NCBI GenBank assembly: GCA_017505535.1
Contig: JAFVPD010000024.1
Location: 1 to 64,000 of the forward strand
DNA: 64,000 nucleotides
Origin: Muribaculaceae bacterium
GTDB lineage: Bacteria > Bacteroidota > Bacteroidia > Bacteroidales > Muribaculaceae
Direction of reading: 5' to 3'
Shown here: positions 1 to 64,000 of the stretch, piece after piece
Layout of the letters: each line of letters begins with the position of its first letter
Numbering within the stretch: position 1 is the stretch's first letter
Translations under genes and position numbers: made by a program
The notes under the pieces: model-generated
Databases searched by the model: none
Told to the model about the DNA's origin: nothing
The model's input: only the letters and a program-made list of their open reading frames with translations

Positions 1-14
1 AAAACTTAAAAAGA

Positions 15-845
15 ATGAAGAATAGAAACTTTCTCAGAATGCTGCTCATGGCATTCCTCGCCGTGGCAGGATTGACTGCCTGTAGCGATGATGATGAGCC
101 AAAAGATTCAGTCAAAGAAATCAGGATGCTGGTGTCGGCAGAAACAGGCGTGACGTATGCGTGGGGCGATGACATGAAGGAGTACCCCATAGAGTGCATG
201 CTCGTCAAGACGGAAGGTGATTCCGAAGAATGGCAAAACCTTGGATTTGAACAGATAAAAGGCTTTTCCTATGAACGCGGACACGAATATTATCTTTCGG
301 TAAAGCGCACAATCCTCGCCAATCCACCTGCGGATGCTTCCGACCGCACATATGAACTTATCCGTATTCTTGAAGACAGACTTGTAGTAGACCCTGAAAT
401 CCCGATTGACAAAGAGATAAAAACGGAAGCAGACATAGAATACTATGACTTATGTCCTTTTGAGAAGTATGCTATCAGCAAAGAGTTTATTGTCGATAAG
501 GATAGGAAAATACTCTATGGCGATGGTTCCCCACTGCCTTCATACGAGTATGCCCGTATTTGGCTGGAAAATGTTCTCGATATGGAAGACCCTAATTGGG
601 TGAAATTTCAGACTGTGCCTTATCAGGCGACTTATTCGTATGCCTTTTCACCGTTTTCTGATGAAATTCGTTTGGTGCACAACGAGTCTTCCGGTCCGAT
701 GTTCAAGAATGTTGTTCCTGAAGATGACTTTACACGCATTACTCAATCCATGAACTCCGGCGAGGAAGTCTACTATACGCTTATCCTTGCAAATGTCTAT
801 AAAAAAGGTCTTCAAAAGGTGAAATTTACTATAAAAAAACAATAA
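15..845 (+). CDS. DUF4377-type lipoprotein
   Basis: A 276-residue predicted lipoprotein. A short basic N-terminus and hydrophobic stretch end in the lipobox LTAC, giving lipidation at Cys23, followed by an acidic SDDDEP linker that in Bacteroidota often accompanies surface export. Residues about 36-120 match the DUF4377 pattern as I know it: a conserved Cys in IECMLVK, then GFSYERGHEYYLSV and NPPADASDRTYELI. The function of that domain is unknown. The C-terminal 150 residues are not recognised. The stop is followed one base later by the start of the next lipoprotein, which has nearly the same signal peptide, so the two form an operon. The true upstream context is cut off by the window edge. 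Confidence 0.8.
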   Translation: MKNRNFLRMLLMAFLAVAGLTACSDDDEPKDSVKEIRMLVSAETGVTYAWGDDMKEYPIECMLVKTEGDSEEWQNLGFEQIKGFSYERGHEYYLSVKRTILANPPADASDRTYELIRILEDRLVVDPEIPIDKEIKTEADIEYYDLCPFEKYAISKEFIVDKDRKILYGDGSPLPSYEYARIWLENVLDMEDPNWVKFQTVPYQATYSYAFSPFSDEIRLVHNESSGPMFKNVVPEDDFTRITQSMNSGEEVYYTLILANVYKKGLQKVKFTIKKQ

Positions 846-846
846 A

Positions 847-2166
847 ATGAAACAAAATTATTTCACAATACTATTGGTAGCTATTCTTACTATGGCAGGG
901 CTGACAGCGTGTGGTGACGATAAAGAGCCTGAAATACCTGCATTTGTTGAGAATGCAAGGATATTGGAAAATGGGGAAACCCTTTCTCCCGGAACAATCG
1001 TTCATCTGGAAGGTCAAGGTTTCCTTGAAACCGATGATGTAACTTTGAATTTCTTTTGGGAAACTGGCGACAAACTCATTCCGGAAGGGTATATCAAAGG
1101 GTATTATGCAAAAGTCATATCTAAATCATCCAATGGAATAACAATCCAAATGCCGTATAGGAAACCAGCTTCTCGCGTTGAGGTAAATCTCATACGTGGT
1201 GGCAAAATTATGAATGTCGGCAATGTAAATCTTACCGATGGTCTTACTCCAACAGAACTTAATTTGTATGGCGTGTATAACGCTACTAAAATCGAAACCT
1301 CCCTCGAAAAACAAATAACGAGGTTGGTTGCCGAAGGCAACGACATCAGCGATTTGGAATCATGGACTTTGGATATACACCCCGATTTTCATTCAGCCGT
1401 AGGTGTATATCGAGCATACGGTATTTGTGGATTGTCAAAAGAAAATAATAATCAGTACCCGTTTTTCTTTGATTTATGTACACAAGAATGGAGCAAACTT
1501 AGTGATATGAATACGATTGCATTGTTCAGCAATGGCAATGTAATTGGAGCGATACAGAGCGGTGATGGTAAATTGTATGGGGCTAACGCTATTTCGAATA
1601 ATTTGGAGCGTTCGGAAAATTATGCAATTTCAAGGGAATCGTCACCACAACCTACTTCGAGATTCACATTGCCTGATGGAATAAATGCCGAACAATTCGG
1701 CGAGTATCCCGGTGCATTCACATCACAGTATGTACTACTGTCAGCGAATAAAGGAAATGGAAAATGGATTCCTGTATTATTCCATTCTAATTATGGTTTT
1801 GCCACATTAGATGAAATTGATGCTGACAGACTTATACCATTTTCTGTGCATACTACTACAAAAGATGAAAAAGAGAATTCCCAATGGATATCCGGTTTCA
1901 TCGTTGTACGAGGGGAAGGTGAAAATGGCTGTATGAGTTTATTCTATGCGATAGATGGTAACCTTGCTCTTACGAAAGAGCCTGTTGCTTCATATCCTAA
2001 TATGGCTTTATCTGCTACTGCAAATTATGACAGACCCGGAACACTAACTGTTCATTTTAAAGCAAACCGAAGTGGTAATATCACCTCTGAATACTCATTT
2101 GAAAAGAAAGAATGGACTCCAATCAATGTATTTGGATCGTTTGATGAAATTATATGGATTAATTGA
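847..2166 (+). CDS. Lipoprotein with IPT/TIG-like N-terminal domain
   Basis: A 439-residue predicted lipoprotein, lipidated at Cys22 (LTAC) with the acidic tail GDDKEPE after it. Residues about 35-130 look like an IPT/TIG immunoglobulin-like fold (LSPGTIVHLEGQGF, then alternating beta pattern), which in Bacteroidota is common on surface glycan-binding lipoproteins. The remaining 300 residues are beta-rich with no motif I recognise and could be a propeller. It begins one base after the stop of the preceding lipoprotein and shares its signal-peptide core (AGLTAC), suggesting duplication or module exchange of the export signal. No SusC/SusD pair is visible, so a glycan role is only a guess. Confidence 0.75.
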   Translation: MKQNYFTILLVAILTMAGLTACGDDKEPEIPAFVENARILENGETLSPGTIVHLEGQGFLETDDVTLNFFWETGDKLIPEGYIKGYYAKVISKSSNGITIQMPYRKPASRVEVNLIRGGKIMNVGNVNLTDGLTPTELNLYGVYNATKIETSLEKQITRLVAEGNDISDLESWTLDIHPDFHSAVGVYRAYGICGLSKENNNQYPFFFDLCTQEWSKLSDMNTIALFSNGNVIGAIQSGDGKLYGANAISNNLERSENYAISRESSPQPTSRFTLPDGINAEQFGEYPGAFTSQYVLLSANKGNGKWIPVLFHSNYGFATLDEIDADRLIPFSVHTTTKDEKENSQWISGFIVVRGEGENGCMSLFYAIDGNLALTKEPVASYPNMALSATANYDRPGTLTVHFKANRSGNITSEYSFEKKEWTPINVFGSFDEIIWIN

Positions 2167-2176
2167 TATGGAATTA

Positions 2177-2332
2177 TCATAATGAGCGACCTTGTTCTCT
2201 CAGAATTTTCCAATCATATTTACCTTCTGCAACATCGCCAACCTCATTGAGTGTGTGGCGATGTTTTATTTCATCAAAGGGCTGTCGGTGTTCCGCATAG
2301 TCACAGAGCCAACACTCGACAAATCCTCCCAT
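2177..2332 (-). CDS. Small 51-residue protein, possible gene on a mobile-element remnant
   Basis: A short frame read leftward, starting ATG at 2332 and ending TGA at 2177. It contains a CxxC pair (VECWLCDYAEH) and a charged C-terminus (KYDWKILREQ). A TACCTTTG promoter box lies at 2387-2380 on the same strand, about 48 bases before the start, and a stop codon shortly upstream of the ATG fixes the frame. No homolog is recognised. The frame covers an inverted repeat that could instead be the terminator of the lipoprotein operon on the other strand, so this may be non-coding sequence. Confidence 0.35.
   Translation of the reverse strand: MGGFVECWLCDYAEHRQPFDEIKHRHTLNEVGDVAEGKYDWKILREQGRSL
2231..2267 (+). 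terminator. Possible terminator of the lipoprotein operon
   Basis: A 10-bp perfect inverted repeat (AACATCGCCA with TGGCGATGTT, 15-base loop) followed by TTT lies 65 bases after the second lipoprotein stop. It also lies inside the 51-codon frame on the minus strand, so one of the two readings may be coincidental. Confidence 0.45.
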
Positions 2333-2379
2333 TTTCAGCAAAGTTTATTGAGTCGGTCGTTTATTTCCGTTATCGGATG

Positions 2380-2387
2380 CAAAGGTA
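2380..2387 (-). promoter_or_regulatory. Bacteroidota -7 element for the 51-codon frame
   Basis: The minus strand reads TACCTTTG, matching TAnnTTTG. The -33 position reads TTTTC rather than TTTG, so it is a near-consensus promoter. It points leftward toward the small frame ending at 2177. Confidence 0.5.
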
Positions 2388-2429
2388 GCCAAACATCATA
2401 TGAATAAGAAAAGCTCAAGCGGTGAACCG

Positions 2430-2473
2430 TTTGGAGCAGTTTCTTCCTCCGTTGGAGAGTAAACAGCTCCAAA
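2430..2473. repeat. Long imperfect inverted repeat
   Basis: TTTGGAGCAGTTT (2430-2442) pairs with AAACAGCTCCAAA (2461-2473) with one mismatch. The loop holds a second small hairpin, CTCC (2447-2450) with GGAG (2454-2457). No T-run follows on either strand, so it does not look like a terminator. It lies upstream of the leftward promoter at 2380 and could be an operator, a recombination site or a structured transcript. Confidence 0.5.
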
Positions 2474-2698
2474 ACCTTTTCCTATTCATCGGCTTGGCTT
2501 GAAACAGCATCCGGCAACGGAGATAAACGACTGACGAAATCGTAGAAATAAAGAACTGCATAATAATAGGTCTTTACTTGGTAATCTATCATTCAAGATG
2601 TCCTCAAATCTTTTAGTGGCTTATTATTTTAGACAGAGAGAAATTTGGCAAGCGGCAGATTTCACTCCCTCCAAAATAATAGATTGATAAGAGTGTGC
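2474..2698. other. Non-coding stretch, nothing recognised
   Basis: No credible gene was found on either strand. Sequence character resembles the surrounding accessory DNA. The only nearby frame of any length is antisense to the promoter at 2699 and has no similarity I recognise. Confidence 0.5.
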
Positions 2699-2730
2699 TT
2701 TTGCTGTTCTTGGAAATTGTCGTACCTTTG
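2699..2730 (+). promoter_or_regulatory. Strong orphan promoter
   Basis: TTTTG (2699-2703), a 19-base spacer and TACCTTTG (2723-2730) match the Bacteroidota sigma-ABfr consensus. Downstream there is only a seven-codon frame (METSNCK, ATG at 2751 or 2748) that ends at once, then a small hairpin near 2800 (ACGCT with AGCGT). The promoter looks left over from a lost gene, or drives a leader RNA. Confidence 0.65.
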
Positions 2731-2910
2731 TGCCGAAATCGTGGAATGATGGAAACATCAAACTGCAAATAGCACTGAAAAGAGAAGAAACATCCTTTAT
2801 TGATACGCTTTGAGCGTTAAGAAACAATAAAAACGTTAAATCTTCACCTTTTAGAATGCGCCCTTAAAGGTTATGACCATATTTCTGACTTATTACTCGC
2901 AAAATATTGA

Positions 2911-3117
2911 GTAATAACTGGTTGTAAATACAGGAACTGTCAATCATTAGAGACAATCACATTGGGCTCCGAAATTGACAATATTTCAGAAAATGCATTT
3001 TACGGTTGCGATGCACTTAAAACAATCTTTGTACCAGCCAAACAAACCGATTACTATAAAAAGCTTCTGCCTAAAAACCTCCACTCTTTTATCGTAGAAC
3101 TTGCTCCTAAAAAGTAG
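2911..3117 (+). pseudogene. 3' remnant of a BspA-like leucine-rich-repeat protein
   Basis: A frame open from just after a stop at 2908-2910 to TAG at 3117 encodes an LRR_5/BspA-type repeat: SLETITLGSEI, NISENAFYGCDALKTI and then FVPAKQTDYYKKLLP before a short tail. The pattern I-x3-AF-x-GC-x2-L-x2-I is the hallmark of this surface-protein family. There is no start codon, signal peptide or further repeats, and a stop precedes the fragment, so only the last repeat and the C-terminal cap of a once larger gene remain. The gene was probably lost by deletion. Confidence 0.7.
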
Positions 3118-3172
3118 TAAAGGAGCTACAATAATTGAGATGACCCACAAAAAATGATTTTTTGCATAAAAA

Positions 3173-3204
3173 TTTGCATATTTCAAAAATGTGTCATACC
3201 TTTG
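3173..3204 (+). promoter_or_regulatory. Promoter of the candidate small RNA
   Basis: TTTG (3173-3176), a 20-base spacer and TACCTTTG (3197-3204) fit the consensus very well. The next 100 bases carry no gene and end in a strong terminator. Confidence 0.7.
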
Positions 3205-3209
3205 TCTCA

Positions 3210-3312
3210 GAATCGGAATAGATTCAATCATACCAGACAATAATCACATCCCTGTATACACTTTACAACATGTAAGCAGAGAGCTATGTCGTGAGACATG
3301 GCTCTCTTTTTT
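3210..3312 (+). ncRNA. Candidate small RNA (about 100 nt)
   Basis: A transcript starting a few bases after the TACCTTTG box at 3197-3204 would run about 100 bases and end at the hairpin plus T-run at 3278-3312. No frame longer than two codons follows an ATG inside it. A consensus promoter, no coding capacity and a strong terminator is how an independently transcribed small RNA looks. It could instead be the leader of a deleted gene, since the region on both sides is decayed. It shows no similarity I recognise to 6S, tmRNA, SRP or RNase P RNA. Confidence 0.5.
3278..3312 (+). terminator. Intrinsic terminator of the candidate small RNA
   Basis: AGAGAGCTATGTC pairs over 13 positions (one G-U) with GACATGGCTCTCT around a GTGA tetraloop, followed by a run of T ending at 3312. 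Confidence 0.85.
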
Positions 3313-3343
3313 ATTGTCAGCGTCCAAATACTTCTGAGCTAAT

Positions 3344-3373
3344 AAAAAAGCCGGAAACATTTCTGTTTCCGGC
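3344..3373 (-). terminator. Terminator of the aminotransferase gene
   Basis: GCCGGAAACA and TGTTTCCGGC form a perfect 10-bp stem with a four-base loop (3350-3373). On the minus strand it is followed by a T-run (the A-run at 3344-3349 on the plus strand). It lies 32 bases past the aminotransferase stop. Confidence 0.9.
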
Positions 3374-3404
3374 CTGCTATATCGCTAAAACTATTATTCT
3401 TTAC

Positions 3405-4601
3405 TTAGGCAAGCTTTGCGAGAGCTTCTTTGATGCGACGCATTGCCTCGCGTATGTTGTCATCGCTGGTTGCATAGGACAAACGTATATATCCGGGCAA
3501 GCAGAATGCTTCTCCGTCAACAGTTGCCACATGTCCCTCTTCAAGAAGATACATTGCAAGGTCGCCGGAATTAGCAATCACTCTATCACCAAATTTCTTT
3601 CCAATATAGCTTGACACCTCGGGGAAAAGGTAGAATGCCCCTTGAGGCTCATTAACCTTAATTCCGGGAATTTCACGAGCGAGAGAAACAACCAAGTCAC
3701 GACGGCGTTGGAATGCCACGCGCATTTGTTCAACACATTCTTGGCTGCCCACATAGGCTGCTTCAGCTGCTTTTTGGGCAATTGATGAAGCGCCCGAAGT
3801 GTATTGACTTTGCAACTTATTGGTCGCTTTTGCCACCCACAATGGAGCCGCAATAAAGCCAATGCGCCATCCGGTCATTGCATAAGCCTTTGATACACCA
3901 TTAACAATGATTGTGCGATCGGCGATTTCAGGGAACGATGCGAGTGAAGTGAATTCACCTGTGAAATTGATGTGTTCATAAATTTCATCGGCAAGGACAA
4001 GCACATCGGGATATTTTGCGAGCACTTCTACAAGCGCTTTTAGTTCGTCTTTGGTATAGACACTTCCTGTGGGATTTGAAGGAGAGCAAATGAGCACCAT
4101 GCGAGTTTTGGGAGTAATCGCAGCTTCAAGTTGAGCCGGAGTTACTTTAAAGTCTTGTTCAATGGTAGCCGGAACAAGCACATTTGTGCCCTCGGCAAGT
4201 TTCACCATCTCAACATAGCTCACCCATGCAGGAGTGGGGATTACAACTTCATCACCGGGGTTAATCACGCTCAAGATCACGTTACACAATGATTGTTTTG
4301 CACCACCCGATACCACAATTTGCTCTGGTGCATATTCAAGACCATTCTCATTTTTGAGTTTTGCCGCAATAGCTTTTCTCAACGACAAATAACCCGGAAC
4401 CGGTGTGTAGAACGTAAAGTTGTCATCAATAGCCTGTTTGGCTGCTTGTTTGATGTGATCAGGGGTAGCAAAGTCGGGCTCTCCTACCGATAAATTTATT
4501 ACGTCAACACCTTGAGCTTTTAACTCATTGCTTTTTTGAGACATCGCCAAAGTTTGCGATGGAGAGAGCGATTGAACGCGATTTGAGATGTGAGTTGTCA
4601 T
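3405..4601 (-). CDS. aspC: Class I/II pyridoxal-phosphate aminotransferase (aspartate aminotransferase type)
   Basis: A 398-residue cytosolic aminotransferase of fold type I. Visible landmarks are the N-terminal NLSVGEPDFATPDHI, the substrate-side SPSNPTGSVY near residue 175, the DEIYEHI cofactor Asp/Tyr region, and the Schiff-base lysine in VSKAYAMTGWRIGF near residue 238, with a C-terminal Arg in GYIRLSYA. The family (subgroup I-gamma, thermophile AspAT-like) transfers amino groups between aspartate or aromatic amino acids and 2-oxoglutarate. Length is normal. It is a single-gene unit with its own terminator. A minus-strand TATCTTTG box at 4654-4647 probably serves as the -7 promoter element. 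The exact substrate cannot be told from sequence. Confidence 0.88.
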   Translation of the reverse strand: MTTHISNRVQSLSPSQTLAMSQKSNELKAQGVDVINLSVGEPDFATPDHIKQAAKQAIDDNFTFYTPVPGYLSLRKAIAAKLKNENGLEYAPEQIVVSGGAKQSLCNVILSVINPGDEVVIPTPAWVSYVEMVKLAEGTNVLVPATIEQDFKVTPAQLEAAITPKTRMVLICSPSNPTGSVYTKDELKALVEVLAKYPDVLVLADEIYEHINFTGEFTSLASFPEIADRTIIVNGVSKAYAMTGWRIGFIAAPLWVAKATNKLQSQYTSGASSIAQKAAEAAYVGSQECVEQMRVAFQRRRDLVVSLAREIPGIKVNEPQGAFYLFPEVSSYIGKKFGDRVIANSGDLAMYLLEEGHVATVDGEAFCLPGYIRLSYATSDDNIREAMRRIKEALAKLA

Positions 4602-4696
4602 TTTTATAGTTTATATTAGGCTATATTATTTATCAAAATATCGTGGCAAAGATAGTTATTTTTAGCACATTTCACACTATAATCCTACTTATATTT

Positions 4697-5443
4697 TCAT
4701 ATTGAAAGGTTGCAACGGCAATCCTGACGTCGTAAAACGGAAAATGTATTGAATTGCATCGACAAACAATCAAATGTCAGCAATCGATTGGTGAGTAATT
4801 GTCCTATTCCGGTTATATACTTTATTGCCTCGGTTGCCTGAATCGTTCCAAGAATTCCGGGCACCACTCCAAGCGGGCCTATTACGTCTCCCTTCTCGGG
4901 CATTGAGTCAAAAAGGCATCGATAACAAGCCGACCCGGGGACTATGGTCATCGTTTGCCCTTGATATTGATAAATTGCACCATGGTTATAGGGCTTACGG
5001 AGTGCGACACATGTGTCATTGATGAGAAATTTTGCGTCAAAAGAGTCGGTTGCATCTATCACAAAATCATACTGAGAAATCACCTCCGAGGCATTCTCTT
5101 GTGTTAGAAACATTGCATGAGTCACTACATTCAGATTGGGATTTAATGCCAACATGCGTTCCCGGGCCGACTCCACCTTGGGCCGAGAGATATCGGAGGT
5201 CATGTGAATGACTTGTCGTTGGAGATTTGTTCTATCTACCACATCTCCATCTATCACACCAATTGTACCTACTCCCGCTGCCGCAAGATATAGCAACACA
5301 GGAGAGCCAAGCCCGCCGGCTCCAATAACCAATATTTTTGAATTCAACAGTTTCAACTGCCCCTCAGGTCCAAAATCGGGCAATATCACCTGACGGCGAT
5401 ATCGCTCCATCTCCTCCTCGGTCAATCTATTTTGGCTCTTCAT
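4697..5443 (-). CDS. ThiF/MoeB/HesA-family adenylyltransferase (E1-like)
   Basis: A 248-residue E1-like enzyme that adenylates the C-terminus of a small ubiquitin-like sulfur carrier. The nucleotide-binding GAGGLGSPVLLYLAAAG is at about 40-56, followed by DGDVVDRTNLQRQ with the Arg and Gln that contact ATP. A zinc site is formed by CYRC near residue 172 and CRC at the C-terminus. There is no rhodanese domain, so it resembles ThiF or short MoeB. No ThiS or MoaD gene is adjacent, which leaves the partner (thiamine or molybdopterin synthesis) open. Its start lies inside the 3' end of the upstream HD-phosphohydrolase gene (17-base overlap), so the two are co-transcribed. Confidence 0.88.
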   Translation of the reverse strand: MKSQNRLTEEEMERYRRQVILPDFGPEGQLKLLNSKILVIGAGGLGSPVLLYLAAAGVGTIGVIDGDVVDRTNLQRQVIHMTSDISRPKVESARERMLALNPNLNVVTHAMFLTQENASEVISQYDFVIDATDSFDAKFLINDTCVALRKPYNHGAIYQYQGQTMTIVPGSACYRCLFDSMPEKGDVIGPLGVVPGILGTIQATEAIKYITGIGQLLTNRLLTFDCLSMQFNTFSVLRRQDCRCNLSI

Positions 5444-7472
5444 CTTTCGCCACCTCTTTGGGATATGAAATGCGAGAATGATAAATCGTACGCAATCGAG
5501 AGATAAACACCTCTTTGATTTCCTTCACGTCCTTGAACGACAATAACGAATCGTTGTGCAATCCATCGACTATTTGCGAATCAATTATGCGATTCACCAA
5601 ATTGGCTATCTCATCGGCCGAATGGTCTTTCAATGAACGTGACGCAGCCTCAACCGAGTCAGCCATCATGAGTATTGAAGTCTCTCTTGATTGGGGATTA
5701 GGGCCGGGATAGGTAAATGGTTGCGGATCAACATCCTCATCGGGGTGTTCATTGCAATAGGTCATATAAAAATATTTTGCTTTCCCCTGTCCATGATGTT
5801 GAGATATAAAATCGCGTATAACATGAGGGAGTTTAGCTTTTTCGGCACGTTTTAGGCCATCATTCACATGCCCTATCACAATGCGAGCGCTCTGCTGCGG
5901 ACTGAGTGCATCATGTGGATTGACGCCATGTTGATTTTCTGTGAAAAATGCAGGATTGTTCATTTTTCCAATATCATGATACAATGCTCCGGCTCTCACC
6001 AGTTGGGCATTGGCTCCTATGCGCAACGCCGCATCAAAAGCCAAATTACTCACTGAGATGGAATGTTGGAATGTTCCGGGACATTTCTCGGCCAATTCGC
6101 GCAACGTTTCGTTATTTATATCGGCCAACTCCACAAGTGTCACCTTAGAAGTAAACCCAAATATTTTCTCCACAACGAAAATCAACACATAGGCAAACGA
6201 GATGAGCACCGCATTGATTGCAAAGGCGCCAAACATGTGCACATCAATAGTATCGATCGACCCTGATCGTATCACGTCTATCGCCACATAGGAGCAACAA
6301 TATGACAAATACACCAAAATAGCGGTTCTCACCAATTGGGAACGATTGGTTAATTCCTTTAATGAATAAATCGCTGTTACCCCGGCAATAAATTGCACAA
6401 AGATAAATTCAAATGCATTATCGGCAATTCCCGAACATATCATTGCCTCGATCATGAGACAGAACAGAGCTGTGCGGGAGTCAAAAAACACAAGCAACAT
6501 TATGGGCATTATGGTAAACGGCACCATGTGCATTCCCAAACTGAAGGTGTGCTTCATCGCAAAAGCAAATACGGCAAACACCACCGTCATAAACATGATG
6601 AACGCCATTGCTCGCATGTTTTCAAACAATTCGCGTCTGAAATAGAACAGATAGCAATACAACGCAGCAAGCAAAATCATTATAAACAACGACTGTCCGG
6701 CCACCGAATATACTTCATGGGTTGACAATCCATTCTTTCGATTGTGCGACATCTCCTCATAGGTTTTCAATATCACATACAACTGAGGTGTCACCTTTTC
6801 GCCTCTGTCAATTATGCGCTCGCCCTCTTGCACTATTCCAATCGGAGCCATTGCTTTCTGCATTACCTCACGATAAAGGCGCGATGATTCCACAGAGTCA
6901 TACACCACATTTGGAACAAGATACATTGACATATTCATGGCCTTAATAGCCCTACTATACACCTCGCCGGGCAATAGACTATCTATGGCTGTATATGCTT
7001 CTCGTGCCGAGCGGAATGATGTAGTGGGCTCACTGACAGCCCTATGGCCTTGAATAAACCTCACACGAGGCATATCTCCTGAATCTATGCTCTTTTGCGT
7101 CTCCAAACTCACAATTCCGTCGGCATAAATGCTTCGCAACGTGTTGACCATGCGATTACGCTGCGTTGGAGGCACCAACAGCCGATTGAGCGTGTCGGCA
7201 AATGCTTTCACCGCCGATTGTTCAATCATAGCATCTCGCTTATATACCGGTTGAAATGTACTGTTTATGCTATCTCTCACATGCTCGGCACTCACCGAAT
7301 CAAGATTAATGGGGATATCATACGGCGCGGTGAGTAGCGAATAGGCCCAAGGTCTATTAAGCTCGTAAATATAACTTCGCTGCGACTTCCTCGGCAATGA
7401 ATATAAAATAATCAACGCCGACACCATGAACAAAATCGTGCGAATGACTGTATTGCGTGATGGAGTTTTCAT
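5427..7472 (-). CDS. 7TM-HD phosphohydrolase, PgpH-like (cyclic-di-AMP phosphodiesterase family)
   Basis: A 681-residue inner-membrane protein. One N-terminal transmembrane segment (about 12-28) is followed by an extracytoplasmic 7TMR-HDED domain to about 270, seven membrane segments to about 450, then a cytosolic HD domain with the metal motif GALYHDIGK near residue 500, the upstream H in GTFQHS, and ISQHHGQGK further on. PgpH proteins of this architecture hydrolyse cyclic-di-AMP; that activity here is inferred from family. It begins 13 bases past the relA/spoT stop and overlaps the ThiF-like gene, forming a three-gene minus-strand run that includes two nucleotide second-messenger enzymes. 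Confidence 0.88.
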   Translation of the reverse strand: MKTPSRNTVIRTILFMVSALIILYSLPRKSQRSYIYELNRPWAYSLLTAPYDIPINLDSVSAEHVRDSINSTFQPVYKRDAMIEQSAVKAFADTLNRLLVPPTQRNRMVNTLRSIYADGIVSLETQKSIDSGDMPRVRFIQGHRAVSEPTTSFRSAREAYTAIDSLLPGEVYSRAIKAMNMSMYLVPNVVYDSVESSRLYREVMQKAMAPIGIVQEGERIIDRGEKVTPQLYVILKTYEEMSHNRKNGLSTHEVYSVAGQSLFIMILLAALYCYLFYFRRELFENMRAMAFIMFMTVVFAVFAFAMKHTFSLGMHMVPFTIMPIMLLVFFDSRTALFCLMIEAMICSGIADNAFEFIFVQFIAGVTAIYSLKELTNRSQLVRTAILVYLSYCCSYVAIDVIRSGSIDTIDVHMFGAFAINAVLISFAYVLIFVVEKIFGFTSKVTLVELADINNETLRELAEKCPGTFQHSISVSNLAFDAALRIGANAQLVRAGALYHDIGKMNNPAFFTENQHGVNPHDALSPQQSARIVIGHVNDGLKRAEKAKLPHVIRDFISQHHGQGKAKYFYMTYCNEHPDEDVDPQPFTYPGPNPQSRETSILMMADSVEAASRSLKDHSADEIANLVNRIIDSQIVDGLHNDSLLSFKDVKEIKEVFISRLRTIYHSRISYPKEVAKDEEPK

Positions 7473-7485
7473 ACTTCTATAACAA

Positions 7486-9720
7486 TTATCTGATGCGATT
7501 GGCGCGCTTCACACCATTGATTTTTTTCACTTTGCTACATAAATCGGCAACTACTTTTTTATCCTCTACTCTCACAACGAGGTCACATTCAAACACTTCA
7601 TTGTGTGCTTCAATATTGAGCCGTCTTATGTCTATGAGCATATTTGTAGAAATCATTTGTATCAACTCTTGAAGAATCCCAAATCGGTCAATGCCCTCAA
7701 TTTGTATTTTTGCCAAGAATTTTCCGGCAGTGGTTTCCCATTTAGTAGCCACAATGTTGGGGCCATAACTTGCTTTATACACTTGTGCTCGAGGACAATC
7801 AAGCGCATGAATGATTACATTGTTTTCATCATCAACAAATCCCAAAACTTCATCTCCGGGAATGGGGCGACAACAATCATCGGTGAGGAAATTTGCGCCA
7901 TTCTCATCATAGCGCAACACATAGGTTTCCTTGCGGTTGACCTTTGGCTTGGGCTTTGATTCGGTAGATTCGGCTTTTTCGTCCTTATCCTTCCCTCCTC
8001 CGATGTGGAAAATCTTTGATAGAATTGAAGGCGTTGATTTTTTGAAACTCTTAATGAGATTCTCATCGAGTGACACCTCATTATTGCCCAACTGCAAATA
8101 TAGCTCATCACGATTGGCCAAATGCAACATGCCTAAAACTTTTGTTGCCACTTCATTATTGTCGGGAACTCCATGCTGTTTCAAAAAGGCTTCATATATA
8201 GCCTTTCCCTCTTCAATCTTTGGCTGTTGAATCTTGCGCAAGGCCGAGCGCAAACGTGTTTTAGCCTTTGCCGTTGCAAGAAAATTCATCCACTCCGACT
8301 GTGGTTGTTGCGATTGTGACGTGAGTACCTCTACTTGGTCGCCACTCTTGAGTTTTTGAGACAGTGGCACAAGTTTGTGATTGACCTTACCTGCGATACA
8401 ATGCAAACCCATCTGAGAGTGCAACTCAAATGCCACATCAAGCACCGTTGCTCCCGAGGGCAACGTCAATAACTCACCTTTAGGAGTAAAAACGATGATT
8501 TCGGTAGAAAAAAGATTTAGCTTTAGAGTATCAAGGAAGTCTATTGCATTGGGATTGGGTTCATCAAGAATGTCACGTATGGTTTCGAGCCACACATTAA
8601 GTTCCGACTCTTCATCGCCCTCTCCTATCTTATATTTCCAGTGAGCCGCAAATCCTTTTTCAGCTATATCGTCCATGCGTCGGCTGCGTATTTGCACCTC
8701 AATCCAATTTCCATCGGGACCCATAACTGTCAAATGTAACGCCTGATAGCCATTTGCTTTGGGGATAGAAACCCAGTCACGAGTACGGTCGGGGTGCAAG
8801 CGATATAAATCGGTTATTGCCGAATAAATGTTCCAACAAATGGCTTTTTCCTTTGCCGGATCTTCACATTCAAAGATGATGCGCACCGCATATAAATCAT
8901 ACACCTCCTCAAAAGGAATGTGCTTGGCTTCCATCTTGTTCCATATCGAGAACACCGACTTCATGCGTGCCTTGGCCTCATAGTCAAGACCCATTTCATT
9001 CAAGCGATCTTTTATGGGCGCCGAGAAATCGTTATACACCTCCGAGCGACGTGCTTCCGAGGCCTTTATTTGCTGGCTGATGCGTTCATAGGCGGCAGGG
9101 TGCTCATATTTGAAACTGAGATCTTCAAGTTCGGTTTTAATGGCAAACAAGCCTAAGCGATGGGCCAACGGGGCATAGATATACAACGTTTCACCCGCAA
9201 TTTTATACTGCTTGTTGGGAGCCATCGACCCAAGTGTGCGCATATTGTGAAGACGGTCGGCCATCTTAATCAACACAACTCTGATGTCCTCCGACATGGT
9301 AAGCAACAATTTGCGGAAATTTTCGGCCTGAGCCGAAGCTTTATCGCCAAATATTCCGCCCGAAATTTTGGTCAAGCCGGCCACTATTTGCGCAATTTTT
9401 TTCCCGAAATGTTGCTCTATATCTTCAACGGTGTAATCAGTATCCTCAACAACATCGTGAAGCAATGCAGCACAAATAGACGTTGAGCCAAGACCTATTT
9501 CTTGACTCGCTATCTTAGCAACTGCAATAGGGTGTAAAATATATGGTTCACCTGAACGGCGTTTGACGCCTTTATGAGCTTCCTTTGCAAATCGGTAGGC
9601 GCGCTCTATGATTTCAACCTTCTTGCGATGATTGCTATTGAGATATCCGTTGAGCACATCTTGAAATGCATCATCAATCATGCGCTCTTCCTCTTCGGGG
9701 GTGTATTTTCGTTGCTCCAT
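7486..9720 (-). CDS. relA/spoT: Bifunctional (p)ppGpp synthetase/hydrolase
   Basis: A 744-residue long RelA/SpoT homolog. The hydrolase HD domain has HPIAVAKI and the catalytic ALLHDVVEDTDYT near residues 86-98. The synthetase domain shows RMKSVFSIWNKM, YDLYAVRII and the substrate loop NGYQALHLTV with EVQIRSRRMDDIAEKG. A TGS domain (VFTPKGELLTLPSGATV, about 410-470) and a C-terminal ACT domain (from about 670) follow. Both active sites keep their key residues, so it should make and degrade (p)ppGpp. The two ATG-proximal lysine/arginine-poor residues around 1-40 and overall length are typical of the family. A TAAATTTG box at 9774-9767 on the minus strand could be the -7 element, though its spacing to a -33 site is poor. 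Confidence 0.93.
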   Translation of the reverse strand: MEQRKYTPEEEERMIDDAFQDVLNGYLNSNHRKKVEIIERAYRFAKEAHKGVKRRSGEPYILHPIAVAKIASQEIGLGSTSICAALLHDVVEDTDYTVEDIEQHFGKKIAQIVAGLTKISGGIFGDKASAQAENFRKLLLTMSEDIRVVLIKMADRLHNMRTLGSMAPNKQYKIAGETLYIYAPLAHRLGLFAIKTELEDLSFKYEHPAAYERISQQIKASEARRSEVYNDFSAPIKDRLNEMGLDYEAKARMKSVFSIWNKMEAKHIPFEEVYDLYAVRIIFECEDPAKEKAICWNIYSAITDLYRLHPDRTRDWVSIPKANGYQALHLTVMGPDGNWIEVQIRSRRMDDIAEKGFAAHWKYKIGEGDEESELNVWLETIRDILDEPNPNAIDFLDTLKLNLFSTEIIVFTPKGELLTLPSGATVLDVAFELHSQMGLHCIAGKVNHKLVPLSQKLKSGDQVEVLTSQSQQPQSEWMNFLATAKAKTRLRSALRKIQQPKIEEGKAIYEAFLKQHGVPDNNEVATKVLGMLHLANRDELYLQLGNNEVSLDENLIKSFKKSTPSILSKIFHIGGGKDKDEKAESTESKPKPKVNRKETYVLRYDENGANFLTDDCCRPIPGDEVLGFVDDENNVIIHALDCPRAQVYKASYGPNIVATKWETTAGKFLAKIQIEGIDRFGILQELIQMISTNMLIDIRRLNIEAHNEVFECDLVVRVEDKKVVADLCSKVKKINGVKRANRIR

Positions 9721-9935
9721 AGTGGTCGATTCATTAATGAATTGGTTGTCTTTTTTAATATAATCTCAAATTTAGACACATTAGAAAATACAAACATAAG
9801 AAAAAACCATGAAACAATCGCAAAAAATGTATTACTTTTGTAGAAAATTTTATTGATGCCCATGTAACACCCATGTTTATGTCGGGCTATTGTCAACCTT
9901 AAACACGATTTTGTAGTTATAGATTTTATCCAAAG

Positions 9936-11114
9936 ATGAGTAAATATAATTTTGACCAACTGATTGACCGCGCAGGAAGTCGCTCGGTTAAAATTGATGC
10001 GCTTGAAGAACGATTTGGCCGCACCGATTTAACTTCAATGTGGATTGCCGATATGGACTTTGCTGTGTGCCCCGAAATCATCAATGCATTGAAAGAACGC
10101 ATTGAGCATCCAATTTACGGATATTCTTGTCCCTCACCTCAATATTGGGAATCAATCATTAACTGGTTGGGCTATCGCTACAACTTCAAGGTAGATTTTG
10201 AGGAATTGACCTACATTCCCGGAGTTGTAAAAGGAATTGCCTTAGCTGTTAACTACTTCACACAACGCGGCGATAAAATCATCATTCAACCGCCGGTATA
10301 TCACCCGTTTAAAATGGTTACAGAGGGCAACGGTCGCATCGTGCTCAACAACCCTCTCATCAAAACCGAGGATAGCTATGAGATGGATTTTGAGCATCTT
10401 GAACGCATCATCAAAGAGCACCAACCTCGCATGATGATTCTTTGCAATCCCCACAATCCGGCCGGCATACTTTGGGAAGTTGAGACCCTGCAACGTCTCG
10501 CATCTATCTGTCGCAAAAACAACATATTGGTCATTTCCGATGAAATTCATGGCGACTTAACTCTCTATGGCAAACCTCATCACCCCTTTGCAACTGTTAG
10601 CGATGATGCTCAAGCAATCGCCATCACATTGGGAGCTCCATCTAAAACATTTAATATTCCTGGACTTGTAAGCTCTTGGGTGGTCATAAAAAACCCTGAG
10701 TTAAGAATCCCATTCTATCAATGGCTTGAGTCAAACGAGTTCAATGCCTCTACCTTTGTGGCAACTATTGCTACTGAAGTAGCCTACACTCATGGAGCTC
10801 AATGGCTTACCGAAGCAACAAAATATATAGAAGAAAACATCGCCACAGTTATCGAGTACTGCGACAAGCATTTACCCATGCTCAAACCCATGCGTCCACA
10901 AGCTTCATTCCTCATGTGGCTTGATTGCCGACAATTGGGATTGCCTCAAAACGAGTTAGTTGACCTTTTTGTCAACAAAGCCCGCTTAGCTCTAAACGAT
11001 GGAACAATGTTTGGCGACGAAGGAGAGGGATTCATGCGATTGAATGTTGCGTGTCCACGCTCTGTTCTCATCAAAGCTCTTGAACAACTTGCCAACGCCA
11101 TCGATTGCCAATAA
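9936..11114 (+). CDS. patB: PatB/MalY-type C-S lyase (putative cystathionine beta-lyase)
   Basis: A 392-residue fold-type I PLP enzyme of the MalY/PatB group. The signature IADMDFAVCPEI near residue 37 is diagnostic, followed by YGYSCP, CNPHNPAG (about 168-175), SDEIHGDL and the cofactor lysine in GAPSKTFNIPG near residue 236. The group cleaves cystathionine or cysteine conjugates to a thiol, pyruvate and ammonia. A TACTTTTG box at 9833-9840 may be its promoter; the gene is divergent from relA/spoT. The aroA ATG follows 14 bases after its stop, so both are likely on one transcript. Confidence 0.88.
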   Translation: MSKYNFDQLIDRAGSRSVKIDALEERFGRTDLTSMWIADMDFAVCPEIINALKERIEHPIYGYSCPSPQYWESIINWLGYRYNFKVDFEELTYIPGVVKGIALAVNYFTQRGDKIIIQPPVYHPFKMVTEGNGRIVLNNPLIKTEDSYEMDFEHLERIIKEHQPRMMILCNPHNPAGILWEVETLQRLASICRKNNILVISDEIHGDLTLYGKPHHPFATVSDDAQAIAITLGAPSKTFNIPGLVSSWVVIKNPELRIPFYQWLESNEFNASTFVATIATEVAYTHGAQWLTEATKYIEENIATVIEYCDKHLPMLKPMRPQASFLMWLDCRQLGLPQNELVDLFVNKARLALNDGTMFGDEGEGFMRLNVACPRSVLIKALEQLANAIDCQ

Positions 11115-11128
11115 ATTTCAGCCCAATC

Positions 11129-12391
11129 ATGAACCTACGCATATTTCCCCCTGAAGAGATGCTTGACGCAAATGTGAAGCTCCCTCTTTCCAAAAGCATC
11201 AGCAACAGAGCTCTTATAATCAATGCTCTATCAGGCCGATCCCAAAGCATCGGCCCTGTTGCAAAATGCGATGATACCGACGTAATGGTTACAGCACTCA
11301 CATCTGATTCCGACTGTGTTAACATTGGAGCCGCCGGGACTGCAATGAGATTTCTCACGGCATTCTTTGCCTCACAAGAACACCGCACAGTAACCATTGA
11401 CGGCACCGAGCGCATGCGACATCGACCGATAAAAGCATTGGTTGACGCACTACGTAATTGTGGCGCCGACATAGAATATGCCAATGAGGAAGGGTTCCCT
11501 CCTCTTCACATTAACGGACGTCGTTTACAGGGTGGAAAAATTTCACTATCGGCATCTATCAGTTCTCAATACATTTCGGCCATTCTCATGATTGCCCCTA
11601 TGATGGAACAAGGTATCGAACTCACTCTTGAAGGAGATATCATTTCACGACCTTATATTGAAATGACTCTATCGCTCATGAAACAATGGGGCGTAGAGAG
11701 CACTTTCAGCAACAACGTGATTACGATAAAGCCTCAACGATACAATGCCATCGACTTCACAGTAGAGGCCGATTGGAGTGCGGCATCTTATTGGTATGAA
11801 ATCGCCGCATTGTCATCGGGATTTGTTTCATTGAATGGACTATATAATAATAGCGACCAAGGCGATAGCAATATCGCGACCTTCATGGAATGCCTCGGAG
11901 TTATAACCGAGTTTGAAGATGACGTTGTAAACCTCCAACCATCGCCCGAGATATCACCTCGTCTCAACCTTGACCTCAGCGACCAACCCGACTTGGCTCA
12001 AACCATCGTTGTGACAAGTTGCATGCTCGGCATTCCGTTCCATCTCACCGGTCTGTCAACATTAAAAATCAAAGAAACCGACCGACTCGAAGCCTTGCGC
12101 ACCGAAATGCGAAAAATGGGATTTGTTCTTGAGATAGAGCGTGACAGCCAATTAATCTGGGAAGGGGTGAGAGTTCCCATCTCTCAAATGCCTGTTTTTG
12201 AAACCTACGAAGACCATCGCATGGCCATGGCTTTGGCTCCGATTGCATTGATGCTCCCCGGCATCGTGATTAACAATGCCGAAGTTGTATCCAAGTCCTA
12301 CCCTGAATATTGGCAACATTTACAAGAGGCCGGATTCAGATTTGCCGACGCCGATGCTCCCATAACCACCGATGAACAGGACCCATCATGA
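11129..12391 (+). CDS. aroA: 3-phosphoshikimate 1-carboxyvinyltransferase (EPSP synthase)
   Basis: A 420-residue enzyme of the shikimate pathway that joins phosphoenolpyruvate to shikimate-3-phosphate. The N-terminal LPLSKSISNRALI, the glyphosate-loop region NIGAAGTAMRFLTAF, and the C-terminal KIKETDRLEAL and YEDHRMAMALAP (catalytic Asp-Glu-His-Arg cluster) are all present. A longer frame from a TTG at 11105 exists, but that codon overlaps the patB end, so the ATG at 11129 is preferred. Its end overlaps the next gene by four bases (ATGA), a sign of coupled translation. Confidence 0.93.
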   Translation: MNLRIFPPEEMLDANVKLPLSKSISNRALIINALSGRSQSIGPVAKCDDTDVMVTALTSDSDCVNIGAAGTAMRFLTAFFASQEHRTVTIDGTERMRHRPIKALVDALRNCGADIEYANEEGFPPLHINGRRLQGGKISLSASISSQYISAILMIAPMMEQGIELTLEGDIISRPYIEMTLSLMKQWGVESTFSNNVITIKPQRYNAIDFTVEADWSAASYWYEIAALSSGFVSLNGLYNNSDQGDSNIATFMECLGVITEFEDDVVNLQPSPEISPRLNLDLSDQPDLAQTIVVTSCMLGIPFHLTGLSTLKIKETDRLEALRTEMRKMGFVLEIERDSQLIWEGVRVPISQMPVFETYEDHRMAMALAPIALMLPGIVINNAEVVSKSYPEYWQHLQEAGFRFADADAPITTDEQDPS

Positions 12392-12816
12392 CCGCAGCCA
12401 TCATAATTCTTAATGCGCTCATTATTGTTGGAGCTATTCTTTACTTGTTGCACTTGCGGGAGCAACGACAAAATCCTTCGCAATCAAACGAAGAAGACCA
12501 ACCCGCCGAAGCAACTGAGCAAGAATGTTGCGGAATGCACATTACATGCGAAAAAGATTCATTACTCGCATCGCTCAGCGATGAAATAATATACTACGAT
12601 GATGAGGAACTCGATCGTTTTGCCGGACGAGGTGAAGACCAATATTCCGACAAAGAGATTGAAGAATTTCGCGACGTGCTACTCACTCTGCTGCCCCATG
12701 ATATCGCCGGCTGGGGACGTAGCATTCAATTGCGAGGCATCACTCTCCCATCGGTCGTCAGAGACGAACTTCTAATGATTGTTGCTGAAGCTCGCCGCCA
12801 AGCATCTAACAACTAA
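12388..12816 (+). CDS. Small single-pass membrane protein, function unknown
   Basis: A 142-residue protein with one N-terminal transmembrane segment (about 4-22), a polar, glutamate-rich linker, a cysteine cluster (ECCGMHITCEKD) and a charged domain with YYDDEELDRFAGR and LLPHDIAGWGRSI. I recall similar Bacteroidales proteins carrying the database name phospholipase, but no lipase motif is visible and I would not transfer that name. It is translationally coupled to aroA (four-base overlap) and followed nine bases later by a metal permease. The four cysteines could bind a metal, which would fit the neighbour, but that is a guess. Confidence 0.75.
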   Translation: MTAAIIILNALIIVGAILYLLHLREQRQNPSQSNEEDQPAEATEQECCGMHITCEKDSLLASLSDEIIYYDDEELDRFAGRGEDQYSDKEIEEFRDVLLTLLPHDIAGWGRSIQLRGITLPSVVRDELLMIVAEARRQASNN

Positions 12817-12824
12817 TCGGTAAT

Positions 12825-13649
12825 TTGCTCATGTCATATATTTTTGAATACACATTTTTCCAAAACGCAATCATCGGAATTATAATCATCAGCATTGCAG
12901 CTGCAATGATTGGTACTTATATTATCACCCGACGACTTGTGGCAATCACCGGAGGTATCACCCATGCTTGCTTTGGTGGACTCGGACTGGGATATTTTCT
13001 CGGAGTCAATCCTGTGGTGATGGCTTCAATCTTCGCAATAGCATCATCGGTGGGTGTCGAATGGCTTTCGACTCATCATCGTATCAGAGAAGACTCGGCA
13101 ATCGCAGTCGTGTGGTCATTGGGTATGGCAATAGGTGTGTTATTTGTATTTCTGACACCGGGCTATGTCCCCGAGTTAAATACATTCCTGTTTGGCAACA
13201 TTCTCACAATTACAACCGGCGACCTTTGGGCATTTGCGATATATACCATTGTGCTCATTGCGTTTTTCGCATTGTTTTATCGCAAAATAGTGGCTTGTGC
13301 TTTCGACCGAGACTTTGCCCGCGTGATAGGGCTTCCGGTCCGATTCATCAACTACGCAATGACTGTTTTGATTGCCGTGGGCATAGTGCTCACAATAAGA
13401 CTCGTCGGACTCATGTTGCTCATGTCAATGTTCTCTCTGCCTCAAATGATAGCCGAAATCTACTGCCATCGATTCAAGTCAATGATGTTTGCTTCGATTG
13501 GAATATCTCTGGTATGTAGCACAACCGGTTTGCTCCTTACCACCGTCATTGATGTCCCATGCTCGGCTATTATCGTGCTCATCATGGTGGGAACTTATTT
13601 ATTTGCACGACTTGGGAAAGTTATATCACAACGCCTGACCATGCAATAA
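12825..13649 (+). CDS. Zinc/manganese ABC transporter permease (ZnuB/MntB family)
   Basis: A 274-residue integral membrane protein with eight or nine predicted membrane spans and the ABC-3 family landmarks: ITRRLVAITGGITHACFGGLGLGY near residues 37-60 and RLVGLMLLMSMFSLPQMIA near 190-210, which contacts the ATPase. The family imports zinc or manganese. The ATP-binding and substrate-binding partners are not in this window, so this is an orphan permease that must pair with subunits encoded elsewhere. It sits in a tight run with aroA and the preceding small membrane protein. Confidence 0.85.
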   Translation: MLMSYIFEYTFFQNAIIGIIIISIAAAMIGTYIITRRLVAITGGITHACFGGLGLGYFLGVNPVVMASIFAIASSVGVEWLSTHHRIREDSAIAVVWSLGMAIGVLFVFLTPGYVPELNTFLFGNILTITTGDLWAFAIYTIVLIAFFALFYRKIVACAFDRDFARVIGLPVRFINYAMTVLIAVGIVLTIRLVGLMLLMSMFSLPQMIAEIYCHRFKSMMFASIGISLVCSTTGLLLTTVIDVPCSAIIVLIMVGTYLFARLGKVISQRLTMQ

Positions 13650-13696
13650 AGAGCCTCCAAAAACGTTATATTTAGATAAATAGCATATCCCCAATT

Positions 13697-16600
13697 TTGA
13701 GAAACTTTGTCAACATAGCCCTAATTGTAATCTCGGTGCTCGCATTTTCTTCGTGTAGCACCAAGAAAAACACGGCCGCATCTCGTTTCTACCAAGCTTT
13801 CACAACTCGCTACAACGTATATTTCAATGGCGACGAGCACTACAAAGAAACCATTAAGGCCATGGAAAAGAACTATGAAGATGATTATAGCTCAATGGTG
13901 TATGTGCATCCGGCCGAAGCCTACAATCACCCCAAAGCTCCACAACCTCAGGGCAACTTTGACCGTTCAATCGAAAAGGCCCAAAAAGCCATTCAACTTC
14001 ACTCGATAAAAAAACGTCCTAAAAAACAATCGGGAAAATCTCGCGACAAAAAATACCAAGAATGGATGAAACGTGAAGAGTATAATCCATTCCTGCACAA
14101 TGCCTGGCTCATGATGGGCCGCAGCCAATATTTAAATGGCGATTTTCTCGGAGCGGCATCAACATTCTACTACATCTCCAAACATTTCAAATGGTTGCCC
14201 GACGTTGTAACCGAAGCCGAATTGTGGCAAGCACGTAGCTATTGCACCCTCGGGTGGCAATTTGAGGCCGAAAACATCTTGGTGCGCACTAAGCCCGATG
14301 TGCTGACCAACAACACGCTAAAAGGTCTTTATAATCTCGTATATTCCGACTACTATATCAAAGGAAACAACTACGAAAAAGCTATTCCTCACCTCATAGA
14401 GTCGATTAAATATGCCAAAGGATCGCAAAAAACACGTCTGCGCTTCTTGCTGGGACAAGTATATGCCCTCACAGGCAAAAAAGAGGAAGCCTACAATGCA
14501 TTCAAAGAAGCCGGCAGCTCGGCAAGTGCTCCTTATCGCACAAAGTTCAATGCACGCATAAAACAAAGTGAGGTGTATAATGGCGCCGACATCGAGAAAG
14601 AAGTAAAGGCATTGCGTCGCATGACTCGATATGACCGCAACAAGGAATATCTCGACCAAATTTACTACGCAATAGGTAATCTATACCTCTCTCGCCAAGA
14701 CACTCTCAATGCCATCGAAAACTATAAATTGGCAGCCGAAAAGAGTACTCGCAACGGCATAGACAAAGCGATAAACCAAATTACTCTGGGAAATCTCTAT
14801 TTCCTTCAGCACAAATATGATTTGGCTCAACCATGCTACTCCGAAGCTGTTCCTCAACTACCGGAGACTTATCCCAACTACTCACTACTCAAAAAACGCA
14901 GCGATGTGCTTGATGAGCTGGCAGTGTATTCTCAAAACGTGACTCTGCAAGACTCGTTATTGCGACTATCTCAAAAATCGCCCGAAGAACAAAAAGCAAT
15001 CATCGACGAGATCATACGGGAGTTGAAAAAGAAAGAAAAAGAGGAAGAAGAAAATGCCAAACGTGAAGCATATCTTGCCGACCAAGCGGCTCAAGGCACA
15101 GGATTGACAAACAATAATGCCCCGAAAACATTCACGCTTAACACCGACGACTCTTGGTATTTCTACAATACAGCAACAAAAAATGCCGGTAAAACCGAGT
15201 TCCAAAAACGATGGGGCAGTCGCAAACTTGAAGACGACTGGCGACGTCGCAACAAGTCATCGTTTGACATGTCGGAATTTGAAAGCGACAATGAAGACGA
15301 GGACTCTGAAATGCCCGATTCAACCATGCTCAACGAAAACGGTGAGCCTAAATCAGAAAAAGAACTGAACGAGGAGCGTGAACGCCAAAAACGGGAAGAA
15401 GACCCTCACTATCCCGAATATTATCTGAAACAGATACCAAAAACCGATGAGGAAAAACAAATTGCCCACGAAGTAATCCAGGAAGGATTGTTCAACATGG
15501 GGGTTATCCTCAAAGATAAACTTGAGGACTTCAATGCTGCAGCCTCGGAATTTGACCGACTACTTGTCTCCTATCCCGACAATATCTATCGTCTTGACGT
15601 TTACTACAACCTCTACCTCATGTTTATGCGACAAGGCAAAACCGCTTTGGCTGAGCGATATCGCATGATGATTGTTCAAGAATTCCCCGAGTCGGGATAT
15701 GGTGTAGCCATGCGTGACCGCAACTATTTTGACAATCTCAAAGAGATGAACAATCGCCAAGAATCACTATATGCCGATGCCTATGAAGCATACCTCAACA
15801 ACGACAATGCCTCGGTACATGAAGCCTACGAGAAGATGATGCGAGACTTCCCTCTCAGCAAAATCATGCCTAAATTCATGTTTATACATGCTCTCGCCTA
15901 TGTCACCGAGAAAAATCCCGAAAAATTCAACGCTACTCTCAAAGAGTTACTTGAACGATATCCCGAAACCGACATCACTCCGTTGGCGTCGAGCTACCTC
16001 AAACAAATGGCTCAAGGACGACAACTTGAGAGCGGCGCAACAAACATGCGTGGAATGCTTTGGGACATCAGACTCTCCAACGACTCTACATCAAACGGAG
16101 GCAATGACACTCCCGCTGAATTCAGTTTGGAGACCAACGAACCTCAGTTGCTTGTTCTCACATATCCCACCGACACAGTTTCGGCCAATATGCTTTTGTA
16201 TCAAGTGGCTCGTCACAATTTCACGTCATTTGTTGTAAAAGACTTTGACCTGGAACAAATGAACTTTGGTCAACTCGGATTGTTATTGATTAAAGGGTTT
16301 GAAAACATTGATGAACTCGCCCACTATCGCAAAGTCATGGCTGCCAGCACTCAATTAAATCTACCACCTCAGGTGCGTCCAATCATTATTAGTGTAAGCA
16401 ACTTTGACATTTTGCTCAAACAAGGTCGCTCGTTTGAAGAATATATCTCGTTTATGAACGAGCGCTCTATTCAAGTTACCGAAGAGCGGGTTATTCCTCA
16501 AGCACAATCATCGACTCCCGAAGAAGAAACCTCTGATGAAAATCAAGAACCAGAAACGGAAAATGTTCCTGTCGAAAATGTCGAGAATGTTGATGTTCCC

Positions 16601-16900
16601 ACCGAACAAGAAACTCAGCCTACCGTTGAGAACAGCGATTCTACCATTATAGCTCCATCGGAGCCAAACATTCCCACAAAACAATTGCCCGACAGCACCG
16701 AGGTTAAGCCCAATGTTCAATCTCAAGAAAAGGACATTAAGCCAACCCCTGCACCTAAAGCAACTCAAAAAACTGAAGAGAACAAAACTCAAAATACCCA
16801 ACCGACAAAACCGTCAACAAAACCCAACAAAAAGCCGATCACTCTGCCTCAATTCCCTGCCGGATCAGAGGGCGATGATCCGTTATTAGACACTCCTTAA
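13697..16900 (+). CDS. porW: PorW/SprE-like TPR lipoprotein (type IX secretion-associated)
   Basis: A 1067-residue lipoprotein with lipidation at Cys20 (FSSC) followed by STKKNTAASRFYQAFTTRYN, the characteristic opening of PorW/SprE. TPR helices cover about 120-400 and 590-790, separated by a charged, disordered segment (about 440-590). The C-terminal 150 residues are a Pro/Thr/Glu/Gln-rich tail. In gliding and type IX-secreting relatives the protein links the PorKN ring to the translocon. The start codon is TTG: the next in-frame ATG lies beyond the lipobox. The porX-like gene follows after 16 bases. No other type IX gene is in the window. Confidence 0.82.
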   Translation: MRNFVNIALIVISVLAFSSCSTKKNTAASRFYQAFTTRYNVYFNGDEHYKETIKAMEKNYEDDYSSMVYVHPAEAYNHPKAPQPQGNFDRSIEKAQKAIQLHSIKKRPKKQSGKSRDKKYQEWMKREEYNPFLHNAWLMMGRSQYLNGDFLGAASTFYYISKHFKWLPDVVTEAELWQARSYCTLGWQFEAENILVRTKPDVLTNNTLKGLYNLVYSDYYIKGNNYEKAIPHLIESIKYAKGSQKTRLRFLLGQVYALTGKKEEAYNAFKEAGSSASAPYRTKFNARIKQSEVYNGADIEKEVKALRRMTRYDRNKEYLDQIYYAIGNLYLSRQDTLNAIENYKLAAEKSTRNGIDKAINQITLGNLYFLQHKYDLAQPCYSEAVPQLPETYPNYSLLKKRSDVLDELAVYSQNVTLQDSLLRLSQKSPEEQKAIIDEIIRELKKKEKEEEENAKREAYLADQAAQGTGLTNNNAPKTFTLNTDDSWYFYNTATKNAGKTEFQKRWGSRKLEDDWRRRNKSSFDMSEFESDNEDEDSEMPDSTMLNENGEPKSEKELNEERERQKREEDPHYPEYYLKQIPKTDEEKQIAHEVIQEGLFNMGVILKDKLEDFNAAASEFDRLLVSYPDNIYRLDVYYNLYLMFMRQGKTALAERYRMMIVQEFPESGYGVAMRDRNYFDNLKEMNNRQESLYADAYEAYLNNDNASVHEAYEKMMRDFPLSKIMPKFMFIHALAYVTEKNPEKFNATLKELLERYPETDITPLASSYLKQMAQGRQLESGATNMRGMLWDIRLSNDSTSNGGNDTPAEFSLETNEPQLLVLTYPTDTVSANMLLYQVARHNFTSFVVKDFDLEQMNFGQLGLLLIKGFENIDELAHYRKVMAASTQLNLPPQVRPIIISVSNFDILLKQGRSFEEYISFMNERSIQVTEERVIPQAQSSTPEEETSDENQEPETENVPVENVENVDVPTEQETQPTVENSDSTIIAPSEPNIPTKQLPDSTEVKPNVQSQEKDIKPTPAPKATQKTEENKTQNTQPTKPSTKPNKKPITLPQFPAGSEGDDPLLDTP

Positions 16901-16916
16901 AAATCGACGATCAGCT

Positions 16917-18464
16917 ATGGCAACAAACTCTCACACAATACTTTGGGCCGACGACGAAATAGATCTTCTCAAACCCCACATAATGTTTCTGCGCAACAAA
17001 GGTTACGACGTAGAAACAGTCAACAATGGACGTGACGCTCTCGAAATGGTCGAGAACGGACATTTTGACTTGATTATCCTTGATGAAAACATGCCGGGAC
17101 TTACAGGCTTAGAAACTCTTTCTCGCATCAAACAAGTCAAGCCTCACATTCCGGTAATAATGATCACCAAGAGCGAAGAAGAAAACATTATGGACCAAGC
17201 AGTTGGCAACAAAATTGCCGACTACCTCATAAAACCGGTCAATCCCAACCAAATTCTTCTATCAATCAAGAAAAATCTGCACTCCGAGAAACTTGTTTCG
17301 GAGCAAGCGCAATCTGATTACAGACAAGAATTTGGAAAAATTTCCTCGCTCATCAACGACTCCTATTCGATTGATGACTGGTTTGAACTTTATCGCAAAC
17401 TCGTTTTCTGGGAATTGGAACTTGCGTCGGCCGATACAAACATGGGTGAACTGCTTGAAATGCAAAAACTTGAAGCCAACGCAGCCTTCACCAAGTTTGT
17501 AAAAAAGAATTATGAGAAATGGGTAACCTCCGATGAACACCCACTCATGAGTCCTCACATCTTCAAAAATCATGTGTTTCCCCACCTCGACAAAAACGAG
17601 AAGGTGTTCTTCATTCTCATAGACAACTTCCGACTCGACCAGTGGAACACAATTAAGCCTCTTCTCAGCGACTACTTCACCTTTGAAGAATCGCTATATT
17701 GCACTATCCTCCCCACAGCCACTCAATATGCCCGCAACGCAATTTTCTCGGGACTCATGCCCGACAAAATATCAAAAATGTTTCCCGACTTGTGGGTTGA
17801 TGAAGATGAGGACGAAGGGAAAAATCTCAATGAATCGCCACTCATTGCTACGCAATTTGACCGTTATCGACGTCATTGCAAATTCTCCTACAATAAAATC
17901 AACGACTCAGTAGCCGGAGAAAAACTCATTAGAGAGTTTTCCAATCTTGAACAAAACGACCTCAACGTGATTGTTCTCAACTTCATCGATATGCTTTCGC
18001 ATGCTCGCACCGAGTCAAAGATGATTCGGGAACTTGCTTCAACAAATGCCGCTTATCGCTCTTTGACCGAATCTTGGTTCAAACACTCTTCGGCTCTTGA
18101 ACTTTTCCGCAAGATTGCAGAAAAAGGCTATCGCATTATCCTCACAACCGATCATGGAACCATCAGAGTCGATAATCCCGTTAAAGTCATTGGCGACAAA
18201 AACACTAATACAAACTTGCGGTACAAAGTGGGCAAAAACCTAAGCTATAACCCCAAACAGGTATATGAAATCAAGAAGCCCGAAAAATTTGGGCTACCAA
18301 CTCCAAATGTGTCTTCTACCTACATCTTTGCTTGTGGACGCGACTTCTGTGCCTACCCAAACAACTATAACTACTACGTTCAATACTACACCGACACGTT
18401 CCAACATGGAGGCATTTCTATGGAAGAAATGCTCGTGCCGTTAATCACTCTCACAGCTAAATAA
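16917..18464 (+). CDS. porX: PorX-like response regulator with PglZ phosphodiesterase domain
   Basis: A 515-residue cytosolic protein. The receiver domain (1-125) has the acidic pair in WADDEIDLL, phospho-acceptor Asp56 in [10 protein letters not shown] and Lys in MITKSEEE. A helical linker leads to a PglZ/alkaline-phosphatase-like domain from about 205: [28 protein letters not shown] with the nucleophile Thr, [20 protein letters not shown] and the metal ligand region [10 protein letters not shown]. PorX regulates type IX secretion in Porphyromonas and its PglZ domain is a zinc-dependent phosphodiesterase. The cognate PorY kinase is not visible. Adjacent to porW in the same operon; tsaE follows after 11 bases. 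Confidence 0.88.
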
Positions 18465-18475
18465 CCCCCTTTATT

Positions 18476-18898
18476 ATGACAACAATTAAAATAACTTCTC
18501 TCGAAAACATCGAACAAGCCGCTCGTGAATTTGCTCAACACATGGGCGACGAAACTGTATATGCGTTCTACGGCGAAATGGGTGCCGGAAAAACAACATT
18601 TATCAATGCTCTATGCCGTGTTCTCGGCGTGGAAGAAGACATCACCAATTCTCCTTCGTTCTCAATTGTCAACGAATATCGTTCCGATACTACGGCCGAA
18701 TTGATTTATCATTTTGACCTATATCGCCTCGAAAACATTGAGGAAGCTTTTGAAATTGGTGTTGAGGACTATTTTGACTCAGGGGCATTGTGTTTACTTG
18801 AATGGCCCGAGCGCATTGAAGACATGCTTCCTTTCGACACCGTTAAAGTCAACATTGTAGTAAACGACGACGAAACCCGTGACATCTCTTTCGCTTGA
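18476..18898 (+). CDS. tsaE: tRNA threonylcarbamoyladenosine biosynthesis ATPase
   Basis: A 140-residue ATPase that works with TsaB, TsaC and TsaD to make t6A37 on ANN-decoding tRNAs. The Walker [11 protein letters not shown] is at about 34-43, the switch region is [12 protein letters not shown] and the Walker B-like HFDLYRLE follows; LLEWPERI is also typical. Length is normal. The stop codon overlaps the biotin ligase ATG by one base (TGATG), so translation is coupled. It is the third gene of a porW-porX-tsaE-birA run. Confidence 0.93.
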
Positions 18899-19647
18899 TG
18901 ATTATTGCCCCTAAATATATTTGGCTCGATAAAACCAACTCGACCAACTCGGCTCTTGCGGCAATAGCCAATGAGTGTGAGCATGGAACCGTCATTGCCA
19001 CTCACAACCAAACGGCCGGGCGCGGACAAAGAGGCAACACCTGGGAAGCTCAACCGGGAGAAAATCTCACGTTCTCTATTCTTTTGAGACCGCTCCACAT
19101 TTCCCCTCGCGACCAATTTGCCATTTCTGAAATCGTCTCGGTTGCCATTGTCAACGTCCTACGCAACTACATTACCACCCAGCCAATTGCAATAAAATGG
19201 CCCAATGACATCTATGTCAACGACCTGAAGATTTGTGGAATTCTCATTGAAAATGCTCTTTCAGCATCAAGCATCACTCATTCCATAGCCGGAATTGGCA
19301 TTAACGTCAACCAACAACATTTTCTCTCCGATGCACCCAATCCGGTTTCAATCGTCAACATCACTCATTCAGCAACCAATCTCGAGACTTTGCTCGACCA
19401 AGTATGTTGCGAAATATTGCGACTTTCGGCATGGGCAATCACTCCCGAAACGTTACAACAACTGCACGCTCAATACTGCTCAATGCTTTGGCGTCGCTCG
19501 GGATTTCATAGTTACTTTGACTGCATTGCCAACCAACCCATTCAAGCCCAATTGGACAACGTGGCCACCAATGGCATTCTTTCTCTACGACTGCAAGATG
19601 GGCAAGTGCGATCCTATGCATTCAAAGAAATAAAAGCGATTCTCTGA
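18898..19647 (+). CDS. birA: Biotin-[acetyl-CoA-carboxylase] ligase
   Basis: A 249-residue biotin protein ligase that forms biotinyl-AMP and biotinylates carboxylase carrier domains. The adenylate-binding GRGQRGNTW is near residues 40-48, KWPNDIYVNDLK near 101-112 and GIGINVN near 141. It lacks an N-terminal helix-turn-helix, so it is a class I enzyme with no repressor role. The longer TTG start at 18895 is less likely than the ATG at 18898, which overlaps the tsaE stop. Confidence 0.92.
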   Translation: MIIAPKYIWLDKTNSTNSALAAIANECEHGTVIATHNQTAGRGQRGNTWEAQPGENLTFSILLRPLHISPRDQFAISEIVSVAIVNVLRNYITTQPIAIKWPNDIYVNDLKICGILIENALSASSITHSIAGIGINVNQQHFLSDAPNPVSIVNITHSATNLETLLDQVCCEILRLSAWAITPETLQQLHAQYCSMLWRRSGFHSYFDCIANQPIQAQLDNVATNGILSLRLQDGQVRSYAFKEIKAIL

Positions 19648-19794
19648 TGTGGCTAAGTTCTTAGTAAATCATTTTAAAGTGTGTCAACGGTTATTAAAAA
19701 TGAATTATTCCACAGCCTCTTACAAAATTAATTGGTTAAATTTGTATCCCAATAAGTTCAACGAATCATTTAAACCCTACACAAAACAATATTT

Positions 19795-20517
19795 ATGAAA
19801 ACAATCATTACACATCTATGCATTCTCGTTTCACTCATCGCGTTCACTGCATCGGCAGCTCCACGCGACAAAAAAATAAAACCCGAGAAACCCGATATGG
19901 AGGCTATAAAGGCTTCTGTAACCGACCCTAACTCTAAATTTTATTACCCCCGACTAATGGCCGAATATGAGAAAAACGATACAGCACTACAACTTGAAGC
20001 ATATCGTCATCTTTACTACGGCTACATTTTTCAAGAAGACTACGACCCCTATCGCAAAACTGCATACTCGCAGAAAGTCTCAGAGCTATATGAACGCAAC
20101 AAACACACCCGTGCCGAGTGCGACACCATAATCAAATATGCCGAACTTTCGCTCAAAGACAATCCATTTGACTTGCAGCAAATTAACTATCTCATTTATG
20201 CATTGCGAGAAAAAAAGAAAATACACCTTGCAAACATTTGGCAATACAAGCTCAATCACATTCTACAAGCAATCGTATCGTCAGGTACAGGCATCAACCC
20301 CGAAAATGCTTGGTATGTAGTAATACCGTCAAACGAATACCACATCATCAATTTCATGGGCTATCAAGTTACTCGACAAGAATTTGAAAAGCCCTATTTT
20401 GACCACATCTTTGTGACCAAAACCGACTCAAGCAAAAAAACCGACAAAGACCCCGAAGCATTTTATTTCAACATTGAAGATATTCTCAGAGAATACAACC
20501 GCAAAAACCCGGAATAA
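19795..20517 (+). CDS. DUF4919 secreted protein
   Basis: A 240-residue protein with a Sec signal peptide (cleavage probably after ASA at about 21) and a conserved-looking domain: MEAIKASVTDPNSKFYYPRLMAEY, then LYYGYIFQEDYDPYR. This matches DUF4919 as I know it, a Bacteroidota family of unknown function probably in the periplasm. A TAAATTTG box at 19737-19744 could be the -7 promoter element. It appears monocistronic. Confidence 0.72.
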   Translation: MKTIITHLCILVSLIAFTASAAPRDKKIKPEKPDMEAIKASVTDPNSKFYYPRLMAEYEKNDTALQLEAYRHLYYGYIFQEDYDPYRKTAYSQKVSELYERNKHTRAECDTIIKYAELSLKDNPFDLQQINYLIYALREKKKIHLANIWQYKLNHILQAIVSSGTGINPENAWYVVIPSNEYHIINFMGYQVTRQEFEKPYFDHIFVTKTDSSKKTDKDPEAFYFNIEDILREYNRKNPE

Positions 20518-20633
20518 TCACAATATTTGCGGCAAGCATCGTTGGGCATGACATTTTTGCACAATAATCATTTTTATGTGCAAATGTGACGTTTTTTAAG
20601 GCAATTTGTTACACTCCTTTGTGAATAAATTTC

Positions 20634-20641
20634 TATTTTTG
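20634..20641 (+). promoter_or_regulatory. -7 element of the cupin regulator gene
   Basis: TATTTTTG fits TAnnTTTG and lies 30 bases before the ATG at 20672. No well-spaced TTTG -33 box is seen. Its position argues against the longer frame that opens at 20606. Confidence 0.5.
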
Positions 20642-20671
20642 TGGCAAATTGTAATTAAAAAACTATCAACG

Positions 20672-21220
20672 ATGGACCACATTATGCAAGTTGCCCGACG
20701 CTTAAAGGGCCTTAGAGATGCATTAGACCTCTCAGTTGAAGAAATTTCAGCTCAGTGTGAGATTGATAGCGCACTTTTTAGTGCCTACGAAAATGGAGAA
20801 AAAGATATTCCTGTGAGCTTTCTCCATCGCATCGCTGCAAAATATGGAGTAGAACTCACTGCACTCCTTTTTGGCGAAGAGCCAAAAATGGACGCCTATT
20901 TTATTACTCGCGCAGGAAAAGGCGTAAAGGTTGAACGCACTAAAGCCTACAGCTATCAAGATATTGCAGCAGGCTTTGCTCATCGAAACATGGCTCCATT
21001 CATTGTTACTGTCGAACCCGACCCAAACAAACCTATGACCCACAACACCCACCAAGGACAAGAATTTAACTATATCCTTGAAGGGCAAATGGAAATTACA
21101 GTTGGAAATAGCACGGCCATTCTCAACCCTGGCGACAGCATCATGTTTGATGCTCAACGTCAACACGGCATGAGAGCCATTGGCGACAAACCGGTGAAAT
21201 TTATTGCCATCATTTCCTAA
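20672..21220 (+). CDS. XRE-family regulator with C-terminal cupin domain
   Basis: A 182-residue DNA-binding protein. Residues 1-65 form a Cro/CI-type helix-turn-helix (LRDALDLSVEEISAQCEIDSALFSAYENGEKDIPVSFLHRIA). Residues about 105-180 form a cupin barrel (HNTHQGQEFNYILEGQMEI and LNPGDSIMFDAQRQHGM) that would bind a small ligand. The ATG at 20672 is chosen because the longer frame opens inside the promoter. An acyl-CoA synthetase gene follows after 37 bases; this regulator-synthetase pair recurs in Bacteroidales, so the cupin may sense an acyl or carboxylate ligand. Confidence 0.88.
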   Translation: MDHIMQVARRLKGLRDALDLSVEEISAQCEIDSALFSAYENGEKDIPVSFLHRIAAKYGVELTALLFGEEPKMDAYFITRAGKGVKVERTKAYSYQDIAAGFAHRNMAPFIVTVEPDPNKPMTHNTHQGQEFNYILEGQMEITVGNSTAILNPGDSIMFDAQRQHGMRAIGDKPVKFIAIIS

Positions 21221-21257
21221 TTATCATTTTCTCGTTTAATCTTCACTTATAATCATA

Positions 21258-22910
21258 ATGTTAGAAAAATTTCTCGAAAAGACACAATTTGAGTCTTACG
21301 AAGATTTCATGGCCAATTTCAAGGTCAACATTCCCGAAAATTTCAACTTTGGATATGACGTTGTTGACGCTTGGGCCGAAAAAGAGCCAAACAAAAAAGC
21401 ACTCCTATGGACCAATGACAAAGGAGAAGTCATACAATTCACTTTTGCCGACATCAAACGCGAAAGCGATAAAACCGCAGCACTATTTGCTGCTCAAGGT
21501 ATTGGCCGTGGCGACATGGTGATGCTCATTCTCAAACGCCATTATCAATTTTGGTTTTCTATCGTAGCACTACACAAACTCGGAGCTACGGTTATCCCTG
21601 CAACACATCTGCTCACCGAAAAAGACATTATTTATCGTTGTGAACGCGCCGGCATTAAAATGATTGTGGCAACAGGCGACGAAATTGTCATAAAGCACAT
21701 TCAAAACGCCCTTCCTAAATGCCCGTCAGTTAAAAGTCTCATTTCAACCGGGCCCATTACTCCCGAAGGTTGGATTAATTTCAACGAAGCAATTGAAAAA
21801 GCCGAGCCCTATGTCAAACCTCAATTGGCCAACACCAATGACGACATTTCGCTCATGTACTTCACTTCGGGCACAACCGGAGAGCCCAAAATGGTAGCTC
21901 ACGACTTTACCTACCCATTGGGGCACATCATCACCGGGTCATTCTGGCACAATGTCAACGAGGAAAGCCTCCACTTGACACTCGCCGACACCGGTTGGGG
22001 TAAAGCCGTTTGGGGCAAACTTTATGGGCAATGGATTGCCGGTGCAAATGTCTTTGTCTATGACTTTGAAAAATTTGAGCCGGTTGATGTTCTTCACAAA
22101 ATTCAAGAATTTGGCATTACATCGTTCTGTGCTCCGCCAACCGTGTTCCGTTTCCTAATACGCGAAGACCTTTCAAAATTTGACATATCAACCCTTAAAT
22201 ATTGTACAATTGCCGGAGAGGCTTTAAATCCTAAAGTATTTGAAGAGTGGTATAAACTCACCGGTATCAAACTCATGGAGGGATTTGGACAAACCGAGAC
22301 AACCCTCACAATCGCAACATACCCATGGATAGAACCTAAACCGGGATCTATGGGGAAAAAAGGGCCGGTATATGATATTGACTTGATTACTTCCGACGGC
22401 CGACCGGCTGAAGATGGCGAACAAGGCGAAATCATCGTGCGCACCCATGGCCGCAAAACTCTCGGACTTTTCAAAGAGTATCTTCATGATCCTCAACTCA
22501 CTTATGAGGCCTACCACGACGACATCTATCACACAGGCGACGTAGCTTGGAGAGATGAAGACGGATACTTCTGGTTTGTCGGACGCACCGACGACGTTAT
22601 TAAATCATCGGGCTACCGCATTGGCCCGTTTGAAGTTGAGAGTGCGTTGATGACCCACCCCGCCGTAGTAGAATGTGCCATTACAGGCGTTCCCGATGAT
22701 ATACGCGGACAAGTTGTAAAAGCAACCATCGTCTTAGCCAACGACTATAAAGACAAGGCATCGGAGGAGCTAATCAAAGAAATCCAAAACCACGTGAAAC
22801 GTGTCACTGCGCCTTATAAATATCCTCGCATTGTAGAATTTGTTGACGAATTGCCCAAAACAATCAGTGGCAAAATTCGCCGAGTAGAAATACGCAACAA
22901 AGAGAATTAA
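21258..22910 (+). CDS. AMP-forming acyl-CoA synthetase
   Basis: A 550-residue ANL-superfamily ligase that activates a carboxylic acid to acyl-AMP and then acyl-CoA. The AMP-binding loop YFTSGTTGEPKM is near residue 200, GFGQTETTL near 340, the hinge GRTDDVIKSSGYRIGPFEVE near 445-465 and the catalytic lysine in TISGKIRRVEIR at the C-terminus. It resembles medium-chain acyl or acetyl/propionyl-CoA synthetases; the exact substrate is not determinable here. It is probably controlled by the XRE-cupin gene immediately upstream. Confidence 0.88.
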   Translation: MLEKFLEKTQFESYEDFMANFKVNIPENFNFGYDVVDAWAEKEPNKKALLWTNDKGEVIQFTFADIKRESDKTAALFAAQGIGRGDMVMLILKRHYQFWFSIVALHKLGATVIPATHLLTEKDIIYRCERAGIKMIVATGDEIVIKHIQNALPKCPSVKSLISTGPITPEGWINFNEAIEKAEPYVKPQLANTNDDISLMYFTSGTTGEPKMVAHDFTYPLGHIITGSFWHNVNEESLHLTLADTGWGKAVWGKLYGQWIAGANVFVYDFEKFEPVDVLHKIQEFGITSFCAPPTVFRFLIREDLSKFDISTLKYCTIAGEALNPKVFEEWYKLTGIKLMEGFGQTETTLTIATYPWIEPKPGSMGKKGPVYDIDLITSDGRPAEDGEQGEIIVRTHGRKTLGLFKEYLHDPQLTYEAYHDDIYHTGDVAWRDEDGYFWFVGRTDDVIKSSGYRIGPFEVESALMTHPAVVECAITGVPDDIRGQVVKATIVLANDYKDKASEELIKEIQNHVKRVTAPYKYPRIVEFVDELPKTISGKIRRVEIRNKEN

Positions 22911-22940
22911 AACCCATTGCATCAAAACGATTTAACACTC

Positions 22941-24026
22941 ATGAACACTTTACGTTACCGACGCATCGCTGTTAAAATTGGCAGCAACGTGCTCACTCGA
23001 CCCGATGGAACTCTCGACATCACACGCATGAGCGCTATTGTCGATCAAGTTGCCTCGCTTCACCATCAAGGTGTTCAAGTCATCATGATTTCATCAGGTG
23101 CAGTAGCTTCAGGACGTAGCGAACTCAGCGAAAACAAGCGACTTGACGCAGTATCGGCTCGACAGCTTTATAGCGCTGTGGGACAAGCCAAACTCATCAA
23201 TCGTTATTACGAACTTTTCCGTGAGCATCGCATTGCCTGTGGACAAGTGCTCACGACAAAAGAAAATTTCTCCACTCGTCGTCACTACCTCAACCAAAAA
23301 CATTGCATGGAAGTGATGCTCGCCAACAATGTAATACCCATCGTTAACGAAAACGACACTGTTTCGGTAACCGAACTCATGTTTACCGACAACGATGAAT
23401 TGTCGGGACTCATTGCAACAATGATGGACATGCAGGCATTGGTGATTTTGAGCAATATCGATGGTGTATATGATGGCGACCCCAAAAATCCCGAGTCAAA
23501 GGTAATTACCGACATCACTTATGATACCGATGCCAGCGAATTTATTCAACAAGGCAAATCATCATTAGGCCGAGGAGGAATGACTACAAAATATCGCATC
23601 GCGCGCAAAGTGGCCAATGAGGGCATTGCCGTGATTATCGCTAACGGAAAACGCGACAATATCCTTCAAGACCTATTATCGCCTGAGCGCTCTATCCCTT
23701 ACACTCTTTTTCACCCCGCAGCGCAAACAACCTCGGGCGTAAAAAAATGGATTGCCCATAGCGAGGGCTTTGCCAAGGGAGAAGTACACATCAACCAAGG
23801 GGCTGCCGATGCTCTATTATCGGCACGTGGTGCAAGTCTCCTGGCTATTGGTGTCACCCACATCGATGGTGACTTTGAAAAAGATGACATTGTCAAGGTC
23901 ATCGATCCTGAAAAAAACATCATTGCACTTGGACGCATTGCCTATGACGCCAACGATGCTCGTGCTGTTATTGGCGACCGTGGAGCACGCCCCATTATTC
24001 ACAGTGATTATCTTTATATCGACTAA
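22941..24026 (+). CDS. proB: Glutamate 5-kinase
   Basis: A 361-residue enzyme for the first step of proline synthesis. The amino-acid-kinase domain shows RIAVKIGSNVLT, ISSGAVASGR, IPIVNENDTVS, FTDNDELSGLIA and GRGGMTTKYRIA, and a PUA domain occupies about 265-361 (KGEVHINQGAADAL, ARGASLLAIGVTHIDGDF). A TTG start at 22917 would add eight residues; ATG at 22941 places the beta-strand at the normal position. A foldback repeat begins four bases after its stop and separates it from proA. Confidence 0.93.
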   Translation: MNTLRYRRIAVKIGSNVLTRPDGTLDITRMSAIVDQVASLHHQGVQVIMISSGAVASGRSELSENKRLDAVSARQLYSAVGQAKLINRYYELFREHRIACGQVLTTKENFSTRRHYLNQKHCMEVMLANNVIPIVNENDTVSVTELMFTDNDELSGLIATMMDMQALVILSNIDGVYDGDPKNPESKVITDITYDTDASEFIQQGKSSLGRGGMTTKYRIARKVANEGIAVIIANGKRDNILQDLLSPERSIPYTLFHPAAQTTSGVKKWIAHSEGFAKGEVHINQGAADALLSARGASLLAIGVTHIDGDFEKDDIVKVIDPEKNIIALGRIAYDANDARAVIGDRGARPIIHSDYLYID

Positions 24027-24030
24027 TTTA

Positions 24031-24193
24031 AGGGTACTTATATAAATTAATTTGTGATGATTTGTGAATGAGCATAGCGAGCTATGTGATTGATACAAAA
24101 GCTAAAAGGCTCTAAATAAAAGCACAAAGCGCACAAAAGAAAGGTCCCGACAACTATTATTTAACTAATTCGTGGAATTTATAGAAATTCCCT
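24031..24193. mobile_element. MITE-like foldback repeat, copy A (163 bp)
   Basis: The element begins AGGGTACTTATATAAATT and ends AATTTATAGAAATTCCCT, which are inverted copies of each other with few mismatches. The middle holds CATAGC-GA-GCTATG (24073-24086). A second copy with the same ends and the same inner blocks (GAGCATAGCGAGCTAT, CACAAAGCGCACAAAAGA, TTAACTAATTCGTGG) lies at 45884-46080. It has no coding capacity. Copy A lacks about 30 bases of the left inner arm present in copy B. It starts four bases after the proB stop. No clear target-site duplication is visible. Confidence 0.75.
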
Positions 24194-24205
24194 AAATTGT
24201 ACATT

Positions 24206-25441
24206 ATGCTTCAAGAAACATTTAACGCTGCCCGACAAGCCGCTCGATCACTTAACCGTCGCTCAGCTCACGAAATAAACGCCCTACTGCTTTCGCTTGC
24301 CGATGCGGTGGAACAAGCAATACCTCAAATTTTGGAGGCCAATGAGCGCGACCTCGCTCGCATGGATCAAGCCAATCCCAAATATGACCGACTTCAGCTC
24401 ACCGATTCACGTCTGCATGACATTGCTTCCGACATGCGTGCTGTTGCTTCGCTCCCCTCGCCGTTAGGAATCGAGCTTAGCAAAGCCACTCGCCCCAACG
24501 GAATGACCATCTCAAAAGTTTCAGTGCCGTTTGGCGTGATTGGCGTCATTTATGAAGCTCGTCCCAATGTAACTTTTGACGTGTTCTCTCTATGCATCAA
24601 AGCAGGGAGTGCTTGTTTGTTAAAAGGGGGTAGTGATGCTCGTGACACAAATGAATGTTCGGTAGCACTCATCAAACGCGTACTTCAAGAGAACGCTTGG
24701 GACCCCTCAACCGTTACACTCCTGCCGGTTTCGCACGATGCAACAGCTCAAATGCTGAATGCGGTGGGACAAGTTGACCTCATCATTCCCCGTGGTAGCA
24801 AAGGCTTGATTGACTATGTGCGCGACAATTCACGCGTGCCGGTCATTGAAACCGGAGCCGGCGTGTGTCACACCTATCTACATTCATCAGGGCTCACAAG
24901 CTATGCCCAAGAAATTGTCTTGAACGCAAAAACTCGACGAGTGAGTGTGTGCAATGCTCTTGACACTTTGGTAATTGACCGTAGCCGTCTTAACGACCTG
25001 GCTGAGATATGCCTACCGCTTGAGGCCAAAAACGTTACAATCTATGCCGATGAAGAAGCGTTCTCAGCCCTCAATGGTAACTACTCGTTACTTGAAAAAG
25101 CCTCTGACGACGACTTTGGCCGTGAATGGCTCGACTATAAAATGTCAATCAAAACCGTTGCCGATATTGATGAAGCCATCGAATTTATTGAAGCCCACAC
25201 TTCGCGCCACAGCGAAGCTATCGTGGCCGAGGACAATGAGGCTACGCGCTTGTTTTTAGCCGAAGTTGATGCTGCGTGCGTGTATGCCAACGTCTCAACA
25301 GCCTTTACCGATGGCGGACAGTTCGGATTTGGCGCCGAGATAGGTATTTCGACCCAGAAACTACACGCTCGTGGGCCAATGGCTCTCCCCGAAATCACAA
25401 CCTACAAATACATCATCACCGGGACAGGACAAACTCGATAG
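24206..25441 (+). CDS. proA: Gamma-glutamyl phosphate reductase
   Basis: A 411-residue NADPH-dependent reductase, second enzyme of proline synthesis, of the aldehyde dehydrogenase superfamily. Visible motifs are FGVIGVIYEARPNVTFDVFSLC, LLKGGSDA, LIIPRGSKGLIDYV and VIETGAGVCHTYL with the catalytic cysteine. The C-terminal FGFGAEIGISTQKLHARGPM is typical. The ATG at 24206 is preferred over a TTG at 24197, which lies almost against the foldback repeat. proB lies upstream across that repeat, so whether they share a transcript depends on read-through of it. Confidence 0.93.
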   Translation: MLQETFNAARQAARSLNRRSAHEINALLLSLADAVEQAIPQILEANERDLARMDQANPKYDRLQLTDSRLHDIASDMRAVASLPSPLGIELSKATRPNGMTISKVSVPFGVIGVIYEARPNVTFDVFSLCIKAGSACLLKGGSDARDTNECSVALIKRVLQENAWDPSTVTLLPVSHDATAQMLNAVGQVDLIIPRGSKGLIDYVRDNSRVPVIETGAGVCHTYLHSSGLTSYAQEIVLNAKTRRVSVCNALDTLVIDRSRLNDLAEICLPLEAKNVTIYADEEAFSALNGNYSLLEKASDDDFGREWLDYKMSIKTVADIDEAIEFIEAHTSRHSEAIVAEDNEATRLFLAEVDAACVYANVSTAFTDGGQFGFGAEIGISTQKLHARGPMALPEITTYKYIITGTGQTR

Positions 25442-25514
25442 GCCCACATTAGAGTCCTTATTTCAGCAGTAAAATTGCCACACTATTCAACTCATTGAAT
25501 ATGTGCATATAGAT

Positions 25515-26057
25515 TTAGTAGCGATTGAAGGAGGCTATGCTCTCTATGTCACGGCGATTGTGTGTGCGGTGTTCCTCATTGGAGTAACCGAGTGAGACCA
25601 CCATGAGCACGCGACGCGAGCGAGGTATTGCAAGCATGCGTTTCACGCGTTTCTCATCAAACCACCCCAATATACACGATCCGAGTCCTTCTTGGGTGGC
25701 GGCAAGCGTGATGTGAGAGGCCACAATGCCACAATCAATGAGAGGGAAATGCTTGTTTTTTATCCACCCGCCAAGCCAGGCAGTGAAATTGGGTTGCTCT
25801 TGCACTATTACTATAAATGCACGTGCTTGCGATGCCCATCGATTCATGCCCATTGAGGCCAATGCATCGGCCATCTCATTCAGCAATTGGGGTTGAGTCA
25901 CTGCTATCAAATGCCACGGCTGGGAATTACATGCCGATGGGGCCAATCGCCCGGCCTCGAGAATGCGCTGTATCTTAGCCTCTTCCACCTCGCGAGTTGC
26001 ATCATAGTCACGACAACTCTGGCGCTTTTCCACAAGCGCGTAAAAATCTGATTCCAT
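25515..26057 (-). CDS. Nitroreductase-family flavoprotein
   Basis: A 180-residue FMN-dependent oxidoreductase. The N-terminal phosphate-binding KRQSCRDYD, APSACNSQPWHLI near residue 40-52 and GLGSCILGWFDEKRV near 125-140 are characteristic. Such proteins reduce quinones, nitro groups or flavins; the substrate is not predictable. It lies 38 bases downstream of riboflavin synthase on the same strand, a link between flavin supply and a flavin user. Confidence 0.87.
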   Translation of the reverse strand: MESDFYALVEKRQSCRDYDATREVEEAKIQRILEAGRLAPSACNSQPWHLIAVTQPQLLNEMADALASMGMNRWASQARAFIVIVQEQPNFTAWLGGWIKNKHFPLIDCGIVASHITLAATQEGLGSCILGWFDEKRVKRMLAIPRSRRVLMVVSLGYSNEEHRTHNRRDIESIASFNRY

Positions 26058-26095
26058 GAAAATGTAATTTAGAGGAGGGTATTAGTGTGTGGGGG

Positions 26096-26704
26096 TTATT
26101 TTGAGAATTCCATCAAACGGCTCAAATACTTTCCAATGATATCAAACTCGATATTCACACGTGTCCCGGGTTCTATTGCATGAAAGTTGGTATGCTCAAA
26201 TGTGTAGGGGATTATAGCCACTCTGAAACTATCGGCCTGCGAATCACACACAGTGAGACTCACACCATTGACCGTTACCGAGCCTTTTTCGACTGTTACA
26301 TACCCTTTGCGCGCCATTTCGGGATCTACGGCATACTCAAATTTGTAATAACGGCTGCCATCGACCTCCTCGACATTGCGACACACCGCAGTGCAATCAA
26401 CATGACCTTGAACAATGTGACCATCAAGACGTCCATTCATCATCATGCTACGTTCAAGATTCACCTTGTCGCCAACCTTGAGTTGACCCAAATTGCTGCG
26501 ATCAAGAGTTTCTTGAATTGCAGTTACTGTATATGTTCCATCGCCCGGGAGTGACACTACAGTCAAGCACACTCCATTATGGGCCACCGATTGATCTATT
26601 CTTAACTCATCGACAAATGAGCATGACAATGTTAGATGAACATTTCCACCATCACGCTCTATTGCAACCACTTGAGCTGCTTCTTCTACTATACCTGAAA
26701 ACAT
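26096..26704 (-). CDS. ribE: Riboflavin synthase, alpha chain
   Basis: A 202-residue enzyme that dismutates 6,7-dimethyl-8-ribityllumazine to riboflavin. It opens with the invariant MFSGIVEE and contains two lumazine-binding repeats: VAHNGVCLTV with GHIVQGHVDC, then VTVNGVSLTVC with NIEFDIIGKY. Length is normal. A TACTTTTG box lies on the minus strand at 26739-26732, 27 bases before the start, without a good -33 match. No FMN riboswitch consensus is visible in the leader. Confidence 0.94.
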   Translation of the reverse strand: MFSGIVEEAAQVVAIERDGGNVHLTLSCSFVDELRIDQSVAHNGVCLTVVSLPGDGTYTVTAIQETLDRSNLGQLKVGDKVNLERSMMMNGRLDGHIVQGHVDCTAVCRNVEEVDGSRYYKFEYAVDPEMARKGYVTVEKGSVTVNGVSLTVCDSQADSFRVAIIPYTFEHTNFHAIEPGTRVNIEFDIIGKYLSRLMEFSK

Positions 26705-27120
26705 ATTTGCTTCTTTATTTGTTTAATAATGCAAAAGTAATTAATCTCAGGGAGATAAAAAAACGAAAGTGCACTTCTTCACAGAAGCACACCTCCCTCA
26801 TAACCAAAATTCAAGTATATATATAATTGTTTTCTATCTTTTCAATTATAGTCATATAATTAGAACAGCACAACCTACCGGGCCATGTCGTTTTTTATTA
26901 AAATATATTATGTGTTAAAAATTCCTCCGTACCCAGACTAATACACATTTTCAACACGATTGTTTTTATCAATTATGTTATGTTTTGCAAAGTTAAACAT
27001 TTCTGTCTACGCACATGCGCTAACAGATGTTAATCATAGTTAAATTCAGCAAATACCCGACATTTAATCCTATTCTTCTGTTAATCTTGATTTTCAATTA
27101 CTCATCACCACTCATCTACA
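26705..27120. other. Divergent intergenic region
   Basis: This AT-rich stretch separates ribE (leftward) from the acyltransferase gene (rightward). It holds a minus-strand TACTTTTG box at 26739-26732, a second minus-strand TAACTTTG box at 26995-26988 with no -33 partner, and no gene or strong hairpin that I can support. An RFN-type riboswitch was looked for and not found. Confidence 0.5.
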
Positions 27121-27152
27121 TTTTGCCATTCGGCGCTTTTTGATTAATTTTG
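27121..27152 (+). promoter_or_regulatory. Promoter of the acyltransferase-sigma-54 activator operon
   Basis: TTTTG (27121-27125), a 19-base spacer and TAATTTTG (27145-27152) match the Bacteroidota consensus, 25 bases before the ATG at 27178. Confidence 0.75.
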
Positions 27153-27177
27153 TACTTCAATACTATATACTTTACAA

Positions 27178-28020
27178 ATGGAAAATCAGCAAAGCCCCAT
27201 AAAGCGCACCGTTCTTGATTACAACGACATAGCAACAATGGTGCCCAAACTCAAAGGAAAAGAAAAATTCGTGAACCGTGTTTTACGTTGGCTCAAAGTG
27301 GACAAAGTAAACTGGTTGCACGACCACAACTGCGACACCCCGGGACACCCATTTACCGACGGATTGTTGCGAGACTTGGACATCACTCTACGCATCGACA
27401 ACGAGCAAGTTCTTGACAGTTTGCAACAAGGGGCATTTATCACAGTGAGCAATCACCCGTTTGGCGCTCTCGATGGCATCTCGCTCATCAACATCGTGGG
27501 CAAAAGACGTCCACAGTTTAAAGTGATGGTAAACATGGTGCTCAACTACATTTCAGCCATGCGACCAAACTTTATCGCGGTTGACGCATATCAGTCAGAC
27601 GACCCAAAGAAAAAAGCCGTGTCAATGGTGGGCATAAAATCGGCCATTCAGCAAGTGCGTAGCGGAGAGCCTATCGGATTTTTCCCCGCTGGAGCAGTGT
27701 CCAAAATCACCAAATGGAAACTCCAAGACCGCGAGTGGCAAGAAAATATCATTCGACTCATCATGCAGCTCAAAGTTCCCGTGGTACCCATCTTCTTCCA
27801 CGGACGTAATAGCGCAATGTCACACATCTTGGGACTCATCGATTGGAGACTGCGCACTATGCGACTCCCCACTGAAGTATTCCGCAAAAAAGGAACCACA
27901 ATACACGTTTCAATAGGCGACCCCATCTCTGTTGAAGAGCAAAAACAACACATGGGATCAATTGAAGAATTTAGCAAATATCTCAGAGAACGCACCTACT
28001 CTCTTAAATCATGCAAATAG
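27178..28020 (+). CDS. PlsC-type 1-acyl-glycerol/lipid acyltransferase
   Basis: A 280-residue acyltransferase, probably at the inner face of the cytoplasmic membrane. The HX4D catalytic motif is NHPFGALD near residue 92, followed by an FPAGAVSK variant of the FPEG substrate motif near 160 and a later VPVVPIFFHG block. Such enzymes acylate lysophospholipids or ornithine-type lipids, so the exact acceptor is open. Its end overlaps the sigma-54 activator gene by ten bases, and the run continues into lptE and secG, consistent with an envelope role. Confidence 0.85.
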   Translation: MENQQSPIKRTVLDYNDIATMVPKLKGKEKFVNRVLRWLKVDKVNWLHDHNCDTPGHPFTDGLLRDLDITLRIDNEQVLDSLQQGAFITVSNHPFGALDGISLINIVGKRRPQFKVMVNMVLNYISAMRPNFIAVDAYQSDDPKKKAVSMVGIKSAIQQVRSGEPIGFFPAGAVSKITKWKLQDREWQENIIRLIMQLKVPVVPIFFHGRNSAMSHILGLIDWRLRTMRLPTEVFRKKGTTIHVSIGDPISVEEQKQHMGSIEEFSKYLRERTYSLKSCK

Positions 28021-29258
28021 ATCCGAAAGAAATACCTGCCGATGTGCAACAGGCCAAGCAACGATTAGGCATTGTGGGTAATGCCCCATCGCTCATTGCT
28101 GCAGTATCGAGAGCGATACAAGTGGCACCAATTGACCTATCGGTACTCATCACCGGCGAAAGTGGTACCGGAAAAGAGTTCTTTCCAAAAATCATACACA
28201 CATTCAGCGCTCGCAAGCACAACAAATATATTGCCGTAAACTGTGGAGCAATTCCCGAGGGGACCATTGACTCTGAGCTATTTGGGCATGAAAAAGGGGC
28301 TTTCACCGGCGCCATTTCATCTCGCAAAGGATACTTTGAAGAAGCCGATGGTGGCACAATCTTCCTTGACGAAGTCGCAGAATTGCCAATGACAACTCAA
28401 GCCCGACTATTGCGCGTGCTCGAAAGCGGCGAGTTCATTAAAGTCGGCAGCTCAACAGTCCAGAAAACAAACATTCGCATCGTCGCTGCGACAAACGTCG
28501 ATATGCCCAAAGCCGTAGCCGAAGGGCGTTTTCGTGAAGACCTCTTCTACCGCCTATCGACTGTACAGATTTCCATTCCACCATTGCGTGAACGCGGAAA
28601 CGACATCGTGCTTCTTGCCCGTAAATTTGCCATTGATTTTGCCGAAAAATATCGCACTCCGGCCATCACTCTTGATGAGTCGGCAAGAAACATCATTCAA
28701 CGATACAACTGGCCGGGCAATGTCCGTCAACTAAAAAACGTGATTGAGCAAATATCTCTGTTTGAAGCAGGCAACGAAGTTACAAGTTCAAGCATCGAGC
28801 AATATATCCCTCATGCGCCGGCAATTTTTGCCCCCACAATAGCCAATGCCCCCTCCCACGCCTACGACAAAGAGCGGGAATTTCTCTTCAACATGATATT
28901 CCGTTTGCAAAACGAGATATCATCATTGAAAGCCACAATCGAGTCGTTGGCATCGGGACAATCGTCGGCAGTCAACATATCTCAATCGGAGCACATCGAT
29001 GGCACATCAAGATCAATTGTGAAACTCCCATCACCCATGACCACCATATTGTCTCCAAGCGAAACAAGTGTGCAGCCAACCGAGATAACTGAAGTGCAAG
29101 AGATACACGACCCCTCAATGACTCTCGAAGACACTGAACGCGAAACAATCCGACGCTCTTTGGAACGCAACGGCGGTCGCAGAAAAGCAACAGCCCAAGA
29201 ACTCAAAATATCAGAACGTACTCTCTACCGAAAAATTAGAGAATACGGTCTTGAATAA
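28011..29258 (+). CDS. Sigma-54-dependent transcriptional activator without receiver domain
   Basis: A 415-residue enhancer-binding protein that would remodel RpoN-RNA polymerase. The AAA+ domain occupies about 15-265: Walker A GESGTGKE near 48, the sigma-54-contacting GAFTGA loop near 97, GGTIFLDE as Walker B, and arginine fingers in FREDLFYRLS. A Fis-type helix-turn-helix ends the protein (RRKATAQELKISERTLYRKI). There is no N-terminal sensor or receiver domain, so activity must be set by expression level or protein partners. It overlaps the acyltransferase gene by ten bases; lptE starts 31 bases after its stop. Confidence 0.9.
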   Translation: MQIDPKEIPADVQQAKQRLGIVGNAPSLIAAVSRAIQVAPIDLSVLITGESGTGKEFFPKIIHTFSARKHNKYIAVNCGAIPEGTIDSELFGHEKGAFTGAISSRKGYFEEADGGTIFLDEVAELPMTTQARLLRVLESGEFIKVGSSTVQKTNIRIVAATNVDMPKAVAEGRFREDLFYRLSTVQISIPPLRERGNDIVLLARKFAIDFAEKYRTPAITLDESARNIIQRYNWPGNVRQLKNVIEQISLFEAGNEVTSSSIEQYIPHAPAIFAPTIANAPSHAYDKEREFLFNMIFRLQNEISSLKATIESLASGQSSAVNISQSEHIDGTSRSIVKLPSPMTTILSPSETSVQPTEITEVQEIHDPSMTLEDTERETIRRSLERNGGRRKATAQELKISERTLYRKIREYGLE

Positions 29259-29289
29259 ACCGATTTTATCATCTATCAGTAACTCCATA

Positions 29290-29817
29290 ATGAGATCTAT
29301 CTTCAAGTTTATAACTCCCAAGCTCGTGATTCTTGCCATCATGCTATGCTCATGGCAAGGTTGCACAATCAGCTACAAATTCAATGGAGCTGCGCTTGAC
29401 TATAACGTTTATCGCACCATCTTTGTGTCAGACTTCCCAATTAGGGCTGCGCTGGTCTATCCGCCCCTACAACAAACTTTTGAGAACGAGCTACTTGACT
29501 ATATTTCTCGTAACACCCGCCTACAAATAGTTGACACCTCGGCCGACCTCCAACTCGAAGGAGAAATCACAGGCTACAGCTTGTCACCTCAAGCAGTCAC
29601 CGAGGACGCATATGCATCGCGCACCCGACTGACTATTCAGGTAAGGATCAAATACACCGACAATCGTCAAGAAGGTAAAGACATCGACCAAACATTCTCG
29701 GCCTACCGCGACTTTGATAGTTCAGAAATGATCACCGATGTTCAGGACGACCTTTGTATGCAAATATCTAAAGAGCTTGTCGATCTCATTTTCAACGCAA
29801 CACTAGGTAACTGGTAA
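29290..29817 (+). CDS. lptE: LptE-like LPS-assembly lipoprotein
   Basis: A 175-residue lipoprotein lipidated at Cys25 (WQGC). The order CTISYKFNGAALDYNVYRTI, LVYPPLQQTFENELLDYI and then LQLEGEITGYSLSPQA fits LptE/LpsE of Bacteroidota, which plugs the LptD barrel during LPS insertion into the outer membrane. The ATG at 29290 is chosen over an upstream TTG because it gives a proper signal peptide. Its place between an envelope-type sigma-54 activator and secG supports the call. Confidence 0.85.
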   Translation: MRSIFKFITPKLVILAIMLCSWQGCTISYKFNGAALDYNVYRTIFVSDFPIRAALVYPPLQQTFENELLDYISRNTRLQIVDTSADLQLEGEITGYSLSPQAVTEDAYASRTRLTIQVRIKYTDNRQEGKDIDQTFSAYRDFDSSEMITDVQDDLCMQISKELVDLIFNATLGNW

Positions 29818-29820
29818 ACA

Positions 29821-30591
29821 ATGGACTCTTTACAGGAAACATTACGCAACATAATCGGCGATTCATCTACCCCCATTGACCCTCAATGGGTAGAACAGTT
29901 GTATAAAGAGCACCCCTATTTTACCCTACCCACAGCCCTACTACTCAAGCAACAAGGCAAAGAAATGGAGTCTCAACAACGAGCTCAACTCACTGCACGC
30001 ACTGCCCTCAATGCCGGCGACCGCAAATCGCTCGCCATGCTGCTTGATGATGATGCCGCCAAATGGGTGGGATTTTACCCCGACGAGGATAAAAACACCA
30101 CACCTTCAACCAACGACACTATCGAGACTTTCTTGAACACATACGGCAATCCCGACCCCAACGAAGAAGAGATACTCACGAAACTCATCTTCAACCCAAC
30201 TCCCGATTATGCTCAACTTCTTGCCGAAGAAGAGGAGCGTAGCATACCCGATTTGTCAGAAATTGATGGAGACTCACAAGATGCAAAAATCAATGCGTTT
30301 ATCATCAAAAGTCGAGAAAATCAAGGTCACTTTCCATCTGCTACTGAAGAAAAAACCGAGCCCGAGCCCGTTAAACCCGACGACTCCACCGTATCGGCTC
30401 CCGAAGCCACCGACTCATCAATGCTCAGTGAGAGCCTCGCAAAAATTTACATCAAACAAGGCAGATACTCAAAGGCTTACGAAATTATTAGCAATTTAAG
30501 TTTGAATTTTCCGGAAAAAAGTATTTACTTTGCAGACCAATTGCGTTTTTTGCGCAAATTAATTCTTATAAAACAAAAACAAAACAATTAA
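29821..30591 (+). CDS. Conserved TPR-like cytosolic protein
   Basis: A 256-residue protein with no signal peptide. The N-terminal 70 residues are helical (QWVEQLYKEHPYFTLPTALLLKQQG), a long acidic linker follows (about 95-195), and the last 50 residues contain a single TPR-like pair (LAKIYIKQGRYSKAYEIISNLS). I do not recognise a function. It starts three bases after the lptE stop and precedes secG by 21 bases, so it belongs to that operon and may be an assembly helper. Confidence 0.75.
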   Translation: MDSLQETLRNIIGDSSTPIDPQWVEQLYKEHPYFTLPTALLLKQQGKEMESQQRAQLTARTALNAGDRKSLAMLLDDDAAKWVGFYPDEDKNTTPSTNDTIETFLNTYGNPDPNEEEILTKLIFNPTPDYAQLLAEEEERSIPDLSEIDGDSQDAKINAFIIKSRENQGHFPSATEEKTEPEPVKPDDSTVSAPEATDSSMLSESLAKIYIKQGRYSKAYEIISNLSLNFPEKSIYFADQLRFLRKLILIKQKQNN

Positions 30592-30612
30592 ATAACATTT
30601 AAAAACTGAGGA

Positions 30613-30960
30613 ATGTATACACTCGTTATCATTTTATCAATTATCGCTGCATTACTCCTAATTGTAGTTGTACTCGTTCAAAAATCTAAAGGTGGAGGTC
30701 TTTCTTCTTCTTTTGGTGGAGGTAACTCTGTTATGGGTGTGCGCCGTACTACCGACTTTATCGAGAAAGCTACTTGGACTCTCGCCGGTATCATTTGTGT
30801 ACTTGCAATCGTTTCAGCATTTGTAATGCCTCGCAACGTGCAACAAGGTTCACGCGTGAAAGCTGAGCCCACTTCACTTCAAGTGAACGGCACCGAATAT
30901 GCTTCTCCTGCAGCTGAAGCCGCTCCTGCTACCGAAAATTTAGGCGATACAGCACAATAA
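30613..30960 (+). CDS. secG: Preprotein translocase subunit SecG
   Basis: A 115-residue inner-membrane protein with two membrane spans (about 3-20 and 55-74) separated by the conserved QKSKGGGLSSSFGGGNSVMG loop, which identifies SecG. It stimulates SecYEA-driven export. The short Ala/Glu-rich tail is typical of Bacteroidota versions. It closes the lptE operon, with a terminator following. Confidence 0.93.
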   Translation: MYTLVIILSIIAALLLIVVVLVQKSKGGGLSSSFGGGNSVMGVRRTTDFIEKATWTLAGIICVLAIVSAFVMPRNVQQGSRVKAEPTSLQVNGTEYASPAAEAAPATENLGDTAQ

Positions 30961-30994
30961 TAGCTCGAAGCGATAATAATCCCAATTAAATAGC

Positions 30995-31023
30995 AGGGAG
31001 CTCCATAATACGGCGCTCCCTTT
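30995..31023 (+). terminator. Probable terminator after secG
   Basis: AGGGAGC (30995-31001) and GCTCCCT (31015-31021) form a 7-bp stem with a 13-base loop, followed by only three T. The stem is good but the T-run is weak. Confidence 0.55.
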
Positions 31024-31060
31024 GCTCGTTACAACAACCTAAAAAAATAGCTTAAATATT

Positions 31061-31396
31061 ATGGAATCAACAAGACAAGCTAAGATTTCAAGACTCCTTC
31101 AAAAAGAACTCAGTGAAATTTTTCGTCAACAAACAGCAAAAACAAACGGAGTACTAATTTCGGTTAGTGCAGTAAGAGTATCACCCGATTTAAGCATTGC
31201 CAGAGCCTATCTTTCAGTATTTCCCTCTGAAAAAGGTGAAGAAATTCTCGCAAACATCAACCGCACATCACAACAAATCAGATATGCACTTGCCCAAAAA
31301 GTGAGATATCAATTGCGCAAGACTCCGGAGCTATCGTTCTTCATCGATGATTCTCTTGACTATATTGAGCACATCGACCAACTTCTAAATCAATAA
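31061..31396 (+). CDS. rbfA: Ribosome-binding factor A
   Basis: A 111-residue KH-fold protein that assists late 30S maturation. RQAKISRLLQKELSEIF, VSAVRVSPDLSIARAYLSVF and the C-terminal LRKTPELSFFIDDSLDY match the family. Length is normal. The LolC/E-like permease gene follows after 27 bases. Confidence 0.93.
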   Translation: MESTRQAKISRLLQKELSEIFRQQTAKTNGVLISVSAVRVSPDLSIARAYLSVFPSEKGEEILANINRTSQQIRYALAQKVRYQLRKTPELSFFIDDSLDYIEHIDQLLNQ

Positions 31397-31423
31397 TCGA
31401 CGAGACTCAAAAGGTCAAAGGGA

Positions 31424-32638
31424 ATGTTACCGTTCAGAATTGCACTAAGATATCTTTTTTCCAAAAAGACCCACAACGCCGTCAACGTCATCTCTCTAAT
31501 TTCGGTGGCAGGTGTCGCTGTTGCCACAATGGCGATGGTGTGTGTACTTTCTGTATTCAATGGGTTCACCGACCTCGCGGTATCTCAACTTTCCCACATT
31601 GCCCCCGACTTGAAAATCACACCCCACGAAGGGAAAGAGATCGCATCGCCCGACTCAATTATCGATATCATCAAAACCATCGAAGGCATTGAAAGCTCTT
31701 CACCCATTATTGAAGAGCAGGCATTTGCCGTATATAACGCAAAACAAATTCCCGTAAACATCAAAGGAGTTACCCACGACTATGAATCCATCTCTGAAAT
31801 TCCTCAAATAATTATTGATGGAATGTTTCTACTTGATGACGGAGAACACTCCTATGCCACTCTAAGCGTTGGAGCCGCGATATCGTTGCAAGCATCGCCC
31901 CACTATGCCACCCCACTTGAGCTATACACACCCAAACGACATGGGCGTGTCAACGTTGCAAACCCCATGGCATCGGTGAGACTTGCTCAACTTGTGATTG
32001 GCGGAGTTTACCAAGTGAACCAGCACGAGTATGACTCCAATACCATCATCATTCCCATTGAAGTAGCCCGCCAACTCCTTGATTACACCTCTCAAGCTAC
32101 CGCCATAGAAATAAACGTGACCGACGGATACAACGCAACTGATATTGCTCACAGGCTAAGCAACATTCTTTCCGGCAAATTTGACGTCAAAAACCGCATT
32201 GAGCAACAAGAAGAATCATTTCGCATGATTGAAATCGAAAAATGGATTACTTTCTTGATGTTGGCATTTATACTCGTCATCGCCTCGTTCAACATCATCT
32301 CCACACTATCATTGCTCATCATTGAAAAACAAGATAACATCGCAACAATGAGAGCCATGGGAGCCTCCAACAGCATGATTACGCAGGTGTTTACTCTTGA
32401 AGGCTGGCTCATTTCAGTGTCGGGAGGAATAATCGGACTTATCCTGGGAATTATCCTCACTTTAACCCAGCAATGGGGTAAAATCATTAAATTGGGCGGA
32501 GATCCGTCGGCAATGTTCATCGATGCCTATCCGGTACGCCTCGATGCAATTGACTTGGCAGTGGTCTTTGCCGTTGTTTTAGCCATCGGGTTCTTCACCT
32601 CACAAGTAACAGCCTGGGGAATGCGCCGACGCCATTGA
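31424..32638 (+). CDS. FtsX-family ABC permease, LolC/LolE-like
   Basis: A 404-residue inner-membrane permease with an N-terminal span (about 22-45), a large periplasmic MacB-type domain, and three C-terminal spans (about 275-400). The opening FRIALRYLFSKKTHNAVNVIS and AMGASNSMITQVFTLEG are typical of lipoprotein-releasing permeases that hand lipoproteins to LolA. The LolD ATPase is not adjacent. Its stop lies only seven bases from the stop of the convergent portal-like gene, leaving no room for a terminator. Confidence 0.87.
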   Translation: MLPFRIALRYLFSKKTHNAVNVISLISVAGVAVATMAMVCVLSVFNGFTDLAVSQLSHIAPDLKITPHEGKEIASPDSIIDIIKTIEGIESSSPIIEEQAFAVYNAKQIPVNIKGVTHDYESISEIPQIIIDGMFLLDDGEHSYATLSVGAAISLQASPHYATPLELYTPKRHGRVNVANPMASVRLAQLVIGGVYQVNQHEYDSNTIIIPIEVARQLLDYTSQATAIEINVTDGYNATDIAHRLSNILSGKFDVKNRIEQQEESFRMIEIEKWITFLMLAFILVIASFNIISTLSLLIIEKQDNIATMRAMGASNSMITQVFTLEGWLISVSGGIIGLILGIILTLTQQWGKIIKLGGDPSAMFIDAYPVRLDAIDLAVVFAVVLAIGFFTSQVTAWGMRRRH

Positions 32639-32645
32639 CGTCCAC

Positions 32646-34133
32646 CTACCCCACACCACTACGCAGCATTTTCGCATCACGATCACCTCGGAAACTATTG
32701 AACGTTGCATAAATATCGGCCATGGCAACAGCCGAGTTTTGTGCTTGTGCATTATACAGCGACGCGGCTGTAGTCGAGCCTGCTTCACGCCCCATAAAAG
32801 CCCTACTTACGCCTGAGATATCCTCCATGAGTCGCAATTCCAAGTCAAGTAGTTGATAGGCCCCAATATCGGAATTATTGGCCGACATTTGTCGAGGCAT
32901 CTCGGCCGATTGATAGCCTTTCACCGGTATCACACCATCAGGTTTTGACCAATTACGCGCCACATCGTCCCACGACATCCAATCGGCCTTAACATCATCG
33001 GGAAAAAGCAACACACCCTTAGCCGACGACCCCATTACATGGTCAATCAAAGTTATGAGCCTATTCACATATCGTTGCTGATCAATGACATCTTCAACAA
33101 ACGAGTGAATCTCACCATCGGTCAGCGGATAAAACTTTGCCACAAACGGGTGTGATCCATGCTCGTATGGCGAATCCATCTCTTCGATCACCGTACCATC
33201 GGGAGCAAAAAACCTACAATGCCAACAAGTTTCAATGTCCCACCGATAGTCGATGAGTGGGCGATGGGTTTCCATGCGCAAAGCATTCTCATCGTTCAGC
33301 AAAGGCTCGTCATCTACCTTTGACGCATAATAACGTCCCGTCTCTCGGTCATGACATCTCAAACGTTCTCGCCCCTCCAACGTCCACACCTCTATTACCC
33401 TACACATTCCCGAGGGTGCTCTGAAGAAGTCGACACCGAGCTCATTTGCCACGCCCAATTCATCAACATGAGCATAGGCTACCGACCGGTCAACTTGATT
33501 ATATAGCCTTGTCAACTGCTGAGAACGCAATCGCGACCCATGAGCATAGCGCATTATTACCTCGGTTAGACTCATGTCGTGAATCATACCCACCAGACGT
33601 GCGTCCCAACCTCGAGGATCATTTGTCAAATCGATAAAAAAGCGAGATGGTGACACATTATCGACCCACACACCATACCCTTTCCCCGGACGAGCCTCAC
33701 GAGTGACTCGTTGAATGGCACACCCCGAGATAAGAAACTCCTCCAACATGCGAGCATCTAATTCACCCAGACAATTTGCCTGACGCAACTGTGTCAACAA
33801 CTTTGCGTCGTGCTGCAACAAATCAGTATAAGTCTCATTTGTGCGAAAATATCCCACTATCGATTTCACCAACTGCCTGATGAGATTATTGGTGAGAGGG
33901 CGCTTCCCACTTTCAACAGCATATTCCTCTTCGGTCACATATTCGCCGGAGGCATTTTTCACAATGTCGCTCCATTGATCGCCATAGGTGTAACGTTTGT
34001 ATCGGGAGCGTCGCGAGCGCATATCCTCCGCAGCCAGCCACGCTTTATGCGCCATTTTCAGGACTCCTCGAGGAGTGCCACTACTATTGATATTTGCAAT
34101 CATTTTTATATCGGAATTTTTCAGGTAAGACAT
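32646..34133 (-). CDS. Phage portal-like protein, probably truncated at the C-terminus
   Basis: A 495-residue protein that reads as a tailed-phage portal: GKRPLTNNLIRQLVKSIVGYF near residue 75, SPSRFFIDLTNDPRGWDARLVG near 160, SYHPFVAKFYPLTDGE-like sequence near 325, DQQRYVNRLITLIDHV near 345 and a C-terminal SGVSRAFMGREAGSTTAASLYNAQAQNS. In phages it forms the DNA-entry vertex. Family members I know continue well past this point, but this frame ends at FRGDRDAKMLRSGVG, seven bases from the host permease gene, which suggests loss of the tail of the protein. It follows the connector-like gene by two bases (TAACTATG), so the genes are translationally linked. No terminase is present. Confidence 0.72.
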   Translation of the reverse strand: MSYLKNSDIKMIANINSSGTPRGVLKMAHKAWLAAEDMRSRRSRYKRYTYGDQWSDIVKNASGEYVTEEEYAVESGKRPLTNNLIRQLVKSIVGYFRTNETYTDLLQHDAKLLTQLRQANCLGELDARMLEEFLISGCAIQRVTREARPGKGYGVWVDNVSPSRFFIDLTNDPRGWDARLVGMIHDMSLTEVIMRYAHGSRLRSQQLTRLYNQVDRSVAYAHVDELGVANELGVDFFRAPSGMCRVIEVWTLEGRERLRCHDRETGRYYASKVDDEPLLNDENALRMETHRPLIDYRWDIETCWHCRFFAPDGTVIEEMDSPYEHGSHPFVAKFYPLTDGEIHSFVEDVIDQQRYVNRLITLIDHVMGSSAKGVLLFPDDVKADWMSWDDVARNWSKPDGVIPVKGYQSAEMPRQMSANNSDIGAYQLLDLELRLMEDISGVSRAFMGREAGSTTAASLYNAQAQNSAVAMADIYATFNSFRGDRDAKMLRSGVG

Positions 34134-34135
34134 AG

Positions 34136-34675
34136 TTATTCTTCAGGAACGATGAGCGACAAAGCCCGCTCATCAAACGTATAAAACCCATCTTCAGGCT
34201 CCATCACACAAAGCAACCGCTCGATTTTTGGGGTATTTCCACGTTCAACGCCATACAATCGCAACAACCCATTGTCATTTATTGCCACAGGATAGGTAGT
34301 CCCTGCTCGTGTAAATTTCCACTTCTGGCACATGGCAAGAGAGCTATCAGGCCCTACAATCTCGGCCGGGCGGGCCCATGTTGTCAACTTCACTTCTACA
34401 ACTCGTCGGCATTGCGATGGCAGAGTAATCGTGGCCATTCCATCTTGCTCGTTCACCACCAATGCGACTTCGTTGGCAATATTTGTTACCGCAAGCATTT
34501 CCAGCGGTGCATTATCAAGCAAGCCGAGATACCAATCACGCATTTGTGCAACCAACAACGGAGTGAGGTCAATGCCATCGGCGCGAGACACCGTACAGTC
34601 GGAGCGCAAAGGCTCCAACTCACGGCGCATGCGCCATTGCGATAGCATCTCCTCAGTGGAGAGTTTCATCATCAT
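34136..34675 (-). CDS. Phage head-tail connector-like protein
   Basis: A 179-residue protein of the virion-type island. The pattern LSTEEMLSQWRMRRELEPL, then ATITLPSQCRRVVEVKLTTW with DSSLAMCQKWKF and LRLYGVERGN, resembles neck or adaptor proteins that sit between portal and tail, but similarity is weak and the call rests largely on context. Three consecutive ATG codons occur at 34675, 34672 and 34669; the first overlaps the capsid-gene stop as ATGA, so translation is coupled and a longer start at 34723 is unlikely. The portal-like gene starts two bases after its stop. Confidence 0.55.
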   Translation of the reverse strand: MMMKLSTEEMLSQWRMRRELEPLRSDCTVSRADGIDLTPLLVAQMRDWYLGLLDNAPLEMLAVTNIANEVALVVNEQDGMATITLPSQCRRVVEVKLTTWARPAEIVGPDSSLAMCQKWKFTRAGTTYPVAINDNGLLRLYGVERGNTPKIERLLCVMEPEDGFYTFDERALSLIVPEE

Positions 34676-35946
34676 TGTTTCACAATTCTCATGTGGGCTT
34701 GTGGATAACGTAGCACCAAGCAACTTGCCTCAGTAATCACGATAGCGTCGGTATTGCGCACCCCACTTTTCTTGAGATCAAGTTTTTCGGTACGGAATGG
34801 GATATGGCTATACTTCGTGAGATATTCCGGATCAAGGACAAAGGCATCGGAAGCGTGGCCACATTGATCGAATACTTCAGAATGAACAACATATAGCGTT
34901 CCAAATTTAGTGTGCAATTCACTGAAATCAATTCCCCATCGGCTCACTTTTTCATTAGCCATTATCACCTTGGTATATTCCAACTTGTTCAGGGCCTCGA
35001 TAAACTGCGTTCCACCAATAAGGATTTTTCGCGACGACCCGGCATTCTCAGTAAATGCGTAACGTGATATCTCCACAAGCTTATCGGCATTTAGCTCGCC
35101 CTCAGCATACTTGATTTCCTTGCCGGCTTGATTCCATATACCACCTGTCAACTGAATCCAATCGCGTTTCACACTATCATAGACACGGCTACGCGTACCA
35201 AAAAGAAAGTTCTTTTCCATTCCCAGCCTCATGTCAATAATCGCCACCTCTTCTTGATCGGAGAAATTCCAGCCCACCTCTTTATTGGCAATCTTCTGTA
35301 TAGTTGATTGCTCCACTTGGGCCTTAAATATTTGGCAATAGTTGCTACTTTTCACAGGCAACGCCGAGTATTGAGCAGTCTGCACATCAAGTTCGGCTGC
35401 TGCACGTCCCATGCGCACAAGTCGGGTGTCGCGAGGGATTGTCGGCACACATCTCATCGCATTTCCCACACGTTTACCATTGGCTGCGATTACCACAATT
35501 CCGCCGCCCTCAATACGCGAAACGACATATAGCACCAGCGCACCTGCTACCGTTACGCCATCATCGGCATATCCATTAATCCCTGGCACAAGAATCGTTT
35601 CCGAAGGTTCAAAGATACCATCGTTGTCGGTGAATAATGTTACTTGCTGGGGCAAGTTTGGATCGAGCAACGTGTCACTCTCAATGTGTTCCGATGCCAA
35701 ATTTGCCTCAATAGGTTTGGTATCGACCGAATAATACTCCACCTCCATGCTATCACTCATGCGAGCACCGGCCCATCGTGAAAGCTGATCGATAGGAGTT
35801 GACATCGGGCGTATCTTCACAATGCGATTGTCAATTTCATTGCGCAACAATTCGCTTGATGCTTCTTTGGTTACACCGGTTGTTACAGGACCCGATACAA
35901 TGTGTTTTCCACCGGCATCACCGGTGATAATAGTTGTGTTACTCAT
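34672..35946 (-). CDS. Major capsid-like protein (DUF5309/SU10 type)
   Basis: A 424-residue protein. The N-terminus (NEIDNRIVKIRPMSTPIDQLSRWAG) and the central SNYCQIFKAQVEQSTIQKIAN with DMRLGMEKNFLFGTRSR match the pattern of SU10-like HK97-fold capsid proteins as I know it. The following GGTQFIEALNKL, GTLYVVHSEVFDQCG and RNTDAIVITEASCLVLRYP fit the A-domain and C-terminal strand. It would form the shell. The frame is complete, with no internal stop or frameshift. Its stop overlaps the connector-like start by four bases. Confidence 0.68.
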   Translation of the reverse strand: MSNTTIITGDAGGKHIVSGPVTTGVTKEASSELLRNEIDNRIVKIRPMSTPIDQLSRWAGARMSDSMEVEYYSVDTKPIEANLASEHIESDTLLDPNLPQQVTLFTDNDGIFEPSETILVPGINGYADDGVTVAGALVLYVVSRIEGGGIVVIAANGKRVGNAMRCVPTIPRDTRLVRMGRAAAELDVQTAQYSALPVKSSNYCQIFKAQVEQSTIQKIANKEVGWNFSDQEEVAIIDMRLGMEKNFLFGTRSRVYDSVKRDWIQLTGGIWNQAGKEIKYAEGELNADKLVEISRYAFTENAGSSRKILIGGTQFIEALNKLEYTKVIMANEKVSRWGIDFSELHTKFGTLYVVHSEVFDQCGHASDAFVLDPEYLTKYSHIPFRTEKLDLKKSGVRNTDAIVITEASCLVLRYPQAHMRIVKQ

Positions 35947-36012
35947 AAAAATTGAATTAAATTAAACTGTTTAAGGATTTTGATTGATTGTGAGAAGAAT
36001 TTTAGTTTGTTC

Positions 36013-36327
36013 CTATGCATCGTCCCACACACTTCGACGCATATTGTTCAGAATCAACGACTCCGAATCGGGCATTGCAGGCGACTTAGTTTCATTTTCC
36101 CACTGCGCCGGTCGTTGCATTTCAATAGCCACAGCCTCATTACGCCCTCGCAGATAGCCTCGTTGTTCAGCCTCGGCAATGAGTTGTTCCATGTCGGGAT
36201 TGTTTCCTGATGTGCTTGATTGCGATGCCTGTTCGACCGTTTGGGGCTGAGAGTCCTGAATTGAGGTTTCATTATGAGCCTCGGAGTCGCGAATTGCATC
36301 AACATGAGGTGATTTAAGATTTTCCAT
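36013..36327 (-). CDS. Small scaffold-like protein of the virion-type island
   Basis: A 104-residue protein with a disordered Gln/Ser-rich first half and a helical second half (MEQLIAEAEQRGYLRGRNEA), ending SLILNNMRRSVWDDA. Its place 66 bases before the capsid-like gene and its composition suggest a scaffold or capsid-cargo peptide, but no motif proves it. It opens the minus-strand island. A TAATTTTG box on the minus strand at 36409-36402 could be the island's -7 promoter element, without a clear -33 site. Confidence 0.55.
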   Translation of the reverse strand: MENLKSPHVDAIRDSEAHNETSIQDSQPQTVEQASQSSTSGNNPDMEQLIAEAEQRGYLRGRNEAVAIEMQRPAQWENETKSPAMPDSESLILNNMRRSVWDDA

Positions 36328-36459
36328 CGATTAGATAAGATTAAGAAGATTATACACTGAGATTTTTTAAGGTTGAGCCGGCAAGACCTTGATTTACGTT
36401 GCAAAATTACGTTTTGCGATCCCCTTTAATGCGCAATCCTGTCACTTTACTCGCTTTTT

Positions 36460-36492
36460 TTTGTGCAATGTGCCAATAATTGATTAATTTTG
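36460..36492 (+). promoter_or_regulatory. Promoter of lysS
   Basis: TTTG (36460-36463), a 21-base spacer and TAATTTTG (36485-36492) lie 26 bases before the lysS ATG. Confidence 0.7.
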
Positions 36493-36518
36493 CAGATATT
36501 TCATAAATTGCATAGACT

Positions 36519-38249
36519 ATGAACGTACTTGAACTCAGTGAACAAGAAATAGTGCGCCGCGGTAGCATGGACGAAATGCGCCGTCTCGGCATTGACCCAT
36601 ATCCTGCAGCCGAATACAAAGTTACCGGCTACACTAACGAAATCAAAGAAACATTTAGTGACGACGCGCCTCAACGCCAAGTGAGCATTGCCGGTCGCAT
36701 CATGAGCCGTCGCATCATGGGAAAGGCCTCGTTTGTGGAAATCCAAGACTCATGTGGACGCATTCAAGTTTACATCAGCCGCGACGACCTTTGTCCCGAC
36801 GAAAACAAAGATATGTACAATATCGTTTTCAAAAAACTGCTTGACATTGGCGACTTCGTTGGAATTGAAGGATATGTATTCCGCACCCAAATGGGCGAAA
36901 TAACCGTTCACGCTCAATCGCTTAAAGTGCTCAGCAAATCTTTGCGTCCTCTTCCAATCGTGAAAGTTAAAGATGGCGTCACATACGATGCCTTTGACGA
37001 CCCCGAATTGCGTTATCGTCGTCGCTACGTCGATCTCGTTGTTAACGATGGCGTAAAAGAAATTTTCATCAAGCGCACTAAAGTATTCAACTCAATGCGT
37101 CAATATTTCAACGACCATGGCTACATGGAAGTTGAAACTCCAATATTGCAATCAATCCCCGGTGGAGCAGCTGCACGTCCATTTATCACTCATCACAATG
37201 CACTCGATATTCCTTTATACTTGCGCATCGCCGATGAGTTATACCTCAAACGTTTGATTGTTGGTGGGTTTGAAGGTGTATATGAATTCTCAAAGAACTT
37301 CAGAAACGAAGGAATGGACCGCACCCACAATCCCGAATTTACTTGTATGGAAATTTATGTTTCCTACAAGGATTACAACTGGATGATGGATTTCACCGAA
37401 AAAATGCTTGAAAAGATTTGTCTTGACGTCAATGGTACCACCGAAGTAAAAGTTGGCGACAACATCATCAGCTTCAAAGCCCCATTCAAACGTGTCACAA
37501 TGATTGATGCCATTAAAGAATTTACCGGCATCGACATCACAGGCATGAACGAAGAACAATTGCAAGACGTGTGCCGACAACTTGACATCGAAGTTGATCC
37601 GGCAATGGGTAAAGGCAAACTCATCGATGAAATTTTTGGCGAAAAATGTGAAGGCAACTACATTCAGCCTACATTCATCATCGACTACCCCATTGAAATG
37701 TCTCCGCTCACAAAACGCCATCGCGACAATCCTGAACTCACTGAACGTTTTGAACTCATGGTAAATGGTAAAGAACTTGCCAATGCCTACTCTGAGCTAA
37801 ATGACCCAATCGATCAATATGAACGTTTTGTTGAGCAAATGCGTTTAGCAGAAAAAGGTGACGACGAAGCAATGATTATCGATAAGGACTTTATACGCGC
37901 ACTTGAATATGGTATGCCTCCCACATCTGGTATGGGAATCGGTATGGACCGCTTGGTGATGCTCATGACCGGACAAACCACTATTCAAGAAGTATTGTTC
38001 TTCCCTCAAATGAGACCCGAAAAAACAGTTAAGCGCGACCCCGAAGCAGCCTATACAGCGCTTGAAATTCCTGCAGAATGGGTTGCCCCATTGCAAAAAG
38101 CCGGTGTCACTACTATCGAACTTCTTGCATCGGCTGCTGCCGGTAAACTCCATCAAGACCTTTGCGGTATTAACAAAAAATTCAAGCTCGAGCTCAAAAA
38201 CCCATCTATCGATGACGTAACAGCTTGGATTGAAAAAGCCAAATGCTAA
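36519..38249 (+). CDS. lysS: Lysyl-tRNA synthetase, class II
   Basis: A 576-residue synthetase charging tRNA-Lys. An OB-fold anticodon domain (about 50-160) is followed by class II motif 1 ([16 protein letters not shown]-like, near 205), motif 2 ([15 protein letters not shown], near 262-276) and motif 3 ([15 protein letters not shown], near 470-485). A C-terminal extension of about 70 residues beyond the usual bacterial end is common in Bacteroidota. gpsA overlaps its end, so the two are co-transcribed. Confidence 0.95.
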
Positions 38250-39247
38250 TGAACTCCTTAGGTAAAATCGCAGTTATGGGTGGCGGTAGTTGGGCTACAG
38301 CATTAGCCAAACTACTGTTGCAAAACTGTGAAACAATTTTGTGGTACATGCGCCGTGACGACCGCATTGAAGATTTCAAACGATTACGACACAATCCGGC
38401 GTATCTATCCAGCGTCGAACTTGACATCGAGCGCATCGAGTTTTCAAGCGACATAAACTATGTGTGCCAGCAAGCCGACACGCTCTTGCTTGTCATGCCA
38501 TCGCCTTATTTCAAATCCCACCTTGAAAAAATCAACGTTGATTTATCCGATAAATACATCGTTTCGGCAGTAAAAGGCATTGTGCCCGACGAGAACATGA
38601 TTATCTCGGAATACATGGTTGACCACTACCATGTCAAGCCCGATAAAATGCTCGTCATCGGAGGTCCTTGCCACGCCGAAGAGGTTGCTCAAGACAACAT
38701 GTCGTACCTGACAATAGGTTGCACCAATCTTGCTCATGCTCAAAGTTTTGCCAATTGCATTGCCGGCAAAGCCATGCGCACGGTAACCTCAACCGACATC
38801 AAAGGCATTGAATATGCAGCCGTTCTTAAGAATGTATATTCTATTGCATCGGGAATTGTGCATGGTCTCAAAATGGGTGATAACCTTCTTGCCATGCTGG
38901 TGTCAAATGCCATTCTTGAGATGGAGCGATTTGTCAATTTTGTTGATTCGACCCCTCGCAACATTTGCGACTCGGTTTACTTGGGCGATCTTCTCGTTAC
39001 TTCTTATTCACGACATTCACGCAACCACAATTTTGGGTCAATGATTGGACGCGGATACTCGGTAAAAGCAGCAACCATGGAAATGGAGCAAACTGCCGAA
39101 GGATATTTTGGAACAAAATGTATCCAAGAGATTAACGCTACTCGCCACAAAGTTGACATGCCCATTCTACAAGGAGTTTATGACATTCTATATAACCGCA
39201 TTCAGCCGGCCAAAGCCATAAGAACGATGGCCGAAACGTTTATATAA
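38243..39247 (+). CDS. gpsA: Glycerol-3-phosphate dehydrogenase [NAD(P)+]
   Basis: A 334-residue enzyme reducing dihydroxyacetone phosphate to sn-glycerol-3-phosphate for phospholipid synthesis. [13 protein letters not shown] is the nucleotide-binding motif, [10 protein letters not shown] and [10 protein letters not shown] follow, and the catalytic lysine is in [13 protein letters not shown]. Two starts are possible: ATG at 38243, inside lysS, or ATG at 38249, overlapping its TAA by one base; both allow coupling. pgi follows after 39 bases. Confidence 0.93.
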
Positions 39248-39286
39248 CAATAGTATTCACTTATTTTTTTTCTTATAATACAAACG

Positions 39287-40621
39287 ATGAAAACCATTTC
39301 GATCAATTACAAAGACGTGTTGCAAACAATCAGCCAAGACGAAATCAATGGTCTAAACGCTTCAGCAACAAAAGCTCTTGAAACTCTCTATAATGGTTCC
39401 GGCGAAGGAAACGATTTCCTCGGTTGGCTCGACCTTCCCACTCGCACTACTGAGGACCTAATCAACGATATTCAACTCACAGCCGAAAACCTCCGTAGCC
39501 AATGCGACGTTATCGTAGCAATCGGTATCGGTGGTAGCTACCTCGGTGCTAAGGCTGTAATCGAGGCTCTCAGCGATAGTTTTGCGGCTCAACGAGGAAC
39601 AACTCCTCAAGTGCTTTTTGCCGGACAAAACATTGGCGAAGACTATCTCTACGAACTTCAAGACTACCTCGCCGACAAGAAATTTGGAATCATCGTTATT
39701 TCTAAATCGGGAACTACAACCGAGCCGGCTATTGCATTCCGCCTCCTCAAAGCTCAACTTGAGCAACAAGTAGGAAAAGCCGAAGCGGCAAAACGCATCG
39801 TTGCCATTACCGACGCTAAACGTGGCGCACTACGACAACTTGCAACTGAAGAAGGTTACAAAACTTTTGTTATCGACGATAACGTTGGTGGCCGATTCTC
39901 GGTGTTATCACCTGTTGGACTCCTTCCCATTGCAGCAGCCGGATTTGACATCAAAGCACTTCTTGAAGGCGCTCGACAAATGCAAGAAGCCACAGCAACG
40001 CCTTCGGACGATAACATTGCTTTGACCTATGCCAAAACTCGCAATGCGCTATATCGCAACGGAAAGAAAATCGAAATCCTTGTTAACTATAACCCCAAAC
40101 TACACTTCCTCGCCGAATGGTGGAAACAACTTTACGGCGAAAGTGAAGGTAAAGACCACAAAGGCATATTCCCTGCCTCGGTTGACAACTCTACCGACTT
40201 GCACTCTATGGGACAATGGATTCAAGATGGCGAACGCACTATCTTTGAAACCGTGATTTCAGTAGAAGCTCAACAACACTCTGTAATCATTCCTGCCGAT
40301 GACGCAAACCTCGACGGATTGAACTATATTGCTAATCGTCGTGTTGATGAGGTTAACAAAATGGCTGAACTTGGAACTCGCATTGCTCACGTTGACGGTG
40401 GCGTGCCCAATCTTCGCATCACAATTCCCGAACTTAAAGAAATATACCTCGGCCAACTCATCTATTTCTTTGAAATTGCATGTGGCATCAGCGGATATAT
40501 CTTAGAGGTTAACCCATTCAACCAACCCGGAGTAGAGGACTACAAACGCAACATGTTTGCACTTCTTGAAAAACCCGGATACGAGCAACAAACCAAAGAA
40601 ATCAAAGCTAAACTCGCTTAA
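39287..40621 (+). CDS. pgi: Glucose-6-phosphate isomerase
   Basis: A 444-residue enzyme interconverting glucose-6- and fructose-6-phosphate. [32 protein letters not shown] and [16 protein letters not shown] mark the sugar-phosphate sites, and the C-terminal [17 protein letters not shown] carries the catalytic lysine region. The short length is that of the Bacteroidota/Firmicutes-type enzyme. A strong terminator follows. Confidence 0.95.
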
Positions 40622-40641
40622 TAGCTCAAAGCATATTAATA

Positions 40642-40676
40642 AAACCCCGTTTCAAGAATTTTGAGACGGGGTTTAT
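40642..40676. terminator. Bidirectional terminator between pgi and the TonB receptor gene
   Basis: AAACCCCGTTTCAA (40642-40655) pairs with TTGAGACGGGGTTT (40661-40674) over 14 positions with one G-U, with T-rich sequence on the plus-strand side and A-rich sequence giving a T-run on the other strand. It serves two convergent genes. Confidence 0.88.
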
Positions 40677-40696
40677 TGTATATGTGTGTTTATTGG

Positions 40697-43126
40697 TTAT
40701 TTTTTGCGGCCGATGAGGTCGTCGTTCTCAATCGTTTTAGCCGTTTTCTTCACTTGCGCTTTAAGCGACCCAAATCGGTAGGCTATTCTAATTTGTGCCT
40801 TGCGTTGATTAAACTGCCAGAATTTACCCTCGCCGGTGTAATCGCCATTAACTATGTGTTCGCTAAATTCACCCTTTGATGGGCCAAAAAGGTTGTCAGC
40901 ACTCAGCACAACCGTCAAACGATCCTCCTTGAGGAACGAACGTCGTAGCGACAATGTGTGATAGACCGCTTTGGGGAAGGTCGTATAGCTATAGGCATCG
41001 GAGAAAAAGCCATTTGACCAATAGCCCGAAAGCTCTACGCGCAGTTTCCACGGCAACTGTTGAGTGAATTGCCCGTAGGCTTGCACCTGCCATCGCGAAA
41101 GGTTGGCTCCAAGAGCATCGTTGGCATAACGTTTGTGTCCAACCATTCCGTTTATCATTACTGTTGTTTTAGGGGTGATGGTCCACTGCAAATATCCGCT
41201 CAACGAGATGTTTCGGCTGTCGCCTATATTGCCATAGGTGCTATAAATGTGGTCATCTACGACATATTTATAGGAGGTTATTTCATTGTTTGAGGCTTCA
41301 TAGCCCAACGACAAATTAAAATTAATCAACGACTTAATAAACATATATGACAATTTCACCGAATTGTGGCGGGCACTTTCAAGGCCGGGATTTCCTTGCG
41401 ACGTATGTGATGGAGTAGCCTCTACCGCCGGATTCAAATAACTTATACCGGGACGATTGATGCGTGTGGCATAATTCAACGTGAAACTGCTCTTGTCGTC
41501 AGGGCGCCACGAAATTGCAGCCGATGGTACCCAATCATTCAGATGACGGCCAAAGTTTGGATTTGAGCCATCTTTAAAATCGGCCTCCAAATGAGAATAT
41601 TCATATCTCAAGCCTCCTCTAACGTTCCACTTGCCAAGATTTACACGATAGTCGGCATATAGGGCTGCGACATCGGTTATGTGAGCAAAATCGCTATTTG
41701 TAGTATCGATTGGGATATACTCTTGACGAGTTTTACTGTGGTTGTCACGCAAAATATATTTTGCTCCAAGATCAATTTGATGCACCTTGGCAAACGGTCT
41801 CACCCAGTCGAACTGGAACGTGTGTTCGACAAAATTGAGGTCAAATGTTGAGTTATTTTGAGTGTAATCAAACGGCGCATTCACCATATTGTCATAATAG
41901 ACATGTTGATCACGCGACTGATTGGTTGTTGACAACATATAAGATAATGTCAAACTCTCGCCTTTGCGCTTTGTGAGTCGCTGGTAGTTGAAATTTCCGC
42001 TGAAATCAAAGTAACTATATGACGGGTAATTATATTTGCTCTGATAGGAATATAATTCACCTCCATCGGCATCAAGCATTTTATAATCTTGCTCTCCTCG
42101 AGCATTAACATCAAAATAATATCCTCCAAACTCGGCTGTGAACAAATTGAGCGAATCAAGTTCATAACTTGCCTCGGTCGAGATATACATCAAATCGCCG
42201 GGGTTATCTCCCTTCGAGTCAAGCTCAAGCGAGGAGCCTGTTGATTCATAATCATAGTGACTGAATTGATGGTGTTTGGTTGAACGACTATTCATATAGT
42301 TATACCCGGCATTAAACGACATGGTCAGCTTATCGATTTGAGATGTCAGCCACAAACTCGCCCCTGGCACGGGATTAACCGTATTACTTGACACGTTTGC
42401 ATTACCCACGATCCCCTTTGTTGCAACATCATCAAGCGTCACAATATTAATAATTGCACCCACACCCTCTGCATCATATTTTGCACCCGGCTCGGTTATG
42501 ACCTCGATGCGCTTTATCATTGATGCCGGGATTGACGAAAGCACCTCTTTGGGATTGTTGGAAAAAGAGCCATTGGGACGCCCATTTTTGTATATCTTGA
42601 AATTGGAAGAACCTCGCACAGTGATTTGATCATTCCCATCGACACTCACCATGGGCACTTTGCGCAACATCTCTATCACAGTGGAGGTCTTTGACTCCTC
42701 ATCGGCTTGAACATCATAGCCTATGCGGTCAATCTCGCGACTCACCAATGGTCGTTGTGCCACTACTTCGATTTCTCTAAGCGTTTGTGATTTCTCATGC
42801 GCCACCAATGTACCCAACGCAACAACAGGACGCGCACTTGTCACCTCAAAGGATTTATTAATCTCGGCCTTTCCCACCGAATGCACATTTAGGCGATAGC
42901 TTCCAGCCTTCGGTAAAGTCTGGTCAAAATCTCCGTCGATTGTTGTCACACCCACTACGATGGGTTTCAACGTATCATTGACCGAATAAATTCTTATCGT
43001 AGCATACGACTCTCCCACACCTGTTGTATCGGTCACACTTCCCGACACCTTATAGTTTTGAGCCGTGGCTACTACCATTGACATTACAATGCAATATAGC
43101 GTAACAATATTTCTTAGTGCATTCAT
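40697..43126 (-). CDS. TonB-dependent receptor-like outer-membrane protein
   Basis: An 809-residue outer-membrane protein. The signal peptide ends near ATAQ at about 23, a carboxypeptidase-like regulatory domain follows (about 24-112), then a plug (IGYDVQADEESKTSTVIEMLRKVPMVSVDGN and RIEVITEPGAKYDAEG), then a long beta-barrel. The family (outer membrane beta-barrel, OMP_b-brl_3) imports unknown ligands; no SusD partner is adjacent. The ATG at 43126 gives the best signal peptide; a longer frame from 43162 would add 12 residues. A 35-bp palindrome lies about 220 bases upstream. Confidence 0.85.
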   Translation of the reverse strand: MNALRNIVTLYCIVMSMVVATAQNYKVSGSVTDTTGVGESYATIRIYSVNDTLKPIVVGVTTIDGDFDQTLPKAGSYRLNVHSVGKAEINKSFEVTSARPVVALGTLVAHEKSQTLREIEVVAQRPLVSREIDRIGYDVQADEESKTSTVIEMLRKVPMVSVDGNDQITVRGSSNFKIYKNGRPNGSFSNNPKEVLSSIPASMIKRIEVITEPGAKYDAEGVGAIINIVTLDDVATKGIVGNANVSSNTVNPVPGASLWLTSQIDKLTMSFNAGYNYMNSRSTKHHQFSHYDYESTGSSLELDSKGDNPGDLMYISTEASYELDSLNLFTAEFGGYYFDVNARGEQDYKMLDADGGELYSYQSKYNYPSYSYFDFSGNFNYQRLTKRKGESLTLSYMLSTTNQSRDQHVYYDNMVNAPFDYTQNNSTFDLNFVEHTFQFDWVRPFAKVHQIDLGAKYILRDNHSKTRQEYIPIDTTNSDFAHITDVAALYADYRVNLGKWNVRGGLRYEYSHLEADFKDGSNPNFGRHLNDWVPSAAISWRPDDKSSFTLNYATRINRPGISYLNPAVEATPSHTSQGNPGLESARHNSVKLSYMFIKSLINFNLSLGYEASNNEITSYKYVVDDHIYSTYGNIGDSRNISLSGYLQWTITPKTTVMINGMVGHKRYANDALGANLSRWQVQAYGQFTQQLPWKLRVELSGYWSNGFFSDAYSYTTFPKAVYHTLSLRRSFLKEDRLTVVLSADNLFGPSKGEFSEHIVNGDYTGEGKFWQFNQRKAQIRIAYRFGSLKAQVKKTAKTIENDDLIGRKK

Positions 43127-43346
43127 AAAACCTTTAAAATTTTTTAGTTTAGTTATACCCATTAGACGACCACCTACCCGATATAGTTACAACCGCGCCT
43201 TCACTTTTAACACATCTTAACCCAAAACAGAACCTCTTCACCGCCCTAATAAAGTGCATTTTAAGACGAGAAATCTCTAAAATCGGGCCTTTGTGAAATT
43301 AAAATGCAACTATAACATACTGTGACTCACACCATTATCTCCCAAA

Positions 43347-43381
43347 TGCAAAATAAGCGAAATTTTCATGCTTATTTTGCA
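43347..43381. repeat. 35-bp palindrome upstream of the TonB receptor gene
   Basis: TGCAAAATAAGC (43347-43358) and GCTTATTTTGCA (43370-43381) are perfect inverted repeats around an 11-base centre that is itself nearly palindromic. It lies in the 322-base gap between rlmN and the receptor gene. There is no T-run on either strand, so an operator or cis-acting element is likelier than a terminator. No consensus promoter was found in the rest of the gap. Confidence 0.6.
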
Positions 43382-43448
43382 CGTTTGAAAATCTAAGGTA
43401 TTGCGCTCCCGGAAGAGTATTTTCTTGGCAACAATTGAGCCCGGCCTA

Positions 43449-44483
43449 CTACTCTTCTTTGCGGTCTTTTCCGGCGAGCATGCCACAGGCGGCCATAATG
43501 TCTTCGCCTCGCGAAGTGCGTATTGTTGCTATGATTCCTTGCTCGTTCAAGCGATCACGAAATGCCACCATTGCCGGTTCGGCTGTTGTCTTGAGATCGA
43601 CCCCGGGAATGGCATGGAAACGAATGAGATTTACTCGGCTGTTCAATGGTCGCAACAAGCGAGCCAATGCATCGGCATGTCTGAGGTCGTCGTTTAGTCC
43701 TCGGAACATTATATACTCAACCGACAAGCGTCGTTGATGGGCAAAATCATATTCGCCCAACAAAGCCAATACATCTTTGAGAGGATAGGCTCGTTCGACA
43801 GGCATCAATGAGGCACGTTCTTGTGAGAACGGAGAGTGCACACTTATTGCTATATGCACCTTTGTAGTGTCGAGCAACGTACGAAGTTCCTTAATTTTAC
43901 CTATTGAAGAGACAGTTATGCGTTTAGGACTCCATGCCAATCCCCATGACTCAGTTAAAATTTCAATAGCTCCAAGCACTGCCGACAGATTATCCATCGG
44001 CTCGCCCATTCCCATAAATACGATATTGGTCAACGACTCGCTTTCGGGAATTGACAAGACCTGATTAATGATTGCATTGACCGAGAGATTACCATGAAAT
44101 CCTTGTTTGCCGGTCATGCAGAAACTGCAATTCATCTTACACCCCGCCTGCGACGATACACACAACGTGGCCCTGTCTTTATCGGGAATATATACAGCCT
44201 CAATGTCGCGCCCCCCTACACCATCAAACAAATATTTTACCGTTCCATCGATTGAACGCGCTTCAAGTTTGGGGCCGATGCGACCTACGCAATATTTCTC
44301 GGCAAGGATAGCTCGAGCTTTTTTTGAGAGATTGGTCATTTGTTCTATATCGGTAACCCGTTTTTCATATAGCCATTGCGCCATTTGCTTGGCTGCAAAA
44401 CCGGGCATGCCACATTCGGCCGCCACCTCACGCAAACGGCTAAGGTTCATTCCCACCAATGGAAGTTTCTTTTCGTCGGTCAT
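43449..44483 (-). CDS. rlmN: 23S rRNA (adenine-2503-C2)-methyltransferase
   Basis: A 344-residue radical-SAM enzyme that methylates A2503 in 23S rRNA and A37 in some tRNAs. The iron-sulfur motif is CKMNCSFC (Cys115, Cys119, Cys122), followed by FMGMGEPMDNL, and SVHSPFSQERASLMP. The resolving cysteine is near the C-terminus (IMAACGML). Length is normal. It has a TAACTTTG box at 44519-44512 on the minus strand and is divergent from the SGNH gene, with 101 bases between them. Confidence 0.94.
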   Translation of the reverse strand: MTDEKKLPLVGMNLSRLREVAAECGMPGFAAKQMAQWLYEKRVTDIEQMTNLSKKARAILAEKYCVGRIGPKLEARSIDGTVKYLFDGVGGRDIEAVYIPDKDRATLCVSSQAGCKMNCSFCMTGKQGFHGNLSVNAIINQVLSIPESESLTNIVFMGMGEPMDNLSAVLGAIEILTESWGLAWSPKRITVSSIGKIKELRTLLDTTKVHIAISVHSPFSQERASLMPVERAYPLKDVLALLGEYDFAHQRRLSVEYIMFRGLNDDLRHADALARLLRPLNSRVNLIRFHAIPGVDLKTTAEPAMVAFRDRLNEQGIIATIRTSRGEDIMAACGMLAGKDRKEE

Positions 44484-44584
44484 AATGTTGATGTGTTGAA
44501 TAAATCTATTACAAAGTTAGGCAAATATGACAAAATAATGTAATTTTGCGGAAACAAATAACCCTTTTATACCTTAAATAAATT

Positions 44585-45883
44585 ATGATACGCAATACTT
44601 TAATAGCATTAATGCTTGGTTGCAGTGCAATAACCGCCTCGGCCAACGACGTGTATGATTATCTTTCACAAGACGCGCCCGCAGCAAATACCCATACGCC
44701 CTACTACCACCAACGCGCATCTCACTTTGCCACATTGCCCATCGACAGCAACGACATCATATTTCTCGGCAACAGTCTAAGTGATAATGGATTGTGGAAC
44801 GAAATGTTTGACAACCCCGACATAAAAAACCGAGGCATCATTGGCGACATCGTACAAGGCATCAGCGACCGCGTGGGATTTGTTACCAAAGGACACCCTA
44901 AAAAAATATTCCTTCTCATAGGTGTCAACGACGTTTCTCACCACCTCACCCCCGACAGCATTGTAACTGCCGTTGAAAAACTCATCGTAAAGATTAAACA
45001 AGAGTCGCCCGAGACCGAATTATATCTCCAAAGTTGGCTACCCATCAACAACGATTTCAAACGCTACCGCAACATGATTGGCAAAGAGGAGACCATTCTT
45101 CAAGGGAACGTTTTTCTTGAACAAGTGGCACGCCGCCAAGGTGTGACCTGGATCAACCTCTTCCCATTATTTGCCGACCGCGAGTGTAAACTCCCTCGCC
45201 ACCTCACCAACGATGGTCTGCACCTCAACGAAGAAGGCTACAAAATTTGGCGCAACGCAGTGGCTAAATATGTCGATCCCAACTGGCAACCACAAAGCGA
45301 GGAAATCTACCCTCTTGACAACAACGATATCATGATTCTCGGCAATAACCTCGTAGGTGGAGCCGAATGGCATGAGCTTCTTGGCAACCCCAACGTTAAA
45401 GCTCGCTACACTTGGCCCGATGTGGTAAACAGCCTACCGGCTCTCGCAAAGAAAATTGCAGCCAATCACCCCAAGACAATCGTTTTGCAATCGAGCTACA
45501 ACCTCGTTGAGAATATGCCCAAAGGACACAACCTTAGCGCCGACTTTGACGCAGACATTATCGTAGAGAAGATGCAAGAAGCAATCAACGCAGTGCGCGA
45601 AATATCTCCCGAAACCGAAATCCTCATTCAGAGCCTTATCCCGGTAAACTCTTCTTACGAAAAATATGCCCAATTTGCCGGCACAGCCAAGAAAGTCAAA
45701 GTAGCCAACAAAAAGCTACAAAAACTCGCCAAGAAAAACAAAGTTATATGGGTTGACGTATATCCTGCCATGATTGATGAAAATGGTGAGCTGAAAGCCG
45801 AATACACCAATGACGGATTTAAACTCATGGGCAAAGGTTACTCAGCTTGGAGCGAAATACTCAAACCATACATCAACAAATAA
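44585..45883 (+). CDS. Tandem SGNH/GDSL hydrolase with an inactive second domain
   Basis: A 432-residue exported protein; signal peptide cleaved near ASA-N at 20. The first SGNH domain (about 40-230) keeps all blocks: Ser64 in FLGNSLS, Gly in GIIGD, Asn115 in GVNDVS, and Asp210/His213 in NDGLH. The second (about 240-432) has the same order but has lost them: Asn255 replaces Ser in ILGNNLV, GVND has become SYNL near 304-307, and Lys413 replaces His in NDGFK. The first domain is likely a carbohydrate or lipid esterase; the second looks like a binding or structural copy. A TAATTTTG box at 44541 may be the promoter. A foldback repeat begins at the next base after its stop. Confidence 0.85.
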   Translation: MIRNTLIALMLGCSAITASANDVYDYLSQDAPAANTHTPYYHQRASHFATLPIDSNDIIFLGNSLSDNGLWNEMFDNPDIKNRGIIGDIVQGISDRVGFVTKGHPKKIFLLIGVNDVSHHLTPDSIVTAVEKLIVKIKQESPETELYLQSWLPINNDFKRYRNMIGKEETILQGNVFLEQVARRQGVTWINLFPLFADRECKLPRHLTNDGLHLNEEGYKIWRNAVAKYVDPNWQPQSEEIYPLDNNDIMILGNNLVGGAEWHELLGNPNVKARYTWPDVVNSLPALAKKIAANHPKTIVLQSSYNLVENMPKGHNLSADFDADIIVEKMQEAINAVREISPETEILIQSLIPVNSSYEKYAQFAGTAKKVKVANKKLQKLAKKNKVIWVDVYPAMIDENGELKAEYTNDGFKLMGKGYSAWSEILKPYINK

Positions 45884-46080
45884 AGGGAACTTCTATAAAT
45901 TGCTTTGTGATGATTGGTGAAATTTTATTTGAGGGGATTTTTGATTTTTGTCGAATGAGCATAGCGAGCTATACGATTGAGACAAAGGCAAAAAAACACC
46001 AAATAAAAACACAAAGCGCACAAAAGAGAGTTCTCGACAACTATTGTTTAACTAATTCGTGGAATTTATAGAAATTCCCT
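45884..46080. mobile_element. MITE-like foldback repeat, copy B (197 bp)
   Basis: The ends AGGGAACTTCTATAAATT and AATTTATAGAAATTCCCT are inverted repeats with one mismatch. Inside, the left arm (TTTTATTTG and TTTTTGTC) is mirrored by the right arm (GACAAAGG and CAAATAAAA) around the head ATAGC-GA-GCTAT (45961-45972), so the entire element can fold into one long hairpin. It begins at the base after the SGNH stop codon. Copy A at 24031-24193 shares ends and core. It has no coding capacity and no recognised target duplication. Confidence 0.78.
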
Positions 46081-46095
46081 AAAACTCTTTATGTT

Positions 46096-46302
46096 ATGAT
46101 AAAAAAGCTTATCCTCCCGCTACTACGAGATTCCATTCTCAAGGGGTTGATTATGACCATCTTGTTTTTTATCGGAAATTGGATATTCTCCTTTGAAAAC
46201 GAGCCATTCACCATTTCCAACGCATTGATATATTGGGCAATGTATTCTATTGGCTGGTTTATAGTTGACTTAGGCTTCCACCTTTTCAAGATGTGGCGAT
46301 GA
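46096..46302 (+). CDS. Small two-span membrane protein, unknown
   Basis: A 68-residue protein with two predicted membrane helices (about 12-32 and 42-62) and basic ends (MIKKLI and FKMWR). No family recognised. It begins 15 bases after foldback repeat copy B and ends seven bases before the recO stop on the opposite strand, packing that suggests a real gene. The antisense frame at the same place has poorer character. Confidence 0.55.
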   Translation: MIKKLILPLLRDSILKGLIMTILFFIGNWIFSFENEPFTISNALIYWAMYSIGWFIVDLGFHLFKMWR

Positions 46303-46309
46303 CGAGTTT

Positions 46310-47035
46310 TCACTCAAATAGCGAGCGGAGCACGTCGATTGATTTAAGTGACGATAACGACGCATAGTGGATTGCATAATACTCCAATATCACGTCAAGC
46401 ATGCGATTCCGGTTCTCACGCGAGAGTCGGAATCGATGCATATTATCATACGTCATTCGTGATAACATATACACGGTTGCGGCATCATTCGGCTCAAGAA
46501 AGTGCGAGTGCAACGGCGGAGTGCTGCGAAACACCCCATCAACCATGTCAAACACTCGCCCATCTGAATAGGTGGATACGTCGGGCTCAATACCGATGAA
46601 TCGGCCCAATCGATACAGAAAACATATGTGGAAGTTTGCGACTCCGGTCTCAACTGTATTAAATCGCTCAATCGAATGAGTCAAAAAAGCATACAAAGCC
46701 TGATCTTGTTGACTTTCACGTAGCACTACACTCAGTAGCTCGGCAATAAACAATGACACCGCACTCTTCAGCGGGTGAGCATGAATTCCATGCATTATTA
46801 TCTCAGCTCGAGGTTCACGCATGTTATATATGTCACGATCGTTTTTTATATCGGCAATACATTGAAACGCACCCAAAGGCATAAATAGCGCACGGCGTCG
46901 CGTAGCCTCCTTTCCGGCGCCGGCCGGCACAAGAAACGATACACGACCCACCTCAAGCGAATAGGCACTCAAAATCGAATGCCGCTCATTATATTTTATC
47001 GTGCGCAATGCAATGCAATGTAACTCGCGTAACAT
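46310..47035 (-). CDS. recO: DNA repair protein RecO
   Basis: A 241-residue recombination mediator. An N-terminal OB fold (CIALRTIKYNERHSILSAYS, GRVSFLVPAG) is followed by a helical domain (HPLKSAVSLFIAELLSVVLRE, then NFHICFLYRLGRFIGIEPD). With RecR it loads RecA at gaps. The zinc cysteines found in some RecO proteins are absent, as is usual in Bacteroidota. It is convergent with the small membrane protein gene. Confidence 0.85.
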   Translation of the reverse strand: MLRELHCIALRTIKYNERHSILSAYSLEVGRVSFLVPAGAGKEATRRRALFMPLGAFQCIADIKNDRDIYNMREPRAEIIMHGIHAHPLKSAVSLFIAELLSVVLRESQQDQALYAFLTHSIERFNTVETGVANFHICFLYRLGRFIGIEPDVSTYSDGRVFDMVDGVFRSTPPLHSHFLEPNDAATVYMLSRMTYDNMHRFRLSRENRNRMLDVILEYYAIHYASLSSLKSIDVLRSLFE

Positions 47036-47164
47036 CTCAACAAATTATTTGATACTCGATTCCTCATTCGGAACGTAAAATTATGAAAAAGCGCATAAAA
47101 TGCACTCATTCAGACAATAGAAAGATGAGAAAAAATCATAAAATGATTCTTTTTTTGAAAAATA

Positions 47165-47196
47165 TTTGCGAGATTCAAAAAAACTACGTAACTTTG
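47165..47196 (+). promoter_or_regulatory. Promoter of the tRNA-Glu/rpsT/tRNA-Glu unit
   Basis: TTTG (47165-47168), a 20-base spacer and TAACTTTG (47189-47196) lie 19 bases before the first tRNA. An AT-rich hairpin just upstream (about 47129-47158) may insulate it from the divergent recO side. Confidence 0.78.
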
Positions 47197-47215
47197 CAAT
47201 CGCTTTTGGACAAAT

Positions 47216-47287
47216 GGCCCATTCGTCTATCGGTTAGGACGCAAGATTTTCATTCTTGAAAGAGGAGTTCGATTCTCCTATGGGCTA
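47216..47287 (+). tRNA. tRNA-Glu (anticodon TTC), copy 1
   Basis: Seven-base-pair acceptor stem GGCCCAT with ATGGGCT, anticodon TTC in the loop of GATTTTCATTC, T-arm GGAGTTCGATTCTCC. CCA is not encoded. Sequence is identical to the copy at 47611. Confidence 0.93.
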
Positions 47288-47325
47288 CTAATTAAACGAA
47301 TAATAAAGATTAAAGATTTTTTATA

Positions 47326-47580
47326 ATGGCAAATCATAAATCATCTATAAAGAGAATCCGCCAAACTGAGTCAAAAAGACTCCACAACCGTTATTATGCA
47401 AAAACTGCTCGCAATGCAGTACGTCGTCTTCGCAAATTGACTGACAAAGCTGAAGCTCAAGCAGCATATTCAAAAGTTGTAGCAATGCTTGATAAACTTG
47501 CAGGCAAAAAGGCTATCTCTAAAAACAAAGCAGCTAACCTTAAGAGCAAGCTCGCTAAACACATCAGCAAGCTCGCTTAA
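47326..47580 (+). CDS. rpsT: 30S ribosomal protein S20
   Basis: An 84-residue basic protein binding 16S r[24 protein letters not shown] and the lysine-rich C-terminus with [15 protein letters not shown] are typical. It is framed by two identical tRNA-Glu genes, 38 bases after the first and 30 before the second, all probably one transcript. Confidence 0.95.
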
Positions 47581-47610
47581 TACGAGATAAGTCTCCCAAA
47601 GGAGGCAGAT

Positions 47611-47682
47611 GGCCCATTCGTCTATCGGTTAGGACGCAAGATTTTCATTCTTGAAAGAGGAGTTCGATTCTCCTATGGGCTA
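47611..47682 (+). tRNA. tRNA-Glu (anticodon TTC), copy 2
   Basis: Base-for-base identical to the copy at 47216-47287, including acceptor and T-arm. No separate promoter box lies before it, so it should be processed from the rpsT transcript. A terminator follows. Confidence 0.93.
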
Positions 47683-47686
47683 CCTA

Positions 47687-47726
47687 TCACAACAATTCCG
47701 CAATAGTGGAGTTGTTGTGAGTTTTT
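47687..47726 (+). terminator. Terminator of the tRNA-Glu/rpsT/tRNA-Glu unit
   Basis: TCACAACAATTCC (47687-47699) pairs with GGAGTTGTTGTGA (47708-47720) over 13 positions with one G-U, followed by GTTTTT. Confidence 0.88.
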
Positions 47727-47777
47727 GTATATCTACATTTACATTGACTGCAACCTATTATTAATCAAAATTTGATT

Positions 47778-47828
47778 TTGGCATAAGCACAATTTTTTAG
47801 TCTTGACATAAGAACAGATTGACATAAG
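47778..47828. repeat. Three direct repeats of TTGRCATAAG
   Basis: TTGGCATAAG (47778-47787), TTGACATAAG (47803-47812) and TTGACATAAG (47819-47828) lie in the gene-free region before the LOG gene, spaced 25 and 16 bases apart. They could be binding sites for a regulator; no protein is known to me for this sequence. Confidence 0.4.
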
Positions 47829-48058
47829 TTTTTTGGTTAAACATAAATGAACAAAAACACACAGGAGGCGCCATCTCGGAGCCTCCTGCATGCCTAAATA
47901 ATAAACCAATCATTATCACATTTATTGCAATGGAAATAGTATCTTATGCGTTATTTTGATACTATAACACCCACAACATTAAAAAAGTTCTCGCAAAGAA
48001 TAAATTTTTTCATCTTCACTATTTTTATTGACACACAACCAGGTTTTGTCAACAAGGA
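47829..48058. other. Gene-free region with two inverted repeats
   Basis: CAGGAGGC (47862-47869) with GCCTCCTG (47881-47888) forms a perfect 8-bp stem that is followed by a T-run only on the minus strand, although no minus-strand gene lies near. ATAGTATC (47936-47943) with GATACTAT (47958-47965) is a second perfect 8-bp stem without a T-run. No gene is supported here. Confidence 0.5.
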
Positions 48059-48090
48059 TTTGGCATTGCCATTAAAACCTTGTAACTTTG
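48059..48090 (+). promoter_or_regulatory. Promoter of the LOG gene
   Basis: TTTG (48059-48062), a 20-base spacer and TAACTTTG (48083-48090) are consensus. The ATG is at 48098, only eight bases past the box, so transcription would start at or just before the start codon. Confidence 0.72.
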
Positions 48091-48097
48091 CATAGAT

Positions 48098-48679
48098 ATG
48101 AACGACCTGCACCAAACATGCATCACAGTTTATTGCGCATCGAGTTCGGCTATCGACGAGCGATACATCATTGCGGCCAAAGAATTAGGTCGCAAAATAG
48201 CCCTACGCAATTGTGCCGTAGTGTGCGGAGCGGGGCGCCAGGGGCTCATGGGTGCTGTGATAGATGGCGCACTTGAGGAGAACGGGACCACAATAGGGGT
48301 GATACCTCAGTTCATGGTTGACAACAATTGGCATCACCCACAACTCACCCACACGATTATCACTCCCGACATGCACCAACGAAAACAACGCATGGCCAAT
48401 CTCTCACAGGCTGTAATAGCCCTTCCGGGAGGCTGCGGAACCCTTGAGGAATTGCTTGAGATAATCACATGGCGACAATTGGGCTTGTACAAGGGTAACA
48501 TCGTAATACTCAACACCCTCAATTATTACGACAACCTCATTGCTATGCTTGACAACGCCATACAATCTCGTTTCATGAAGCCATCTCACGCCCAACTGTG
48601 GCAAGTGGCCGAAACCCCGGAACAAGCCATTGAGCAAGCTCTCTCAAATCAACAAATCACTATTCAATCAAAATACTGA
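48098..48679 (+). CDS. LOG-family protein (nucleoside 5'-monophosphate phosphoribohydrolase)
   Basis: A 193-residue Rossmann-fold protein. The LOG signature is LPGGCGTLEELLEIITWRQLG near residues 108-128, with an N-terminal CGAGRQGLMGAVIDGA nucleotide-binding loop. The family cleaves cytokinin nucleotides or other NMPs to base plus ribose-5-phosphate; in bacteria the physiological role is often nucleotide salvage. The mRNA looks leaderless or nearly so. The next gene starts eight bases after its stop. Confidence 0.9.
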   Translation: MNDLHQTCITVYCASSSAIDERYIIAAKELGRKIALRNCAVVCGAGRQGLMGAVIDGALEENGTTIGVIPQFMVDNNWHHPQLTHTIITPDMHQRKQRMANLSQAVIALPGGCGTLEELLEIITWRQLGLYKGNIVILNTLNYYDNLIAMLDNAIQSRFMKPSHAQLWQVAETPEQAIEQALSNQQITIQSKY

Positions 48680-48686
48680 TATCACA

Positions 48687-49505
48687 ATGAATCCCCAAAT
48701 GGCAACCGACTCTACACTCTTTTACCCGGCAGCATTCCTCCCGGGGCAAGCCGTGTGCCATTTTGATAACGCTCCTGCGACTTCAACAACCACAACTCAG
48801 CACATTGATAATTATGCGATGGGAATAGCCCCCACCCAACGGCCATTACCCCCATCGCAAGACTCAGGCATATTGGCTATCATCATTGCCACATTGCTTC
48901 TTTTCACATTCAACATCACCAGAAGTCGCCGGCTGATTAAAACCTTCACTCAAAACTTGTGGTCAACACGCCGACGCGAAAATGCGTTTGACGAGCACAC
49001 CACAAGCGAAGCTCGTTCGATGATCACCCTCATCATAGGAGCATGTGTTTTTCAAGCGCTATTGCTATTCACAATCATTACTTCGCACCTACAAACCACT
49101 TTGGCGCACCCCACGATCACACTTTGTTCGCTCACGGCATTAACCCTGTTGTACTATCTCTTTCAAGCTGCAGCCTACCAGCTCATTGGAACAACATTCA
49201 GCGACAAAATCGGGGCTTCACAATGGGTGAAAGGATTCAATGCCGCCCATTCGTTGAGTGGACTTCTAATCATGATACCTTCACTTGCCACTCTTTTCTA
49301 TCCATCATCTTCCCCAATGATGCTTTTTATTGGCATAGCACTCTATTTCACTGCTCGTGTGATATTTATTTGCAAAGGATTTAGAATTTTTTACCACAAT
49401 TTTGGTTCTTTGCTTTATTTTATTTTGTACCTTTGCACCCTGGAAATTATTCCGGTAATTTGGATCTATTCAGGAGCTCTTCTTCTAGTAGAATTTTTAA
49501 TGTAA
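48687..49505 (+). CDS. DUF4271 membrane protein
   Basis: A 272-residue protein with a long Pro/Thr-rich N-terminal segment and about seven membrane spans from residue 65 onward. The order RSMITLIIGACVFQALLL, TLLYYLFQAAAYQLIG and FRIFYHNFGSLLYFILYLCTLEIIPV matches DUF4271, found in Bacteroidota next to hemD. A longer frame from 48630 lies inside the LOG gene; ATG at 48687 is preferred. Function is unknown; a link to heme or envelope synthesis is only suggested by location. Confidence 0.82.
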   Translation: MNPQMATDSTLFYPAAFLPGQAVCHFDNAPATSTTTTQHIDNYAMGIAPTQRPLPPSQDSGILAIIIATLLLFTFNITRSRRLIKTFTQNLWSTRRRENAFDEHTTSEARSMITLIIGACVFQALLLFTIITSHLQTTLAHPTITLCSLTALTLLYYLFQAAAYQLIGTTFSDKIGASQWVKGFNAAHSLSGLLIMIPSLATLFYPSSSPMMLFIGIALYFTARVIFICKGFRIFYHNFGSLLYFILYLCTLEIIPVIWIYSGALLLVEFLM

Positions 49506-49522
49506 CCACAAACTCCAACAGC

Positions 49523-50275
49523 GTGAAAGTTAACAAAATACTCGTTTCTCAGCCCAAACCAACATCTGAAAAATCTCCTTACTTTGAAATTGCCGAAAAA
49601 TACGGCGTAGAAATCGTGTTCCGTCCATTCATCAAAATTGAAGGGCTCTCAGCAAAAGAATTTCGTCAATCAAAAATTTCAATTGCCGACTACACAGCGG
49701 TGATTTTTACGGCACGCACTGCAATAGACCACTTCTTCCGTTTGGCCGAAGAAACCCGTGTTACAATTCCCGACACTATGAAATATTTCTGCACAACCGA
49801 AGCGATTGCGCTCTATCTGCAGAAATATACCATATATCGCAAACGCAAAATCTTCCATGGCAAAACAGGCAAACTCGATGAGTTGCTCCCATCTCTATTG
49901 AAACACTCAAAGGAAAAATTCCTCTTTGCCATTTCCGATGTCAACAAACAAGAAGACGACAACATTCTTGACAAAAACAACATCAATTACACCAAAGCAG
50001 TGATGTATCGCACAGTGAGCAACGACTTTGGCAAAGACGAGCCATTTGACTACGATATGCTATTGTTCTTCAGCCCGGCAGGAATCACTTCTTTGCTCAA
50101 AAACTTCCCCGACTTCCAACAAGGCGACATTCAAATTGGTTGTTTCGGTGCCACTACTGCCCAAGCAGTGAAAGAAGCCGGATTGCGTCTTGACATTGAA
50201 GCACCTTCACCCAAAGCACCTTCAATGACCGGAGCGTTGGAACTTTTCCTCAAAGAACAACAAGGCCAAGAGTAA
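49523..50275 (+). CDS. hemD: Uroporphyrinogen-III synthase-like protein
   Basis: A 250-residue protein of the HemD fold: VNKILVSQPKPTSEKSPYFEIAEKYG at the N-terminus, VIFTARTAIDHFF, FCTTEAIALYL near 85 and the second-lobe LLFFSPAGITSLLKNF with CFGATTAQAVKEAG. HemD closes the linear tetrapyrrole to uroporphyrinogen III. Sequence identity in this family is always low, and no other heme gene is nearby. The start is probably GTG at 49523: the longer frame from 49433 overlaps DUF4271 deeply and lacks family similarity. Confidence 0.78.
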   Translation: MKVNKILVSQPKPTSEKSPYFEIAEKYGVEIVFRPFIKIEGLSAKEFRQSKISIADYTAVIFTARTAIDHFFRLAEETRVTIPDTMKYFCTTEAIALYLQKYTIYRKRKIFHGKTGKLDELLPSLLKHSKEKFLFAISDVNKQEDDNILDKNNINYTKAVMYRTVSNDFGKDEPFDYDMLLFFSPAGITSLLKNFPDFQQGDIQIGCFGATTAQAVKEAGLRLDIEAPSPKAPSMTGALELFLKEQQGQE

Positions 50276-50314
50276 ATTTGAGGGGATACATTGGCCCTCA
50301 CAACCTCCTCACCC

Positions 50315-50713
50315 ATGACAACCCTACGACTCTACAAACGTGAAAAGTTGTGCTCACACAACGCAATAAATGCGCTCTTCAGCCACGGAGAAAGCAAAGT
50401 TGCCACAGCGTTTCCCATCAGAGCCGTATGGCGAATCGACGAGCAGCGCTCACTGCACAATGCACAATTTCTCATCTCGATACCCAAGCGTAGGTTCAAG
50501 CATGCGGTCGATCGTGTGTTGTTGCGACGTCGCACACGCGAAGCCTATCGTTTAAACCGCAATCATCTAACTCTCCCTAACGGCATTGCAATTGACATTG
50601 CATTTATCTATATTGCCCCAACAGCACAAAAATATGGCGATATAGAACGTGCAATGATTAAAATACTTCATAAAATTTCGGCTGAACTTTCGTCTATAAA
50701 CATGCCCAAATGA
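50315..50713 (+). CDS. rnpA: Ribonuclease P protein component
   Basis: A 132-residue basic protein that helps RNase P RNA mature tRNA 5' ends. [19 protein letters not shown] and [29 protein letters not shown] are the leader-binding and RNR regions; the usual Asn of the RNR motif is Val here (DRVLLRRR). ATG at 50315 is preferred to a TTG at 50291. yidD overlaps its end by four bases. Confidence 0.9.
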
Positions 50714-50919
50714 AATATCTCCTCATTCTCCCCATTCGCTTCTATCAAACATGCATCTCGCCGATGCTGCCCAAAGCATGCCGATACACTCCTACATGTA
50801 GCCAATACGCAATTGAAGCAATTGAACGCCACGGCCCGATAAAAGGATTTTGGCTTGCCATAAAACGCATTTGCCGTTGCCACCCTTGGGGAGGAAGCGG
50901 ATATGATCCCGTACCTTAA
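50710..50919 (+). CDS. yidD: Membrane protein insertion efficiency factor
   Basis: A 69-residue protein with the invariant core [19 protein letters not shown] and [13 protein letters not shown]. It is usually found between rnpA and yidC; here rnpA is upstream (ATGA overlap) and a tatD-like gene downstream. It assists YidC-dependent insertion at the inner membrane. Confidence 0.94.
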
Positions 50920-50925
50920 CCGCCT

Positions 50926-51498
50926 ATGCTGACACTGCCTCGACCCGACATTCACAGCCACGACCATGCTCGCCACGCATCGGCAATCATAAACATCAGC
51001 CCGGGCGAACAAATCGTTCCCGATAGATTTTATTCAGTCGCAATACACCCATGGGACGCACACTCAGCAACAACGGCCGATATTGACGCTCTCGATTCTA
51101 TTGCTCGACACCCTCAGGTGGTTATCATCGGCGAAACAGGGCTTGACGCTCTCAGAGGCGACATTGATGCTCAAATGCGACTCCTCAAACACCACATCGC
51201 ACTTAGCGAAAGCCTTCACAAACCGCTGCTACTACATGTAGTAAAACAATTTCAAGAGATAATTGCCTTGCGCAAACTCACCAAGCCCTCTCAGCCCTGG
51301 ATTATCCACGGATTTAGAGGTAAACCCCAATTGGCCAACGAACTTATCGCTCACGGATTTTATATCTCACTTGGCGAAAAATTCAATCAAGAGTCAGCCG
51401 CAATCATTCCTTCCGACCGACTGCTCTTTGAAAGCGACACAAGCCCGCTATCAATCAACGAAATCATAGCTCGCATCAACAATTCAAGATTGCAATAG
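50926..51498 (+). CDS. TatD-family hydrolase, short form
   Basis: A 190-residue metal-dependent hydrolase. The TatD order is present: DIHSHDH for the first metal, IGETGLD with the bridging Glu, LHVVKQF, IIHGFRG and LLFESDTSPL with the final Asp. It is about 70 residues shorter than typical TatD, with a shortened first third; this short form recurs in Bacteroidota. Family members are 3'-5' DNA or RNA nucleases. It follows yidD by six bases. Confidence 0.83.
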   Translation: MLTLPRPDIHSHDHARHASAIINISPGEQIVPDRFYSVAIHPWDAHSATTADIDALDSIARHPQVVIIGETGLDALRGDIDAQMRLLKHHIALSESLHKPLLLHVVKQFQEIIALRKLTKPSQPWIIHGFRGKPQLANELIAHGFYISLGEKFNQESAAIIPSDRLLFESDTSPLSINEIIARINNSRLQ

Positions 51499-51559
51499 AA
51501 AAATGGCGCAAACACTTAAAAAGCCATCATCACATATTGCAAAAACCAAATATAAATGG

Positions 51560-51567
51560 TAATTTTG
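51560..51567 (+). promoter_or_regulatory. -7 element of the S24 repressor-like gene
   Basis: TAATTTTG fits the consensus and lies 43 bases before the ATG at 51610. A longer frame opening at 51556 would begin inside this promoter, so it is unlikely. Confidence 0.5.
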
Positions 51568-51609
51568 TTGGCAAATAACCCACACTTAATCACATCTCAA
51601 GAAACCTCA

Positions 51610-52308
51610 ATGGAAAACCAATTAAATCAGCTGCCCACATCGACTGTCATAGAGCGAATAAAATACCTCATCAAATTCTCGCGCATGACACAAGCCCAAT
51701 TTGCCAAGCACTTGGGCATTGACCCGTCAAACCTCTCAAAATGCCTTTCAGGGAAATTGCCCGTAAGCCAATCAATGATTAACCGCATTGTTGTAGATAT
51801 GGGAGTCTCAAAATTATGGCTACGAGATGGTACTGATGTGCCATTTGCAAAGCCTTCACATGCAACCGAGATAACCGACAATGAAGTGCATATCATGCCT
51901 CCTCAACGACAAGGAGTTCCCGTTTATGACATTGATGTAACAGCCGGTTGCACTCAGTTGAGTCGCATGTTTACTGAGGATCGCATTGTTGGCGTAGTAG
52001 ATTTGCCCCAACTCAATCGTTCATGCAGCATCGTAAGAGTATCGGGTGATAGCATGTCGCCCATCATCATGAACGGAGGCTTCATCGCTATAAGGCCGCT
52101 CACCTCGCGAAACATCTTTTGGGGACAAATCTATGTAATCGTAATGGAAGACTATCGCATGGTAAAATACCTTCGCCGACACCCCGACGAAAACATGGTG
52201 ATACTTCATAGCGCCAACCCAAACTATGACGACATGGAGATTTCGCGCAACGAAATTTTAGACCTTTATTTGGTTGAGTCTATCATCAACTATGACATTC
52301 GTTGCTGA
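51610..52308 (+). CDS. HTH and S24 peptidase repressor (LexA/CI-like)
   Basis: A 232-residue protein. The N-terminal helix-turn-helix (MTQAQFAKHLGIDPSNLSKCLSG) lies at about 20-75. The C-terminal S24 domain has the catalytic Ser in RVSGDSMSPIIMNG and the catalytic Lys in YRMVKYLRR, both intact, with a likely cleavage region near 115-130. It may self-cleave on RecA activation like LexA or phage CI, though no regulated prophage or SOS gene is adjacent. Its promoter region has no clear operator palindrome. Confidence 0.85.
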   Translation: MENQLNQLPTSTVIERIKYLIKFSRMTQAQFAKHLGIDPSNLSKCLSGKLPVSQSMINRIVVDMGVSKLWLRDGTDVPFAKPSHATEITDNEVHIMPPQRQGVPVYDIDVTAGCTQLSRMFTEDRIVGVVDLPQLNRSCSIVRVSGDSMSPIIMNGGFIAIRPLTSRNIFWGQIYVIVMEDYRMVKYLRRHPDENMVILHSANPNYDDMEISRNEILDLYLVESIINYDIRC

Positions 52309-52340
52309 CGATATTCCTAAATAGATTTTATATAAATAAC

Positions 52341-52372
52341 AACGACCGCCACTTATGAGAATGGCGGTCGTT
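52341..52372. terminator. Bidirectional terminator
   Basis: AACGACCGCCA (52341-52351) and TGGCGGTCGTT (52362-52372) form a perfect 11-bp stem with T-rich sequence after it on the plus strand. It separates the convergent S24 and Lrp genes. Confidence 0.85.
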
Positions 52373-52390
52373 ATTGTTCTTTTCAAAATC

Positions 52391-52852
52391 CTATTTATAA
52401 TGAATGGGAATTTCTCGGTCGATGCTATGGTCGAGAGATATAAGTGTCTCAGTACCTGTTACACCGGAGATCATCTGAATCTTGTTATTCAGCAACTCCA
52501 TTAAATGCTCATTGTCTCGAGCATATAATTTCACCAACATTGTATATGGCCCGGTAGTGAAGTGACATTCAACAATTTCAGGAATCTTCTCCAATTCGGG
52601 CACTACATCACGATACATTGCACCTCGTTCAAGATTCACCCCGATATAAGTACAGGTGCGGTAGCCCAAAACCTTTGGATTTACATGATAGCCCGAGCCG
52701 GTGATGACTCTAAGGTCAATCATACGTTGAATGCGTTGATGTATAGCAGCTCGTGAGACGCCACATTCGGTAGCGACATCTTTAGATGCTATGCGTGCGT
52801 TTCGCATGACAATTTCAAGGATTTTGCGATCTAAGTTGTCTATCTTTTCCAT
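52391..52852 (-). CDS. Lrp/AsnC-family transcriptional regulator
   Basis: A 153-residue regulator. MEKIDNLDRKILEIVMRNARI and CGVSRAAIHQRIQRM form the helix-turn-helix, and the RAM ligand domain shows YIGVNLERGAMYRDVV and HFTTGPYTMLVKLYARDNEHLMELL. The family senses amino acids. The start at 52852 is chosen because it gives the standard N-terminus; the longer frame to 52969 adds 39 unrelated residues. Confidence 0.9.
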   Translation of the reverse strand: MEKIDNLDRKILEIVMRNARIASKDVATECGVSRAAIHQRIQRMIDLRVITGSGYHVNPKVLGYRTCTYIGVNLERGAMYRDVVPELEKIPEIVECHFTTGPYTMLVKLYARDNEHLMELLNNKIQMISGVTGTETLISLDHSIDREIPIHYK

Positions 52853-52987
52853 AATAATTTTACGTGTGTATTGAATTTTCATGGCAAATTTAAGCAGAAT
52901 TTCACAAAAAAGGAACATTTTGCCACACAAAATGCTCCTTTTTATCTGTTTTTGCGACAAAAATCGCAAATTTCAGGTCATTACAGA

Positions 52988-53848
52988 TTACTTTTTGATA
53001 TCAATTAGCTCAACATCGAAGATAAGTGTTTGGTTAGGTCCGATTGTTTGAGGGCCATTGATACCGTAAGCCAATTCGGTAGGAATGTACAAACGATAAA
53101 TGCTTCCTTTTGACATAAGTTTCAATCCTTCGCTAAATCCGGGGATAACGCCGGTTACAGGGAATTCTACTCCTTCGGCATTTTCATCAAATACACTTTC
53201 GTCGATGAGCATTCCTTTATATTTTACAGTCACGCGGTCGGTTGTTTCAGGACAGGGACCATTACCGGCTTTTACAACTTTGTAGGCAAGGCCCGATTCG
53301 GTTGTTACCACACCTTCTTCTTGCTTAATCTTATCCATGAACGCACGTCCGGTTATTGCATTTTGAATTGCCACGGGGTTTTCTTCAAGTGCAACGCGTT
53401 GTTTTTCTCTTGCAATGTCTTGAGCCTTATTTAAAAGAGAGTCAAGAATGTGTCCTGTTCTTTCAGGATTGTCAATAGAGTCGGCGAGAAGAGCTTTCTC
53501 AAATTCCTTTACAAACAAAGCTCTATCAAATTCAACGCCTTGTGAAAGTTGCATTAGTTGAGAATTAAAATACATGCCCACTTGCAATCCTACTGACAAG
53601 CCTACATTGGCTGTATCAGAAAGCATTACATATTTAAACGCCTTGAGTAGTTGTCTTTTGTTGATTTTTTCGCCATTAGGATCTCTCTTGATTTGTTGAG
53701 AGAGATTTGCGCCACTCACTCTTGCCAAATAAACAGTCGCAGAGTCATTAAAACCTTCGTTTGATGCTGTTTCGCAGCTATTGCCACAACAGCTTGACAA
53801 AGAAGCAATCATGGCAAAAACGCCACATGCCAAAAGAAATTTTTTCAT
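52988..53848 (-). CDS. FKBP-type peptidyl-prolyl isomerase lipoprotein
   Basis: A 286-residue lipoprotein lipidated at Cys20 (SLSSC). An FkpA-type helical dimerisation domain (about 45-165) precedes an FKBP domain (about 190-286) with VTVKYKGMLI, SVFDENAEG, VIPGFSEGLKLM, ELAYGINGP and LIFDVELIDI. The core Tyr, Phe-Asp, Ile-Pro and Tyr residues are kept; Phe takes the place of the usual Trp in VIPGW. It should assist folding in the periplasm or at the outer membrane. Last of three tandem FKBP genes. Confidence 0.9.
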   Translation of the reverse strand: MKKFLLACGVFAMIASLSSCCGNSCETASNEGFNDSATVYLARVSGANLSQQIKRDPNGEKINKRQLLKAFKYVMLSDTANVGLSVGLQVGMYFNSQLMQLSQGVEFDRALFVKEFEKALLADSIDNPERTGHILDSLLNKAQDIAREKQRVALEENPVAIQNAITGRAFMDKIKQEEGVVTTESGLAYKVVKAGNGPCPETTDRVTVKYKGMLIDESVFDENAEGVEFPVTGVIPGFSEGLKLMSKGSIYRLYIPTELAYGINGPQTIGPNQTLIFDVELIDIKK

Positions 53849-53872
53849 AATCTTTTTATCGTTTTATAGTTA

Positions 53873-54673
53873 TTATTTGGTTATTACTTCGAGTAATTTC
53901 ACTTCAAAATCAAGCGCAGCATTTCCGGGGATAGCCCCCTCTATGCCTTTCGCTCCATACCCCAATTCAGCAGGAATAAACAATCGGTAAATTCCACCTG
54001 GGCGCATTAATAACAAGCCCTCGGTAAAACCTTTTACCAAACGAGCAACGTCAAAAATGACCGACTCCTCGGTGGAATCAAATACCGTTCCATCGCTCAA
54101 TCGTCCGGTGTATAGGAGTTTTACCTTACCATTTAGCACAGGGTGTTCTCCCACACCTTCGACAAGCGTCTCAAAAACGAGTCCTGAAGCTGTTTTCACC
54201 ACTCCACTACGTTGCAATTGTTTATCGATAAACGACTGTTCGGCTTTTGCATCTACAGTATCGGCCGGAGTCATTCGTGCCACACATTCATTAATGTATT
54301 CATTGGCACTTTCTCGGGTAAACTCATTTGAATTTCCTTTGAGAAATTGGCCAAGCGACTTACAAAATGTTTCGACATCAATATCAAGTCCCAGATTTTG
54401 CATTTGCCCGATGCGTTGAGCCAATACAAGGCCTTGCAACACACCGGTGTGATAGGGAGCTTCGGAAGTCGGCTTACCAAAAGCATCGGCAATGCCCTTC
54501 ACATAAGCATTTATCGCCATCGTGTCGCCTGCAAAATTGCGTTCCACTTGTTGTTTCAATGAATGCCCCCACACGGTGGCAGTAGCCATCGAAAGCGAGT
54601 CACTCTGAGATTGGGCCATAAGTTGAGGCACCAGCCCAAGCATCATTAAACCGATGACAATGGTTCGGAGCAT
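53873..54673 (-). CDS. FKBP-type peptidyl-prolyl isomerase, divergent
   Basis: A 266-residue protein with a signal peptide (cleavage near LMAQ at about 21) and no lipobox. An FkpA-like helical domain is followed by an FKBP domain: VKLLYTGRLSDGTVFDSTEES, LVKGFTEGLLLM and ELGYGAKGIEGAIPGNAALDFEVK. The usual VIPGW has become LVKGF, losing the Ile-Pro of the active-site floor, so isomerase activity may be weak. It is the middle of three tandem FKBP genes, 24 bases before the next. Confidence 0.87.
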   Translation of the reverse strand: MLRTIVIGLMMLGLVPQLMAQSQSDSLSMATATVWGHSLKQQVERNFAGDTMAINAYVKGIADAFGKPTSEAPYHTGVLQGLVLAQRIGQMQNLGLDIDVETFCKSLGQFLKGNSNEFTRESANEYINECVARMTPADTVDAKAEQSFIDKQLQRSGVVKTASGLVFETLVEGVGEHPVLNGKVKLLYTGRLSDGTVFDSTEESVIFDVARLVKGFTEGLLLMRPGGIYRLFIPAELGYGAKGIEGAIPGNAALDFEVKLLEVITK

Positions 54674-54687
54674 AAATGTCGGTCGGC

Positions 54688-55308
54688 TTAAATGATATTA
54701 AGCAATTCTACGTCAAAAATGAGTGTAGCATTAGGGCCAATCACCCCACCGGCACCTTGAGGACCATAAGCAATTTCGCTTGGGATATAAAGGCGCCATT
54801 TTGCACCAACCTTCATCAATTGAAGAGCTTCAACCCAACCTGGAATCACTTGAGTGACACCAAATGTTGCCGGTTGTCCACGATCTACCGAGCTATCAAA
54901 TACTGTTCCATCAATCAATTTTCCGGTATAGTGTACTGTCACTTGATCGGTTGCTTTGGGAGATGCACCATTGCCTTCAACAAGCACCTCATATTGTAGT
55001 CCGCTATTGGTAGTCACAACCTCAGCACGTTTTCCATTTTCAGCAAGAAATGCTTCCCCTGCAGCTTTATTAACCTTTGCCATTTCCTGAGCTGCGGCTT
55101 GTTGTTTTGCTTCCATTTCTTGGAAGAACGATTGAATAACCATCTTAGCTTCGTCATAGCTCATCTTGGGCTGCGCACCTTCATAAACAGCTGCAACGCC
55201 ATCAGCAAAATCCTTAACATTGATAGATTCTATACCTGAGCCTTTAAAATTGTTACCCATGCTCAATCCAAGCGCATAACTTATGCGGTCTAATTCTTTA
55301 TTTTCCAT
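54688..55308 (-). CDS. FKBP-type peptidyl-prolyl isomerase
   Basis: A 206-residue protein without a signal peptide, so probably cytosolic. The helical N-domain (about 1-105) has MENKELDRISYALGLSMGNN and SYDEAKMVIQSFFQE, and the FKBP domain shows a complete active site: VTVHYTGKLIDGTVFDSS, QVIPGWVEALQLM, EIAYGPQGAGG and LIFDVELL. First gene of the three-gene FKBP operon and the most canonical of them. Confidence 0.92.
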   Translation of the reverse strand: MENKELDRISYALGLSMGNNFKGSGIESINVKDFADGVAAVYEGAQPKMSYDEAKMVIQSFFQEMEAKQQAAAQEMAKVNKAAGEAFLAENGKRAEVVTTNSGLQYEVLVEGNGASPKATDQVTVHYTGKLIDGTVFDSSVDRGQPATFGVTQVIPGWVEALQLMKVGAKWRLYIPSEIAYGPQGAGGVIGPNATLIFDVELLNII

Positions 55309-55341
55309 TATTTCTTATAAATATTAATATTTTTCAGTCAA

Positions 55342-55373
55342 CAAAGATAGGTCGTTTAAGCCTAACTACCAAA
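55342..55373 (-). promoter_or_regulatory. Promoter of the FKBP operon
   Basis: On the minus strand TTTG (55373-55370), a 20-base spacer and TATCTTTG (55349-55342) match the consensus, 33 bases before the first FKBP start. Confidence 0.75.
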
Positions 55374-55531
55374 TTACCACAGATTAAAAAACAAATCAAG
55401 AGTCCTCTTCACACTCTAAATTCACATCATTTTACTTATCGCGGGGCAATCTTTTCATTTTTACAATATCTTAACCATAATAGATTATAAATGCTTTGTA
55501 TCTTTGTAGTCTATAAACACATCAATAATTC

Positions 55532-58528
55532 ATGAAACGAATAATACTACTGCCACTATTAATAGCGCTTACTTGCATAGTTTCTTGGGCGCAAATAAAC
55601 ACACCTTCGGTACAAGGTTATATCCTGAGAGCCCAATTGATGCTAAAAGGAGGGAATCCAAATGGTTGCCGCGACCAAATTGTTACCGCTTTAGGAATGA
55701 ATCCTTCAGACAAAGAACTGCATGATGCCAAATTCCTATTGGCAATGTCAGCAGTAAACAATTGCGACCAAGATGCTCAACAGCTTCTCGAGGACTTTTT
55801 AGCACAATATCCGTCATCTCACCTTCGCAGTGAAGCGTTAAAAGCGATTGCCGACATCAATTTTGACAATGGGCAATATGGCGCAGCTTTACAACAATAT
55901 TTAGCCGTTGATCAACGGGCTCTCAACGAGTCGCTTTGTGAAGATTTAATTTATCGCAGGGGATTTTGCCGACTTATGACCGCCGACTACAGCCTTGCCA
56001 ATCAAGACTTTGAAACTCTACGCAAAACATCTCGATATGGCAATGCCGCATTGTTTTATCAAGGGTATATCGCCTATTGTAAAACCGACTATACTCTTGC
56101 TCGGAATCTACTAAGCCAAGCCGACACAAACACATCTCCCGGTAACAAAGCGCCATATTATCTCATGCAAATTGCATATATCACAGGCGACAACAATAGT
56201 GCGCTTTCACTTGCCAAACGACTCATCAATGATGCTACCGCATCACCTCAATTTGCAGCAGAAGCGCATCGCATTGCAGGCGAAATTTATTATTCCAACG
56301 GCAATCAAGCCGATGCCTTTGCAATATTATCGAAATATCCCGCTTTGGCCAATCAAGCCACAATGCAACCTATCCCATCGGCCCTATATATTCTTGGGCT
56401 CATGGAATATCAAAACAGCAATTACCCCCAAGCCATACAGCATCTTACACCGGCAACCGAATCGGACAATGCAATGGCTCAGAATGCCTATTTTCACATA
56501 GGCCAGTGCTATCGACGCACAGGAAATAATAACGCAGCCATGGTAGCGTTTGAAAAAGCCGCACACATGAACTTTGAACCAAAAGTGCAAGAAGCCGCCT
56601 ACTATAACTACGCTGTGGCAAAAATGGACGGCGGGCGAGTGCCTTTTGTCAGTTCGGTTTCAGTACTTGAAAATTTCCTCAACCGCTTTCCCGAGTCGGC
56701 TCACGCTCCCGAAGTGCAACGCTACATCATTGACGGATATATTTCCGACAACGACTATGATAGCGCGCTTCGCAGTATCGAACGCATTAAAAACCCATCG
56801 CAACAAATACTCACAGCTAAACAACGAGTATTATTTTCTCTTGGAATGCGTCAATTCTCCACTTCAGAAACGGCTGCCGCCCTCAACAATTTCAAGCAAG
56901 CCAAATCTATCACTCATGCTGATAACGATATCGCCAACGAGTGTAATCTGTGGATAGGTGATTGCCATTATCGAATGGGCGACTACAACAACGCCATCAA
57001 AGCCTATTCGGCCTATCTGAACAATAGTTCAAACTCAAATAGCAATCGCTCTTTGGCTCAATATAACCTTGGATATAGCCGATATTCATTAAAACAATAT
57101 GATAATGCGGCAGCCAATTTCAAAAAAGTGATAGCATCGCCCGGCAAACTTTCCATGACTCTCGTTGCCGATGCACTAAATCGTTTGGGCGATTGTTTTT
57201 ATCACAAATCGCAATTTGGCGAAGCAGTAAAATATTATGACAAAGCATTCCAGAGCAGTCCCTATGTCGGCGACTATTCGCTATTCCAAAAAGCCATAAT
57301 GAAAGGTTATGCCAAAGACTACAAAGGCAAAATCAAAACACTCACCCTCGTTGAAGAAAAATTCTCCACATCGGGATTATTGCCCGCCGTATTGCTTGAA
57401 AAAGCTGAGGCCTATGTTGCTCTTGATGATAAAAACAAGGCCATTGACACATATCACCAAATCATCAAACGTTATCCTTCAACAATGCAAGGGCGCAATG
57501 CATTGCTACAACTTGCCATCACCCACATGAACGATAACAACCGAAGTGTTGCCATTAAAACCTATAAAGAAGTCATTAGCACCTACCCCACAAGCGAGGA
57601 AGCGCGAGTTGCCGCCGATGACCTTAAACGCATCTATGCCGATGAAGGCCGTCTCGATCAATATGCTTCGTTTATCTCATCAATTCAAGGCGCACCCCAA
57701 CTTGAGCAAAAAGAAATTGATGCTCTGACGTTTCAAGCGGCCGAAAAGCACTATCTCACCAACAACGAGACAAATAAGTTGACTGAATATCTCTCCTCAT
57801 TCCCTTCCGGAGCTTTTCGTGCTCAATCTTTATTCTATCTGAGTCTTGAGGCCAACAACACAGGCGACAAAGACTCTGCGCTGAAATATGCCACTGAAAT
57901 CGTTAACAACCACCCCGATGCCGAGTCAATCGAAGACGCACTCGCAATTAAGGGTGAAATCGAATTCAGTCAAGGGAAAGGCGAAATTGCATTAGAAACA
58001 TTCCGCACCCTCAAACAACGCGCATCATCAACTACAAATCTCAAAATTGCACGTTTGGGCATCATGCGCGTTACTAACGAAATAGGTGACTACGAAGCCG
58101 TAACGAAGGTTGTCGATGAGCTGACAGCATCTCTTCCCGAAGAAAGCGAAGAAATGCCCGAAATACAATTTTTCGGAGCCAATGCCGATTTTCATTTAAA
58201 CAACACCAATCAGGCTATCAAGACATTCTCAGCTCTATCTAAAAAACCGTCAACCATCTACGGAGCAATGAGTGCTGTGTATCTTTCACAACACTATCTC
58301 GACTCCAAGAATTATAAGAAAGCTCGGTCGGTCGTTGAGGAACTCATAAACTCCGGCACGCCCCATCAATATTGGCTAGCACGAGGATTCATAATCCTGT
58401 CGGATATTAATCGTGCCGAAGGAAACACCTTTGAAGCAAACGAATATCTTAAAACTTTGCAAAACAACTATCCCGGTAACGAAGCCGACATTTTCCAAAT
58501 GATCGAACAACGACTCTCCAACAATTAA
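55532..58528 (+). CDS. Exported TPR-repeat protein (998 residues)
   Basis: A signal peptide (cleavage near SWAQ at about 21) precedes an almost unbroken array of tetratricopeptide helices, with repeats such as FHIGQCYRRTGNNNAAMVAFEKA, LWIGDCHYRMGDYNNAIKAYSAY and GDCFYHKSQFGEAVKYYDKA. At roughly 1000 residues it could scaffold a periplasmic complex. It lies 12 bases before a beta-barrel protein gene, which suggests the two cooperate at the outer membrane. A TATCTTTG box at 55499-55506 is the likely -7 element. Specific function is unknown. Confidence 0.85.
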   Translation: MKRIILLPLLIALTCIVSWAQINTPSVQGYILRAQLMLKGGNPNGCRDQIVTALGMNPSDKELHDAKFLLAMSAVNNCDQDAQQLLEDFLAQYPSSHLRSEALKAIADINFDNGQYGAALQQYLAVDQRALNESLCEDLIYRRGFCRLMTADYSLANQDFETLRKTSRYGNAALFYQGYIAYCKTDYTLARNLLSQADTNTSPGNKAPYYLMQIAYITGDNNSALSLAKRLINDATASPQFAAEAHRIAGEIYYSNGNQADAFAILSKYPALANQATMQPIPSALYILGLMEYQNSNYPQAIQHLTPATESDNAMAQNAYFHIGQCYRRTGNNNAAMVAFEKAAHMNFEPKVQEAAYYNYAVAKMDGGRVPFVSSVSVLENFLNRFPESAHAPEVQRYIIDGYISDNDYDSALRSIERIKNPSQQILTAKQRVLFSLGMRQFSTSETAAALNNFKQAKSITHADNDIANECNLWIGDCHYRMGDYNNAIKAYSAYLNNSSNSNSNRSLAQYNLGYSRYSLKQYDNAAANFKKVIASPGKLSMTLVADALNRLGDCFYHKSQFGEAVKYYDKAFQSSPYVGDYSLFQKAIMKGYAKDYKGKIKTLTLVEEKFSTSGLLPAVLLEKAEAYVALDDKNKAIDTYHQIIKRYPSTMQGRNALLQLAITHMNDNNRSVAIKTYKEVISTYPTSEEARVAADDLKRIYADEGRLDQYASFISSIQGAPQLEQKEIDALTFQAAEKHYLTNNETNKLTEYLSSFPSGAFRAQSLFYLSLEANNTGDKDSALKYATEIVNNHPDAESIEDALAIKGEIEFSQGKGEIALETFRTLKQRASSTTNLKIARLGIMRVTNEIGDYEAVTKVVDELTASLPEESEEMPEIQFFGANADFHLNNTNQAIKTFSALSKKPSTIYGAMSAVYLSQHYLDSKNYKKARSVVEELINSGTPHQYWLARGFIILSDINRAEGNTFEANEYLKTLQNNYPGNEADIFQMIEQRLSNN

Positions 58529-58540
58529 ACAGCCTGCCCT

Positions 58541-60292
58541 ATGAAATTAATCGCGATATTATTCATTCTTGCTACATTGACAAGCTCTTCTCAAGCGCAA
58601 GACTTGTCTAAAGAAATCACTGTTGAGAAAGAAATAGTGCCTCAACACATCAACGTATCACGCATAAATCTTACCCCCGAAGTTACATTAAAACCCATTA
58701 CAAACCACAATCTGCCCTATAGCAACCAAAGTATAGCCACTCCTCCTCAAGCTCTCATCGCCACACTTGAACCGGCTCAACATGCGGTGGATATTTTTGA
58801 TGCTGAACATCGTGGTTACCTCTCATTGGGATATTTTCCCACTTACAACACTGCTCTCTCTGCCGGATATAAAATTTTGGGCACACAATCAACCGATTTA
58901 AATGCATGGTTGCAATACAATGGTCGCATTTATAATGGTAACACTCTACTCTTTGACCAAGAGCTCACGATGCGTGACCACACTGCGATGCTTGGCGTTA
59001 ACCTCAAACAACGATTAAGCCATTCCACCACATTAAACGCAGCCATAGACTACACTCTCAGTCGCTTCAACTCCCCTCAGCTTCACTATCATGCACTTGA
59101 TGCCAATTGGGAAGCGAGCCATTATCAAACCGTAAACAACGTTAACATATCGGCCGGAATCACCACCGCCATAAATCAATGGGATTGCCAACTTCAATTG
59201 GCTGCCGAACATTTTGGATATGCCTCAGATGGATACATTTTATCCAACCTACGCCCTTATCCAACCAATACAACCCCCTCGTTATTTTCGCCCGCAAGAG
59301 AGAACAAATTTTCAATCTATGCCTCTGCTGCAACCAAGATTAATGACATCTCAGCTTTTGGCATTAATCTCGACATCGCTCATCTCAACTACAACAAAAG
59401 CCATCAATTGAGTTTTAATGAGAACTCATTCCCCAACGGCATCAGGCCGAAATCATCTCCCGACTATGGATTAATTTCAATTAACCCTCACTATGAAATA
59501 TCGGCAGGGACTATTCACACCCGTATTGGAGCACAAGTGGGCATTGCCATCAATGACGGAAAATCCTTCTCAATAGCGCCCGACATCGAGGCCGATTGGA
59601 CTCCATCGCAGCTATTCTCCATTTATGCACAAATGGGTGGTGGTGAATGGATTAACACTCTATCCTACTTATGGAATATTAATCATCACACATCTCCATC
59701 AATGGTCTATTCACACTCCTCTCTACCGTTCACATTTGATGCAGGAATTGTAATAGGCCAATGGAAAGGAGCCACAGCCAAATTATATGCCGGATATGCA
59801 TCAGCCAAAGATTGGCTCATGCCATCATTCTACAACGCTACGTCATTATTCACCCCGATTGATTTGAACGGGTGGAAATTAGGAGCCGAAATTTCCTATC
59901 GCTACCGCGATATTGCGAGCATAAAATTGCAATATGAAACAGCTCCGCAAAAATATAATCGTGGCAACTACTTGTGGCATGATAGAGCCAAGAATGTTTT
60001 CAACGCCTCGTTGCTCATCACCCCCATGCCTCAATTGGACATCACGGTTGACTATGAACTACGCAACAAGCGTTGCATTTTTGGTTTTGGCACAACCGAT
60101 TCGGAGAACATCTTCTCAGTGTACAACTTGGGAGATATCGACCGATTTAACATTACAGGATTGTATCGTTACACCTCACACCTCAGCTTTTTTGCGCGAT
60201 TTGAGAACCTTCTCAACAACCATTGCTACCTCGTTAGCGCATTGCCCGACCAAGGATTTACTGCGTTATTGGGTGCAACATATAAATTCTGA
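58541..60292 (+). CDS. Outer-membrane beta-barrel protein without plug
   Basis: A 583-residue protein with a signal peptide (cleavage near SQAQ at about 19) and an N-terminal DLSKEITVEKEIVPQ segment, then a long series of amphipathic strands ending in aromatic FTALLGATYKF, the C-terminal Phe typical of outer-membrane barrels. It resembles the barrel part of TonB-dependent receptors but no plug or TonB box is visible. It shares an operon with the 998-residue TPR protein. Confidence 0.82.
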   Translation: MKLIAILFILATLTSSSQAQDLSKEITVEKEIVPQHINVSRINLTPEVTLKPITNHNLPYSNQSIATPPQALIATLEPAQHAVDIFDAEHRGYLSLGYFPTYNTALSAGYKILGTQSTDLNAWLQYNGRIYNGNTLLFDQELTMRDHTAMLGVNLKQRLSHSTTLNAAIDYTLSRFNSPQLHYHALDANWEASHYQTVNNVNISAGITTAINQWDCQLQLAAEHFGYASDGYILSNLRPYPTNTTPSLFSPARENKFSIYASAATKINDISAFGINLDIAHLNYNKSHQLSFNENSFPNGIRPKSSPDYGLISINPHYEISAGTIHTRIGAQVGIAINDGKSFSIAPDIEADWTPSQLFSIYAQMGGGEWINTLSYLWNINHHTSPSMVYSHSSLPFTFDAGIVIGQWKGATAKLYAGYASAKDWLMPSFYNATSLFTPIDLNGWKLGAEISYRYRDIASIKLQYETAPQKYNRGNYLWHDRAKNVFNASLLITPMPQLDITVDYELRNKRCIFGFGTTDSENIFSVYNLGDIDRFNITGLYRYTSHLSFFARFENLLNNHCYLVSALPDQGFTALLGATYKF

Positions 60293-60324
60293 CATAGATA
60301 GTATCTTAGGAAAACGTCCTCATC

Positions 60325-61737
60325 ATGAATGCCCGAGAGTTTGCCCAATGCATTTTAATGAATCTGCCCTATGTGCCCAATGATCAACAGGTACAGTTGA
60401 TTGCCGCACTTGCACGATTTTGCATACCCGAAAGCAACGATGAGGCCATTTTTCTCCTCAACGGATATGCCGGTACAGGCAAGACCTCCCTCACCGGTTC
60501 ATTGGTCAAAGCTCTTTCACAAGCAGGCATATCATCGGTATTGCTTGCCCCCACCGGTCGTGCGGCTAAAGTGTTTGCTCGATTTGCCAAACACCCCGCC
60601 TATACAATACATCGTCGCATTTATCGCACCCCCTCAAGCGGGTCTATGGCTTTGGCGCTATCAACGGTTGCCGACAATCGCAGTCGTGACACAATTTTTA
60701 TCGTTGATGAGGCATCAATGATTGGCTCTAACGGAGGAGACCTCTCGGGAAGCCTACTTGAAGATCTCATTCAATATGTTTACTCGGGACAGAATTGTCG
60801 GTTGCTTCTATTGGGCGATACCGCTCAATTGCCACCGGTAGGCTACACATTTTCACCAGCAATGGACGTTAAAACGCTTCGAGGTTTTAACATGAGAGTA
60901 GTGAGAGCCGTACTCACTGAAACGGTGCGTCAAGCGGCCCACTCAGGGATACTTTACAATGCTACATGGTTGCGAAAAGCCATGAAAGCCGACCCACTGC
61001 CCACTCCAATATTATTCACATCACGATTTGATGATGTCAAGGCAATCTCAGGCGAATTTTTAGCCGAAGCACTTGAAACCGATTATGCCACCGACGGAAC
61101 CGATGAAACAATCCTCATCACTCGGTCAAATAAACGTGCCGTACAATTCAACAGAGCAATCAGAGCCAACATTTTATACAAAGAAGAAGAATTGACCTGT
61201 GACGAACTTTTACTCATTGCAAAAAACAATTACCTCTGGAGCTCCAAGATAAAAGGAATTGACTTTATCGCCAACGGTGATGTTGCGACCGTCACAAAAG
61301 TCTATGAAAGCGAATATAAATATGGCTTCCGTTTTGTTGATGTGAGACTCAGACTACCCGACCGCGACGTAGAATTTGACTGCAAAGTAATGCTTGATAC
61401 ACTTCACTCCGAAGCTCCCGGACTTGATCCTCATCGCCAGGCCTATCTTCACCAAGAATGCCTGAACGACCCCGACAATTTTGCCCCCGATACACCCATG
61501 CCTACTCGACTCAAAGCATTGAAAACCAACCCCTATTACAATGCCCTACAAGTAAAATATGCCTATGCCGTCACCTGCCACAAAGCCCAAGGCGGACAAT
61601 GGCGCAACGTGTATATCGACATGGGATACATTCCACCCGAGGCGCAAGGTCTCGACTTCTATCGATGGCTTTATACAGCAACCACTCGTGCAACACATCG
61701 TCTCACATTCCTCAACCCCGACATCGAGCAACGATAA
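60325..61737 (+). CDS. RecD-like/Pif1-type SF1B DNA helicase
   Basis: A 470-residue helicase. Motif I is NGYAGTGKTSL near residue 47, motif Ia LLAPTGRAAKVFA near 75, motif II IFIVDEASMIG near 130, motif III LLLGDTAQLPPVG near 160 and the C-terminal UvrD_C_2 region has VKYAYAVTCHKAQGGQWRNV near 415 and WLYTATTRATHRLTF. It lacks the N-terminal domain of RecD, like RecD2-type helicases in Bacteroidota. It probably acts in replication or repair as a 5'-3' helicase. The carB promoter follows. Confidence 0.9.
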   Translation: MNAREFAQCILMNLPYVPNDQQVQLIAALARFCIPESNDEAIFLLNGYAGTGKTSLTGSLVKALSQAGISSVLLAPTGRAAKVFARFAKHPAYTIHRRIYRTPSSGSMALALSTVADNRSRDTIFIVDEASMIGSNGGDLSGSLLEDLIQYVYSGQNCRLLLLGDTAQLPPVGYTFSPAMDVKTLRGFNMRVVRAVLTETVRQAAHSGILYNATWLRKAMKADPLPTPILFTSRFDDVKAISGEFLAEALETDYATDGTDETILITRSNKRAVQFNRAIRANILYKEEELTCDELLLIAKNNYLWSSKIKGIDFIANGDVATVTKVYESEYKYGFRFVDVRLRLPDRDVEFDCKVMLDTLHSEAPGLDPHRQAYLHQECLNDPDNFAPDTPMPTRLKALKTNPYYNALQVKYAYAVTCHKAQGGQWRNVYIDMGYIPPEAQGLDFYRWLYTATTRATHRLTFLNPDIEQR

Positions 61738-61877
61738 CCGCCCCAATTTTGACAAAATCATTCGCAATCGGCCATCTAAATTCCCGCTCTTTTCATTTAT
61801 TTGCATTTTCCAAACTCCTCGTAGCAAAAAAACGCCACATTTTTTTGCCGTGTTACTTGTAGAGACACTTGAAACGT

Positions 61878-61885
61878 TGTAACTT
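61878..61885 (+). promoter_or_regulatory. -7 element of carB
   Basis: TAACTTTG lies 20 bases before the carB ATG. A partial -33 match (CTTG at 61856-61859) is 18 bases upstream of it. Confidence 0.5.
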
Positions 61886-61904
61886 TGCAAGAAATTTCAC
61901 AATA

Positions 61905-64000
61905 TTATGATCGACGGAATTAAGAAAGTGTTATTGCTCGGCTCAGGTGCCCTTAAAATTGGGCAAGCCGGCGAATTTGACTACTCTGGCTCTCAAGCGT
62001 TGAAAGCGCTCCGTGAAGAGGGTATCTCAACAGTGCTCATCAATCCAAACATCGCAACAATCCAAACATCTGAAGGAGTTGCCGATCAGGTTTATTTCCT
62101 ACCCATAACCCCACACTTCGTGGAGGAAGTTATCAAAAAAGAAAAACCCGACGGAATTCTTCTTGCATTTGGAGGTCAAACGGCGTTGAACTGCGGAACA
62201 GAGTTGTATCTAAACGGCACACTTGAAAAATATGGAGTCACAGTACTCGGAACATCAGTTGAGGCAATCATGATAACCGAAGACCGTGACCTTTTTGTTA
62301 AGAAACTTAACGAAATTCAAGCCAAAACTCCGGTGTCGCAAGCAGTAGAATCAATGGAAGACGCCGTAAAGGTTGCTCACGAAATAGGATTCCCCGTAAT
62401 GGTGCGCTCGGCATATGCTCTCGGCGGACTCGGCTCAGGAATCTGCACCAACGATGAAGAATTCCACGAACTTTGCGAAAGCGCACTCGCTCACTCTAAA
62501 CAAATTCTTGTTGAAGAATCGCTCAAAGGGTGGAAAGAAATAGAATTTGAAGTGATTCGTGACAAAAACGACCATTGCTTCACCGTTGTGCCAATGGAAA
62601 ACTTTGACCCACTTGGCATTCACACCGGCGAAAGTATCGTAGTTGCTCCTATCGTGTCACTCTCACAAGAGCAAATATCAATGCTTCAAGACATCGCAAT
62701 AAAGGTTGTGCGTCATATTGGCATTGTTGGAGAATGTAACATTCAATATGCATTCAACGCCGAAACCAACGACTACCGCATCATTGAAATCAATGCTCGT
62801 CTAAGCCGTAGTTCGGCTCTCGCATCAAAAGCATCGGGCTACCCCTTGGCTTTTGTTGCTGCCAAACTTGCATTAGGCTACACTCTTGATCAAATTGGCG
62901 AAATGGGAACACCCAATTCGGCCTATGTAGCACCTTCGGTTGACTACATGATTGTGAAAATTCCACGTTGGGACTTGACAAAATTTGCTCGCGTAGATCG
63001 CGAAATCGGCTCGTCAATGAAGTCGGTAGGCGAAATCATGTCAATCGGAAAATCATTTGAAGAAATTATCCAAAAAGGATTGCGCATGATTGGGCAAGGT
63101 ATGCATGGATTTGTTGGCAACCGCGACTTGGTATTTGACGATCTTGACCACGCATTGTCACACCCAACCGACCTTCGCATCTTTGCAATAGCTCAAGCCC
63201 TTGAAAAAGGATATACAGTTGATCGCATTGAAGAACTCACAAAAATTGACAAGTGGTTCCTCAACGGCTTGAAAAATATTGTGGATTACACTGAAGTGCT
63301 CAAGAAATATGAACACATCGAGGACCTTCCTGCCGAAGTGCTTGCTGAGGCTAAACGTCTTGGATTTAGCGACTTCCAGATTGCTCGATATGTAGAAAAT
63401 CCCGAGGCAAACTACGAAACCGAGGTATTGAAAGTGCGCGACCACCGCAAGAACTTAGGCATCACTCCTAAGGTGTGCCGCATCAACACCGTTGCAAGCG
63501 AATATCCCGACTTAACCAACTATCTATATGTCACCTATGGAGCTGATGCTCACCAAATACCCTACGACTACAACTCGGGCAAAAATATTATTGTGCTTGG
63601 GTCAGGTGCCTACCGCATTGGTAGCTCGGTGGAATTTGACTGGTGCTCGGTAAATGCTGTTAACACTTGTCGCAAACTCGGTTACAAGTCAATCATGATT
63701 AACTACAATCCTGAGACTGTATCAACCGACTATGACATGTGTGACCGTCTATACTTCGATGAACTCAGCTTTGAACGTGTTCTTGATGTTATCGACCTTG
63801 AATCGCCTCGTGGTGTTATCGTATCGGTGGGCGGACAAATTCCCAACAACCTCGCCATGAAGCTTTATCGCCGTCATGTGCCCATCTTGGGAACTTCTCC
63901 TATCTCAATTGACCGCGCCGAAAACCGTCACAAATTCTCGGCAATGCTTGACTCTCTAGGAATTGACCAACCTCGTTGGAAAGAGTTGACCAGCTTTGAC
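61905..64000 (+). CDS. carB: Carbamoyl-phosphate synthase large subunit (partial, continues past window)
   Basis: The first 698 residues of a protein expected to be about 1070 long; no stop is reached. The start MIDGIKKVLLLGSG and IGQAGEFDYSGSQALKAL mark the carboxyphosphate-forming half; LLAFGGQTALNCG, VMVRSAYALGGLGSGI and ENFDPLGIHTGESIVVAP lie in its ATP-grasp domain. The second half opens near residue 560 with NIIVLGSGAYRIGSSVEFDW. With the CarA glutaminase it makes carbamoyl phosphate for pyrimidines and arginine. The wording of several motifs (SAYALGGLGSGI, KGWKEIEFEV) is closer to eukaryotic CPS than to the E. coli form. Confidence 0.93.

Follow-up and report, generated by a model that had tools for sequence, protein, structure and literature searches.

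A MITE beside stop codons in Muribaculaceae and the conserved hairpin that it has in common with elements of unrelated ends

In a stretch of 64,000 nucleotides from a Muribaculaceae genome (the window, for the purposes of this work), a repeat that can fold back on itself starts at the base following a stop codon, and a shorter copy of it lies close behind another gene end. The question raised by this locus is why the repeat is found there, the two possibilities put forward in the original prediction being a preference for insertion at gene 3' ends and a role as a 3' processing or termination element.

Anatomy and identity of the repeat

The gene upstream of the longer repeat (copy B) is SGNH-hydrolase-like (ORF at 44585-45883, + strand, with a weak NCBIfam match below the cut-off), and its TAA stop codon at 45881-45883 is directly followed by the repeat at 45884-46080, in agreement with what had been noticed. 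The exact element, as delimited by its terminal inverted repeats, its target-site duplication and its genome-wide copies, is a full-length MITE of 195 bp at 45885-46079 on the + strand. It runs from GGG (45885) to CCC (46079), the left terminal repeat being GGGAACTTCTATAAATT (45885-45901, + strand) and the right one (46063-46079, - strand) having GGGAATTTCTATAAATT as its reverse complement. A direct repeat TAAA, to which no strand is assigned, flanks the element at 45881-45884 (also supported by reading of the sequence) and at 46080-46083, in such a way that the stop codon of the SGNH gene is part of the target duplication.

The interior contains a long imperfect hairpin module, located by folding (45902-46018, + strand), and within it a conserved core of 56 nt (45939-45994, + strand), supported by covariation and by a score of 69.8 bits with R1, a 56-nt covariance model made from 22 aligned cores. 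The predicted end-to-end foldback of copy B was recovered as a single RNA hairpin of -51.3 kcal/mol (z = -4.9), a value equalled by none of 200 shuffled sequences.

Copy A (24032-24192, + strand) is the same MITE with an internal deletion in its left arm, and the loss of about 30 bases described earlier amounts to 34 bp (161 bp against 195 bp). It is 86% identical to the repeat at 45884-46080 across 147 bp, its flanks are TAA on both sides with a fourth base that is not the same, and its hairpin core (24053-24107, + strand), in which the left outer arm is missing, reaches 52.3 bits with R1. This copy begins 5 bases past the stop codon of proB (glutamate 5-kinase; 22917-24026, + strand; TIGR01027, 317 bits) and is followed by proA (glutamate-5-semialdehyde dehydrogenase; 24197-25441, + strand; NF001221, 501 bits), so both copies do lie close behind gene ends and in the same orientation. 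Also in the window, two near-identical tRNA genes (47211-47301 and 47606-47696, 92% over 91 bp) are 395 bp apart.

The repeat is, with hardly any doubt, a MITE: it has 17-bp terminal inverted repeats, a 4-bp TWWA duplication and a length of 195 bp, it is multicopy, and it is devoid of transposase or coding capacity. It constitutes a new family of a known kind. Around 25 matches, counting copies and fragments, were found in its own genome, many of which have been shortened to 61-147 bp by internal deletions and still have recognisable ends, and 9 of 11 genus-mates also carry matches. Most full-length copies show a perfect 4-bp duplication (TAAA, TTTA, TTAA or TATA), and a clean one is missing at several copies. 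The persistence of derivatives without the hairpin core (L009, L012 and L016) indicates that the hairpin is dispensable for maintenance. Apparently the same insertion, at equal distances from its neighbours, is found in two species (L056 in G008 and L322 in G003), according to which some copies may be older than the separation of the species.

Insertion sites and the candidate helper

Of the 37 copies in the genus, 12 are placed between -1 and +6 bp relative to a stop codon, each at a distinct gene, against 25 of the 303 permitted TWWA sites (8.3%) in the window (binomial p = 2.6e-5), this being a rough measure from a single enrichment test with one 64-kb window as background and with genes from a simple hexamer caller whose 5' ends are approximate. 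The proposed tendency towards gene 3' ends is thus real, and it is due at least in part to the target and to tolerance of such insertions, because the stop codon is contained in the TAAA or TTAA target or is completed by the element. The stop codon overlapped the target duplication in 8 of the 12 stop-adjoining copies, and at L014, L016 and L070 the gene is now terminated by a TAG in which TA is completed by the first G of the element. That something beyond TWWA steers insertion to gene 3' ends would account for the fourfold enrichment over permitted sites, but we consider it unlikely, as selection against insertions elsewhere could produce the same pattern and the background comes from that single window.

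The mapping of copies against genes that had been suggested gave, besides this enrichment, mixed contexts, with 23 of the 37 copies between tandem genes, 8 between divergent ones and 6 between convergent ones. For the wider hairpin family, all 23 elements detected in 1.2 Mb of three genomes were intergenic, with the background mix of contexts.

Empty sites in relatives, which had been proposed as a check, support insertion at both loci of the window, although the exact bases before insertion are masked by diverged spacers. The proB-proA junction is free of the element in ten relatives, with spacers of roughly 2-16 nt, and the SGNH junction is also free of it in G009 and G010, where the next gene lies 13 nt past the stop codon and the homology is apparent by eye; all these relatives are other species. 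The tight spacers in them show that both window copies interrupt tight co-directional gene junctions.

These data bear on the second possibility, that of an element at gene ends dedicated to 3' processing or to termination. Such an element would be expected to adjoin stop codons, as in the 12 copies above, and to be in sense orientation, as both window copies are. Nevertheless, this reading is very improbable, considering that the copies occur in mixed contexts, divergent gene pairs among them, that the window copies sit between co-directional genes whose junctions measure only about 2-16 nt in relatives, and that no terminator-like site was detected: a search for GC-rich stems followed by a T tract gave 0 intrinsic terminators. 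Bacteroidetes-type promoters (TTTG and TANNTTTG) were not found within the elements either.

Regarding mobility, sequence similarities indicate that the MITE is very probably mobilised by an IS5-family transposase. A scan with its end sequences identified, in IMG/VR, a 1459-bp element (locus L127, 7810-9268) with a TTAA duplication and with ends, GGGGACTTCTATAAATT and GGTGGGTTCTATCAATT, similar to those of the MITE. Its transposase has 355 aa and matches the IS5-family model NF033581 with 314 bits, so this element appears as the best-matching helper. Contigs in G079 break at the same IS end, and a genome of the window's own genus (G003, locus L188) has an IS with related ends and imperfect flanks (TTAA/TAAT), the IS5-family transposase of which is 60% identical to that of L127. 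In the genome of the window itself, the search for an intact helper gave no match; this assembly is around 91% complete and may have lost repeats.

Conservation and distribution of the hairpin

The apex of the hairpin is formed by tandem GA/GA loops, a 6-bp stem and a CGRG tetraloop, the order in the core of copy B being GTC-GA-AT-GA-GCATAG-CGAG-CTATAC-GA-TT-GA-GAC, with one C.A mismatch in the stem. Selection on this structure was analysed with 74 distinct cores fitted to R1 (alignment A4, nearly ungapped in the core). Compensatory changes were found at 10 of 11 pairs, and double-changed cells numbered 173 versus 49.5 in shuffles and collapsed in slid controls, with the reservation that these statistics ignore the kinship of the sequences. 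Conservation of the inner GA/GA tandem extends to 71 and 73 of the 74 rows, and the loop is CGAG in 44 rows and CGGG in 17. As G.U pairs (64) are far more numerous than A.C pairs (3), it is the GA strand that folds, and selection acts on that strand only. Towards the base, a common order often recurs in the minimum-energy folds calculated for about twenty families: further GA/GA loops every 1-3 bp are followed by a helix and an A.G mismatch, then by a short helix and a bulged A, and finally by an outer helix. A variant stem, GTGTAT-CGAG-ATACAT, with shifted GA loops (GAGCGAGGA / GACGAGCGAG), was seen beside a standard element in G034 (L079, 1799-1854).

The pattern of changes makes it likely that the hairpin is functionally selected. 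Long stem-loops are common in MITEs and derivatives deleted for the hairpin occur, as would be expected if it were a functionless by-product of the inverted-repeat structure and of the descent of one MITE lineage. We find this improbable, because compensatory changes far exceed those in shuffles, the wobble is strand-specific, and the GA/GA and CGRG features are near-invariant despite differing ends and duplication lengths. Rfam covariance models gave no relevant match at gathering or permissive thresholds, and the hairpin sequence was absent as text from open-licence papers, which is weak evidence.

The middle of the element also matches repeats of other genera that have unrelated ends, and three classes of vehicles were distinguished. 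The first has GGGAAC... ends and a TWWA duplication, the second AGTAAC, AGTAAG or AGTGAG... ends and TA, and the third GAGCCTG, GAGGTTG, GAGGGTG or GAAGCTG... ends and TNA, with two inverted cores in many of the TNA elements. For the TA and TNA classes, a TIR-pair search among the fetched loci yielded no autonomous partner, and viral contigs gave two matches to the TA-class end only and none to the hairpin. A fourth end type, GGTGTCTCA..., occurs outside Muribaculaceae. In two genomes of other Bacteroidales families, elements of ~130 bp with GGTGTCTCA-like ends (L342, L349 and L353 in G172; L343 and L350 in G165) retain GA-AG-GA / GA-CU-GA loops, with an apical loop that is mostly different (ATGAA).

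An exact core pattern detected only G000, the window's genome, and G017 among 295 genomes of the order; it was too strict, and for this reason the covariance model was used. R1 matched 137 of the 247 Muribaculaceae genomes sampled, in 20 of 30 genera; these figures are a lower bound, G039 being a missed case. Weak matches were obtained in five genomes from other families, out of 198 sampled in the order. In G039, which represents another Muribaculaceae genus (contig C56; L105, 1324-1720), there are ~58 end matches of a MITE of ~195 bp with ends GGGGATTTCTATAAATT, two copies of which nearly abut, and in its interior, CGAGGGAGCAATGCGGGCATTGTGACCGAG, the hairpin has a CGGG loop, a form overlooked by the genome search. 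A strict 28-nt pattern run on 84,980 species genomes found 79 stretches, nearly all of them in Bacteroidales, plus Rubritalea profundi (Verrucomicrobiota), in which the exact 28-nt core lies at 4287-4318 of L509 and 7943-7970 of L521, in repeats with yet other ends. R1 matches numbered 11 in this verrucomicrobium and 32 in Duncaniella muris.

A covarying, one-strand hairpin across three kinds of ends and duplications supports that selection acts on the cargo and not on the ends, for elements that are commonly regarded as passive debris of a single IS. We see about an even chance that the hairpin, with its GA-NN-GA loops, 6-bp stem and CGRG loop on a long stem interrupted by an A.G mismatch and a bulged A, represents a functional nucleic-acid module of an undescribed kind, which several transposon lineages, unrelated to one another, would have taken up in Bacteroidales and a verrucomicrobium because it eases insertions near genes or aids their spread. 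It provides a testable way of asking why small repeats build up beside genes of abundant gut bacteria, and cultured hosts such as D. muris hold many copies of it.

Possible role of the hairpin and comparison with known systems

In co-directional contexts, the hairpin was found 33 times in sense and 16 times in antisense orientation (p = 0.02), a modest bias based on home-made gene calls. Together with the strand specificity and the location at gene junctions, it points tentatively, at somewhat less than even odds, to a role in RNA processing, in which the participation of RNase III is suggested by analogy. The main rival is a REP-like site that would be recognised as single-stranded DNA by a host protein, such as a tyrosine transposase, and that different MITEs would have captured because it aids their mobilisation. 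Folding selected on one strand is compatible with single-stranded DNA and with RNA alike, and the two inverted cores of many elements resemble REP dimers. However, Y1 transposases (PF01797) are uncorrelated with the hairpin, which is present in G003 and G016 without any Y1 match and in G000 with Y1 fragments only, no hairpin was found near the 12 Y1 loci tested, and the sense bias in transcripts also speaks against this site, which we regard as rather unlikely. An association with RAYT/Y1 transposases was rejected on the first two of these grounds.

The best explanation of the whole, to which we assign a probability of around 60%, combines a mobile MITE, an IS5-type helper and a hairpin selected at the RNA level. 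An IS5-family transposase would recognise in trans the GGGAA[CT]TTCTATAAATT ends and insert the element at TWWA, duplicating 4 bp; insertion at a stop codon leaves the gene intact because TAAA and TTAA hold TAA, and a TAA split after TA becomes TAG. The interior would be a separate module, a long hairpin with an apex selected for pairing on one strand and common to MITEs with different ends. Its action would take place in the transcript of neighbouring genes and would most likely concern RNA processing or stability, for instance through RNase III, and such RNA-level action would let the MITE sit within operons.

Among known systems, the REP/BIME sequences of the GTAG and CGTC super-families are short tagged hairpins with many copies, often arranged as inverted dimers, and the CGTC type, which has no dedicated transposase, is present in Bacteroidetes (PMC3733652). 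In contrast, the hairpin described here is embedded in a stem of ~100 nt within elements bounded by terminal inverted repeats, and at its foot GA-NN-GA flanks were found in place of a GTAG or CGTC tag. The RUP of Streptococcus pneumoniae is a 107-bp MITE at TA sites for which mobilisation by an IS630 element was proposed (PMC2229807), and it differs from our MITE in transposase family, host and interior. Closer in host, the MITE239, MITE464 and BrickBuilt elements of Porphyromonas gingivalis are intergenic and, like our MITE, belong to Bacteroidales and have terminal repeats related to IS5-family elements, but the sequences of these repeats are different, BrickBuilt contains a 23-nt tandem repeat and promoters, and a GA/GA-CGRG hairpin is not described in the excerpt considered (PMC4596501).

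The nearest published behaviour (PMC2649163, PMC2229807) is that of the Correia/NEMIS elements (CREE) of Neisseria, MITEs of ~105-157 bp with terminal inverted repeats and a TA target, which are co-transcribed with adjacent genes as a stem-loop and for which cutting or binding by RNase III was reported. The ends and hosts of CREE are other ones, the 4-bp TWWA duplication belongs to our MITE, and in the excerpts considered the CREE core is not presented as common to MITEs with unrelated ends, unlike the hairpin studied here. The likeness between both lies in the potential to form a hairpin, seen here by folding; processing by RNase III is for our element a prediction.
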